Part shown: piece by piece, positions 1 through 41,688 of the stretch
How positions within the stretch are numbered: position 1 is the stretch's first letter
How the letters are laid out: the number at the start of each line of letters is the position of its first letter
DNA from: Acidobacteriota bacterium
Lineage (GTDB): Bacteria > Acidobacteriota > Terriglobia > Bryobacterales > Bryobacteraceae
Assembly (NCBI GenBank): GCA_947470805.1
Contig: CANIVU010000084.1
Coordinates: 1-41,688 of the forward strand
DNA length: 41,688 nt
Reading direction: 5' to 3'
Notes under the pieces: generated by a model
The model's database searches: none
The model's input: the letters and a program-made list of their open reading frames with translations, nothing else
Told to the model about the DNA's origin: nothing
Program-made: the position numbers and the translations under genes

Positions 1-261
1 ATCGTTGTTGGTATTTCGGACGCTTCGGCGCCGGAAATCACCATCGAGATCGACGAGAAGGGTTTCCTGCCCGGCAAGGTCGAACCCGGCACCGAGCTGG
101 AATTCGAAGCCGTTGGCAAGGAATTCACGGCCGATCCGTTCAATCTGACTGTGGTTGCGGAGAAGGATAAGATCATCGGCTGGACGGGCAAGGCGACTGG
201 CCCGGCTGCCGTGAAGAAGGCCGCGCCGAAGGGTGGCGTCGCTCCCAAGAAGAAGAAGTAA
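1..261 (+). CDS. C-terminal part of an unknown protein (5' end outside window)
   Basis: The frame is open from the first base and ends in TAA, giving the last 86 residues. The visible part looks like a small beta-rich segment (FLPGKVEPGTELEFEA) followed by a low-complexity tail rich in Ala, Pro and Lys that ends in KKKK. I recognise no family. A strong terminator follows directly, so this is the last gene of its transcript. The basic tail could contact nucleic acid or the membrane, but that is a guess from composition only. Confidence 0.6.
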   Translation: MVVGISDASAPEITIEIDEKGFLPGKVEPGTELEFEAVGKEFTADPFNLTVVAEKDKIIGWTGKATGPAAVKKAAPKGGVAPKKKK

Positions 262-282
262 CTACCCGGCTTCACCGGGCAC

Positions 283-316
283 AAAAAAGGGCGCTGCTTC
301 GGCAGCGCCCTTTTTG
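283..316. terminator. Bidirectional intrinsic terminator
   Basis: A perfect 9-bp GC-rich stem (289-297 with 302-310) closes a TTCG tetraloop. It is flanked by an A-run (283-288) and a T-run (311-315), so it can terminate transcripts from either side. It lies between the end of the rightward partial gene and the end of the leftward miaB operon, as expected for a shared convergent terminator. Confidence 0.9.
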
Positions 317-334
317 TTTGCGTAATGGGATTTG

Positions 335-643
335 TTAGCGAAGAGCTTCGTTGAGATCCCGGTCGAAGGCACGGATGGCGGTGACCTGATCGACAGTGGC
401 CATCACTTCAAAACCGCGGCCAACGAACACACCTTGCTCCCCGCGCCAGAGCAGCGGCGCGAACCCTTTTTCGGTGACAAGTCCGGGCGTTCCGACATTG
501 CCGAAGGCCCCGTTCCGCTTCTCCACCAGCGAGGCAAAACCGTCGCGAGAGAACACGTAGTGCGTGGCGATATTCAGATCCGGAACCAGCTCAATTTTGG
601 CGGCCAGGATTCGTTCCAACTTCTCAAGGATTACCGGGTCCAT
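335..643 (-). CDS. Small protein of unknown function, coupled to the bifunctional nuclease gene
   Basis: 102 residues, no signal peptide or membrane segment, no family recognised. It begins MDPVILEKLERIL, a likely helix, and the rest looks like a mixed alpha/beta domain. Its ATG shares one base with the stop codon of the upstream nuclease gene (TAATG), so translation is probably coupled to it. It is the last gene of the leftward miaB operon, ending just before the bidirectional terminator. The arrangement suggests a function linked to the nuclease or to tRNA modification, but nothing in the protein itself shows this. Confidence 0.65.
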   Translation of the reverse strand: MDPVILEKLERILAAKIELVPDLNIATHYVFSRDGFASLVEKRNGAFGNVGTPGLVTEKGFAPLLWRGEQGVFVGRGFEVMATVDQVTAIRAFDRDLNEALR

Positions 644-1128
644 TACATTTTGTAGCGGCCGAGATCCTCATCGTTGAGGCTCTCCAGCCATTTTTTCAAT
701 TCGTCGTTGGTGACCTTGTCCGACACCGAACTGGTGGCCTTGGAGGTGCGGATCACCTGCTCTTCGACGTAGATTGGGCAGTCGGTCCGCAGGGCCAACG
801 CCAGAGCGTCGCTGGGCCGGGAGTCGACACTGATCATTTCGCCGTCCTTTTCCAGCCAGATCATGGCGTAGAAGGTATCGTCCCTCAGTTCGCTAACAAC
901 AACTTTGCGCACATCGGCCTGGAGGCCGCAGAGCAGGGTTTTGATCAGGTCGTGCGTCATCGGCCTGGGTGTCGAGACCTTTTCGATCTCCAGCGCAATC
1001 GCGTTGGCTTCGTACATTCCCACCCAAATAGGCAGAATGGTCCCACCGCTCACGTCCTTCAGAATTACGATCGGGGTCTGTGTGACCGGATCCATCATCA
1101 GGCCGCGGATCTTCATTTCTACTTCCAT
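643..1128 (-). CDS. Bifunctional nuclease (BFN/DUF151) family protein
   Basis: 161 residues. The first 130 or so match the BFN domain: an N-terminal MKIRGLMMDP-type strand, the GGTILPIWVGMYEANAIALE segment, and a later SVDSRPSDALALALR motif. Related plant and bacterial proteins have been reported to have RNase/DNase activity, and structures show a trimeric fold; the exact role in bacteria is unclear. The C-terminus is a short charged helix. The start is supported by a GAGGAG site six bases before the ATG. It lies 30 bases downstream of miaB and overlaps the next small gene by one base, so the three form one operon. The family call is firm; the enzymatic function is only inferred. Confidence 0.88.
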   Translation of the reverse strand: MEVEMKIRGLMMDPVTQTPIVILKDVSGGTILPIWVGMYEANAIALEIEKVSTPRPMTHDLIKTLLCGLQADVRKVVVSELRDDTFYAMIWLEKDGEMISVDSRPSDALALALRTDCPIYVEEQVIRTSKATSSVSDKVTNDELKKWLESLNDEDLGRYKM

Positions 1129-1158
1129 TGCCCGCTCCTCAGTTCCATTACAACACTA

Positions 1159-2487
1159 TCAAACAGCAACTGCTTCTTCCATGGCTTCTCCTACCAGAGA
1201 AGCAACGCCGGAACGAGTGACCAACACGTCGAGATACGTTCCCTCCAAGCGGGCTGATGGGCCTTCCGGGTGGGTGAAATTCACGGTTTTGTGCTGCATC
1301 GACTTGCCCACCCACTGTCCGGTGGCGTTGTTGAAATATTCGACGTGCACCTCTTCGACGCTGCCGACGTAGGCGGCGTTGTTACGAATCAGAATCGTAC
1401 GCTGGTGCTCGACGAGGCGAAGGAGGCGCCGGCCTTTTTCCTCTTCCGGCACGGCGTCCACCATATGCAGGGCTGGGGTATTCGGGCGCGGCGAGTACTT
1501 GAAACTAAAAATGCCGTCGTAGCCGACAACGTCCATGAGGTTCAGCGTTTCCTGGAACTCTGCCTCGGTCTCACCGGGGAAGCCGACAATGAGATCGGTG
1601 GTGATCGCCATCTTGCGGCGGGCGTTCTTCATCCATTCGATACGCTGCATGTACTGATCAATCGAGTATTGGCGCTGCATGGCCTCGAGGATCCGCGTGG
1701 AACCGCTTTGCACAGGCAGGTGGATGTGATTGCAGAGCGTGGGGACATCGTCGATGGCATCGATGATGTCTTTCGTGAAATCGCGCGGATGGGACGTGGT
1801 GAACCGCACGCGGCGAATGCCGGGGACCTGACCGACGGCGGCGAGCAACTGCGCAAAATTGGCCTGGGTGGCGGAGGGATCCCGGTAGCTATTGACGTTC
1901 TGCCCGAGCAGGGTGATTTCGGTATAACCGGTGTCGACGAGTTTTTTCACTTCGTCGAGAACGCTGGCCAAGGTGCGACTCCGTTCCGGGCCGCGGGTGT
2001 AGGGGACGACGCAGTAGGCGCAGCTTTTGTCGCAGCCTTCGATGATTGTCAGGAACGCGCGGAACGGGTTATCGCGCCGGGTGAGGGGAGTTTCAAACGT
2101 CTCGTCGGTATCCAGACTGAGCCCTGTGACGCGCCGCTCGCCTTGTTCAATCCGGACCAGCAACTCCGGGAGTTTCGTATACGACGCCGACCCGACCACG
2201 AGGCTCACATGCGGGGCGCGTTCAAAGACCTTTTCGCCTTCCTGCTGCGCCACGCACCCGAGCAGTCCGACGACTTGTTTGGCGCCGCCCTTCTTGTGAT
2301 GCTGCAAGCGATTGAAGACCTTCTGCTCCGCTTTGTCGCGGATCGAACAGGTGTTGAACAGTACGAGGTCGGCGTGGTCCGCCGTTTCCACCTGATTGTA
2401 GCCACGTTGCATGAGGGTGCCGATCACCTTTTCGGAATCATGCACGTTCATCTGGCAGCCAAAGGTCTCGATATAGAAGGACTTCAT
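1159..2487 (-). CDS. miaB: tRNA-2-methylthio-N6-dimethylallyladenosine synthase MiaB
   Basis: 442 residues, normal family length. MiaB is a radical-SAM methylthiotransferase that converts i6A37 to ms2i6A37 in tRNAs reading UNN codons. The N-terminal UPF0004 domain has its three cluster cysteines at C11, C47 and C78. The radical-SAM domain has C152, C156 and C159 in GCDKSCAYC. A TRAM RNA-binding domain forms the last 65 residues or so. The sequence FGCQMNVHDSE near the start is typical of MiaB rather than MtaB or RimO. There is no ribosome binding site before the ATG; instead a perfect TATAAT lies eight bases upstream, suggesting a leaderless transcript. First gene of the operon with the BFN nuclease. 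Confidence 0.96.
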   Translation of the reverse strand: MKSFYIETFGCQMNVHDSEKVIGTLMQRGYNQVETADHADLVLFNTCSIRDKAEQKVFNRLQHHKKGGAKQVVGLLGCVAQQEGEKVFERAPHVSLVVGSASYTKLPELLVRIEQGERRVTGLSLDTDETFETPLTRRDNPFRAFLTIIEGCDKSCAYCVVPYTRGPERSRTLASVLDEVKKLVDTGYTEITLLGQNVNSYRDPSATQANFAQLLAAVGQVPGIRRVRFTTSHPRDFTKDIIDAIDDVPTLCNHIHLPVQSGSTRILEAMQRQYSIDQYMQRIEWMKNARRKMAITTDLIVGFPGETEAEFQETLNLMDVVGYDGIFSFKYSPRPNTPALHMVDAVPEEEKGRRLLRLVEHQRTILIRNNAAYVGSVEEVHVEYFNNATGQWVGKSMQHKTVNFTHPEGPSARLEGTYLDVLVTRSGVASLVGEAMEEAVAV

Positions 2488-2495
2488 TCCATACC

Positions 2496-2501
2496 ATTAT
2501 A
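2496..2501 (-). promoter_or_regulatory. Putative -10 element of miaB, eight bases from the start codon
   Basis: On the minus strand this reads TATAAT, a perfect match to the -10 consensus, with eight bases to the miaB ATG. Transcription would begin at or next to the start codon. No good -35 is visible. On the plus strand the same TATA core reads TATAGA (2498-2503), so it could also fire rightward. Confidence 0.5.
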
Positions 2502-2529
2502 GAGAGTGATCGCTAAGGGCTTTACCCGA

Positions 2530-2558
2530 TTGCAGCCAATAGCATTCGCACCTACGAT
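2530..2558 (+). promoter_or_regulatory. Putative promoter of the 2565 gene, leaderless type
   Basis: TTGCAG (2530-2535), a 17-bp spacer and TACGAT (2553-2558) fit a housekeeping promoter. The ATG follows after only six bases, so the predicted transcript start falls on the start codon. No Shine-Dalgarno sequence exists. Confidence 0.5.
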
Positions 2559-2564
2559 CGAAGC

Positions 2565-3491
2565 ATGCGGTACCTCGCCTTCCTGTTCCTTGCCGTGATT
2601 GCCGTTGGGCAGCAACAGCCGCGCAGCCAGACCGATGTTTACACCTACGACGCCAATGGGCGCCGCACGCTGGCCGGGCAACAGGTGAGCGGAGCGGGCG
2701 GGTCCGAACAACTGGTGCAGGGTATCAACGGCCGTGTGGCTCCGCTGGAGAAGGTGGAAGAGAAAGTCCTGAGCGACAACGGGACCGAGCGCGTTGTCGA
2801 AAAGACGATTCGCCCCTATGACGCAAATGGAAATCCTCAACCTCCCCAACGGGTCCGGGTTACCGAACGGAAAGAGTCCGATGGCGCCAAGAGCATTGAG
2901 ACGCAGGTCTTCAATGGCAACATCAACGGGGGCTATTCGCTGGCGGAACGTAGCCAGGCGACGGAACGTACCAGCAACGGCCGGACGACGGTGGAAACGC
3001 TGGTTGCGAGGCCGACTGTGAATGGCGGGCTCGACACCGTTGAGAAACGTAGCAGCACGATTGTGAAGGCCGGCGAGAAGACAAGTGAAGATACGCTGAC
3101 CTACCGGAAAGACACGAGTGGGAACTTTTTTCCGGCTACGCGTGCGGTGAAGGAAAGCGAGACGAAGGAAGGCCGAACCGTGGAAAACACCGCGAATTAT
3201 GTGAGCGGCGAACGGCGGCAGTTGGAACTTTCCGGGCAGACGGTAGCGGAGACGGTAAAGCGAGCCGACGGATCGGAATCCAAGCAGATTAGCGTCTTTG
3301 GGATGAATGCGCCGGGACGGCCCGCGACAGGACAACCGATGTTGCGCGAACAGCAGGTAATTGAGAAGAACAAGACCGCCGGCGGAATGGTGGAAACGCT
3401 TTCCGTTCGCCGGCCGGCCGTGGACAATCCAAACGCTCTGGGGCCGGCGCAGAAGATCAGCGAGAAGGTCTGCACCGGACCCTGCCAGTAG
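2565..3491 (+). CDS. Exported protein of unknown function, rich in Thr, Glu and Arg
   Basis: 308 residues with a signal peptide (MRYLAFLFLAVIAVG) and cleavage expected near residue 17. The mature part consists of short alternating polar strands with recurring patterns such as VEKTIRPYDANGNPQ, ERTSNGRTTVETL and DTVEKRSSTI, which look like degenerate beta repeats of about 25-45 residues. It ends with two cysteines (VCTGPCQ). I do not recognise the family; it may be a surface or periplasmic repeat protein common in acidobacteria. It stands alone between divergent miaB and downstream hemB, with its own leaderless-type promoter. Confidence 0.65.
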   Translation: MRYLAFLFLAVIAVGQQQPRSQTDVYTYDANGRRTLAGQQVSGAGGSEQLVQGINGRVAPLEKVEEKVLSDNGTERVVEKTIRPYDANGNPQPPQRVRVTERKESDGAKSIETQVFNGNINGGYSLAERSQATERTSNGRTTVETLVARPTVNGGLDTVEKRSSTIVKAGEKTSEDTLTYRKDTSGNFFPATRAVKESETKEGRTVENTANYVSGERRQLELSGQTVAETVKRADGSESKQISVFGMNAPGRPATGQPMLREQQVIEKNKTAGGMVETLSVRRPAVDNPNALGPAQKISEKVCTGPCQ

Positions 3492-3502
3492 CGCAGGCGC
3501 TA

Positions 3503-3514
3503 TAAACTAGGGGA
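3503..3514 (+). promoter_or_regulatory. Putative -10 region just upstream of hemB
   Basis: The sequence TATAAACT (3501-3508) offers TAAACT six bases, or TATAAA eight bases, before the hemB ATG. AGGGGA fills the gap and touches the start codon, too close for normal Shine-Dalgarno use. The same layout (TAAACTAGG, then ATG) recurs before the aminotransferase gene at 21003. No clear -35 is seen. Confidence 0.4.
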
Positions 3515-4483
3515 ATGCCCTTCCCGATTGATCGGCCCCGCCGCCTTCGCCGCTCCCCCGCCATGCGTGACCTGGTGCGGGAGACGCACCTGCAGCCTTC
3601 GAATTTCATCCTCCCGCTGTTTGTTGTGGAGGGAGAGGGCATCCGGAAAGAGATTAAGTCGATGCCCGGCAACGCGCAGTTGTCGATCGATGAATTGGTG
3701 AAGGAAGCGCAGGAGGCAAAGTCGCTGGGAGTGGGCGGCGTCATTCTGTTCGGGATTCCGAAGCACAAGGACGAGGATGCCACCGGCGCCTACGACGATG
3801 AGGGGATCGTGCAGCAGGCCGTGGCGGCGTTGAAGAGTGAAGTGCCCGGGTTGCTGGTGGTCACCGATGTTTGCAACTGCGAATACACCAGCCACGGACA
3901 CTGCGGCAAGATTATCGATGATGACGTCGACAACGACATCACGTTGAACTGGCTGGCGCAGGGGGCGGTGAGCCATGCCCGCGCCGGGGCCGATATTGTG
4001 GCCCCCAGCGACATGATGGACGGACGGGTTGGCGCGATTCGTGCCGCGCTCGATGACGCCGGATTTTCGCATATCCCGATCATGAGCTATGCGGCGAAAT
4101 ATGCCAGCAGCTTCTATGGGCCATTCCGCGATGCCGCCGAGAGCGCGCCGCAGTTCGGTGACCGGCGCAGCTACCAGATGGATCCGGCCAATGCGCGTGA
4201 AGCCGTGAAAGAAATGGCGCTGGACCTGGAAGAGGGTGCCGACATGCTTATGGTGAAGCCGGCGATGCCGTATTTGGACATCATCAAGGCGGCGCACGAG
4301 AACTTCGACGTACCGATCGCAGCCTATCAGGTGAGTGGCGAATTCTCGATGATTCAGGCCGCGGCGAGTAATGGATGGATCGATTTGGAGCGCGCCATGA
4401 TGGAATCGCTGACCTGCATTAAACGGGCCGGCGCGAGCATCATCCTGACGTACTTTGCAAAAGATGCGTCCCGACTGTTGTAA
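3515..4483 (+). CDS. hemB: Delta-aminolevulinic acid dehydratase (porphobilinogen synthase)
   Basis: 322 residues, full length. It condenses two 5-aminolevulinate molecules to porphobilinogen, the second common step of haem, sirohaem and cobalamin synthesis, in the cytoplasm. The zinc cysteines are present (C120, C122 and C130 in [13 protein letters not shown]), so this is the Zn-dependent class rather than the Mg/Asp-rich class. The two active-site lysines are K195 ([14 protein letters not shown]) and K248 ([12 protein letters not shown]). The gene is followed after eight bases by a PhoD-like phosphatase gene, but no functional tie is evident. No other haem genes are in view. Confidence 0.97.
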
Positions 4484-4491
4484 TAGCTGCG

Positions 4492-6291
4492 ATGAAATTG
4501 AATCGCCGTCAACTCGCTCAAGCAGCAATGGCCGCCATCCCCGTCGCCGCGCAATCCAATGGTGGCTCCCGGGTCACGCACGGCCCGCTGCTGGGTACTC
4601 TGGGCGTAAACGATGTCTGGGTTTGGGGAAGAACGGAAAGGGCCGGGTCGCTTCGGGTTCGCTATGGCACCGCGGCCGGGGCTTTTGACCAGATTTCGGC
4701 GGCCGCCGTGACGTCCCCCGACCATGACAATACGGCTTGGATTCACTTGACCGGGCTAAAGTCCAATACCCGCTATTACTACCAATTGGACGGTGGCGGC
4801 CAGTCCGGTACGTTCAAGACGCACCCCTCCGCGGATGACTACCGTCATCGCGATACCAATCCGCGCGGGTTGTTCAATTTCTCGTTTGCCTTCGGTTCCT
4901 GTGCCAACCAGAAGACGGACGTGGACCTGCCCGCCTACAAAGTGATGAACCGCCAGCATGCGCCGAAGGTGCTTTTCAGCATCATGAACGGCGATTGGCT
5001 GTACGAAGAGAAGCGAGACTACCCGGCGACGGAGTGGCGCAAGCAGGTGGGTATCAGCGAGGCGGAGACGCCGCGCATCGTGAAACTGGCGCCATCGATT
5101 ACCGGCGTGTGGGAGAACTACAAGCTTTATCTGGAGCGCGGCAAGCCATTGGCGGAGTGGCACCGGAACGTGCCCGGCTATTTCACGGCGGACGACCACG
5201 AGATTCTGAACGACGTCTACGGCACGGGCTCGGCGGGAGTGAAATCCCGGGAAGCGACGTTCCGCGACATCTCCATGCGGGGCTGGTACGACTACATCAA
5301 CGGCTCCGCGCCGCTGACGACCAAGCAGGGCTTACATTTCGGAGAAGGAACCTTCGAAGGAGACGTGCTGACCGATGGACAGGCCGATTTCCTGGCGTTG
5401 GACAAGGACGAGATCGCCAACCTACACGTGCACTGGGGCGGCCAACGCGCCGGGGTTCCGCCAGGCCAGAACGCCGGCCCAGGCAACCCGAACGCTGGTG
5501 TGTACAGCATCGTCAGCATTCTGGATAAACATCGCGTGCGGGTGAGTCCGGGCGCGACGCAAAACGGCCAGTGCACCTACTCGATCGGCCGTCACAACTA
5601 CTCGAAGTTCCGCTGCGGCAACGCGGAGATTTATCTGCTCGATACTCGTGGCCTGCGCGATATGCACGACATGAAGGACCCTGGAAAAGCAGGGCTATAC
5701 ATGTTGGGTAAGAAACAGCACGAGTGGTTGCGGGCGTCGATGGCGGCGAGCGACGCCGATTTCTTCTTTCTGGCATCCAGCGTGAATCTGATGATTCCGC
5801 ACATCGGATCGCCGGGATCGACGGATCCGATTGAAGGAAAGGATGATGCCTGGACGGCATTCACGGCCGAACGGGAAGAGTTGATTCAATTCTGGGACTC
5901 CCTGAAACGCCCGGTGATTGTGATGACGGGCGATCTGCATAACAGTTGGGCCGTAAAGGTGACGGATACCGTTTGGGAGTTTGCCGCCGGCCCGCACAAT
6001 TCGCAGAACCATCCGCTAATCAGTGAAGGCAGCCGACCCATTAACGGCAAGTTCGATTCCCGCGGGCGCGAGTGCGATATTCGCTGGTCGTCGTTCATCT
6101 TGAATGATGTTCCAGGCAAGCTCCGGCATTTCCCGATCTACGCGATCGCGCAGATCAACAACGTCTACCGGAATCCCGACGCGCAGGGCAAGGAACGCTG
6201 GGTGGCCTATCCGCGACCCCATTTGGTGATTCAATACTACGACGGGTTCAGTGGCGACCTGCTGTACGCCGAAGCGGTACACCGGAAGTAG
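4492..6291 (+). CDS. PhoD-like metallophosphatase, secreted (alkaline phosphatase D family)
   Basis: 599 residues. The N-terminus MKLNRRQLAQAAMAAIPVAAQ has twin arginines and a short hydrophobic stretch ending in AxA, consistent with Tat export as known for PhoD. A Fn3-like N-terminal domain (about residues 25-110) is followed by the metallophosphatase core with FAFGSCANQK, IMNGDWLYE, FTADDHEILNDVYG and VIVMTGDLHNSWA, matching the metal-ligand blocks of PhoD enzymes. It probably cleaves phosphate mono- or diesters outside the cytoplasm. An insertion between about residues 275 and 380, containing GQNAGPGNPNAGVY, is longer than in typical PhoD. The stop abuts the start of the next gene without any gap, so the two are co-translated. 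Confidence 0.88.
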   Translation: MKLNRRQLAQAAMAAIPVAAQSNGGSRVTHGPLLGTLGVNDVWVWGRTERAGSLRVRYGTAAGAFDQISAAAVTSPDHDNTAWIHLTGLKSNTRYYYQLDGGGQSGTFKTHPSADDYRHRDTNPRGLFNFSFAFGSCANQKTDVDLPAYKVMNRQHAPKVLFSIMNGDWLYEEKRDYPATEWRKQVGISEAETPRIVKLAPSITGVWENYKLYLERGKPLAEWHRNVPGYFTADDHEILNDVYGTGSAGVKSREATFRDISMRGWYDYINGSAPLTTKQGLHFGEGTFEGDVLTDGQADFLALDKDEIANLHVHWGGQRAGVPPGQNAGPGNPNAGVYSIVSILDKHRVRVSPGATQNGQCTYSIGRHNYSKFRCGNAEIYLLDTRGLRDMHDMKDPGKAGLYMLGKKQHEWLRASMAASDADFFFLASSVNLMIPHIGSPGSTDPIEGKDDAWTAFTAEREELIQFWDSLKRPVIVMTGDLHNSWAVKVTDTVWEFAAGPHNSQNHPLISEGSRPINGKFDSRGRECDIRWSSFILNDVPGKLRHFPIYAIAQINNVYRNPDAQGKERWVAYPRPHLVIQYYDGFSGDLLYAEAVHRK

Positions 6292-7836
6292 ATGCTGGCC
6301 CGTATCGGCTGGGCATTTGCGGCGTTTTGGATGGCGCGATTCCTGCTGTGGGGCGCGCCGGGGATCATGCTCCATCCGGCGGCTGGAGTCCGGTTCACGC
6401 CGTTCGGGGTGTTTTCGATGAGCCCGGATCAGCACGTTTGGATGGGTCTGGCGCTGGCAGCGATTGTGGGCGTTGTCTTGAAGGAAAAAGGCCCGATTCT
6501 CTGGATCGCCACAGGGCTGGCTCTGTGCGACCGCCTGGGGGGACCTCGCGGATTTCAGCTCGATTGGATTCATTTGGCCGCAGTGTCCATTTTCGCGGTC
6601 GGTGCCCGGCGCGCCGAAATGGGGACAGTCCCGCTGCTCATGGGAGTGCTACTGCCACAAATCGTTCTCAGGGAATTGATCCGATTTCGACCGGGCTGGC
6701 AGCAACCGGCGATCCTCTGCGCCATCGGCGCGGTGTTGATCGTGTTGCTGGCGAGGCAGCATCCCAAATGGCATGTCCCGGCGTGGCGGCCCTGGCCGGG
6801 CTTTGCCGTGTCGGCCCTGTTACTCGCGTTCACATTTGGCGGTAGCCAATGGAGCCAGGCGAGGGAGAAAGAAGCCAGACAATCGGCGATGGCGGCGTTG
6901 CCGAAAGCGGACCCAGCCGCGCCGTACGATAGAGAATACTTCCACAAGGGAGTCAGCTATACAGCCGAAGGCATCTCCTACCAGTCCCCACAAGCACGGA
7001 CAATGCTGGCGCAACTTCCGCCGTTTGGCGTGAACGCCATCGCCCTGGTTCCATACGGATTCTCGCCTCGAGGCGAAACGGCGATCCGGATCCCAGGGCG
7101 CAGCGACACCTGGGAGAGCGAAGACGGGATGGAGATTCTCACCGCGGAGGCACACAAGTTGGGGATGCGGGTCATGCTGAAGCCGCACGTCTGGCGACTA
7201 CAAGGCCGTACGCCAATCCCCGAAGCGGAGGCCAAGCAGTGGCTCACCGCCTACAAGCCGTTCATCGAACACTACGCCGCCTTTGCCGCCCGAATCCACG
7301 CCGACATTTTCTGTATCGGCACTGAGTTGCGTGGTCTCACGCCGCACGAAAGCGAATGGCGTGACATCATCGCCCGGGTTCGGGCCAACTATCGAGGCCC
7401 CATCGTCTACGCTGCCAACCACGGCGAAGAATTCGAGACGCTGCAGTTCTGGGACGCGTTGGACTACATCGGCATCGACAACTACTATCCGCTCGACGAT
7501 TCGTATTCAGCAGCAACGCTTGTTGGCAAGATCGAAGCGGTTCAGCAGAAGTTCAACAAGCCTGTCTTGTTTACCGAAGCGGGTTTTGGCGCACACAAAA
7601 ACTCGCATCGCGAGCCCTGGGAGGACGAAACCGATAAGCCGCTCGACCTGGCCGAACAGGAACGGAGCTACGAGGGCCTATTGAAAGCCGTCTACACCAA
7701 GCCCTGGTTCCGCGGAGTCTACTGGTGGAAGGTGGGTACGAATGGGTACGGGGGACCGGACAACAATTCCATGACGCCGTGGCGAAAGCCCGCTATGGAC
7801 GTCATGAAGCGGTTCTATTTGCTGCAAGTCCCATAG
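6292..7836 (+). CDS. Polytopic membrane protein with C-terminal GH113-like glycosidase domain
   Basis: 514 residues in two parts. Residues 1 to about 185 form about six hydrophobic segments. Residues 215-512 form a TIM-barrel resembling glycoside hydrolase family 113 (beta-mannanase-type): HKGVSYTAEG at the first strand, FCIGTELRG with candidate acid/base E345, DYIGIDNYYPL, and PVLFTEAGFG with candidate nucleophile E429. A WWKVG strand closes the barrel. The catalytic part would face the periplasm if the last helix (171-187) exits outward. The ATG follows the phosphatase stop directly, with no ribosome binding site of its own. Substrate unknown. The fusion to a membrane module is unusual to me. 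Confidence 0.75.
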   Translation: MLARIGWAFAAFWMARFLLWGAPGIMLHPAAGVRFTPFGVFSMSPDQHVWMGLALAAIVGVVLKEKGPILWIATGLALCDRLGGPRGFQLDWIHLAAVSIFAVGARRAEMGTVPLLMGVLLPQIVLRELIRFRPGWQQPAILCAIGAVLIVLLARQHPKWHVPAWRPWPGFAVSALLLAFTFGGSQWSQAREKEARQSAMAALPKADPAAPYDREYFHKGVSYTAEGISYQSPQARTMLAQLPPFGVNAIALVPYGFSPRGETAIRIPGRSDTWESEDGMEILTAEAHKLGMRVMLKPHVWRLQGRTPIPEAEAKQWLTAYKPFIEHYAAFAARIHADIFCIGTELRGLTPHESEWRDIIARVRANYRGPIVYAANHGEEFETLQFWDALDYIGIDNYYPLDDSYSAATLVGKIEAVQQKFNKPVLFTEAGFGAHKNSHREPWEDETDKPLDLAEQERSYEGLLKAVYTKPWFRGVYWWKVGTNGYGGPDNNSMTPWRKPAMDVMKRFYLLQVP

Positions 7837-7920
7837 GGGCGAGTCGTTCGCCACGGCCCCCCCCAAGCAATCCGGCGGCCATTTGGCATTCCGCGAACTG
7901 GACTGGCATCGCTAACCTGC

Positions 7921-7926
7921 TATACT
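7921..7926 (+). promoter_or_regulatory. Putative -10 element of the rpmI-rplT operon
   Basis: TATACT matches the consensus at five of six positions and lies 44 bases before the rpmI start. No convincing -35 is seen at the expected spacing. It would produce a leader of about 38 nt that contains the hairpin at 7934-7952. Confidence 0.5.
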
Positions 7927-7933
7927 CGTAGGC

Positions 7934-7952
7934 AGTGCGTTCCAAACGCACT
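7934..7952 (+). promoter_or_regulatory. Hairpin in the rpmI leader, candidate autoregulatory site
   Basis: A perfect 8-bp stem (7934-7941 with 7945-7952) closes a 3-nt loop and ends seven bases before the AGGAA ribosome binding site of rpmI (7959-7963). L20 is known to repress this operon in other bacteria by binding structured leader RNA, so this is a candidate site, but no match to a known L20-binding motif was established. Confidence 0.4.
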
Positions 7953-7970
7953 ATTTCCAGGAACTAACCA

Positions 7971-8165
7971 ATGCCTAAGTTGAAAACCCACAAGGGCGCG
8001 GCCAAGCGCTTCAAGAAGACCGGCACCGGCAAGATCAAGCGTAGCCACGCTTTTGCCCGCCACATCTTGACCTCCAAGAATTCTTCTCGCAAGCGCCGTT
8101 TGGCAGCGTCGGCCATCATGGACCCGACCAACTCGCCTGAACTGAAGCGGATGCTGCCCTACTAG
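7971..8165 (+). CDS. rpmI: 50S ribosomal protein L35
   Basis: 64 residues, standard size. The N-terminal [20 protein letters not shown] is the family signature, followed by [12 protein letters not shown] and a C-terminal segment rich in Arg and Lys. A structural component of the large ribosomal subunit. The AGGAA site lies seven bases before the ATG. It is followed by rplT as usual, but infC, normally just upstream, is absent; the preceding gene encodes the GH113-like membrane protein. Confidence 0.97.
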
Positions 8166-8265
8166 GGCAGACTTCCCTTCCCCCCTCCGTGTGAACGTGG
8201 CGCGCGGCACGTGCCCGATTCACCGGCCCCCGGCCAAACAGGCCTAATTACTCAAGGAGACAAAC

Positions 8266-8622
8266 GTGCCCCGCGTAAAAAGAAGTACTAAACGTACAGA
8301 TAATCGGAAAAAAGTCCTGGCTCTGGCCAAAGGCTTTTTCCTTGCCAAGTCGAAGCTGCACCGTTATGCGCAGGAAGCGGTCGAAAAGTCGCTTTCCTAC
8401 GGATACAAGGGTCGCCGCCTTAAGAAGCGCGATTTCCGTTCGCTGTGGATCTGCCGCATTTCTGCCGGTACCCGCGCCAACGGCCTGTCGTATTCCAAGT
8501 TCATGAACGGACTGAAGAAGGCGCAGATCACCCTGAATCGCAAAATGCTGGCCGACATCGCCGCGCGCGATGCCGCCGCCTTCACAGCTCTGGTCGACAA
8601 GGCCAAAGCAGCTCTCGCGTAG
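8266..8622 (+). CDS. rplT: 50S ribosomal protein L20
   Basis: 118 residues, standard length. It starts with GTG, seven bases after an AAGGAGA site. [20 protein letters not shown] and the conserved YAYxxRRxKKRDFRxLWI-type region (here [18 protein letters not shown]) identify L20, which binds 23S rRNA early in assembly and represses its own operon in other bacteria. The 100-base gap to rpmI contains GC-rich short inverted repeats (for example GGCC at 8232-8235 with 8241-8244) and no gene. pheS and pheT, often downstream, are missing; the ZapB-like/ZapA pair follows instead. Confidence 0.97.
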
Positions 8623-8662
8623 TTCCCTGTAAATCCAACCCTGCATTAAAGAGGAACCGTAT

Positions 8663-8968
8663 ATGGACCTGCAGTTAGAGGATACCGATACACTATCCGG
8701 CCTGGAGGATCGCATCCTCCGGGCCGTTCAGCTTGTAGGCAAGCTCCGCGAGGAGAATGCGGAGCTGAAAGAGCGGCTGGCCGCAGCCGAATCCGAGGCG
8801 ACGCTGGCAGCGGCCGCTCGCAACGACGTCGAGGAGGCCCTCGCCGCCTTCAAAGCGAACGCCGGTAAGGCGGCATCCGAACTGGAGGTTCTCCAGGCGG
8901 AGCGGAAACAGGTAAAGGCCCGCATCGAAAAGCTGCTTGGCCAGATGGACCTGCTGAGCGCCAGTTAG
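8663..8968 (+). CDS. Small coiled-coil protein, ZapB-like
   Basis: 101 residues, almost entirely heptad-patterned helix from LEDRILRAVQLVGKLREENAEL to the end, with many Ala, Glu and Lys residues and no cysteine. This matches the build of ZapB-type cell division factors, which bind ZapA at the Z-ring. A zapA gene begins only 12 bases downstream, which supports the role. GAGGA lies seven bases before the ATG. Coiled coils match each other easily, so the ZapB assignment rests mainly on the neighbour. Confidence 0.7.
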   Translation: MDLQLEDTDTLSGLEDRILRAVQLVGKLREENAELKERLAAAESEATLAAAARNDVEEALAAFKANAGKAASELEVLQAERKQVKARIEKLLGQMDLLSAS

Positions 8969-8980
8969 TCAGGCCGTCCT

Positions 8981-9250
8981 ATGGCTAACGAAGCTCCGCC
9001 CGAGAAAAAGACCGTTCGCGTCTCGATTTTCAATCAATCCTACTCGCTCGTCACCACGGGCAAGGAAAGTGATGTTGAGGATCTCGCGCATCGCGTCGAC
9101 GAGCTGATGAACAACATTGCGCGAGGCACCAATGCGGACGCCTCGCGCATTGCTGTACTGGCGTGTATGCACCTGGCCGATGAGTTGCGCAGTGCCGAAT
9201 CCAAACACCGCAGCCTTTCAAAACTGCTGGAAGAGTCGCTCACCGACTAA
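8981..9250 (+). CDS. zapA: Cell division protein ZapA
   Basis: 89 residues. It begins with a beta-strand core typical of ZapA (VRVSIFNQSYSLVTTGKE) followed by VEDLAHRVDELMNNIA and a long C-terminal helix (RIAVLACMHLADELRS). ZapA crosslinks FtsZ filaments at the division septum as a dimer or tetramer. No Shine-Dalgarno site is seen; translation is probably coupled to the preceding coiled-coil gene 12 bases upstream. In many bacteria zapA follows pheT; here the phe genes are absent between rplT and this pair. Confidence 0.9.
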   Translation: MANEAPPEKKTVRVSIFNQSYSLVTTGKESDVEDLAHRVDELMNNIARGTNADASRIAVLACMHLADELRSAESKHRSLSKLLEESLTD

Positions 9251-9322
9251 CCCTCTATCAGTCTTTTTGATCGGCCTTATAGAAAAAACCATCGGCAACG
9301 AACCTCCTGTCCGTAGCAACAT

Positions 9323-9380
9323 AGTTGATCGAGCTGGCCCGTGTCCGGCAGCTCCCTTACTCCTTGTCCGAGGATCAACT
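9323..9380 (+). promoter_or_regulatory. Leader stem-loop in front of amtB that overlaps its ribosome binding site
   Basis: A perfect 8-bp stem (9323-9330 with 9373-9380) encloses a second hairpin with a 6-bp stem (9331-9336 with 9349-9354). The 3' arm covers the last base of the GAGG (9370-9373) that serves amtB, and ends four bases before the ATG. Folding would hinder ribosome loading, so this may be a translational control element. No known riboswitch consensus is recognised. Confidence 0.4.
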
Positions 9381-9384
9381 TTCC

Positions 9385-10743
9385 ATGAATTGGCCCCGTC
9401 TCGCGGCCGCCACGGTGTTGGCTGCCCCCTTTGCAATCGCGCAATCCAATCCTGCGCTTGACGCCGAACTGCAAAAACTGAAAGCGGCTGTTGCCGCCTC
9501 CCAATCGGCTGGGGACAACGCTTGGATGCTAACGTCCGCCGCGCTGGTTTTAATGATGACCGGCCCCGGCTTGGCGCTGTTCTACTGCGGTTTGGTGCGC
9601 AAGAAAAACGTTTTGGGCACCATGATGCAAAGCTTCATCATGATGGCGGTGATGACGCTGCTTTGGGCGGCGATTGGCTACAGCCTGGTGTTTGCTCCCG
9701 GCACGCCGTTCCTGGGTGGCCTGGACTTCGTCATGCTCAACAACGTCGGCACAGCACCCAACACGGATTACGCCCCGACGATCCCACACCTGACGTTCAT
9801 GGTCTACCAAATGATGTTCGCCGTGATCTCCCCAGCGCTGATCACCGGCGCCTTCGCCGAGCGGGTGAAGTTCAACTCCTTGTTGGTCTATTCGGTCCTT
9901 TGGGCATTTCTCGTCTACTTCCCGGTGGCCCACATGGTGTGGGGTAAGGGCGGTTTCCTCAATGCATTCATGGGCGGGGCTGTTCCGGTTCTCGATTTCG
10001 CCGGCGGCACGGTGGTCCACATCACGACGGGTATTTCGGCTCTGGTTTGTGCTCTGATGATCGGCCCTCGCCGCGGCTACCCGCACGACCCCATGAAACC
10101 ACACAGCCTGGTGCTCAGTTTCATCGGCGCTTGCCTGCTGTGGGTCGGCTGGTTCGGGTTCAACGCCGGCAGCGCCTTGGCGGCGTCTTCACTGGCATCG
10201 GTCGCCTTCGTCACCACGCATCTGGGTGCCGCCGCCGGCGCCGTAGCCTGGCTGATTGCCGAACAATGGCACAACGGCCGTCCCAGCGCACTGGGCGCCA
10301 TTTCCGGGGCCGTGGCAGGCCTGGCGACGGTCACACAAGGAGCGGGCTTTGTCGCGCCGTTCTCGGGTGCGATCTTTGGTCTCGCGGGCGGCTTCATTTG
10401 TTTCTACATGGTGGTCGTGATCAAGCAGAAACTGGGCTACGATGACACCCTGGACGCCTTTGGCGTGCATGGGGTCGGGGGAATCATCGGGGCCACGCTT
10501 ACGGGAATTCTCGCTACCGGTGCCTATAACGACGCCGTCAAACTGGCCGACGGGCGAATGGCGCAGATCGGGGCGCAACTCATCGGGATCGTTGTCGGCG
10601 TTGCCTTCGCGGTGGTTGGCAGCTGGATCGCGCTCAAGCTCACAGCCGCTCTCACCGGCGGCCTGCGAATGGAACCGAGAGAAGAGACACAAGGAATGGA
10701 TCTGGTGATCCATGGCGAAGAAGGGTACAATTTGGATGCCTGA
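9385..10743 (+). CDS. amtB: Ammonium transporter AmtB
   Basis: 452 residues from the ATG. The N-terminus MNWPRLAAATVLAAPFAIAQ is a signal peptide, as known for Amt proteins, followed by 11 membrane helices. The pore histidine pair is present: H212 (GGTVVHITTG) and H362 (FGVHGVGG). GPGLALFYCGLVRKKNVL and the AFAERVKF motif are typical. A longer frame from TTG at 9325 would put 20 polar residues before the signal peptide and is unlikely. It conducts NH4+/NH3 across the inner membrane and is normally gated by the PII protein, whose gene follows within eight bases. Confidence 0.96.
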   Translation: MNWPRLAAATVLAAPFAIAQSNPALDAELQKLKAAVAASQSAGDNAWMLTSAALVLMMTGPGLALFYCGLVRKKNVLGTMMQSFIMMAVMTLLWAAIGYSLVFAPGTPFLGGLDFVMLNNVGTAPNTDYAPTIPHLTFMVYQMMFAVISPALITGAFAERVKFNSLLVYSVLWAFLVYFPVAHMVWGKGGFLNAFMGGAVPVLDFAGGTVVHITTGISALVCALMIGPRRGYPHDPMKPHSLVLSFIGACLLWVGWFGFNAGSALAASSLASVAFVTTHLGAAAGAVAWLIAEQWHNGRPSALGAISGAVAGLATVTQGAGFVAPFSGAIFGLAGGFICFYMVVVIKQKLGYDDTLDAFGVHGVGGIIGATLTGILATGAYNDAVKLADGRMAQIGAQLIGIVVGVAFAVVGSWIALKLTAALTGGLRMEPREETQGMDLVIHGEEGYNLDA

Positions 10744-10750
10744 GTTCGCC

Positions 10751-11089
10751 ATGAAGAAAATCGAAGCCATCATCCAACCGTTCAAACTCGAAGCCGTGAA
10801 GGAGGCGCTGAAGGCAATCGATATCGACGGTATGACCGTCAGCGAAGTGCGTGGCCACGGCCGGCAAAAGGGGCACGTGGAGATCTATCGCGGCCGCGAA
10901 TATCAGGTCGACCTGATTCCCAAGGTAAAGCTGGAAATGATTGTCAGCAACGCCCGCGCCGAGGAGGTAATCCAAGCCATCGTAAAGACCGCGCGCACCG
11001 GTAAGATTGGCGACGGCAAGATCTTCGTCTACGATATCGGCGAGGCGATCCGGATTCGAAATAATGAGCGAGGCGACGCCGCGCTGTAA
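10751..11089 (+). CDS. glnB: Nitrogen regulatory protein P-II
   Basis: 112 residues, exact canonical length from ATG 10751 (MKKIEAIIQPFKLEAVKEAL). The T-loop contains the uridylylation tyrosine Y51 in YRGREYQVD, and the B-loop TARTGKIGDGKIFV is intact. PII senses 2-oxoglutarate and ATP/ADP and, when unmodified, blocks AmtB; the amtB-PII pair is the usual arrangement. Sequence alone does not separate GlnB from GlnK. A start at 10736 (MPEFAMKK), overlapping amtB and preceded by AAGGG at a distance of ten bases, is also possible. Its stop lies three bases from the stop of the convergent SMP-30-like gene. Confidence 0.95.
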   Translation: MKKIEAIIQPFKLEAVKEALKAIDIDGMTVSEVRGHGRQKGHVEIYRGREYQVDLIPKVKLEMIVSNARAEEVIQAIVKTARTGKIGDGKIFVYDIGEAIRIRNNERGDAAL

Positions 11090-11092
11090 CGG

Positions 11093-12097
11093 CTAGCGGT
11101 TCATTCCCACAATCGAGTTCGGAATCTGGAACAGCGTCTTACCGGCGGTCACATACAGAGTTTTGTTGTCCGGTCCGCCGAAGGCGGTATTGGTTATCGT
11201 ATCTTCCGGAATGGGTATAAAGCGGAGTAACTTCCCTTGCGGCGAAATCACATGGACGCCGCATTTTGTATCCAGTGTCTCCTTGGTCCCACGCAGCCGG
11301 TGCAACCCCGCGGCCGCATAAATATTGCCTTCCGTGTCAATGGTCATTCCATCGGCGCTGCGTCCCGGATAGAAGTTGTAGTGGACACGCCGGTTGGATA
11401 GCGTCCCTTCGGCGGATAAGTCAAACGCACGAATCGCACGGGCCCCGCCATCCACCTTGTTCGCCTCGATCAGGTAAAACGTCTTGTCGTCGGGCGAAAT
11501 CACCAACCCGTTCGGCCACTCCGTTTCAGGTTCAGTCAACAACCGGATAATCTTCCCATCGAGATCGATCCGATAGACGCCGGGCTTACCTGTAGTCCCG
11601 GACGCCTTCGTCGCTGGCGAGGTCGAATCCGGCGCCGGATCGGTAAAATACAACCGGCCTTTCGAATCGATCGTCACGTCGTTCGGAGCGTTGAACAGCT
11701 TTCCTTCAAACTGCGTGGCAATCTCTTCCACTTTCCCCGTCTTCAGATCTGTCCTCGTGACCCGAGGTTTGTTCCGCTCCCCGTCGGAGCCTTCGCAGGC
11801 GATCAACCGGCCCTGCTGGTCGAACAGCAGGCCATTGGCGCGATTGGAATCCGCACGGAACACTTCATGCTTTTTTGTTTGCGGGTTGAAACGCAAAATC
11901 CGGTTATTGGCAACGTCGGTGAAATAGAGCATCCCATCCGGCCCTTGCGCCGGCCCTTCGGTGAAGGCCACCGAGGTCGCAACGGACGCCTCCGGCTCCG
12001 GCGCTGCTGCCGCTTGGGGGGCAGCTTTTTCAGCACAGCCGGCGAGGATCAGGATGGGAACAACAAACAGTGCGCGCATGCAGGAGGATCGTATCAC
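11093..12097 (-). CDS. SMP-30/gluconolactonase-like lipoprotein
   Basis: 334 residues. A lipobox (LILAGC, Cys at about residue 21) predicts a lipid-anchored periplasmic protein. The rest is a six-bladed beta-propeller of the SMP-30/gluconolactonase/LRE family, with repeated blocks such as FTEGPAQGPDGMLYFTD, NAPNDVTIDSKGRLYFTD, WPNGLVISPDDKTFYLIE and DGMTIDTEGNIY. The Asn/Asp residues in these blocks are the usual divalent-metal ligands. Probably a lactonase or related hydrolase; substrate unknown. The GTG start shares a base with the stop of mgtC (TAGTG), so it is the last gene of the leftward que operon; an in-frame ATG at 12079 would also keep the lipobox. Confidence 0.85.
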   Translation of the reverse strand: MIRSSCMRALFVVPILILAGCAEKAAPQAAAAPEPEASVATSVAFTEGPAQGPDGMLYFTDVANNRILRFNPQTKKHEVFRADSNRANGLLFDQQGRLIACEGSDGERNKPRVTRTDLKTGKVEEIATQFEGKLFNAPNDVTIDSKGRLYFTDPAPDSTSPATKASGTTGKPGVYRIDLDGKIIRLLTEPETEWPNGLVISPDDKTFYLIEANKVDGGARAIRAFDLSAEGTLSNRRVHYNFYPGRSADGMTIDTEGNIYAAAGLHRLRGTKETLDTKCGVHVISPQGKLLRFIPIPEDTITNTAFGGPDNKTLYVTAGKTLFQIPNSIVGMNR

Positions 12098-12570
12098 TAA
12101 TCGTCCAACGAGTTATCCGTCCCGAGCTGCTCCCGCTCCAACTCCAGTTGAATTTCCCGTTTCAACGGCGTTAGGTATTGTAGCGTCAGAAAGTTCACCA
12201 GGCTCAGCACCACGGCAATATGAAAATAGCCAAACCCGGCGGCGGCGCCCAGAATGCCGACGCACCACACACTTGCCGCCGTCGCCGTACCGCTGACGCT
12301 GTGCTTCGCCCGAAGAATCGCGCCCCCGCCCACGAACCCGATCCCGGTCACCAGCCCCTGCAAGATCCGCGACAGCGCATCCGGCGAAGAGTTCGAAAAA
12401 CTGGCGCCCAACATCGCGAGTCCACAACTGGCGATGGCCACGATCGGAAAGGTCCGCAATCCGGCGCTGCGTGCCTCCCGCTCCCGGTTCCAGCCAATCG
12501 GTAGCGCCAAGGCATAAGCGATGCTCATACGGAGCAAATCCTGGCCGGTTTGTTCGATGGTCGGTGGCAT
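12097..12570 (-). CDS. MgtC/SapB family membrane protein
   Basis: 157 residues from ATG 12570; GTG at 12585 would add five. Four to five helices in the first 120 residues carry the family marks: ALALPIGWNREREARSAGLRT, GLVTGIGFVGGGAILR and GTATAASVWCVGILGAAAG. The C-terminus is a short charged cytoplasmic tail; the ACT-like domain of pathogen MgtC is lacking, so this is the short form. Members have been linked to Mg2+ limitation and to control of the F-type ATPase. On the minus strand TATAAA lies exactly six bases before the ATG, hinting at an internal leaderless promoter inside the que operon. Confidence 0.88.
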   Translation of the reverse strand: MPPTIEQTGQDLLRMSIAYALALPIGWNREREARSAGLRTFPIVAIASCGLAMLGASFSNSSPDALSRILQGLVTGIGFVGGGAILRAKHSVSGTATAASVWCVGILGAAAGFGYFHIAVVLSLVNFLTLQYLTPLKREIQLELEREQLGTDNSLDD

Positions 12571-12594
12571 GGAACTTTTATACACCCTCGGCGG

Positions 12595-13269
12595 CTACAC
12601 GCCGCGCCGGTCGCCCCATATGTCAACGTGAACGCGCGGGCTGTAACGGTAGCCGTATTCCAAACACAACGGCACCAGCCACGCCGCCCGCTCCCGAATC
12701 ACCTCAGGCGACCGGCCCTCCGGCATCAGCAATACGTTCTCGGCCGGCGCACCCAATACCGACACGACGTGGCCAATCTCGGCCAGATCCTCCGGCGCCG
12801 CCACGACGAACTTCAACTGATACGAATAGGCGTCCATCAAACACCGCAAAACGTCCGGCTGCATTCGCGTCCGTTCGTGCGCCGGCCCCCATTTCGCATC
12901 GTTCGGAGTGGAGTTCGCCAACTTCGGCGAAATACTCATCAGGTCACACGCAACGGCTGCAAAAACCGTGCCAGCCGTCTCAACCGTAATATGCAAGCCT
13001 CGCGCACGCAGGGCCTCCGTCAGCGCCACCACTTCCGGTGCAATCATCGGCTCCCCACCCGTCACAACGACGTGCCGCGCACCAAAGCCGGCCACTTGCG
13101 CCACCAGCGAATCAACCGTCCGCGCCTCGCCCTCCGGTGTCCACGAAGTGTATGGCGTATCGCACCACTTACAACGCAAGTTACACCCCGATGTCCGGAC
13201 AAACACCGAGGGAACTCCAACTAACTTCCCTTCCCCTTGCACCGAATAAAATACTTCGGCGATCTTCAC
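12595..13269 (-). CDS. queE: 7-carboxy-7-deazaguanine synthase QueE
   Basis: 224 residues. A radical-SAM enzyme that contracts 6-carboxytetrahydropterin to 7-carboxy-7-deazaguanine in the preQ0/queuosine pathway. Signature [15 protein letters not shown] contains the CxxxCxxC cluster site, and FYSVQGEG near the start is the substrate-binding motif. GTG 13269 overlaps the queC stop by four bases (GTGA) and gives the standard N-terminus; an upstream in-frame GTG at 13287 would add six residues. QueC, the next enzyme of the pathway, is encoded just upstream. QueD and FolE are not in the window. Confidence 0.95.
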
Positions 13270-13958
13270 AACCCGTACCGGTCCCACAACCCGTCCCGCA
13301 CCCCAGCCTCGGCAAACCCTTTGGCCCGCAACAGGCAGGAATCACACTCCCCGCAGGGCCGCCCGTCGACAGCGGGGTCGTAACAGCTATGCGTCAACCC
13401 ATAGTCCACCCCGCATGAGACGCCCAAACGAATAATTTCCGCCTTCGAAAGTTGCAGCAGCGGCGTGTGGATCTTCAACTTCGTCGTCCCCTCCACGCCA
13501 GTCTTCGTAGCCAGATTCGCCATCGACTCAAACGCCGAAACAAACTCCGGCCGGCAATCCGGATACCCCGAATAGTCCACCGCGTTCACGCCCAGAAAAA
13601 TATCCGACGCGCCTAAGACCTCAGCCCATGCCATCGCGAAGGACAGGAAAATCGTATTCCGCGCCGGGACATAGGTAATCGGAATCCCGGGCTCAATCTC
13701 CTCCACAGAATGATGCTTGGGAACGTCGATGCCAGCCGTCAACGCCGACCCGCCGAACATCCGCAAATCAATATGCGCCACACGATGATCAACCGCGCCC
13801 AATGCCGCGGCCACATTTCGCGCCGCCTCCAGTTCGAAGATGTGCCGCTGCCCGTAATCGAAGCTCAGCGCATAGCTCGTAAACCCGTCCCGGCGGGCCA
13901 CACCCAGGCAAGTCGCCGAATCCAGTCCCCCGCTCAACAAACAAATCGCCTTACGCAT
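13266..13958 (-). CDS. queC: 7-cyano-7-deazaguanine synthase QueC
   Basis: 230 residues from ATG 13958. It uses ATP and ammonia to turn 7-carboxy-7-deazaguanine into preQ0. The ATP-pyrophosphatase loop SGGLDSATC is at residues 9-17, FDYGQRH follows, and four zinc cysteines lie near the C-terminus (SCYDP and RPCGECDSC). The start overlaps the end of the MFS gene by eight bases, and the stop overlaps queE by four, so the three are translated as a block. Product preQ0 feeds tRNA queuosine and, in some bacteria, 7-deazaguanine DNA modification; no dpd genes are seen. Confidence 0.96.
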
Positions 13959-15156
13959 TTTCGTCAATCATCCGTGCCAAGAAATAGCCAATCACCGGAA
14001 ACGCCGATACACACGCCATCGCCGTTCCTAACCCAACCCGGTCCGCGGTCCAGCCAACCAGTGGGATAAACACCAGGCCCGCGCTGCCCCAGGCAAACCC
14101 CATCATCAACGCCGACACCGTGCCTGCCTGCGTCGGCACTAACCGCTGCCCCATCACCAGATTCACCGGAATCGTAAATAGAAGCAACAGCCCGGCCAGC
14201 GCCAGGGCCACCAGTGCCAGCCACCCCTCCGTCAGGAAAAACATGGCCAAAAACGGCAGGCATCCGGCCATCGAAATCAGAATCACACGTTTGCCGCCAT
14301 ACCGGTCCGCCAGGTTCCCGCCCAGAAAGCCGCCCAGTCCGCCGAACGCCAGATACAGCGTCAAGCCTAACGCCGCCGATTGGACCGAGAACCCTCGTTC
14401 CCGATTCAAATAGAGCGGCAGAAACTGCGAAAACACCATCTGCACGATGCTGCGAATAAAGACTAGAGAAAACAGGATTGCCAGCGGCCGCCACTTCGCC
14501 CGCAACGCGGCCGCATCGAAGTGGTTCGAGGTCTCCCGCGAGACAGGAGCCAACCGGAACTGAAAGGCCAGATAGACAGAAACCAACACGCCGGGAACAG
14601 CGCCCAACCACGTCATTTCCAATCCATAACGTTCCGACAGAAACGTGAAAAACGCGGGACCAAATGCCATACCGAACGTCCCGGAGCTGATAAACACCGC
14701 CATCCACCGCGACTTGTTCCCACGAATGCGCGCCGTTGCGTTAGCCGACGCCTGCGGATGAAACGACGCAATCCCCATGCCGCCCAGCATCACCATCGCG
14801 ATCAGCATCGGATACCCGGTCGCCAATCCCAATGACGAAATGAAAATCCCAGCCATCGCCGGAGCCAAAACGGTGAACAGCCGCGAACCCGATTTGTCCG
14901 ACAAGATCCCATATACCGGCTGCAACAAAGAGCTGGAGAAAATCAACATCCCCGCCAGCAACCCGGCCTGCGCTAAACTCAAGCCAAACCGCTGCACCAG
15001 CATCGGTTGAAACGAACTCAAACCGCTGGAATACAGGTCGATGAAGAAGTGCGCAAACGACAGTAGCGCAAGTGCCTGGTAGCCAACCCGATTCGATCCG
15101 CTGTCCGAAAAGGAAAGCGAACGATCAGACGCCAAACTGGCAGTTTTTGAGCTCAT
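13951..15156 (-). CDS. MFS transporter resembling fosmidomycin-resistance (Fsr) proteins
   Basis: 401 residues, 12 predicted helices. The N-terminal part [39 protein letters not shown] and [17 protein letters not shown] match the Fsr branch of the major facilitator superfamily. First gene of a leftward operon with queC, queE, mgtC and the SMP-30-like gene, overlapping queC by eight bases. Fsr-like proteins are drug/metabolite exporters; given the tight link to preQ0 synthesis, transport of a deazapurine or pterin-related compound is possible but is only inferred from position. A symmetric -10 region lies 37 bases upstream. Confidence 0.85.
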
Positions 15157-15192
15157 TACGAAGGGGAACGGCGAATGCGGGTACGAATTTCA

Positions 15193-15200
15193 AGTATAGC
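15193..15200. promoter_or_regulatory. Symmetric -10 region between the MFS and TIGR03437 genes
   Basis: The minus strand reads TATACT (15198 to 15193) toward the MFS-que operon, and the plus strand reads TATAGC (15195-15200) toward the secreted protein gene. Both share the core TATA. -35 elements are not clear on either side. It lies 34 bases before the preferred ATG of the rightward gene. Confidence 0.4.
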
Positions 15201-15234
15201 GAAACCCTTTTCAGGGTCCGGGGTTTGTAAGGGA

Positions 15235-17811
15235 ATGCGAACAACGGTATTGGTGTGTCTGCTTGCGGCCGGAGCCGCGCTCTGCCAGCCCCCGGTGAAT
15301 CCGGTTGTGAATCCACGCGGCGTCATCAATGCCTACACGCAACAGCCAGCTCCCTCGCCAGTGCCCCCCGGTGGCATCATCTGGATCAACGGCATTAACC
15401 TTGGCCCGGCCGCCGGCTGGAAAGCGTCGGGCGCGCCGCTCCCGACGCAGGCGCTCGACCCGGCCATTGAAGTGCGCATCGGCAATCGCCCCATCCCGCT
15501 CTACTCCATCACTCCGTCCCGCATCGTTGCGCAAGTGCCGGTGGATACCCCGCAGGGGCTCACCCAGATCGTCGTCCGGCGGGGCGAACTGCAGAGCGCG
15601 CCCGCCCGCTTTACCGTCATTCAGCCCAGCCCGGCCATCTCCACCGCCAACGGCAGCGGCTTCGGAGCGGCCGGCACCGTCGCCGGCAATACCGTCACTT
15701 TGCGAGCCACCGGGCTGGGCCAAACAGATCCGCCCACCCTTCCCGGTGAGTTGCCGTCTGCCGACACGACGGCCTCGCCCCGCGTTCCGCTCCGGGCCTT
15801 GATCGGTGGCATGCCCGCCGCCGTCTCCGCCCGGCTTTCCAGTGAAGTTGTTGGCGATTTTGAAGTGTCGATTGAGTTGCCGGCCACCGCGGCGCCCGGA
15901 GAGGTTATCCGTTTATTTGCCGGAGGCAATACGGGAAACGCAGTGACGATGAACGCACCCCCAGCTCCGGAAGTCAGCTTCGTCCCCTTGCCGGCCAATT
16001 CGAACAACCTCCTCGCCATGGTCGCCAGTGACCTCCGGCCCGGCTATCTCGTCCTGAACGGCCCCCGCGGCAATGACGGCTGCTGGCCGACCGTCCTCGT
16101 CGATTTCAGCGCAAACGGTTCGTCGCGCTTGCCTGGTTGCCAAACCGCGGCGGTCGCGCAACTCCAAACGCCCTTCACCGCCAGCAACGAAGGAAATGCG
16201 CTCGCTACTTTGCAAGGCCCCGCGGACGGAGACGCGAATACAGGAATCAGCACAAAGGTTACGGTTCTCCAACCCGGCGCGGACCCGCGAGAAGTAGAAC
16301 TGCCCGGCAAGGCATCCACACTCATTGCCACCGCTGACGGCAACTTTGCCGCTTTGCTCCCCGGTACGCCGCCACGGCTGGCACAAATCGATCCGGAAAG
16401 TGGAGAGGTTAGCGAACCCGCCGCCGGCGGCTTTCCGGGTGGAGGCGGTGGCGGCGGCGGCGCAGGCGGCGGAGCGATCAATTTCAACAACCTCCAGATC
16501 GACCTCGGCGATGGAGTGAAAGAACTCGTCAGTCAACCGGTTGGACTCGGTCAGAATCAACAGGCCGTCATTGCCGTCGATTCCTTGGACACCCCAACGA
16601 AGGCCAAGTTCGCCATCCTCAATGCGCAAGGGCAGGCCCAGGGTATCGTCAACTTTCCCGACGGCTGGCTCCCCATGCTCGCACCCACCGAACAGGCACC
16701 CAATCAAGGCGGCGGCAACCAGGGAGGAGGAGGCGGAGGAAATCCCGGAGGCGGATTTCCTGGTGGTCTGCCAGGCGGACTCCCCGGCGGGCTGCCAGGA
16801 GGGCTCCCAGGGGGACTGCCAGGAGGACTTCCCGGCGGGATACCCGGCGGAGGTGGAAACCCCGGCGGCAATATCGTAAACCGGTTCCGCGCAACCGTGC
16901 AGTATGACGCCGTTGGCCGCCAGTTTTACGTCCTTGCGCGAGCGACCAATAAGTCGCGCGACGCATTCCTCCGCTTCCCGATTCAAGCGGGTCAGGCGGC
17001 GGAGACACTTCCCTTCTCCGAAGGCAAATTCGCGGCCTCCTGTACCGCTCAGACACGCACGTTTACGCTCGAACTCGCACGCCGCGTCGCCATCCCCACC
17101 TCGCCCACCCCGGACACGCTGATCCGCACCACCTGCGGCGCCTCCGGGTTTGCCACGCTCGACCTGAACTCCCGCCAAATCGCCGAAACCGGACTGCCCG
17201 GACAAGGTCAATTCAACATAACCGGGAACGCCGCCAACGACGTCAACGACTACGTCTATGGCACAAACACCGATCCTGCCCAGCAGGGACGTTCCGACAC
17301 GCTCTACGTCTTCGACGGCGTCACCAGTTCCGCTTTCCGGCTCGACCTTCCGCCGGAGATCGCCTCTTTCGCCAACGTGAGTACTTTCGCACCCATGGGC
17401 ATCCTGTACGCCCAGGCGACAGCCCGCACCGTCGGCGACGCCGGTATCGTAATCTTTGACCTGGAAAACGCCAGCGCCCGGCTCCTGCCCACTCCCGCGA
17501 ATTTCAGTTCGGTGCAGCCGATGACCATCTTCCCGGCAACCCGGAAGTTAATCGCCCGTGGCACACGGACCGATCCTGCCGGCACCCAGATCCTTATTTA
17601 CGACCTCGTCTCCGGCGACCTGCAGATCATCCCTAATCCTGAAAACGTCGCCTACGTGGGACAAGCTCCCAACGCGCCAGCCCAACCCGGCCAACCCGCC
17701 CAGCAGCAACCCGTTCTGCAGAACATAAATCCAAAGTCGAACGCCGTTACGATGGTCGGCTTTGACATCCAACGCCGCCCGGTCGGCGTGATGTTAGTCA
17801 AAGTCCATTAA
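15235..17811 (+). CDS. Large secreted protein with TIGR03437-type domain, glycine-rich linkers and beta-propeller-like C-terminus
   Basis: 858 residues from ATG 15235, chosen because it starts a clean signal peptide (MRTTVLVCLLAAGAALCQ); ATG 15175, preceded by AAGGGG, would add 20 residues. Residues about 20-240 match the TIGR03437 domain found in dozens of Solibacter proteins: PGGIIWINGINLGP, APLPTQALDPAIEVRIGNRP, ITPSRIVAQVPVDTPQG and LRATGLGQTDPP. In most members this domain is at the C-terminus; here it is N-terminal. Two Gly-rich segments follow, including seven tandem PGGL/I units, and the last 300 residues are blade-like beta repeats. Function unknown; the build suggests a surface protein. 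Confidence 0.8.
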   Translation: MRTTVLVCLLAAGAALCQPPVNPVVNPRGVINAYTQQPAPSPVPPGGIIWINGINLGPAAGWKASGAPLPTQALDPAIEVRIGNRPIPLYSITPSRIVAQVPVDTPQGLTQIVVRRGELQSAPARFTVIQPSPAISTANGSGFGAAGTVAGNTVTLRATGLGQTDPPTLPGELPSADTTASPRVPLRALIGGMPAAVSARLSSEVVGDFEVSIELPATAAPGEVIRLFAGGNTGNAVTMNAPPAPEVSFVPLPANSNNLLAMVASDLRPGYLVLNGPRGNDGCWPTVLVDFSANGSSRLPGCQTAAVAQLQTPFTASNEGNALATLQGPADGDANTGISTKVTVLQPGADPREVELPGKASTLIATADGNFAALLPGTPPRLAQIDPESGEVSEPAAGGFPGGGGGGGGAGGGAINFNNLQIDLGDGVKELVSQPVGLGQNQQAVIAVDSLDTPTKAKFAILNAQGQAQGIVNFPDGWLPMLAPTEQAPNQGGGNQGGGGGGNPGGGFPGGLPGGLPGGLPGGLPGGLPGGLPGGIPGGGGNPGGNIVNRFRATVQYDAVGRQFYVLARATNKSRDAFLRFPIQAGQAAETLPFSEGKFAASCTAQTRTFTLELARRVAIPTSPTPDTLIRTTCGASGFATLDLNSRQIAETGLPGQGQFNITGNAANDVNDYVYGTNTDPAQQGRSDTLYVFDGVTSSAFRLDLPPEIASFANVSTFAPMGILYAQATARTVGDAGIVIFDLENASARLLPTPANFSSVQPMTIFPATRKLIARGTRTDPAGTQILIYDLVSGDLQIIPNPENVAYVGQAPNAPAQPGQPAQQQPVLQNINPKSNAVTMVGFDIQRRPVGVMLVKVH
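16759..16851 (+). repeat. Tandem 12-bp repeat coding for PGGL units
   Basis: Seven units of 12 bp encode Pro-Gly-Gly-Leu (six) or Pro-Gly-Gly-Ile (the last), plus a partial unit. Third codon positions vary freely (CCA/CCC, GGC/GGA/GGG, CTG/CTC/CTT), so the peptide rather than the DNA is conserved. Such arrays change copy number easily. Confidence 0.9.
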
Positions 17812-17856
17812 CGTTACCTGAATCACAGAAACGAATTACTCTAGTACTCCACTATC

Positions 17857-17886
17857 TGCTCAGAGGGGACGTTAGGTCCCTCAGCA
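17857..17886 (+). promoter_or_regulatory. Stem-loop in the leader of the small-protein cassette
   Basis: TGCT (17857-17860) plus GAGGG (17863-17867) pair with CCCTC (17878-17882) plus AGCA (17883-17886), with a 2-nt bulge. There is no T-run, so it is not an obvious terminator. It stops eight bases before the AAGGAG site of the 17905 gene and may modulate its translation. Confidence 0.35.
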
Positions 17887-17904
17887 AATAGACAAGGAGT
17901 TTCC

Positions 17905-18171
17905 ATGAGTGATTTTGTGGTTCGTATCGACACGGCAAAATTGAATGCCAAACAGACGGCGGCAATCGCCGCCGCTATTCAGGGAGCGGTCCTCTCCCAA
18001 CTCGGCGATCTCGATCTCGCGCACGCCGGCGGGGATGGCTCGAAAGCTCTCACCGGCCCGACGGGCCTGGGCTCGGTGATCTTCCATCCGGAGTGGCGCG
18101 GTCTTTGGATCCGCAATCTCAAGGATCTGCAAGCGCCGGCGCAAACCATTCTCACCGTCCAGGCGCGGTAA
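17905..18171 (+). CDS. Small acidic protein of unknown function, first gene of a two-gene cassette
   Basis: 88 residues, strong AAGGAG site five bases before the ATG. The N-terminal half is a strand plus helix (MSDFVVRIDTAKL, then AAIAAAIQGAVLSQL). A Gly-rich turn (AHAGGDGSKALTGPTGLGS) leads to a short beta/aromatic end (HPEWRGLWIRNL). No cysteines, signal peptide or membrane segment. I do not recognise a named family. The size, leader-like helix, Gly-rich middle and pairing with a Cys-rich protein 14 bases downstream make a secreted peptide or peptide-precursor role possible, but no modification enzyme is encoded nearby. Confidence 0.7.
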   Translation: MSDFVVRIDTAKLNAKQTAAIAAAIQGAVLSQLGDLDLAHAGGDGSKALTGPTGLGSVIFHPEWRGLWIRNLKDLQAPAQTILTVQAR

Positions 18172-18185
18172 GCCGGGATACGCCC

Positions 18186-18572
18186 ATGAGCATCCTCTGT
18201 CCCAGCTCGCCCTGCAAGGAAGGGGCGGTTTTATTGGGGATTGTTCTCGCCGACGGCAGTGTGGCCTTTGCCACGGACCGCATTGTCGTCGACAAGGGCT
18301 TCGTCCAAAACGCCACCCGCGAGGGCAACAATCCGCCGGAGACCCGCTTCCGCTTCAGCTCGCCCTGCGCCCAAGGCGCCTGCCGTCAATGGAACGGCTC
18401 GCGGTGCGGTGTTATCGATTCCGTCATGACCGACATCCAGAACGCCGGCTACCGCCCGGACGACGCAATACTGCCAGCCTGCTCCATCCGCCAGGACTGC
18501 CGCTGGTTCCAGCAAACCGGCGCCGCGGCCTGCGCGGTCTGCGACATCGTCGTTACAGAAACCAGAGCCTAA
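18186..18572 (+). CDS. Cysteine-rich protein of unknown function, second gene of the cassette
   Basis: 128 residues from ATG 18186, preferred because GGGA lies seven bases upstream and it avoids a long overlap with the first cassette gene. Nine cysteines: C5 and C10; C61, C66 and C74 (SPCAQGACRQWNGSRC); C99, C105, C116 and C119 (CxxC at the end). The spacing suggests two metal or Fe-S sites. Between them is a strand pair, VLLGIVLADGSVAFATDRI. No signal peptide, so the cysteines are likely reduced ligands in the cytoplasm. It ends two bases before the stop of convergent hrpB. Family not recognised; function not assigned. Confidence 0.7.
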   Translation: MSILCPSSPCKEGAVLLGIVLADGSVAFATDRIVVDKGFVQNATREGNNPPETRFRFSSPCAQGACRQWNGSRCGVIDSVMTDIQNAGYRPDDAILPACSIRQDCRWFQQTGAAACAVCDIVVTETRA

Positions 18573-18573
18573 G

Positions 18574-20979
18574 TTACTTCAACAGCGGATTCTCCGGCCA
18601 CGAATGACGCGGATAACGCCGCCCAAGTTCCTTCCTTACCTGCGGATACAACCGCTCCCAGAATCCCGCCAAGTCCTGCGTCATTTGCACCGGCCGGTAG
18701 TTCGGCGCCAGTAAGTGAACAACCACATTTACCCGGCCGCCGGCCACGCGCGGCGTCTCCCGCATGCCGAAGAAATCCTGTAATCGCGAAGCCACCGCCG
18801 GCGGCTGGCCATCCACATACTGCACTTTCGCGGTCCGGCCATTCGGCAACTGAATTCTTTCAGGCGCCATTTGATTCAGCAAGTCTCGCTGCCCCGGCGG
18901 CAAGTCATTCAGCAACACCCGCTCCAGCCCGCCGTCACCGAGCAGGCCGCGCAATTCCGCAAATGACTTGCTGCCATAACAGGCCGATTCCAACGCCTTC
19001 CGCTCCGCCGCCTCATCGGGCACCGGCGGCGCACCATGCGCCGCCGCGAAACGCCAGCGCGCAAACAACCCCGTCACCGCTTCTTCCCCGGCAAACAACG
19101 CCAATCCAGCCTCCACCGCTTTCTCGGCCAACAACCGCGCAGCCAGTTCCATATCCACCGCGCCGCTCCGGGACTCTTCAATCACAAAGCCATCAAACGT
19201 CAACGCGCTGACACTTTCCACGCGCTCGGCGGACCGGTTCCACTCCACGCCATCCCGCGAATCCAACCGGTCCGGAAACAGATCCAGCAGCCAGTTCGGG
19301 TCGACCTTACTCGCCAGCCGGATCAGCGGTTGTCCCCGGTCTTTCCGGTATTCAATATCCAGGGCGACCAACAACGAACAGTCCCGCACCCCGGAGGAAT
19401 CGGCCAACTGCGCCGCGCCGCCCCCAGCCAACAGAATCTCTCCGTTCGACTTCTTTCGGCCCAACCGGTCCGAGAACGCCGCCACCACCGCCATCAGCAG
19501 CGCCGATTCATCGGTGCTCCGCCGAGAGTTCAGCCGTGCCGCCCGGCGGATCTGTTCCACCATGCGCGAGGTATGCGGCTGCCAGCGCTGCTCCATCAGG
19601 AAAAACAGGTCGGACTCCACATGATGCCGCGCCGATCCCTCCAGCCGCTCTCCCGCGCTTAACACCGCCGCCGCCCTGGCGCCATCCTCTCCCGCCCCAC
19701 GCGCGTCGGCCTCCAACACAAGGCGTGCCAGCCGCGGATGTAGCGGCAACTGCGTCATCCACCGCCCCATAGCGGTCAAACGTCCGGCCTCCACCGCGCC
19801 CAGCCTTCCCAACAAGGACTCCGCGGCGCTGAGCGACGCCACCGGCGGCGGCGTCAACCACGGCAAAGAGGTTGCATCCGCAATGCCGCAGCCATGCAAC
19901 TCCAACAGTAACTGCGTCAACTCCCGCCGCTCAATCTCCGGCGGGTCCTGTCCAGGCCGCCGGACAAACTCTTCTTGCGTATAGAGTCGGATCACCCGGC
20001 CAGGCGCCGTCCGGCCCGCCCGGCCCGCCCGCTGGGTGGCGGAAGCCTGGCTTACCCGCGCTACCTGGAGGGTCGGTATTCCTGTCCAGGGGGAATCCAC
20101 CGCCACCCGCGCCAGTCCGCTATCCACCACCGCCGTCACGCCCTCAATCGTCACCGAGCTTTCCGCGACGTTGGTCGAAAGAATCACTTTCCGGAGCGAG
20201 GCCGGGGCCAGCGCCCGGTCCTGTTCCTCCTGCGAAAGGTCCCCGTGCAACTGCGTCACGATCAGGTTGTGCGCGTCCGCCACACGTTCCAGCGCCCGCC
20301 CCGCCCGGCGCATCTCGAACGCCCCGGGCAAAAACACCAGGACGTCCCCAGTCAGCCCTTGCCGCGTGAGGCGCTCAACGCCAAGCGCCACCCGCTCCTC
20401 CAGCGCGGCGCCGGTCTCCGGGGTCCATTCCACCGCGATCGGGTGCAACTTGCCTTCACTGCGCAAGATGGGCGCGTTCCCCAGGTGAGCGGCGATCGGC
20501 GCAGCGTCGAGAGTCGCCGACATGACGACCAGTTTCAAGTCCGGCCGCCGGGTTCGTTGCAACTGCAACAGCAGGGCTAGCGCCAGGTCACCATCCAAGT
20601 GCCGTTCATGGAACTCGTCCAGCACCACCGCACCAACTCTTTGCAACTGCGGATCGGAGAGTAATCGACGCGTCAGCACCCCTTCCGTCAAAAACCGCAG
20701 GCGCGTCTTGGGACCGGACACCTCGTCGAAACGAACCTGGTACCCGACGGTCTCCCCCAACCGCTCCCCCATCTCCTCGGCCACGCGGCGCGCAGCCAGC
20801 CGCGCCGCCAGCCTCCGCGGCTCCAGGACCCAGACTTCGCCCGGCGTTTCCGACAGCAACGCGGGAGGGACACGGGTCGTTTTTCCGGCTCCCGGAGGAG
20901 CCTCCAATACCAGGCAGGGGCATGTACGAAGCGACGCGCGAAGTTCGCCCAACAGCGCGTCAACGGGAAGAGCAAGCAC
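18574..20979 (-). CDS. hrpB: ATP-dependent helicase HrpB
   Basis: 801 residues, near the usual 800-850. A DEAH/RHA-type helicase with P-loop APPGAGKTT at 27-35, DEFH box at 121-124 (motif II variant typical of HrpB), SAT at 154-156 and the QRAGRAGR motif VI. The conserved HrpB C-terminal domain ends in a motif like YPRHSWPENP. Cellular role is unclear even in well-studied bacteria. It starts with GTG 20979; TACCTT lies seven bases upstream on the minus strand, and no Shine-Dalgarno site is seen, so it looks leaderless. It diverges from the aminotransferase gene with only 23 bases between starts. Confidence 0.95.
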   Translation of the reverse strand: MLALPVDALLGELRASLRTCPCLVLEAPPGAGKTTRVPPALLSETPGEVWVLEPRRLAARLAARRVAEEMGERLGETVGYQVRFDEVSGPKTRLRFLTEGVLTRRLLSDPQLQRVGAVVLDEFHERHLDGDLALALLLQLQRTRRPDLKLVVMSATLDAAPIAAHLGNAPILRSEGKLHPIAVEWTPETGAALEERVALGVERLTRQGLTGDVLVFLPGAFEMRRAGRALERVADAHNLIVTQLHGDLSQEEQDRALAPASLRKVILSTNVAESSVTIEGVTAVVDSGLARVAVDSPWTGIPTLQVARVSQASATQRAGRAGRTAPGRVIRLYTQEEFVRRPGQDPPEIERRELTQLLLELHGCGIADATSLPWLTPPPVASLSAAESLLGRLGAVEAGRLTAMGRWMTQLPLHPRLARLVLEADARGAGEDGARAAAVLSAGERLEGSARHHVESDLFFLMEQRWQPHTSRMVEQIRRAARLNSRRSTDESALLMAVVAAFSDRLGRKKSNGEILLAGGGAAQLADSSGVRDCSLLVALDIEYRKDRGQPLIRLASKVDPNWLLDLFPDRLDSRDGVEWNRSAERVESVSALTFDGFVIEESRSGAVDMELAARLLAEKAVEAGLALFAGEEAVTGLFARWRFAAAHGAPPVPDEAAERKALESACYGSKSFAELRGLLGDGGLERVLLNDLPPGQRDLLNQMAPERIQLPNGRTAKVQYVDGQPPAVASRLQDFFGMRETPRVAGGRVNVVVHLLAPNYRPVQMTQDLAGFWERLYPQVRKELGRRYPRHSWPENPLLK

Positions 20980-20986
20980 TTCTACT

Positions 20987-20996
20987 AAGGTAAACT
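20987..20996. promoter_or_regulatory. Overlapping divergent -10 elements for hrpB and the aminotransferase gene
   Basis: Minus strand TACCTT (20992 to 20987) lies seven bases from the hrpB GTG; plus strand TAAACT (20991-20996) lies six bases from the ATG at 21003. The two hexamers share the TA at 20991-20992. With 23 bp between start codons, any -35 elements would have to lie inside the opposing coding regions. Confidence 0.45.
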
Positions 20997-21002
20997 AGGT
21001 GG

Positions 21003-22118
21003 ATGTGGTCTTCATTCGCTCCGTTAGCGCCGCCCAAGCGCCTGCTGTTCGGCCCTGGCCCCTCCCTCGTCGCCCCCCGGGTCTATGAGGCAATGGGCAA
21101 ATCCATCGTCGGACACCTCGATCCCTTCTTCTTCCAGGTCAACGAAGAAATTCGTGCCGGCCTCCAGGCCGCCTACGGCACCACCAACGCATTCACCATG
21201 GCCATTTCCGGCACCGGCAGCGCCGGCATGGAAGCGGCAATTTCGAACTTTGTTGAGCCCGGCTCCAAATTTGTCGTCTTCGCAGGTGGCTTCTTTGCTG
21301 ACCGCATGATCGAAATGGGCCGCCGCCAGGGAGCAATCGTTGTTCCGTTCAGCACCCCGTGGGGTCAGGGCATCGATGAAGCCGCCGCCGTCGAGTTCAT
21401 CCGCACGGAAAAGCCGCAAGCCGTTGCCTTCGTCCACGGCGAAACCTCCACCGGTGTGTGGACGTCCGGCGAAGCCATCTGCGCCGCCGCCCACGAAGTG
21501 GGCGCGCTGACCATTGCCGACTGCGTTACCTCGCTCGGCACCATGCCGATCAACCTCGACGCGACTGGCATCGACGTTGCCTACAGCTGCACGCAGAAAG
21601 GGCTCTCCTGCCCTCCTGGCCTGTCGCCCATCTCGTGTTCGCCTCTCGCCATGGAGCGCCTGAAAGCGCGCACGACCGTCAACCACTCCTGGTATCTCGA
21701 TCTGAAACTCCTGGCCGAATACTATGAGGGCTCCCACCGCTACCACCACACCGCCCCCATCACCATGTTCTACGCGCTCCGCGAAGGGCTGAACCTGGTG
21801 CTCGAAGAGGGTGTGGAAGCTCGCTATGCCCGCCACAAGGCCAACCACGAGAAACTCGTGGCGGGTCTGGAAGGCCTCGGCATGGAAATGCTGGTCAAAC
21901 CGGGTTCCCGGATGTGGGCCCTCCACACGCCGAAGGTGCCCGCCGGAGTCAACGACCTCGACGTGCGCAAGAAGCTCATGGATCGCCATGGTATTGAGAT
22001 TCAAGGCGGTTTCGGCCCGCTTGCTGGTCAAGTGTTCCGCATCGGCCTGATGGGCGAGGGCTCCACGTCGGACAACGTCGACCTCCTCCTCGGCGCTCTC
22101 CGCGAAGCCTTGGTATAA
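21003..22118 (+). CDS. Class V aminotransferase, alanine/serine-glyoxylate type
   Basis: 371 residues, full length. A PLP enzyme of the AGXT/SGAT group: FGPGPSLVAPRVYEAM at the N-terminus, SGTGSAGMEAAI for phosphate binding, D173 (TIADCVTSLG) for the pyridine nitrogen and K199 (SCTQKGLSCPPG) for the Schiff base. The CPPG after the lysine and the HGETSTGV motif fit alanine-glyoxylate or serine-glyoxylate transaminases, which detoxify glyoxylate or work in the serine cycle. The exact amino donor cannot be read from sequence. Leaderless-type promoter. A strong terminator follows 14 bases after the stop. Confidence 0.9.
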   Translation: MWSSFAPLAPPKRLLFGPGPSLVAPRVYEAMGKSIVGHLDPFFFQVNEEIRAGLQAAYGTTNAFTMAISGTGSAGMEAAISNFVEPGSKFVVFAGGFFADRMIEMGRRQGAIVVPFSTPWGQGIDEAAAVEFIRTEKPQAVAFVHGETSTGVWTSGEAICAAAHEVGALTIADCVTSLGTMPINLDATGIDVAYSCTQKGLSCPPGLSPISCSPLAMERLKARTTVNHSWYLDLKLLAEYYEGSHRYHHTAPITMFYALREGLNLVLEEGVEARYARHKANHEKLVAGLEGLGMEMLVKPGSRMWALHTPKVPAGVNDLDVRKKLMDRHGIEIQGGFGPLAGQVFRIGLMGEGSTSDNVDLLLGALREALV

Positions 22119-22132
22119 AAACCACTGTCACT

Positions 22133-22162
22133 AAGGGCGGGCCCTAAAGCCCGCCCTTTTTT
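22133..22162 (+). terminator. Intrinsic terminator after the aminotransferase gene
   Basis: Perfect 8-bp GC stem (22135-22142 with 22149-22156), 6-nt loop CCTAAA and six T residues (22157-22162). AA precedes the stem, so leftward activity would be weak. Confidence 0.92.
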
Positions 22163-22180
22163 GTGCCGATCTATCAGATC

Positions 22181-22711
22181 ATGGCACTTGAATCGGTAGA
22201 CCTGCTTTCTCTGTTGAAACGCGCGCGGTCGACGACCCATGCCCGCGCCGTTGCCGAGTCCGCCGCCGCCGAGGCTGTCGTCGCCACCGCCTCTCTTGCC
22301 GCGACCGCTACCGCTGTCGCCGTTGAACAAAAGGCCCCTTCCACGCTAGTGGAACCGGCAAAACCCTCGACGCCGGCAATCGTCGGAGTGCAAGAGGAAG
22401 CGGAACTAGCCGATCTGCGGGCCGAACTCCTTGCCGATGAAGTACTTATCCAAAGAATGCTCGGCCTCCTTTATCGCTGCAAGAAGAAGAACCCGAACGG
22501 CGGATTCATCTCCATTCTGGACATGGAAAAACAGTTGGGAGTCGAACGCGAAGGCGCCTCGTTCGTGATGTCGTACATGAAAACCACGAAAGTAATCGAA
22601 ATGGACGACAAAAGCCGTATGGCAATCACCGTTCCCGGTATCGATTACCTGCGCAGCGTACTCGGACTCCAGGCCGCCTCGTCTTCCACGACGGAATCTG
22701 AGCCGGAATAG
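22181..22711 (+). CDS. Unknown protein with Ala-rich N-terminus and winged-helix-like C-terminus
   Basis: 176 residues from ATG 22181; GTG 22163 would add six residues but lies within the terminator tail. The first 75 residues are low-complexity Ala/Thr/Val-rich and lack a signal peptide pattern. From about residue 80 there is an acidic helix, then ILDMEKQLGVEREGASFVMS and IEMDDKSRMAITVPGIDYLR, which reads like helix-turn-helix plus wing. A DNA-binding or adaptor role is possible; no family recognised. It sits between a terminator and the AT-rich island that precedes a prophage remnant, and has no clear ribosome binding site. Confidence 0.65.
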   Translation: MALESVDLLSLLKRARSTTHARAVAESAAAEAVVATASLAATATAVAVEQKAPSTLVEPAKPSTPAIVGVQEEAELADLRAELLADEVLIQRMLGLLYRCKKKNPNGGFISILDMEKQLGVEREGASFVMSYMKTTKVIEMDDKSRMAITVPGIDYLRSVLGLQAASSSTTESEPE

Positions 22712-22725
22712 GCCGCCGAAAGCAC

Positions 22726-22816
22726 GTTTTTTGAAGAAATTCGCGCCCGAAAAAAGTCAGTCACAAGTTTTTGAAATTTATATTTCTTTTGTTTTCTAAG
22801 ACTTGAAATTTTTCAC
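22726..22816. other. AT-rich island with a 9-bp direct repeat
   Basis: This stretch is far richer in A and T than its surroundings. TTGAAATTT occurs at 22771-22779 and again at 22803-22811, 32 bp apart (about three helical turns). Between them is GAAAT-TTAT-ATTTC, a short inverted repeat (22773-22786). No gene fits here. It borders the prophage remnant, so it may be a former operator, attachment region or promoter of that element. Confidence 0.5.
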
Positions 22817-22901
22817 CCCCAAAGTGCTTGGTGCGCCGTTGCTAGAGTGGGGTTGTCGAGGTTAGCCGCGCACGGCGGCCGCCCGGCAGGAGGCGACGCG
22901 G

Positions 22902-23177
22902 ATGTCTGAAATTGCGGACAAAGTGGGGAAAAAGGCAGCAAAACCGCCCGCGAAGAAGCGGGCGGCCAGCGGCGTGCGGCTCAGTCCGGCGCGGCTGAAG
23001 AAGATGATCACGAAATTGATGAATTCGCTGGAAAGTGACACACAATCCGGCAAGGCTTCTGTCAGTGAATTGTTGAAACTGTTGCAGGTTTACAAAGAAT
23101 TGACGGCGGATCAGGTCAAGGAGGTCGAAGTACGATGGGTCGATCGGCTCCACCCAGACGACGAACAAGGGAAATAG
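22902..23177 (+). CDS. Small basic phage-type protein, possible small terminase subunit
   Basis: 91 residues. Strong AGGAGG site eight bases before the ATG. The first 25 residues are Lys/Ala/Pro-rich (GKKAAKPPAKKRAASG), like a DNA-binding tail; the rest is helical (SPARLKKMITKLMNSLES, SVSELLKLLQVYKELTADQ). Its end overlaps the start of the terminase large-subunit fragment by 43 bases, an arrangement usual for small and large terminase genes in phages. That position and the size are the only grounds for the terminase suggestion. The frame itself appears intact. Confidence 0.55.
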   Translation: MSEIADKVGKKAAKPPAKKRAASGVRLSPARLKKMITKLMNSLESDTQSGKASVSELLKLLQVYKELTADQVKEVEVRWVDRLHPDDEQGK

Positions 23178-23311
23178 AGTACGACGCGCTTCCCTCGCAA
23201 GCGAAGTTCCACCGGCTGGCAAGCCGGTTTAAGGGGTTCTCCGGACCGGTCGGGTCCGGTATGCTTTCTACTTCGACTTTCTGGAGGTGGCGATTCCTGC
23301 CGACACGGTGA
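23135..23311 (+). pseudogene. Terminase large subunit, N-terminal fragment cut in the Walker A motif
   Basis: 58 codons from ATG 23135. EIEYDALPSQAKFHRLASRF and KGFSGPVGSG match the start of phage terminase ATPases, where the sequence continues with Lys-Ser. Here the codon after the last Gly is ATG and the frame runs on through unrelated residues (MLSTSTFWRWRFL) to TGA. The unrelated part is the tail gene read in another frame, so the junction lies at about 23258-23262. No ATPase or nuclease domain remains, so it cannot act as a terminase. Confidence 0.75.
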
Positions 23312-24744
23312 GCGATCAGACGATCGAAGAAACCGTGACGCTGGCGACGGATTGGGATACCGATCACTCGATCGCGATCCCGGCGGAGCGCACGGCGTGG
23401 ATGATTCATTCGCTGGGTTTCCATGGACGAGTGAACCACTACGTTGGCGCGCTGTGGTTCTACGAGCTGTATCGGAAAGGCCATCAGTACGCTTCGGCTA
23501 CGGTGGACTTCGTGGGTACGCCGACGGTGAACGAATACACCGACATTACGATCGGCCGCGTGGGAGAACCGGAGTCGCTGTTGATGGTTCGCCATTTGAA
23601 TTTGTACGGTGATACAGCGGAGACAATTGCCAAAGCGTTCGAACTGGAGTTCAACCGGGGCTACACGGCGATACGGGCGGAAGCGTCGGCAACGCAGTTA
23701 ACCATTTACGCTCGGGCTATGGGAGAGGCGGGGGAGGCTGTCAGCTTGGACGTTTCGCCCGCGTCGGGTGGATTTTCGCTGACGAAATCGGCGGCGAATC
23801 TGACCGGTGGCCTGGATGGGAATTGGTATACCGATACGATGGCGGATCCGCGGATCAACCGGGCGTGCCGGGATTGGTCCCGCGGTTTCTACGATGCCTG
23901 CAAAGGGTACGGGCTGGACATGACGGCCGCGTTTTCACTGGAATTGCAACATGGCGATCCTTCGGCGGAAGCCGGGATCGGCCAGCGCTATTCCAACGGT
24001 GAGGCGTGCTTGTTGAATACGCCGGCGTTGCAGACGAATTTTTCGCCTGTCAGCCGAGCCTATTGGGAGAAGGTCCACTTGGAAATGGCTGACATTCTGG
24101 CCGCGGCGGGGTATGTGCCGTATCTTCAGTTTGGTGAAGTGCAGTGGTGGTACTTCCCGAACATGGGGCCGTTCGATCCGCCGATCAGCATGCCCTACTA
24201 CGACCAGTACACGAAGGACCAGTTCGAGGCGGCGCATGGATTCCCGCTGCGGTTTATCGGGAATCAGAATGTGAATCCGGCGGACTTTCCGGAGGAGGCG
24301 GCGTTTCTGCCGTCGCTGATTGGAACTTTCACAGATGAGATTCGGGCATATGTACTTGCCGCGCATCCGAACTGTCGATTCGAGGTGCTGTACCCGACAG
24401 ACGTGAACGACAATGCCTGGGGGCACCTGGTGAACTATCCGAACGCGGCGTGGACTCCAGAGAAGCTCACTACCTTAAAGACCGAAAGTTTCGGGTTCAC
24501 GTTCTCGCGAGACCTGAACAAGTCGAAGTATTCGATTGGGTACGGCGAAGGTAAGGGCTTTGACAGAAATCAGCGTTGTTTCCTGGTTGGACCGGGCGAT
24601 TCGTCGACGACCTGGGAGAAGGAGGCGAGGATTGCGAAGAAGCAGAATTTGGAGTCGATCGTGCTGTTCGCGCTTGATCAATTCTGCCTGATTGGCTATC
24701 CCGTACCGTTCTGGAAGGGCCTTCGAAAGGGTAGACGGCTCTAA
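23287..24744 (+). CDS. Tail-type phage protein with TIM-barrel-like domain, 5'-truncated
   Basis: 485 residues from GTG 23287; recognisable sequence (AFYFDFLEVAIPAD) starts upstream at about 23261 in the same frame, where no start codon exists, so the original N-terminus is lost. I recall similar proteins from acidobacterial prophage-like clusters, sharing TDWDTDHSIAI, NHYVGALWFYELYRKGHQYA and ELQHGDPSAEAGIGQRY. The C-terminal 290 residues (LQFGEVQWWYF, RFEVLYPTDVND, SIVLFALDQFCLIGY) look like a glycosidase-type TIM barrel, as in gene-transfer-agent tail proteins. The long frame is undisturbed although its phage is deleted. Exact tail role uncertain. Confidence 0.6.
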   Translation: MAIPADTVSDQTIEETVTLATDWDTDHSIAIPAERTAWMIHSLGFHGRVNHYVGALWFYELYRKGHQYASATVDFVGTPTVNEYTDITIGRVGEPESLLMVRHLNLYGDTAETIAKAFELEFNRGYTAIRAEASATQLTIYARAMGEAGEAVSLDVSPASGGFSLTKSAANLTGGLDGNWYTDTMADPRINRACRDWSRGFYDACKGYGLDMTAAFSLELQHGDPSAEAGIGQRYSNGEACLLNTPALQTNFSPVSRAYWEKVHLEMADILAAAGYVPYLQFGEVQWWYFPNMGPFDPPISMPYYDQYTKDQFEAAHGFPLRFIGNQNVNPADFPEEAAFLPSLIGTFTDEIRAYVLAAHPNCRFEVLYPTDVNDNAWGHLVNYPNAAWTPEKLTTLKTESFGFTFSRDLNKSKYSIGYGEGKGFDRNQRCFLVGPGDSSTTWEKEARIAKKQNLESIVLFALDQFCLIGYPVPFWKGLRKGRRL

Positions 24745-24748
24745 TCGA

Positions 24749-24769
24749 GCCATTAACCGATTTAATGGC
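24749..24769. repeat. Perfect inverted repeat between prophage remnant and ilv promoter
   Basis: GCCATTAA (24749-24756) and TTAATGGC (24762-24769) form an 8-bp stem with a 5-nt loop. No T-run follows. It begins five bases after the stop of the tail-type gene and ends nine bases before the ilv -35. It could be a regulator binding site or a weak transcript end. Confidence 0.45.
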
Positions 24770-24778
24770 GGCGAAGAG

Positions 24779-24807
24779 TTGCATTTAGTTCGCTTTTGAC
24801 TTAACCT
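24779..24807 (+). promoter_or_regulatory. Putative promoter of the ilv operon
   Basis: TTGCAT (24779-24784), 17-bp spacer, TAACCT (24802-24807). The predicted transcript start coincides with GTG 24814, the first codon of the leader peptide. The same spacing and TTGCA-type -35 are seen before the gene at 2565. Confidence 0.55.
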
Positions 24808-24813
24808 CAAAAG

Positions 24814-24945
24814 GTGAGCTGTGAACGCACCCAAAATCTCTCGCTGGCCAACGGTCGCGGAGGCGTGCGCCGGCTCGTAGTCACCGGCATTATTCCCATC
24901 GTAGTAGTAGCCATTATCGGGGTCACCGTAACGGACCCCGCCTGA
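24814..24945 (+). CDS. ilvL: Leader peptide of the ilv operon, rich in Ile and Val codons
   Basis: 43 codons from GTG 24814 to TGA 24943-24945; GTG 24865 would give 26. Residues 21-39 read LVVTGIIPIVVVAIIGVTV: seven Val, five Ile and one Leu in 19 positions, with the run GTA GTA GTA at its centre. These are the amino acids made by the enzymes encoded downstream. Starved ribosomes would stall here and change folding of the RNA behind, as in known ilv and leu leaders. The stop codon lies inside a segment that can pair in two ways. GTG 24814 has no ribosome binding site but sits at the predicted transcript start. Confidence 0.8.
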   Translation: MSCERTQNLSLANGRGGVRRLVVTGIIPIVVVAIIGVTVTDPA

Positions 24946-25010
24946 GTGGCACCTAACGATTCGAAATCGAGGCCACCGGCGGGGATCCAACCCAGCCGGT
25001 GGCCTTTTTT
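24918..25010 (+). promoter_or_regulatory. Transcription attenuator of the ilvBNC-cimA operon
   Basis: Four segments give three exclusive hairpins. 1:2, a 7-bp stem (24918-24924 with 24934-24940). 2:3, the antiterminator, 12 bp in two blocks (24936-24942 with 24978-24984; 24946-24950 with 24972-24976), with a small hairpin (24957-24961 with 24965-24969) in its loop. 3:4, the terminator (24971-24980 with 24995-25004). A ribosome stalled on the Ile/Val codons (24889-24930) would cover segment 1 and free segment 2 to pair with 3, letting RNA polymerase read on. With ample amino acids 1:2 forms and 3:4 terminates. Confidence 0.85.
24971..25010 (+). terminator. Attenuator terminator hairpin upstream of ilvB
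   Basis: Perfect 10-bp GC-rich stem (24971-24980 with 24995-25004), 14-nt loop, six T residues (25005-25010). It lies 45 bases before the ilvB start and on the path from the ilv promoter, so it is regulatory rather than the end of a gene. Confidence 0.92.
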
Positions 25011-25055
25011 AGTGTTTGGGAAGCGTGAACGGTAGGCGAAACAGGGAGTGAAAAC

Positions 25056-26780
25056 ATGTCTCAACTGATGAGTGGCGCAAAAATCCTGCTCGAATGTCTG
25101 GCCCGCGAGGGCGTGGATACAATCTTCGGCTATCCCGGTGGCGTAACCCTGCCGCTGTACGACGCGATGTACGATAACCCGATCCGGCACATCCTGGTTC
25201 GGCACGAACAGAATGCGGCGTTTGCGGCGCAAGGGTATTCGCGGTCGACGGGGAAAGTCGGCGTCTGCTGTGCGACGTCCGGCCCCGGCGCGACCAACCT
25301 GGTAACGGGACTCGTGGACGCGATGATGGATTCGATCCCTGTGGTCGCGCTGACCGGCCAGGTGACGGCGAAGTTGATCGGCAGCGATGCATTCCAGGAA
25401 GCTGATACGTTCGGCATCACGCGCTCGGCTACGAAACACAATTACCTGGTTAAGAACGTCAACGAATTGCCGCAGGTAATTCACGAAGCGTTCTACATCG
25501 CCGCCAGCGGCCGCCCAGGCCCGGTGTTGGTGGACATTACTAAGGACGTGTTCCAGGGCAACGCCCACTACACGCCGGTGACCTCGATCCATCTTCCTGG
25601 TTATAAGGTTTATACGGAAGGCCATACGGGCCAGATCCGCCGCGCCGCACAGATGATGCTGGAAGCCGAACGGCCGATGATTTACGCCGGTGGCGGTATC
25701 GTTCTGTCGAACGCCAGCGCGGAATTGCGCGAGCTGGTGGAGTTGGTCGACGCGCCGACGGTTTGCACGTTGATGGGCCTGGGCACGCTCGGCTCCGAAC
25801 ATCCTAACTTCATCAGCATGCCCGGCATGCACGGCAGCTATGCCGCCAACATGGGCATGTACGGTACCGATTTGATCATCGCCTTGGGCGTCCGATTCGA
25901 CGACCGTGTAACGGGCCGGTTGAACGCCTTCGCCCCGCATGCTCGCATCATTCACGTCGACATCGATCCGGCCGAGATCAGCAAGATTCGCAACGCCGAT
26001 CTGCCGATCGTGGGCGACCTGAAGCGCGTGCTGCCGAAGATCAACGCGGTGTTGAAAGAACTGCTCCCTGAAGTGGGCGAACGCCCGGGCCTGAAGGCTT
26101 GGTGGAAGCAGGTCCGCGAGTGGAAGGCCGAGCATCCGCTTCGCTACGATACGGCCGACGATGTGATCAAGCCGCAGCATTTGATGCGCGAAATCGACCG
26201 TTTGACCAAGGGCGAGGCGATCGTTTGCAGTGACGTGGGCCAGCACCAGATGTGGGCGGCACAGTTGATTCGCTTCAACGAACCGCGGCTTTGGATTAAC
26301 TCCGGTGGTCTAGGTTCGATGGGTTTTGGGTTGCCGAGCGCGCTGGGCGCCCAGGTGGCCAATCCGAATCAGCTCGTCATCGCCATCTGCGGTGACGGCG
26401 GCTTCCAGATGTCGATCCCCGAACTGGCGACGCTTTTCAACTTTGGCCTGCCGGTGAAGGTAATCGTCATGAACAACGGGTACCTGGGGATGGTACGCCA
26501 GTGGCAGGAGCTGTTCTATGCCAATCGCTTGTCCCAGGTTACGCTCGACGGTTTCCCTGACCCGGTGCAGTTGGCCGGCGCTTACGGCTTCAAGGGCCGC
26601 ACGGTGGAACGGCCGTCGGAGTTGGCGGAGGCGCTGGCGACGGCGTTCGCAGATCCAGGCCCCTATCTTTTGAATGTGAAAGTTGCCCCGACCGAGAACG
26701 TGTTCCCGATGGTTCCCGCCGGCGGAGCGATTAATGAAATGGTGCTCACGCCGCCGCAACCGGCTGAGCTGCGGAAGTAG
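25056..26780 (+). CDS. ilvB: Acetolactate synthase, large catalytic subunit
   Basis: 574 residues, standard length. A ThDP- and FAD-dependent enzyme that joins two pyruvates to 2-acetolactate (Val/Leu) or pyruvate with 2-oxobutyrate to acetohydroxybutyrate (Ile). The N-terminal Pyr domain has catalytic E51 (VRHEQNAAFAAQGY), the middle FAD domain follows, and the ThDP motif begins GDGGFQMSIPEL at about residue 446 and ends MNNGYLGMVRQW. AGGGAG lies seven bases before the ATG. First structural gene after the attenuator; ilvN follows after 15 bases. Confidence 0.97.
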   Translation: MSQLMSGAKILLECLAREGVDTIFGYPGGVTLPLYDAMYDNPIRHILVRHEQNAAFAAQGYSRSTGKVGVCCATSGPGATNLVTGLVDAMMDSIPVVALTGQVTAKLIGSDAFQEADTFGITRSATKHNYLVKNVNELPQVIHEAFYIAASGRPGPVLVDITKDVFQGNAHYTPVTSIHLPGYKVYTEGHTGQIRRAAQMMLEAERPMIYAGGGIVLSNASAELRELVELVDAPTVCTLMGLGTLGSEHPNFISMPGMHGSYAANMGMYGTDLIIALGVRFDDRVTGRLNAFAPHARIIHVDIDPAEISKIRNADLPIVGDLKRVLPKINAVLKELLPEVGERPGLKAWWKQVREWKAEHPLRYDTADDVIKPQHLMREIDRLTKGEAIVCSDVGQHQMWAAQLIRFNEPRLWINSGGLGSMGFGLPSALGAQVANPNQLVIAICGDGGFQMSIPELATLFNFGLPVKVIVMNNGYLGMVRQWQELFYANRLSQVTLDGFPDPVQLAGAYGFKGRTVERPSELAEALATAFADPGPYLLNVKVAPTENVFPMVPAGGAINEMVLTPPQPAELRK

Positions 26781-26795
26781 AAACGAGGATTGACC

Positions 26796-27347
26796 ATGTT
26801 GCAGATCATCAGCATTTTATTGGAGAACAAGACCGGTGCGCTTATGCGCGTCACCGGTCTGCTCACCGCGCGCGGCTATAACATCGACAGCCTGACGGTG
26901 GCGCGGACGCTGGACCCCGAGCTCTCGCGGATGACAATCGGTGTGGCTATCGAGCCGCACCAGCGCCGCCAGTTGATTAAGCATATGAACAAGCTGATCA
27001 ACGTGCTCCAGGCAACGGATTTGACCGACTCGCCGGCAGTGACTCGCGAGTTAGTGTTGATGCGCGTGCGCGCCCCGCAGGAATCGCGCACTGCGATTTT
27101 GAAAGAAGCCGAGATTTTCGGCGCTCGTGTGGTGGATTCGACGCTGGAGGGCTTCGCATTGGAAGCCACTGGTGACATTGAAAAGCTCGACGAGTTCATC
27201 GATATCATGCGCAGTTATGGCGAGATTGAAGTTACTCGCGGCGGCGCCGTGGCAGTTTCACTGGAGTCCAAGAAACTCCGCCTTTCTCCCCCCGTGCCCC
27301 GCGGCGCTGAGGAAGGAAAGTCGGAAGAGAAAAACGGAGTTATTTAA
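26796..27347 (+). CDS. ilvN: Acetolactate synthase, small regulatory subunit
   Basis: 183 residues from ATG 26796 (ACGAGG eight bases upstream). An N-terminal ACT domain ([32 protein letters not shown]) binds valine for feedback inhibition and activates the large subunit; a C-terminal ACT-like domain follows (about residues 80-160). This is the long IlvH-like type, not the 90-residue E. coli IlvN. The last 20 residues are a charged tail. Its TAA shares one base with the ilvC start (TAATG), so the two are translationally coupled. Confidence 0.96.
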
Positions 27348-28366
27348 TGCTGAATCGTTACTACGAAAAAGACGGTAACCCGAGCCTGCTGAAGGACCGG
27401 ACGTTTGCCATCATCGGTTATGGCAGCCAGGGCCATGCGCATGCGCTGAACCTGCGCGATTCGGGCGCGGACGTGATTGTCGGTCTCTATCCGGGATCGA
27501 AGAGCTGGGCCAAAGCGGAAGCCGCCGGTCTCCGCGTGATGACCACCGCGGAAGCGACGAAAGCCGCCGACACCATCATGGTGCTCGTCAGCGACCACAT
27601 CCAGCCGGATCTGTACGAGACCGAGATCGCCCCGAACCTTACCGCCGGCAAGACGTTGATGTTCGCACACGGCTTCTCCATCCACTTCGGCTACGTGAAG
27701 CCGCCGGCCGATGTCGACGTCAGCCTGATCGCGCCCAAGTCGCCTGGTCATCGCGTTCGCGAACTGTTCGTCGAAAACGTTGGCGTTCCTGGCCTCGTTG
27801 CGGTGCAGCAGAATCCCTCGGGCAAGGCGCTTGAAAATGCTTTGGCGTACGCGCTGGGCATTGGCTGCCTGCGCGCTGGCGTGATTGAAACCACGTTCAA
27901 GGAAGAAGCCGAAACCGATCTCTTCGGGGAACAGACCGTTCTTTGCGGCGGCACCAGCGAACTGATCAAGGCTGGCTTTGAAACGCTGGTGGAAGCCGGT
28001 TATGCGCCGGAAATGGCGTATTTCGAGTGCCTGCACGAGTTAAAACTGATCGTCGACCTCATCTATGAGGGCGGCCTGAAGTACATGCGCTACTCGGTTT
28101 CCGACACAGCCGAGTACGGCGACTACGTGACCGGGCCGCGCCTGGTCAACGCCGAAACCAAAGCCGAAATGAAGCGCGTTCTTGCTGAAATTCAGGACGG
28201 TACTTTCGCCCGCAACTGGATGAACGAGAACCGGACGGGACGTCATAAGTTCCTGGCCATGCGCGAAGCCAACCAGACGCACCAGATCGAGACGGTGGGT
28301 CAAGAACTCCGGGCCATGATGCCCTTCCTCAAAAAGAAGAAGGAAGCCGGCGTACCGGAAGCCTAA
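27347..28366 (+). CDS. ilvC: Ketol-acid reductoisomerase (class I)
   Basis: 339 residues, the short class I form. It isomerises and reduces acetolactate or acetohydroxybutyrate with Mg2+ and NAD(P)H. The Rossmann motif [17 protein letters not shown], then [10 protein letters not shown], and the acidic metal site [16 protein letters not shown] are intact. The cofactor loop reads [10 protein letters not shown], with Tyr where many members of the class have Arg, which may alter the NADPH/NADH preference. Coupled to ilvN by a one-base overlap. Confidence 0.97.
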
Positions 28367-28408
28367 AAAGCACCGGGCCAGCTTCCCTCACACAGGAGCC
28401 ACATTTCC

Positions 28409-30022
28409 ATGCGCATCTTTACCTTCGACACGACTCTCCGCGATGGCACGCAAGGCGAAGCCGTCTCTTTCTCTGTCGAGGACAAGCTGATTATCAGTCA
28501 GAAACTGGATGACCTGGGAATTGACTACATTGAGGGCGGCTGGCCCGGATCCAATCCGAAAGACAAAGAGTTTTTTGCGCGAGCCAAGGACGAGCTGCGG
28601 CTGAAACATGCCAAGCTTGTGGCTTTTGGCTCGACGCACTTCGCTCGGAACAGCGTAGATACGGACCCAAACGTGCGGGAGTTGCTGGGAGCGGAAACGC
28701 CCGTTATCAGCATCTTCGGTAAGACCTGGGATTTCCATGTAACCCGTGCGTTGGGCATTACGCTTGAAGAGAATCTGAAGATCATCGCCAACACCGTCAG
28801 CTACTTGAAGCAGCACGGGCGCGAAGTTGTCTACGACGCCGAGCACTTCTTTGACGGGTATGCGGCGAACCCCGAGTACGCGCTCCAAACGCTCCAAGCC
28901 GCGCATGACGCGGGCGCCGATGTGCTGTGCCTCTGCGACACCAATGGCGGAACGATTACCTCGAAGGTGCGGGAAGCGGTAGCTGTCGTGCGGGAGCGGT
29001 TTAGTGGCGTGATCGGCATCCATCCCCACAACGATTCCGACGTAGCGGTAGCGAACGCACTGGCGGCCATTGAAGCCGGCGCGACCCACGTGCAAGGGTG
29101 CATGAATGGCTACGGAGAACGCTGCGGAAACGCCAATTTGGCGTCGGTTATCGCTAATTTAGAGCTGAAACTAGGCTACGAAACGATTGGACGGGAGAAG
29201 CTTTCCGGCCTGACTGGAGTGGCTCGCTTCATTGCCGAACTTGCCAATCTCCAGATTCCGAACGGCCAGCCGTACGTCGGCCAAAGCGCATTCGCGCACA
29301 AGGGAGGCGTGCACGTGAGCGCGGTGTTGAAGGATTCGGCCACCTACGAACACGTACGGCCGGAGACGGTGGGCAATCGCCAACGTGTGTTGGTGAGCGA
29401 TCTGTCGGGCCGCAGCAACATCTTCTACAAGCTGAAGGAACATGGGCTCGAAGAGAAGCTGAATGAGGATTCGCGCAAGTACCTGCTGGAAAAGATCAAG
29501 CAGATGGAGTTTGAGGGCTACGAACTGGAAGCGGCTGAAGGCACCTTTGAACTCATGGTCCGGGAAGCGCTCAATCCGGGCAAAAACTTCTTCCAGGTTG
29601 TCAGCTTTGATGTGACGACGAAGATGGGCCGCAGCGGTGGCTCGTTGACGATGGCTACGCTGTCCCTCCAGGCAGCCGATGGCCTGCATACGGAAACCGC
29701 GGTGGGCAACGGCCCGGTGAACGCGCTGGACTTGTGCCTGCGCGAATGCCTGGTGGGCAACTACCCGGCTATCAAAAACGTCAAGCTCACCGACTACAAA
29801 GTGCGCGTGATCGACTCGAAGAAAGGCACGGCGGCAAAAGTTCGCGTGCTGATCGAATGGAGCGACCAGAAGCGTTCCTGGGCGACGGTTGGTGTCTCCG
29901 ATAACGTCATCGAAGCCAGCTGGAAGGCGCTTGTTGACGCGATCCGGCTGGAGTTGATGCGCCTTTCCGATAAGGACGACGCGCTGGAAAAAGCAGTGGA
30001 AGATTATTGCTGGGGCGTCTAG
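28409..30022 (+). CDS. cimA: (R)-citramalate synthase
   Basis: 537 residues, standard for the CimA branch of the HMGL/isopropylmalate synthase family. It condenses acetyl-CoA and pyruvate to citramalate, the entry to threonine-independent isoleucine synthesis. The catalytic arginine is in TFDTTLRDGTQGEAVSFS and the metal site in GIHPHNDSDVAVAN; the C-terminal LeuA dimerisation domain occupies about residues 390-520. The N-terminal GGWPGSNPKD segment is characteristic of CimA rather than LeuA. AGGAG precedes the ATG. It completes the ilv operon, so 2-oxobutyrate for IlvBN can come from pyruvate. Its stop codon overlaps that of the convergent DUF885 gene (CTAG). Confidence 0.95.
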   Translation: MRIFTFDTTLRDGTQGEAVSFSVEDKLIISQKLDDLGIDYIEGGWPGSNPKDKEFFARAKDELRLKHAKLVAFGSTHFARNSVDTDPNVRELLGAETPVISIFGKTWDFHVTRALGITLEENLKIIANTVSYLKQHGREVVYDAEHFFDGYAANPEYALQTLQAAHDAGADVLCLCDTNGGTITSKVREAVAVVRERFSGVIGIHPHNDSDVAVANALAAIEAGATHVQGCMNGYGERCGNANLASVIANLELKLGYETIGREKLSGLTGVARFIAELANLQIPNGQPYVGQSAFAHKGGVHVSAVLKDSATYEHVRPETVGNRQRVLVSDLSGRSNIFYKLKEHGLEEKLNEDSRKYLLEKIKQMEFEGYELEAAEGTFELMVREALNPGKNFFQVVSFDVTTKMGRSGGSLTMATLSLQAADGLHTETAVGNGPVNALDLCLRECLVGNYPAIKNVKLTDYKVRVIDSKKGTAAKVRVLIEWSDQKRSWATVGVSDNVIEASWKALVDAIRLELMRLSDKDDALEKAVEDYCWGV

Positions 30023-31719
30023 AGCGACTCGCCATCGGCGCCCAGCAAAATGCGCCGGATGAGCTTGATGGGGATCGCTCCCTGACGAACAAAATCAGAA
30101 TGAAAACGGGCCAGGCTAAATGCCTGGCCTTTTTGCTGTTTGTAGTCCTCGCGTAGTTTATACACCTGGAGTTTGCCGAGCGTGTAGTAGAGGTACGTCG
30201 GGTTGTAGGCACCGCGGCGGGCCTCTTCATAGGCGTTGGCCGGCTCCTGGAACCCCTTCTCGACGAACACCTTCGCCCCCTGCTCTACCGTCATACCTTG
30301 GGTGTGCAGTTTGATACCGACGACGTAACGGCAGTCGCGCAGAAGCGCCTCGGAAAGCTGCGCGAGTTGCATCTTAGGATCACCGTTGCCATAACCCTCC
30401 TCCAACATCATCTGCTCGGTATAGTGCGCCCAGCCTTCGGCGTTACTGCTGGCCGAGTATAGCTTGCGCGTCATCGTCGGAAATTGATTCGCGAAGATGA
30501 ATTGGGTGAAGTGGCCGGGGAAGACTTCGTGGATGGTAATGACGTCCATTACAGGTTTGTTGTAGAGACGAAGGTGCTCCTCTTTGTGCTTCGCATCCCA
30601 TTCCTTTTCAGGCGGCGTGACGTAGTAGAAAGCCTCCGTAGCATTGGACTCATAGGCACCGGGGGAATCCATGGAGGCAAAGCTGCCGGAGCGCGCGTAG
30701 GGAGGGGTCTCCTCAACCAGCGGGAAACCGTCCGTGGGGAGATCGATGATCTTCCGGTCCACAAGAAACTTGCGGATGCTCGCCAAGGTACGGCGAGTGG
30801 CAGGGATGAGGTCGGCTTCCGTGGGATGGTCGTTGGAGATCGCGGCCATTACTTCGGCGGGACTCTTCGAAGGATCGATGCGACGGGCCGTTTCCACGAA
30901 GGCTTTGTAGTCCTTTTCCAGATTTACTTCGCCGATGGCGAGGACGCGATCGAGCGGCGTATCGACCATTTCCTCGAAGCGCAGTTTGCGGGCGAAGCGT
31001 TCGGGGCCGATGGCGTAGCGCCCGCTGGAACGGGGCAGGAGATCGGACTTCAACCACTCGGCGGCATTGGTCATGGCGGCAACGGCGCCATCGTTGGCGG
31101 CGGTAAACCGCGCAAGGGCAGTGGCGTCCCCGGCGGCGGCGTCCTTCGCCCACGTGGCAACCGTGTCCTTGTAGAAACCGACCGAACCGGAGGCCATCCG
31201 TATGGCAAGATCGGTGAACTCCTTGGGCGGATTCGAAACGTTCGCCTTCATCGCGGCAATGACTTTCGGAATTTCGCCCAAGCGACTGATAACAGATTCC
31301 AACCGCTTCCGCTTTGGCGCAAAGCTGCGCTTCATCAATGCGTCGATAGCGCCGCCGGGCGAGCCAACGTACATCATCGGATTGGATTTCCAGCTTTGCA
31401 CTTCGCGCAGTTCCACCATTTCGGCTCGGATGGCGGAGCGGAGTATCTCGGCGTCAATCGTTTCATCGGCGGTCAAGCCATCGAGATATTGCAGCTTGTC
31501 GAAGAGCCGCTCCAGCTCGGCGTCACGAGCCTGCAGCGCCGCCAGCGAGTAGTCTTCAAGGCGGCCGTCATAGTCGTGCACGCCGACGCCCGTGGCGATG
31601 GAAGGATTGGCGCGCAGCCATTTGCTCCAGTATTCTTCCTCAAACCGGGCGAACCGGCCCGAAGAGCCGCAGGAGGAAAGCAACACGAGAACGGAAAACA
31701 GGAGGAAGCAGCAACGCAT
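30019..31719 (-). CDS. DUF885 family lipoprotein, putative metallopeptidase
   Basis: 566 residues. Signal peptide with lipobox (VLLSSCGSS, Cys near residue 17) predicts a lipid-anchored envelope protein. DUF885 proteins resemble zincin carboxypeptidases: the HExxxGH motif is TIHEVFPGHFTQF at about residue 393, and a second Glu lies in NAEGWAHYTEQMMLEEG. N-terminal half is mostly helical. Peptidase activity has been suggested for the family, but substrate is unknown. The stop overlaps that of cimA tail to tail. Transcribed away from the tRNA gene, with a -10-like TATTGT overlapping the tRNA promoter. Confidence 0.88.
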   Translation of the reverse strand: MRCCFLLFSVLVLLSSCGSSGRFARFEEEYWSKWLRANPSIATGVGVHDYDGRLEDYSLAALQARDAELERLFDKLQYLDGLTADETIDAEILRSAIRAEMVELREVQSWKSNPMMYVGSPGGAIDALMKRSFAPKRKRLESVISRLGEIPKVIAAMKANVSNPPKEFTDLAIRMASGSVGFYKDTVATWAKDAAAGDATALARFTAANDGAVAAMTNAAEWLKSDLLPRSSGRYAIGPERFARKLRFEEMVDTPLDRVLAIGEVNLEKDYKAFVETARRIDPSKSPAEVMAAISNDHPTEADLIPATRRTLASIRKFLVDRKIIDLPTDGFPLVEETPPYARSGSFASMDSPGAYESNATEAFYYVTPPEKEWDAKHKEEHLRLYNKPVMDVITIHEVFPGHFTQFIFANQFPTMTRKLYSASSNAEGWAHYTEQMMLEEGYGNGDPKMQLAQLSEALLRDCRYVVGIKLHTQGMTVEQGAKVFVEKGFQEPANAYEEARRGAYNPTYLYYTLGKLQVYKLREDYKQQKGQAFSLARFHSDFVRQGAIPIKLIRRILLGADGESL

Positions 31720-31736
31720 TTCATCATGATCGCATT

Positions 31737-31743
31737 TACAATA
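31737..31743. promoter_or_regulatory. Overlapping divergent -10 elements for tRNA-Arg and the DUF885 gene
   Basis: Plus strand TACAAT (31737-31742) lies 11 bases before the tRNA; minus strand TATTGT (31743 to 31738) lies 18 bases before the DUF885 ATG. They overlap by five base pairs. No good -35 elements are visible. Confidence 0.45.
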
Positions 31744-31753
31744 GAGGGGACGT

Positions 31754-31830
<77 letters not shown>

Positions 31831-31841
31831 CATATACTCCT

Positions 31842-33332
31842 GTGTCTGGCACTTTCCCCACCCCACCCAATCCGGTCGTCCGCGTGCGTGTTGGTATCGC
31901 CGACATAGAGCCGCGAGACTATTCCTTCACCCAGACGTTTCGAATCGGCCGCGTGGCGGAGTGCGAATTGTGCATCGAAGACCCCCACGTCAGCCGGCAA
32001 CATGCGACGGTGGCCTTCGCCAACGGGCAGTGGTGGGTGCAGGACAATAACAGTGCCAACGGCGTATGGGTGGATGGTCAGCGGGTACAAACGGTGGCGA
32101 TCGGCCAAAAGGTTTCGTTCCGTCTGGGAGTGCAGGGTCCGTGGGTGATGATGGCGGTGGAGACACCCGCGCCCCAACCGCAGATGCAAGTACCGGCGCA
32201 GCCGGAGCCGGTCATGGGCGGCGAAACGCGCATGATCGCCAGCTACACCGACAAGTACCTGACGGGCAACACCGATGCTCCGGCCGGCGAGCGGACGATG
32301 ATGATCCGCAAGGCCTTCACGCAGGTGCAGAAGAAGCAGAAGCGGAAATATGGCTGGGTGGTTGGCGGACTGGTTTTCCTGTTGTTGGGTGTAGGCGGGT
32401 TCGCCTGGTACCGGGACCAGCAGGTGCGCAAGCAGACGGCGATGGCGCAGGAGCTGTTCTACTCGATGAAGTCGATGGACGTCGACATTGCGAACGTAGA
32501 GCGGTTAGTCGCGGAAAATGGCGGCGCCCAGGGTGCCGAACAGATCCGCAAATTCCGCGAACGGCGAACCGCGATGGAAGGCCAATACGACAAGTTTCTG
32601 TCCGGCCTGAAGATTTACGACCAGAAGCTATCGGAAGAGGATCGGCTCATCCTCCGCATGGCTCGTGTGTTCGGCGAATGTGAACTGGCGGCGCCGCCTG
32701 AGTTCATTACCGAAGTGAAGAGCTACATCGCGAAATGGCAGTCATCTTCCCGCTACAAAACCGCGGTTGACCGGGCGATCGCCAACGGCTACAACGTCCG
32801 CATCGCCAAGGAGTTCCTGGACCGTGGCCTGCCGCCGCAGTTCTTCTATCTGGCGATGCAGGAGAGCAACTTCGAACCGTTAATCAGCGGCCCGATGACC
32901 TACATGGGCCACGCCAAAGGCATGTGGCAATTCATCCCCGAAACCGGTCAGAAATACGGACTGAAGACAGGCCCGCTGTTCGAATTCCCCAGGCCCGATC
33001 CCGGCGACGACCGGCACAATTGGGAGAAGGCAACCGTTGCCGCGTCGAAGTACATCAAAGACATCTACTCAACCGATGCCCAGGCGTCCGGACTGTTGGT
33101 GATGGCCTCCTACAACTGGGGCGAACACCGCATCATCAAGCTCTTGCAAACCATGCCCGCCAACCCGAAGGAACGCAACTTCTGGCAGGTCCTGGCGAAG
33201 TACAAAGACAAGTGGCCGCAGGAAACCTACGACTACGTCTACTACATCTTCTCGGCTGCCGTGATCGGCGAAAACCCCCGCCTGTTCGGGTTCCCTTTCG
33301 ACAATCCGCTGGCACACCTGGAAAAGCGCTAG
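31842..33332 (+). CDS. FHA domain protein with one membrane helix and a lytic transglycosylase (SLT) domain
   Basis: 496 residues. FHA domain about 30-105 with its phosphothreonine-binding residues (FRIGR, DPHVSRQHA, NNSANGVWV). A linker with a basic KKQKRK precedes a single helix (171-189), so the FHA part should be cytoplasmic and the rest periplasmic. The SLT domain about 325-440 has catalytic E341 (AMQESNFEP), AKGMWQFIPETGQKYG and MASYNWGEHR, all intact. It would cleave glycan strands of peptidoglycan, possibly under control of a Ser/Thr kinase through FHA. GTG 31842 starts only 11 bases after the tRNA with no ribosome binding site. The stop overlaps the next convergent gene (CTAG). Confidence 0.9.
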   Translation: MSGTFPTPPNPVVRVRVGIADIEPRDYSFTQTFRIGRVAECELCIEDPHVSRQHATVAFANGQWWVQDNNSANGVWVDGQRVQTVAIGQKVSFRLGVQGPWVMMAVETPAPQPQMQVPAQPEPVMGGETRMIASYTDKYLTGNTDAPAGERTMMIRKAFTQVQKKQKRKYGWVVGGLVFLLLGVGGFAWYRDQQVRKQTAMAQELFYSMKSMDVDIANVERLVAENGGAQGAEQIRKFRERRTAMEGQYDKFLSGLKIYDQKLSEEDRLILRMARVFGECELAAPPEFITEVKSYIAKWQSSSRYKTAVDRAIANGYNVRIAKEFLDRGLPPQFFYLAMQESNFEPLISGPMTYMGHAKGMWQFIPETGQKYGLKTGPLFEFPRPDPGDDRHNWEKATVAASKYIKDIYSTDAQASGLLVMASYNWGEHRIIKLLQTMPANPKERNFWQVLAKYKDKWPQETYDYVYYIFSAAVIGENPRLFGFPFDNPLAHLEKR

Positions 33333-33814
33333 CGCAGTTCGGAGACCGGACCGTCGACATCTCGCAAACGCAGCAGAACGCCTTTACGAGCTTCGATGTC
33401 GGCTTCCGGCAGGTTAAAACTCGCCGCGGCCATTCGGTCAACGGACTGTTTTTTGCCGATCTTCTCGCCCGTCCCGATCGACACGGCTAGCTTATCGCCC
33501 AGCGCCGGCAACGCCGGAAACAGGCTCTTCGCATCCACTTCCGGCACAAACTGGCCGATCTCTTTCCGGCCATCGGCCAGCGTGACTTCCACTTCAATCG
33601 TCTTCACAACGAAGGGATAGTCCGCCGGATTGGACGCCCGGAAATCCAATACAACAACGGTTCGCGTGGGGCTCAACGCCGCCACGCGCGTTTTGCGCAG
33701 GCTGCCCTGCAACTCCAAATGCGCTCCACGGCTGGCGAACAACCCACCGCCCACCATGGCGCCAATCACCAACAGCCCAATTCCCGCACAGATCAGTAGC
33801 GTACGATTGGGCAT
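33329..33814 (-). CDS. Membrane-anchored protein of unknown function
   Basis: 161 residues. One N-terminal helix (LLICAGIGLLVIGAMVGGGLF) anchors a periplasmic domain of alternating strands (RTVVVLDFRASNPADYPFVV, TIEVEVTLADGRKE). The strand pattern with Asn-Pro recalls LEA14-like/Fn3-type folds, but I cannot assign a family. The ATG is nine bases after the sugar-isomerase-like gene, so the two are an operon; the stop overlaps that of the FHA-SLT gene. Confidence 0.7.
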   Translation of the reverse strand: MPNRTLLICAGIGLLVIGAMVGGGLFASRGAHLELQGSLRKTRVAALSPTRTVVVLDFRASNPADYPFVVKTIEVEVTLADGRKEIGQFVPEVDAKSLFPALPALGDKLAVSIGTGEKIGKKQSVDRMAAASFNLPEADIEARKGVLLRLRDVDGPVSELR

Positions 33815-33823
33815 GGCTACCGC

Positions 33824-34762
33824 CTACGCGTTCCGCTTTTCGGCGATGCGAATCATCTCTTCCATACACTGGTGCGAGCGCTGAATGAGCTGTTCACCGA
33901 AGATGTGGCATTCCAGGCCGATTTGCCCTGTGTATCCGTCCTTCTCCAGCGCGGAGTAGATGGCCGACCAATCCAAATAATCTTCCTTGAACTCCTTCAG
34001 GATGCTCTTGCCCTTCACCTGTACGTTCCAGATCTTCTTCTTCGGCAACAGGGCGTAGCCGTGCGGGAAGACCTCTTCTTTCAAGTGATGACCGTTCAAC
34101 GGATCCCAATTGATCCCGAAAGCCTTCGAAGGGATCGCCTTCATCGCCGCCGCCAACTCGTCGCAGCGGCCGACATTGCAAGCCACTTCGTTTTCCAGCA
34201 GCAGCTTCACGCCTTCCTTCTCCGCCACTTTTACCATCGGCCCCAGCGCATCGTAAACCCGCTGCATGGTCTGAGCGGGTTCGGCGGTACGCAGGAAGGC
34301 GAAAATCCGGATCTTGTCGCAGCCCAGGATCTGGGAGGCGCGAATGTTCTTCTGCAACGTCTCCATGCGCGTGTCGAAGCTGTGCTGGTCGCGCGCAACG
34401 CGCTTTGCCTTCTGCTCTGGAGTCTCCGGGCGCTGCTTCACGTAATCGGTCCCAGGGAACGCAAATTTACATTGCCCTGAGTTGAAGAAGGACACTTTAA
34501 CGCCATGATCGGCAAACTCTTTGGCGGCCTCTTTGAGCTGCGCTTCGGGCATCTCGGCGTAGTGGATTTTGGCGCCGGGAACCTGTCGCACTTCCAGATA
34601 CCGAAGGCCGAATTTCTTAGCAAATTCGAAGTTTTCCGACGGAGTCTTGCCGCTTTCATCGGTCAGCGTCGCCAACCGGCTCCGGTCCAATTTGAGAGTC
34701 TTGGCAAAGAGCGAAGAGGCGGAGAAAGTGAGCCCCGCGGTGAGTAGTTGTCGACGATCCAT
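33824..34762 (-). CDS. Sugar phosphate isomerase/epimerase-like TIM-barrel protein, exported
   Basis: 312 residues. MDRRQLLTAGLTFSASSLFA is a twin-arginine-type signal peptide. The mature part is a xylose-isomerase-like TIM barrel (PF01261 type): KFGLRYLEVRQVPG, GVKVSFFNSGQC, GVKLLLENEVACN, FGINWDPLNGHH and GQIGLECHIFG, with Glu, Asp and His at the strand ends where metal ligands are expected. Tat-exported members of this family are common in acidobacteria and planctomycetes; substrates are unknown. On the minus strand TACCCT lies seven bases before the ATG and no Shine-Dalgarno site is seen. Confidence 0.85.
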   Translation of the reverse strand: MDRRQLLTAGLTFSASSLFAKTLKLDRSRLATLTDESGKTPSENFEFAKKFGLRYLEVRQVPGAKIHYAEMPEAQLKEAAKEFADHGVKVSFFNSGQCKFAFPGTDYVKQRPETPEQKAKRVARDQHSFDTRMETLQKNIRASQILGCDKIRIFAFLRTAEPAQTMQRVYDALGPMVKVAEKEGVKLLLENEVACNVGRCDELAAAMKAIPSKAFGINWDPLNGHHLKEEVFPHGYALLPKKKIWNVQVKGKSILKEFKEDYLDWSAIYSALEKDGYTGQIGLECHIFGEQLIQRSHQCMEEMIRIAEKRNA

Positions 34763-34789
34763 CAGAGGCAGGGTACCACAGCCCGGGCC

Positions 34790-35965
34790 TCAGTCGCCCA
34801 TCAAACGGCCGTAACCGCTTAACCCCGGCATGTGGTCGCAAATGGCCTTGATGGAAGCCGTCAGCGGGATGGCCAACACCAGCCCAATGCCACCCCACAG
34901 GAAGCCCCAGAACATCAGGCCGACGGTCACTGCGAGTGGATTCAGGTGTACCCGCGAGCCAACCAGTTTGGGGTAGAGCAGGTTCAACGCCAGCAGGTGG
35001 AAGAAGGCGACCGTCGTACCGATGACCAGGTAATCGGCAACGTTGTCATAAACCGTCAGCGCCGCCAGATACGGCGGAATGATCGCCAGCGGCAGGCCGA
35101 TATACGGCACCAGACTGAGGAAGCCGCTCATCGGCCCGACGATCAGCCAATAGGGCACCTTCACGACCCAGAAAAAACCCATCGACACCAGCGCCAGCAG
35201 CAGGCCGAGAATGAAGTTGCCAACGACGTAGGCGCGCGCCATGCGGGCAATGCCATCCAGCGTAGCGGCAGCAATTCCACGCGACTCGCCCTGAAACACA
35301 CGCAGGAAATTGTGCACGAAGTGGTCCCGCCAACTGAGCATGAAGTAGACGAGAAACGGCACGAACGAGGCCATCAGCAGGATGTCGTAGAACTGATGCC
35401 AGTTCTCGTAGAGGTACTCCACGATCGGCGATCGCTCCGACTTGATGCGCACTTCCTGCACGGGCGGCGGCAACAACGGCGCCATTGGCGGATCGGTGGC
35501 GCGGCGCCGGCGGGCCGATTGCTGTTTCTGCGCCTCAGCCTGCTGTTGCGCCAGCCGCTCCTGATCGCGCACGCGGCGCGGGGTCAAAAGGTCGTTGGCG
35601 GTCTTCTCGAAGGACTCCACCTCAACCATCACTTTTTCGGTAATTTGACTGATGCGCTGACTATACGTCGGCATTTCGTCCCAAATGCCCGCGGCCTGCG
35701 AATAGGCAAGGAGAGCACCGGAATAAAGCATCACCAACGCCAGGCTGCACACCAGAAAACTGGCGAAGCCACGCGGCAGACGCAAACGCATAAACAGGTT
35801 CACCACCGGCTCCAAAATGAAGGCGATGAAGATGGACAGCAGTAACGTGACAATGAAGAGGCGCCCGAAATAAAGCAGCGCCGTCAAAACGCCGAAGGTG
35901 AAAAGGACCCCTCCGGTGTTGCGGATCTGAACTATGGAAGGGGAAGATGTGTCCTGAACCGCCAA
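34790..35965 (-). CDS. AI-2E family transporter (UPF0118)
   Basis: 391 residues, about eight membrane helices. The C-terminal half is most typical: FILGLLLALVSMGFFWVV, GFLSLVPYIGLPLAIIPPYL and LNPLAVTVGLMFWGFLWGGIGLVLAIPL. The loop between helices 3 and 4 carries an unusual charged and Pro-rich insert (QQSARRRRATDPPMAPLLPP). Family members export metabolites or exchange Na+/H+; the name does not prove AI-2 transport. The start is TTG 35965, preceded by a weak GGGGC; no better start exists upstream of the first helix. It diverges from ruvX over a symmetric -10 region. Confidence 0.88.
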   Translation of the reverse strand: MAVQDTSSPSIVQIRNTGGVLFTFGVLTALLYFGRLFIVTLLLSIFIAFILEPVVNLFMRLRLPRGFASFLVCSLALVMLYSGALLAYSQAAGIWDEMPTYSQRISQITEKVMVEVESFEKTANDLLTPRRVRDQERLAQQQAEAQKQQSARRRRATDPPMAPLLPPPVQEVRIKSERSPIVEYLYENWHQFYDILLMASFVPFLVYFMLSWRDHFVHNFLRVFQGESRGIAAATLDGIARMARAYVVGNFILGLLLALVSMGFFWVVKVPYWLIVGPMSGFLSLVPYIGLPLAIIPPYLAALTVYDNVADYLVIGTTVAFFHLLALNLLYPKLVGSRVHLNPLAVTVGLMFWGFLWGGIGLVLAIPLTASIKAICDHMPGLSGYGRLMGD

Positions 35966-36011
35966 GGTGCCCCGCTATTCCGTTACTTTAGCATGATGCC
36001 CGAAAGGGGAA

Positions 36012-36019
36012 ACTATAAT
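36012..36019. promoter_or_regulatory. Symmetric -10 region between the AI-2E transporter gene and ruvX
   Basis: Plus strand TATAAT (36014-36019), a perfect consensus, lies eight bases before the ruvX ATG. Minus strand TATAGT (36017 to 36012) points to the transporter gene with a leader of about 40 nt. They share TATA (36014-36017). -35 elements are not evident. Confidence 0.5.
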
Positions 36020-36027
36020 TGAAGGAA

Positions 36028-36432
36028 ATGCGGATTCTGGCGGTTGATTATGGGCGAAAGCGAATCGGGTTGGCGATCAGCGATCCGCTGGGAATCATGG
36101 CCCACGGTATGGACACGTTGCATCGCCGGAGTCTGCGGAAGGACCTGGCGCACCTGCAGGACATCATCCGGAAGCAGGAGGTGCGCCTGCTGGTGGTGGG
36201 CAATCCAATCCATTTGGACGGAACGCCCAGTGAGATGAGCGTGGAGGCCGAGGAATTTGCCGCCCGATTGGCGGAAAACGCCGGAGTCCCTTACCGAATG
36301 TGGGATGAGCGGATGACGTCGCAGGAGGCCGGCCATTTACTGCGCGAAACCGGGCGCACCGTGCAGCGCGATGGCGGCGTGGATCAGTTGGCCGCACAGA
36401 TCATTCTGGACAGTTTCCTGGCGGCGCAATGA
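36028..36432 (+). CDS. ruvX: Putative Holliday junction resolvase RuvX (YqgF)
   Basis: 134 residues from ATG 36028, standard size. RNase H-like fold with the conserved first strand MRILAVDYGRKRIGLAISD (catalytic Asp), the VVGNPIHLDGTPSEMS segment, the DERMTSQEA motif and a final Asp in DQLAAQIILDSFL. Linked to pre-16S rRNA 5'-end processing and recombination in other bacteria. TTG 36019 would add three residues and has AAAGGGGA nine bases upstream, so the start is not certain. The stop overlaps mltG by four bases (ATGA). Confidence 0.94.
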   Translation: MRILAVDYGRKRIGLAISDPLGIMAHGMDTLHRRSLRKDLAHLQDIIRKQEVRLLVVGNPIHLDGTPSEMSVEAEEFAARLAENAGVPYRMWDERMTSQEAGHLLRETGRTVQRDGGVDQLAAQIILDSFLAAQ

Positions 36433-37412
36433 AGCGGGCGCTACTCTTTTTGGTGGTCTTACTCGCCATCGCCGCCGCGGCGATCGGCTTCACATTAGGC
36501 CGCCCATTCCAGGGCTTTCAAACGGAGAGCTTCGTTGAGTTCCCCAAAGGCACCGGCAGCATGGAGATGGTTCGCCGCCTGGCTGACGCTGGCGTAATCC
36601 CTACCCGCTGGCACCTGCTCGCCGCGCGCGCCCTGCGCCCGAACCAGCGATGGCAGGCGGGCGAGTATCGGTTCCACAAAGCCGCCACGGTATGGGAGGT
36701 GGCTGACCGCCTCCGCCGAGGTGACGTCTACCTCGTCGAACTCCGCATCCCGGAAGGCTACAACCTCTACGACGTCGGCGCCGCCATCGAGCAGGCTGGC
36801 CTTGTCAAGGCGAAGGACTTTCTGACGGAAGCACAGCGCCCCGCCCTCATTCGGGACCTCGCTCCGCAGGCGCCTTCGCTCGAAGGGTTTCTCTTCCCCT
36901 CCACCTATCACGTCCCGCGGAAGATCACGGCGGAAGCCTTGTGCCGGCTCTTCACAGAGCAGTTCCGCAAAGAGTGGAAAGCCGCCGGCGGCGCCGGCAA
37001 TGTCCTGGCCACCGTCACCCTGGCGTCTCTGGTGGAAAAGGAGACCGGCGCGGGCGAGGAACGGCCAGTCGTCGCCAGCGTCTACCAGAACCGCCTGCAA
37101 AAGGGCATGAAGCTGGATGCCGACCCCACGACGATCTACGCCGCCATGCTGGAAGGCGTCTGGCGGGGAACCATCTACCGTTCCGACCTGCAACGCGTCC
37201 GCCCCTACAACACTTACGCCGTTGCCGGGCTCCCGCCCGGGCCGATCGCCAATCCGGGGCGCGCGGCCATCGCCGCGGCCCTCAAGCCGGCGACAACGGA
37301 ATTCCTCTATTTCGTCGCCAAGGGTGACGGTACCCGGCGGCACAACTTCTCCAAGAACTATGCCGACCATCAGCGCGCCGTGATCGCCTGGCGGAAGGGC
37401 AAGGGGACGTGA
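36429..37412 (+). CDS. mltG: Endolytic murein transglycosylase MltG
   Basis: 327 residues. One N-terminal helix (3-23) places the YceG-like domain in the periplasm. A LysM-like part (EYRFHKAATVWEVADRLRRG, IPEGYNLYDVGAAIE) precedes the catalytic region LASLVEKETGAGEERPVVAS, with the catalytic Glu in EKET (residues 203-206), and LDADPTTIYA. It cuts nascent glycan strands and sets their length. Gene pair ruvX-mltG with a 4-base overlap is common in bacteria. An unknown gene follows after three bases. Confidence 0.96.
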   Translation: MKRALLFLVVLLAIAAAAIGFTLGRPFQGFQTESFVEFPKGTGSMEMVRRLADAGVIPTRWHLLAARALRPNQRWQAGEYRFHKAATVWEVADRLRRGDVYLVELRIPEGYNLYDVGAAIEQAGLVKAKDFLTEAQRPALIRDLAPQAPSLEGFLFPSTYHVPRKITAEALCRLFTEQFRKEWKAAGGAGNVLATVTLASLVEKETGAGEERPVVASVYQNRLQKGMKLDADPTTIYAAMLEGVWRGTIYRSDLQRVRPYNTYAVAGLPPGPIANPGRAAIAAALKPATTEFLYFVAKGDGTRRHNFSKNYADHQRAVIAWRKGKGT

Positions 37413-37415
37413 GCC

Positions 37416-37859
37416 ATGCCGTCGCGGCAGGGGAAGCTGGATGCATGGCTCGCTGAACGGGCGCCGGGCGAAGTGGGACCCGCTGAGTTCGAAACTCTGC
37501 TGCGACTGTTGACGCCGGTAACGGAATCAGACCTGCGACGGCTGCTGCGGGTATCAGGAGCACCGCTACACCCGCTCGCAGCGGGCGTCGATCAGTCCTC
37601 GTTCGCGGCGCTGCACAGTTCCCTGCTCGCGCTCGCCACCTGCTACGAAGATGGCTCGGCGGACGACAAGCGCGCAGCCCGGCGGATTGTCATCACCGCC
37701 AAGGACCATGCGAAACTGGCCGCGCGCAGCCAGCACGTCTCTCCGGATAAGCGCGCCGAAAAGGAAGAAATGGCCACCTGGTTGCTCACGTGGCTGGAAT
37801 ACCCGGTTGTCTTTCCCCTGTGGGCGGCGCTGCGGGCGAAGGCACTCGGGCTGGATTGA
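37416..37859 (+). CDS. Small helical protein of unknown function, third gene of the ruvX-mltG operon
   Basis: 147 residues, no signal peptide or membrane segment. Mostly helical: KLDAWLAERAPGEVGPAEF, LLTPVTESDLRRLLRVSG, KRAARRIVITAKDHAKLAAR and EKEEMATWLLTWLEYPVVFP. The ATG is three bases after mltG, so it is co-transcribed and probably coupled. The middle, rich in Arg and Lys, could bind nucleic acid, but no named family is recognised. Confidence 0.65.
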   Translation: MPSRQGKLDAWLAERAPGEVGPAEFETLLRLLTPVTESDLRRLLRVSGAPLHPLAAGVDQSSFAALHSSLLALATCYEDGSADDKRAARRIVITAKDHAKLAARSQHVSPDKRAEKEEMATWLLTWLEYPVVFPLWAALRAKALGLD

Positions 37860-37913
37860 AGTGCATCGAAAGTTACCTCCGTATCATCTGAGAGGAGTTG
37901 AGTGAAAATCCTA

Positions 37914-37944
37914 TTGACGCAGGGTGCACTCGCCCGTTTATACT
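37914..37944 (+). promoter_or_regulatory. Putative promoter of the HTH-like gene
   Basis: TTGACG (37914-37919, five of six consensus) and TATACT (37939-37944, five of six) are separated by 19 bp, slightly long. Transcription would start near 37951, twelve bases before GTG 37963. This argues against longer gene models that begin upstream. Confidence 0.55.
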
Positions 37945-37962
37945 CGTGGTTTCGTACCTGCC

Positions 37963-38271
37963 GTGCAACGCGCCGAATCAACAGTACCGCCGTCCATCCT
38001 CAGTGGCAATCGGGACCTCTCCGATCCGCTGGCGCCGCGGCGTGAAGCGGCGATGTTCTATGGCCTGTTCCTGCGGGGCCACAATGTCGACTCGCTCCGG
38101 CGCGATATCGATGTCCCCGTGGACCTGCTGAAAAAATGGGCCCACGGCCGCCAGTACGATCACGACAATTTTCGCGAGAACCTGAAGCAGCTCTATCATT
38201 ACCGCAAGCAGGTCCTGGCGATTTTCGATCAGTTGGTTCTTAACGAACCGCACCGCGCCCGCGTACAGTAG
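37963..38271 (+). CDS. Small HTH-like protein of unknown function
   Basis: 102 residues from GTG 37963; a longer reading from GTG 37924 would start inside the promoter. The core FYGLFLRGHNVDSLRRDIDVPVDLLKKWAHG looks like a helix-turn-helix of the homeodomain-like type (Hin/transposase style: short loop, then DVPVDLLKKW). The rest is one long helix (NFRENLKQLYHYRKQVLAIFDQLV). I recall very similar short proteins in other acidobacteria, but know no function. Its stop lies four bases before phzF. A DNA-binding regulator is the simplest idea. Confidence 0.65.
   Translation: MQRAESTVPPSILSGNRDLSDPLAPRREAAMFYGLFLRGHNVDSLRRDIDVPVDLLKKWAHGRQYDHDNFRENLKQLYHYRKQVLAIFDQLVLNEPHRARVQ
38240..38269 (+). 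promoter_or_regulatory. Putative promoter of the PhzF gene, leaderless type
   Basis: TTAACG (38240-38245) and TACAGT (38264-38269), spacer 18 bp. The ATG at 38276 follows after six bases (AGAAGA). The elements lie inside the last codons of the HTH-like gene. Confidence 0.4.
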
Positions 38272-38275
38272 AAGA

Positions 38276-39058
38276 ATGAGACTGCCGCTGTATCAGGTGG
38301 ACGCTTTTACCGAGCGTCGATTCGCAGGCAATCCCGCCGCCATTTGTCCGCTGCCGAAGTGGCTGCCGGACGCCACACTGCAAGCCATCGCCGCGGAAAA
38401 CAATCTGGCCGAAACCGCCTATTTCGTGGCGGAGCCGGACGGCTACCGGCTACGCTGGTTCACGCCCGCCGTGGAAGTGGATCTGTGCGGACACGCCACA
38501 TTGGCGGCAGCCTATGTGCTCATGAATTGCCTCGGTTTCGGCGGGGACCAGGTCACGTTTCACAGCCGCTCCGGCCCGCTCACGGTGGCCCGCTCCGGCG
38601 AAATGTTCACGCTCGACTTCCCTTCCCGGCCCGGCCAGCCGCAACCGATTGACCCCGCCATCACGGCGGCGCTCGGTGCACCGCCAACGGAAATCCTCGC
38701 CGCCCGGGACACCATGTGCGTCCTTGCCACCGCAGCCGAAGTGAGCGCACTCCAACCCGACATGACGGCGCTCAAACAATTGGCCCCGTGGGCGCTGATC
38801 GTCACGGCTCCCGGCGACGACTGCGATTTCGTTTCGCGCTTCTTCGCTCCCAAACAGGGGGTTGACGAGGATCCCGTCACCGGTTCCGCCCACTGTACGC
38901 TTACGCCCTATTGGGCGGCGCGGCTCGGCAAAACGAATCTCTTCGCCCGTCAGGTCTCGCCCCGGGGCGGCGAACTTTGGTGCGAGGATCGCGGTGACCG
39001 TGTTCGCATCAGCGGCCACGGCGCGCTGTATTTGACCGGGTTTATCGAGGTCGACTGA
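38276..39058 (+). CDS. PhzF family isomerase-like protein
   Basis: 260 residues. Two-domain diaminopimelate-epimerase-like fold: QVDAFTERRFAGNPAAIC, the catalytic Glu E46 in NNLAETAYF, RWFTPAVEVDLCGHATLA and FAPKQGVDEDPVTGSAHC. In pseudomonads PhzF isomerises a phenazine precursor, but no other phz genes are here; most family members are isomerases of unknown substrate. The gene ends 17 bases inside the end of the convergent methyltransferase gene. Confidence 0.92.
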   Translation: MRLPLYQVDAFTERRFAGNPAAICPLPKWLPDATLQAIAAENNLAETAYFVAEPDGYRLRWFTPAVEVDLCGHATLAAAYVLMNCLGFGGDQVTFHSRSGPLTVARSGEMFTLDFPSRPGQPQPIDPAITAALGAPPTEILAARDTMCVLATAAEVSALQPDMTALKQLAPWALIVTAPGDDCDFVSRFFAPKQGVDEDPVTGSAHCTLTPYWAARLGKTNLFARQVSPRGGELWCEDRGDRVRISGHGALYLTGFIEVD

Positions 39059-39683
39059 CGTCGATTTCGAGCGATAGCCGAAACCACGGCCAATGCGAAC
39101 GGACGCGCGCCCGTGGCGCCAATGCGCTCAATTCAGCGGGCGTAAACGCGGCGTCCACGCTGATCACGCCGTCGTGAACCGTCACGGGATGCCAACCCAG
39201 GAAACGGGTCGCGGGAAGAAAGGCGCGCGAAACGGGATGACGATGCAGATCGACCGCGATCACCGCCATTCGTGCCGCCTCTTCGCAATTGGCGAGAATT
39301 CGCCGCACCTCGTCATCCGTGAAATGGTGCAGGAAGAGACTGCTCAACACGATGTCGATGCTCCGCGGCCGCACCGGCCAACAGAACACATCGGCCGCAA
39401 CCCGAGCCCCAGAGCCCTTCTGCAATAACCTTTCGGCGCGGTCCAGCGCCACGAATCGCGCTCGCGGGTAGCGCGCCGCCAGCCATCGCAGCGTCTCTCC
39501 ATCGGCCGCTCCCACATCCAGCACCAGCGCATCCGGCTTCCGCCGCAGGTAAGGATCCAGCACCTTGGCCAGTGCCCGGTTCCCCCCAAACCACCGGTTG
39601 ATACGCGACAAATCACGCAGGTTCATCGCCACATCGGCGGCCGAAGCCGAGTCCATCAGTTCCGGTTGCAGAGTGCGTGCCAT
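39042..39683 (-). CDS. Class I SAM-dependent methyltransferase
   Basis: 213 residues. The Rossmann methyltransferase motif I is LVLDVGAADGETLRWLA, followed by RFVALDRAERLL (acidic ribose ligand) and IDIVLSSLFLHHFTDDE. The type resembles enzymes acting on small lipids or quinones (methyltransferase 11/12 group), but the substrate cannot be told. C-terminal part (LPATRFLGWHPVTVHDGVIS) fits a substrate cap. Its ATG is only 12 bases from the start of the divergent thymidine kinase gene, and its 3' end overlaps phzF by 17 bases. Confidence 0.85.
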   Translation of the reverse strand: MARTLQPELMDSASAADVAMNLRDLSRINRWFGGNRALAKVLDPYLRRKPDALVLDVGAADGETLRWLAARYPRARFVALDRAERLLQKGSGARVAADVFCWPVRPRSIDIVLSSLFLHHFTDDEVRRILANCEEAARMAVIAVDLHRHPVSRAFLPATRFLGWHPVTVHDGVISVDAAFTPAELSALAPRARVRSHWPWFRLSLEIDVSRPR

Positions 39684-39689
39684 GATAGT
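39684..39689 (+). promoter_or_regulatory. Putative -10 element of the thymidine kinase gene
   Basis: GATAGT (five of six match to the TATAGT form) lies six bases before ATG 39696, fitting the leaderless pattern of the window. It directly abuts the start codon of the divergent methyltransferase gene. No -35 found. Confidence 0.3.
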
Positions 39690-39695
39690 GGGGAT

Positions 39696-40310
39696 ATGGA
39701 TATTGTGACAGGCAACATCGGCTGGATCGAGGTCGTGTGCGGACCGATGTTTTCAGGCAAAAGTGAGGAACTCATCCGCCGGCTGCGCCGCGCGAAAATT
39801 GCGAGGAAACGGGTGCAGGTTTTTAAGCCGGTGCTCGACGACCGCTACTCCGCCGACGAAATCGTCTCTCATTCCGACTGCCGCATGCCGTCACAAGTGA
39901 TAAAAGATGCGCGCGAAGTCCTCAATCTGCTCGACTGGCGCACCCAGGTTATCGGCTTCGACGAGGCGAATTTCCTCGGCCCGAACCTGGTCGAAATCGC
40001 CCAGCAACTGGCCGACAGCGGCAAACAAGTGCTGATCGCCGGGCTCGATACGGACTACCTCGGCCGCCCCTTCCCGCCCATGCCGGAACTCCTCGCCCTG
40101 GCCGAGTCCATCACCAAAACCCTAGCCATTTGCATGCGTTGCGGCAATCCGGCCAAGCACACGCAGCGGCTGGTGGAGAGTGAGGAACTCATTGTCGTCG
40201 GCGCCACCGGGATGTACGAAGCCCGCTGCCGCCGCTGCTTCGAACCGGGCATTCCCAAGCAGGAGTATCTGGAGTTCGCAAAACCTGGGCGCGACCGTCA
40301 CACTGTGTGA
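39696..40310 (+). CDS. tdk: Thymidine kinase (type II)
   Basis: 204 residues from ATG 39696; TTG 39666 would add ten residues that overlap the opposite gene. Phosphorylates thymidine in pyrimidine salvage. P-loop GPMFSGKS at 16-23, catalytic Glu E90 in FDEANF, and a zinc site of C146, C149, C178 and C181 (CMRCG, CRRC). The IVVGATGMYEARCR segment is the thymidine lasso region. No ribosome binding site of note; a -10-like element lies six bases upstream. Confidence 0.95.
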   Translation: MDIVTGNIGWIEVVCGPMFSGKSEELIRRLRRAKIARKRVQVFKPVLDDRYSADEIVSHSDCRMPSQVIKDAREVLNLLDWRTQVIGFDEANFLGPNLVEIAQQLADSGKQVLIAGLDTDYLGRPFPPMPELLALAESITKTLAICMRCGNPAKHTQRLVESEELIVVGATGMYEARCRRCFEPGIPKQEYLEFAKPGRDRHTV

Positions 40311-40442
40311 AACAGCGTTGGAACGCAACCCCCGTCAGCCGCATCTCACTGTACGGACGGGTGATAGACTGATAAGACTGTCAACCGCGTCTGCGGTAAG
40401 TCCGGTGTTTTGCCCATTAGTGGTACAGGAGGCCTTCCGAAC

Positions 40443-41330
40443 GTGAACCCCAATCAACCTGGCTATATGCCCCCCCCGCCCGCGCCCAGTGGCGGCGGAG
40501 GTCTCAAGATTCCGATCCTGTTCGGATCCGTCCTGGCGCTCCTCGGCGCCAATGTCTACCTGTTTACCCAGCTCGACAAAACCAAGAATGACGTAAAGGC
40601 GCTGCAGTCTTCTCTTAAGACGGAAATCCAGGAGGTCCAACAGACCGCCGCCGTCTCCACACGCGCCAGCAAGCAGTATGTCAGCGAACTGAAGGACGAC
40701 CTGGAAGCCGCCCGCCGCGCACAGGCAATGGCCGTGGGCCAGGCCAAGCTCGATGCCGAGAAGAAGGTCCAGGAACTCGAAAAGACCCTGAAGCAGGAAA
40801 CCAAGGCGGTTGAAGGCGCATTGACGTCGAAGATCACGGAAGTGAAGGAACAGACCGCTGCCGTGAACTCCAAGGTCGGTGAAGTCTCCACCGAAGTGGG
40901 CGCGGTGAAGAGCGATGTCGCCAGCACCAAGACCGAACTGGAAAAGACCATCGGCGACCTGAAGCGCGTCCGCGGCGACCTGGGCGAGCAGAGCGGCCTG
41001 GTGGCGACGAACGGCAAGGAACTGCAGGCGCTGAAGGCCCTCGGCGAACGGAACTACTTTGAGTTCCGCCTGCCCAAGGCCAAAATGCCGCAAAAAGTGG
41101 GCGATGTGCTGCTCACGCTGAAGAAGACGGACCAGAAGAAGAACAAGTTCACCATCGAACTGGTGGCCGACGACAAGAAGGTGGAAAAGAAGGACAAGTC
41201 CATCAACGAACCGTTGCAGTTCTACACGTCCAAGGCCCGGCAGCCCTACGAAATCGTGATCAACGAAGTGGGCAAGGACCTGATTGTCGGCTATCTGGCC
41301 ACCCCGAAAGTCCAGAACGCCCGCAACTAA
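40443..41330 (+). CDS. Membrane-anchored coiled-coil protein of unknown function
   Basis: 295 residues from GTG 40443, with AGGAGG ten bases upstream. A Pro/Gly-rich cytoplasmic start, one helix (about 22-40, PILFGSVLALLGANVYLF), then a long coiled coil (about 42-205) with heptads such as KALQSSLKTEIQEVQQTA and EKKVQELEKTLKQETKAVEG. The C-terminal 85 residues form a beta domain (YFEFRLPKAKMPQKVGDVLL, YEIVINEVGKDLIVGYL). It resembles envelope scaffold or tether proteins, but I recognise no family. The 132-base gap before it holds a possible -10, TAGACT (40365-40370), and no gene. Confidence 0.75.
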   Translation: MNPNQPGYMPPPPAPSGGGGLKIPILFGSVLALLGANVYLFTQLDKTKNDVKALQSSLKTEIQEVQQTAAVSTRASKQYVSELKDDLEAARRAQAMAVGQAKLDAEKKVQELEKTLKQETKAVEGALTSKITEVKEQTAAVNSKVGEVSTEVGAVKSDVASTKTELEKTIGDLKRVRGDLGEQSGLVATNGKELQALKALGERNYFEFRLPKAKMPQKVGDVLLTLKKTDQKKNKFTIELVADDKKVEKKDKSINEPLQFYTSKARQPYEIVINEVGKDLIVGYLATPKVQNARN

Positions 41331-41337
41331 GCAATCG

Positions 41338-41688
41338 TTATTCGTTCGCTAAAGGCAGGGACGAGACGAAAGTCTTTTCCCTGCCGTTTACTTTGATGGG
41401 GCCCACGCCACCCTGCAGCGTCAGCAGGTAGGGATTCCGGATGGCCGTGACGATCGCCTCGGCGCTGCGCACTTCTCGCAGCCAGAACGCCGCCCCGCCA
41501 GTCTGTTTCGCCATGCCGGGAAAACTCCAGCGCCCGGATCCGTGCAGGTAAACCGGATACAAGGCAATCCCCCTCTCCCGCGCCGCATGAATCACGCCAC
41601 TTTCCGTTGCCCGGTTCGGCCCCTCGACACCCGCCGTCAACAGCACAACAACTTTCCGATACCCGCCCGCCGGAAATCCCGTATCCAA
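41338..41688 (-). CDS. VWA-domain protein, C-terminal part (5' end outside window)
   Basis: The frame is open to the window edge; the last 116 residues are seen. YRKVVVLLTAGVEGPNR and VIHAARERGIALYPVYLHG are the late strands and helices of a von Willebrand factor A domain, and the MAKQTGGAAFWL block follows as in such proteins. This fits the acidobacterial VWFA-related domain (TIGR03436), whose members are secreted, but the N-terminus with MIDAS motif and signal peptide is not in view. Its end lies seven bases from the convergent coiled-coil gene. Confidence 0.7.
   Translation of the reverse strand: MDTGFPAGGYRKVVVLLTAGVEGPNRATESGVIHAARERGIALYPVYLHGSGRWSFPGMAKQTGGAAFWLREVRSAEAIVTAIRNPYLLTLQGGVGPIKVNGREKTFVSSLPLANE

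Follow-up and report, generated by a model that had tools for sequence, protein, structure and literature searches.

A predicted ribosome-mediated attenuator of branched-chain amino acid genes in Bryobacterales-type Acidobacteriota

Introduction

Does the DNA directly upstream of ilvB in this contig adjust expression of the operon behind it to the supply of the amino acids that the operon serves? The window, that is, the whole stretch of DNA analysed here (41,688 nucleotides), is contig C84 of the 8.7-Mb genome G000; we call its ilvB locus L001 and the family to which this locus belongs f1. The original prediction placed at this site a complete leader-peptide attenuator with exclusive RNA hairpins. 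We consider it very probable that positions 24779-25010 are a classical ribosome-mediated transcription attenuator coupling ilvBNC-cimA to charged tRNA-Val and tRNA-Ile supply. This reading draws on the observed anatomy, conservation, covariation and fit of codon positions to RNA geometry, and it predicts from sequence a leaderless start, ribosome stalling, termination and a physiological response.

Anatomy of the locus

The features, all on the + strand, are as follows.

24779..24807, +: promoter, with -35 box TTGCAT (24779-24784), a 17-nt spacer and -10 box TAACCT (24802-24807)
near 24814, +: predicted transcription start
24814..24945, +: leader peptide ORF, GTG start 6 nt past the -10 box, 43 codons, TGA stop, Ile/Val-rich end
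24889..24930, +: regulatory codons, with the strongest conservation at A-site positions -9 (Ile, 24916-24918), -7 (Val, 24922-24924) and -5 (Val GTA, 24928-24930)
24919..24924, +: segment 1, GGGGTC, pairing with GACCCC at 24934-24939 (anti-antiterminator 1:2; fold and permutation test)
24933..24950, +: segment 2, GGA-CCCCGCC-TGA-GTGGC, overlapping the leader ORF end and stop
24957..24969, +: small 5-bp hairpin, enclosed by the antiterminator (fold)
24971..24988, +: segment 3, terminator 5' arm (24971-24980), overlapping GGCGGGG (24978-24984), then UCC (24986-24988)
24995..25010, +: segment 4, terminator 3' arm (24995-25004) and T6 tract (25005-25010)
25056..26780, +: ilvB, acetolactate synthase large subunit (TIGR00118)
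26790..27347, +: ilvN, acetolactate synthase small subunit (TIGR00119)
27347..28366, +: ilvC, ketol-acid reductoisomerase (NF004017/TIGR00465)
28409..30022, +: cimA, citramalate synthase (TIGR00977 and synteny)

Among named contigs, the nearest ilvB matches are one at 86% identity titled Acidobacteria and two, at 76 and 73%, titled Bryobacterales, an order of Acidobacteriota; this agrees with the acidobacterial-type genome proposed originally. NCBIfam supplied the identities of ilvB, ilvN, ilvC and cimA and confirmed the predicted gene order. The ilvBNC operon including cimA is conserved: cimA lies 3' of ilvC in 14 of the 15 f1 loci with downstream sequence analysed, G025 (L241) being the sole exception; the same holds for L133 and, in families f2 and f3, for 17 of 18 loci, the contig of the 18th stopping within ilvC. 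An unrelated ORF (23287-24744) precedes the attenuator.

The leader peptide, VSCERTQNLSLANGRGGVRRLVVTGIIPIVVVAIIGVTVTDPA followed by the stop, carries 13 Ile, Val or Leu within residues 21-39, exactly as described at the outset.

Promoter and leader start

The promoter of the original prediction is borne out, TTGCAT-17-TAACCT being conserved in relatives. In 44 of 47 f1 loci a TTGCA box is followed 16-18 nt downstream by a TANNNT box, by a search pattern that was chosen after the genus alignment was seen; in that alignment (n = 13) TTGCATTT and TA..CT are invariant, and a search of the 8.7-Mb genome for the extended promoter pattern together with a following start codon finds it once. The TTGCA search replaced a general score that required 7 or more of 12 promoter consensus bases near a leader start; this score marked 14 of 71 loci versus 46 of 1908 control codons and missed f1's own boxes. 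A simple consensus scan of the window listed no promoter at 24779-24807, and the attenuator terminator was not among its entries.

The leader start codon occupies one aligned place, as ATG in L008 and GTG in the remaining genus members, and no ribosome-binding site for the leader peptide is apparent. Of the 44 loci, 31 have their first in-frame ATG, GTG, TTG or CTG 0-9 nt downstream of the -10 box, and the other 13 have it 12-25 nt downstream. Because the usual distance from the -10 box to +1 is 6-8 nt, leaders in the larger of these groups, which includes that of the window, would be fully or almost leaderless, and judged by the predicted start the leader peptide of the window is probably translated without a ribosome-binding site. 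Leader peptide formation without such a site has reportedly been found in Corynebacterium (Morbach 2000).

The leader exceeds chance expectation and is conserved

Of 1000 dinucleotide shuffles of 24745-25055, none produced an ORF with the observed 9 Ile, Leu or Val per 12 residues and one reached 8; the whole leader fold has z = -3.4, with 0 of 200 shuffles equally stable. Comparison of leader ends in 19 pairs sharing at least 75% identity gives 33, 25 and 64 differences at codon positions 1, 2 and 3, and the codon changes comprise 41 synonymous and 52 non-synonymous ones, a third-position excess that is real but modest. The leader stop is held at one alignment column (34 TGA, 9 TAG and 2 TAA among 45 leaders). 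We rejected a chance ORF as a reading of the leader.

A leader ORF and a terminator hairpin lie 5' of ilvB in all 47 f1 loci with usable upstream sequence (L010, L032, L033 and L035 had none), the assigned ORFs ending 81-214 nt before ilvB. Each locus had been assigned its most Ile/Leu/Val-rich candidate, so a like-for-like count was needed: with one function applied throughout, a short ORF with at least 8 Ile, Leu or Val in 12 residues was found in 37 of 47 f1 loci, leaving 10 leaders under this measure, versus 3 of 73 loci without Acidobacteria in the title. A 48th family-like locus, L034, on a named Bryobacterales contig, keeps TTGCAT-17-TACGGT followed by ATG and has a short leader without an Ile/Val run and no clear terminator, probably through loss of both. 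A covariance model (E <= 0.01) built from 45 f1 loci, the set aligned as A1 after omission of the near-duplicates L004 and L005, found matches in 57 of 61 family genomes (34 of 61 outside its training set, 29 of these 34 full-length), new matches being counted by genome wherever they are placed relative to ilvB.

These observations can be set against a reading in which the hairpin does no more than end transcription of the upstream gene or, unregulated, of the leader, and in which a small membrane protein is encoded by the hydrophobic ORF. The strong terminator, the hydrophobic peptide end and the end of the unrelated ORF at 24744 would fit it, but a conserved promoter separates the upstream gene from the leader, and the arrangement recurs on other branched-chain amino acid genes (see below). 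The peptide itself also speaks against a membrane protein: its length and N-terminal part vary, whereas codons -9, -7 and -5 and the RNA pairing across the stop are kept. We judge this alternative very unlikely compared with attenuation.

Exclusive helices covary

The terminator arms GGCCACCGGC (24971-24980) and GCCGGTGGCC (24995-25004) form 10 perfect pairs followed by six T, in full agreement with the hairpin first proposed, and 6 of 11 consensus terminator pairs have changed on both sides in the alignment. In segment 3, GGCGGGG (24978-24984) and UCC (24986-24988) pair with segment 2 to give the antiterminator 2:3, for which the original 12 paired positions were too few: the fold of 24934-24988 has 15 long-range pairs and a 5-bp inner hairpin. 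Isolated energies are -11.4 (1:2), -26.7 (2:3) and -30.1 (3:4) kcal/mol. Folding with part of the leader blocked was proposed as a check at the outset: with the leader masked up to 24928 the antiterminator is the best fold of a transcript ending at 24990, and with masking up to 24955 it is gone. When the leader is complete, masking the codons does not keep the terminator from exceeding the antiterminator in stability; the switch must therefore act during transcription.

Covariation was assessed over the 45 aligned loci by 5000 between-species permutations, which ignore phylogeny and relatedness. The antiterminator core has an own mean of -16.62 kcal/mol, versus a permuted mean of -14.49 and a best permuted value of -15.51, so that 0 of 5000 permutations were as good; compensatory variants include CCCCGCC:GGCGGGG, TTCGCCTG:CAGGCGAA, GCCTGCT:AGCAGGC and TTCCTGCCTG:CAGGCGGGAA. 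The second antiterminator helix, just past the stop, is weaker: 38 of 5000 permutations equalled it in helix length, and none did in energy. Folds and covariation together bear out the exclusive antiterminator and terminator, and the Ile/Val run and the 2:3 pairing, whose lack of conservation in relatives was named at the outset as a refutation, are both conserved in the family, with compensatory changes. Within the same genus, the antiterminator core has only 4-6 pairs in L011-L014, L016 and L017, and the L017 leader has Gly at -9 and Leu at -5.

The 1:2 hairpin stands in part. It covaries (own -10.38 kcal/mol, permuted mean -8.33, 0 of 5000 as good) and is present in the full-length leader fold, but of the 27 ribosome positions modelled for this genome, all except 2 leave 2:3 the stronger helix, so that 1:2 could act only kinetically, by forming first.

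The alignment-based test replaced, for f1 only, a first swap test that used automatically drawn segments and was noisy, several f3 hairpins being mis-drawn. In that first test, own versus swapped energies were -25.75 versus -22.22 in f1 (own in the best tenth in 15 of 47), -26.98 versus -25.47 in f2/f3 (4 of 17, with L120 omitted) and -18.37 versus -13.07 in seven loci of other families (4 of 7).

Predicted sensor codons sit at decisive positions of the modelled ribosome

For 45 leaders we stepped a model ribosome along the ORF codon by codon, taking it to cover 12 nt downstream counted from the first base in the A site, and calculated how the emerged RNA would pair as far as the terminator loop; the drawn terminator of L029 is wrong and some others are over-extended, which adds noise to this modelling. 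The mean number of 2:3 pairs is highest, 15.4, when the A site is at -9/-8; it drops to 10.1 at -5 and to 1.4 at the stop. Ile, Leu and Val codons peak at -9 (38 of 45, 27 of them Ile), -7 (39 of 45, 38 Val) and -5 (38 of 45, 34 Val), with Leu at these positions in only 2, 0 and 2 of 45 leaders. Under the model, the best-conserved Ile/Val codons thus sit where a stalled ribosome would free the antiterminator. Codon -5 is GTA in 32 of 45 leaders; among the Val codons of 21 window ORFs GTA accounts for 49 of 680, versus 110 of 186 in leader ends.

We propose the following sequence of events. RNA polymerase would start near 24814, giving a transcript that begins at or beside the leader GTG, onto which a ribosome would load without a Shine-Dalgarno site. 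When Val- or Ile-tRNA is scarce, the ribosome would stall while its A site is on codons -9 to -5, covering segment 1 and leaving segment 2 free to pair with segment 3 as the latter emerges; with the terminator 5' arm held in this way, transcription would continue into ilvB, ilvN, ilvC and cimA. When supply is good, the ribosome would reach the TGA and cover segment 2, the 3:4 terminator would form, and transcripts would end near 25005-25010. Without translation, 1:2 might form first and also favour 3:4, a step for which the evidence is weaker.

Wider spread of the design

Families f2 and f3 belong to the same order. Of their 18 loci, 17 carry an ORF that ends at the aligned stop, with PG as the final residues in 15 and LG in 2, and most show CCCCGG:CCGGGG-type pairing. 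The f3 locus L120 reads through the aligned stop. By Ile/Leu/Val density alone these leaders are not clearly above background: at least 8 of 12 residues in 1 of 18 versus 3 of 73, and at least 7 in 8 of 18 versus 11 of 73.

Terminator tracts differ between the families and bear on the possibility that Rho, or access to the ilvB ribosome-binding site, exerts the control instead of an intrinsic terminator. A clear T tract is present in only about 8 of the 18 f2/f3 loci, and most of the roughly ten without one still have a leader and antiterminator-like pairing, as this mechanism would allow. In f1, by contrast, the T run at the hairpin end is at least 4 in 43 of 47 loci and 3 in the other 4, the hairpin pairs covary, and the T tract of the window ends 45 nt upstream of ilvB; for the window we therefore give control of this kind little credence and prefer intrinsic termination within an attenuator. 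A ligand-binding riboswitch or T-box is more improbable still: a ppGpp riboswitch precedes ilvB in some bacteria, according to the available text of PMC10272879, but at gathering threshold Rfam 15 matches nothing in the window except a tRNA, relaxed thresholds gave none in the leader and 14 loci (13 relatives and L001), and conservation tracks codons and alternative helices. No Rfam leader, riboswitch or T-box family scored above its gathering cut-off, the sole leader-type match being Thr_leader in L213 (32.1 bits, cut-off 55).

Outside the order, a leader with a terminator was found in 4 of 57 same-class loci and 6 of 25 loci of other classes, counts that would miss leaders ahead of operons starting with another gene and that include, among the 82 loci, three with short upstream sequence; three more same-class loci (L131, L132 and L134) had no leader with terminator. 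Seven outside cases were folded, and in them the region of the stop codon forms pairs with the 5' arm of the terminator, as GGATAACGGCC:GGCCGTTATCC shows for L162. The pairing register of these seven differs from that of f1, and the design may therefore have arisen more than once.

Further predicted attenuators on related genes

Covariance-model and gene searches yielded five further predicted attenuators, before one stand-alone cimA, two AHAS-small-subunit-like genes and two ACT-ilvA operons, all with a terminator hairpin of -25 to -30 kcal/mol. G025 carries a full site (E = 7e-11; leader MLTFLSIGIIIGAGITSPA, then stop) directly before a stand-alone cimA, and a second site (E = 2e-6) before an AHAS small-subunit gene. 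On contig 98 of the present genome (E = 4e-4), a leader ending AMAIIMIANSA at its stop precedes an ACT-domain gene that overlaps ilvA (threonine ammonia-lyase). A G020 site (E = 2e-10) likewise lies before an ACT-domain gene, and a search with IlvA found the leader MNVPVQSLLITLAAAIIIVGSA, followed by its stop, before ACT-ilvA in G032. The 2:3 pairing is weak at the contig-98 site and at the G025 small-subunit site (6 and 7 pairs, with wobbles).

Such leaders occur at only 2 of 26 ilvA-like loci, those of this genome and G032; the third of the three ilvA loci with an upstream ACT gene (L310) has none, nor do the 23 without ACT. No Leu leader was seen in the 450 nt before the leuA-like gene of this genome, which scores 564 bits, under the family cut-off of 598.7. 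Other matches of model R1 were set aside: L293 and L295 are plain terminators, L294 and L297 are chance matches as far as can be judged, and several short minus-strand matches reflect the palindromic terminator.

Codon -5 is Ile in all five further attenuators versus 2 of 45 ilvB leaders, in which it is Val in 34 (Fisher p = 1e-5, for a position picked after the data were seen and with relatedness uncorrected). Since cimA and ilvA feed isoleucine only, whereas ilvBNC serve Val, Leu and Ile, the change from Val to Ile fits the product. On balance we lean towards the view that, in Bryobacterales-type Acidobacteriota, one attenuator design forms a small regulon on ilvBNC(-cimA), stand-alone cimA, AHAS-small-subunit-like genes and ACT-ilvA, mostly leaderless on ilvBNC, with the sensor codon re-set from Val to Ile where the enzyme serves isoleucine alone.

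Discussion

The further leaders with Ile at the decisive codon are, to us, the most interesting addition. All five would constitute a natural test of how swapping a codon at a single fixed place, within a constant RNA frame, alters which amino acid is sensed. More broadly, the proposed attenuator offers a testable prediction for the control of Val and Ile synthesis, the citramalate route included, in Acidobacteriota, many of which are hard to grow.

The enterobacterial ilv leaders, those of E. coli ilvB and ilvGMEDA, share with the present element a leader peptide rich in regulated codons, an exclusive antiterminator and terminator, and control of the first branched-chain amino acid enzymes. 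Here, unlike there, the leader has no apparent ribosome-binding site, cimA belongs to the operon and no Rfam leader family matches above cut-off. Leaderless polycysteine attenuators have reportedly been described in mycobacteria (Canestrari 2020); they too use a leaderless short ORF as an amino-acid sensor, but sense cysteine, and in another group of bacteria.

Closest in gene content is the Corynebacterium ilvBNC attenuator, or ilvB-II motif, which has the same first three genes, a uORF rich in branched-chain amino acid codons, a terminator, an antiterminator and an anti-antiterminator, as given in the available text of PMC10272879 and PMC11857589; that element, compared here by description, belongs to another phylum, and the operon is named there without cimA. 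The available text of PMC10272879 also cites E. coli ilvB attenuation, proposes uORF attenuation of ilvB as common and describes the ilvB-OMG motif (41 representatives, various phyla) and the Leptospira ilvB motif, both with uORFs rich in branched-chain amino acid codons before ilvB. With ilvB-OMG, too, our comparison is by description, and the main text of PMC10272879 does not contain the word stem Acidobacteri-. In the main text of PMC4833913, Acidobacteria are mentioned in three places, only for leader-gene distances. Among the literature matches listed, none described a leader-peptide attenuator in Acidobacteriota, and the broad comparative survey of Lopatovskaya 2010 could contain one. 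The kind of attenuator proposed here is known from Enterobacteria, Actinobacteria and ilvB-OMG, and as far as our literature searches show it is new for Acidobacteriota; if the proposal is correct, one phylum is added to the clear cases of amino-acid attenuation.

Probable attenuators beyond the ilvB leader

Matches to the covariance model built from f1, the family of the window's ilvB, included the following loci:

L289 (G000:C98:13300-19000), locus positions 330-440: model match in the window's own genome
L290 (G025:C1:203500-209000), locus positions 414-536: model match at cimA in genome G025

The L289 site is a second attenuator of the window's genome, besides the one at ilvB. An Ile-rich leader and a terminator lie upstream of an ACT gene resembling the AHAS small subunit, and this gene overlaps a threonine ammonia-lyase gene. 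At L290, cimA stands alone under its own leader attenuator with Ile only, and cimA was absent from the ilv operon of the same genome within the stretch fetched (L241).

Other genes in the window

23287-24744: gene upstream of the leader, with a match to PF23845 (phage-type tail-sheath TIM-barrel domain) at E 1.7e-15 and to no NCBIfam family
31754-31830: tRNA-Arg gene, anticodon TCT

Variation among relatives

Upstream of ilvB on a Bryobacterales contig (L034), the promoter and start codon are retained and the Ile/Val run and terminator are gone, probably reflecting attenuator loss. Ten loci of the related family f3 (L118, L120-L124, L126-L129) mostly retain the leader and an antiterminator-like pairing and lack a clear T tract; termination there may be weak, Rho-dependent or lost. 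In loci from other families and classes of Acidobacteriota (L158, L162, L210, L211, L213, L217, L228), the 5' arm of the terminator pairs with the leader stop-codon region, and the antiterminator register differs from that of f1.
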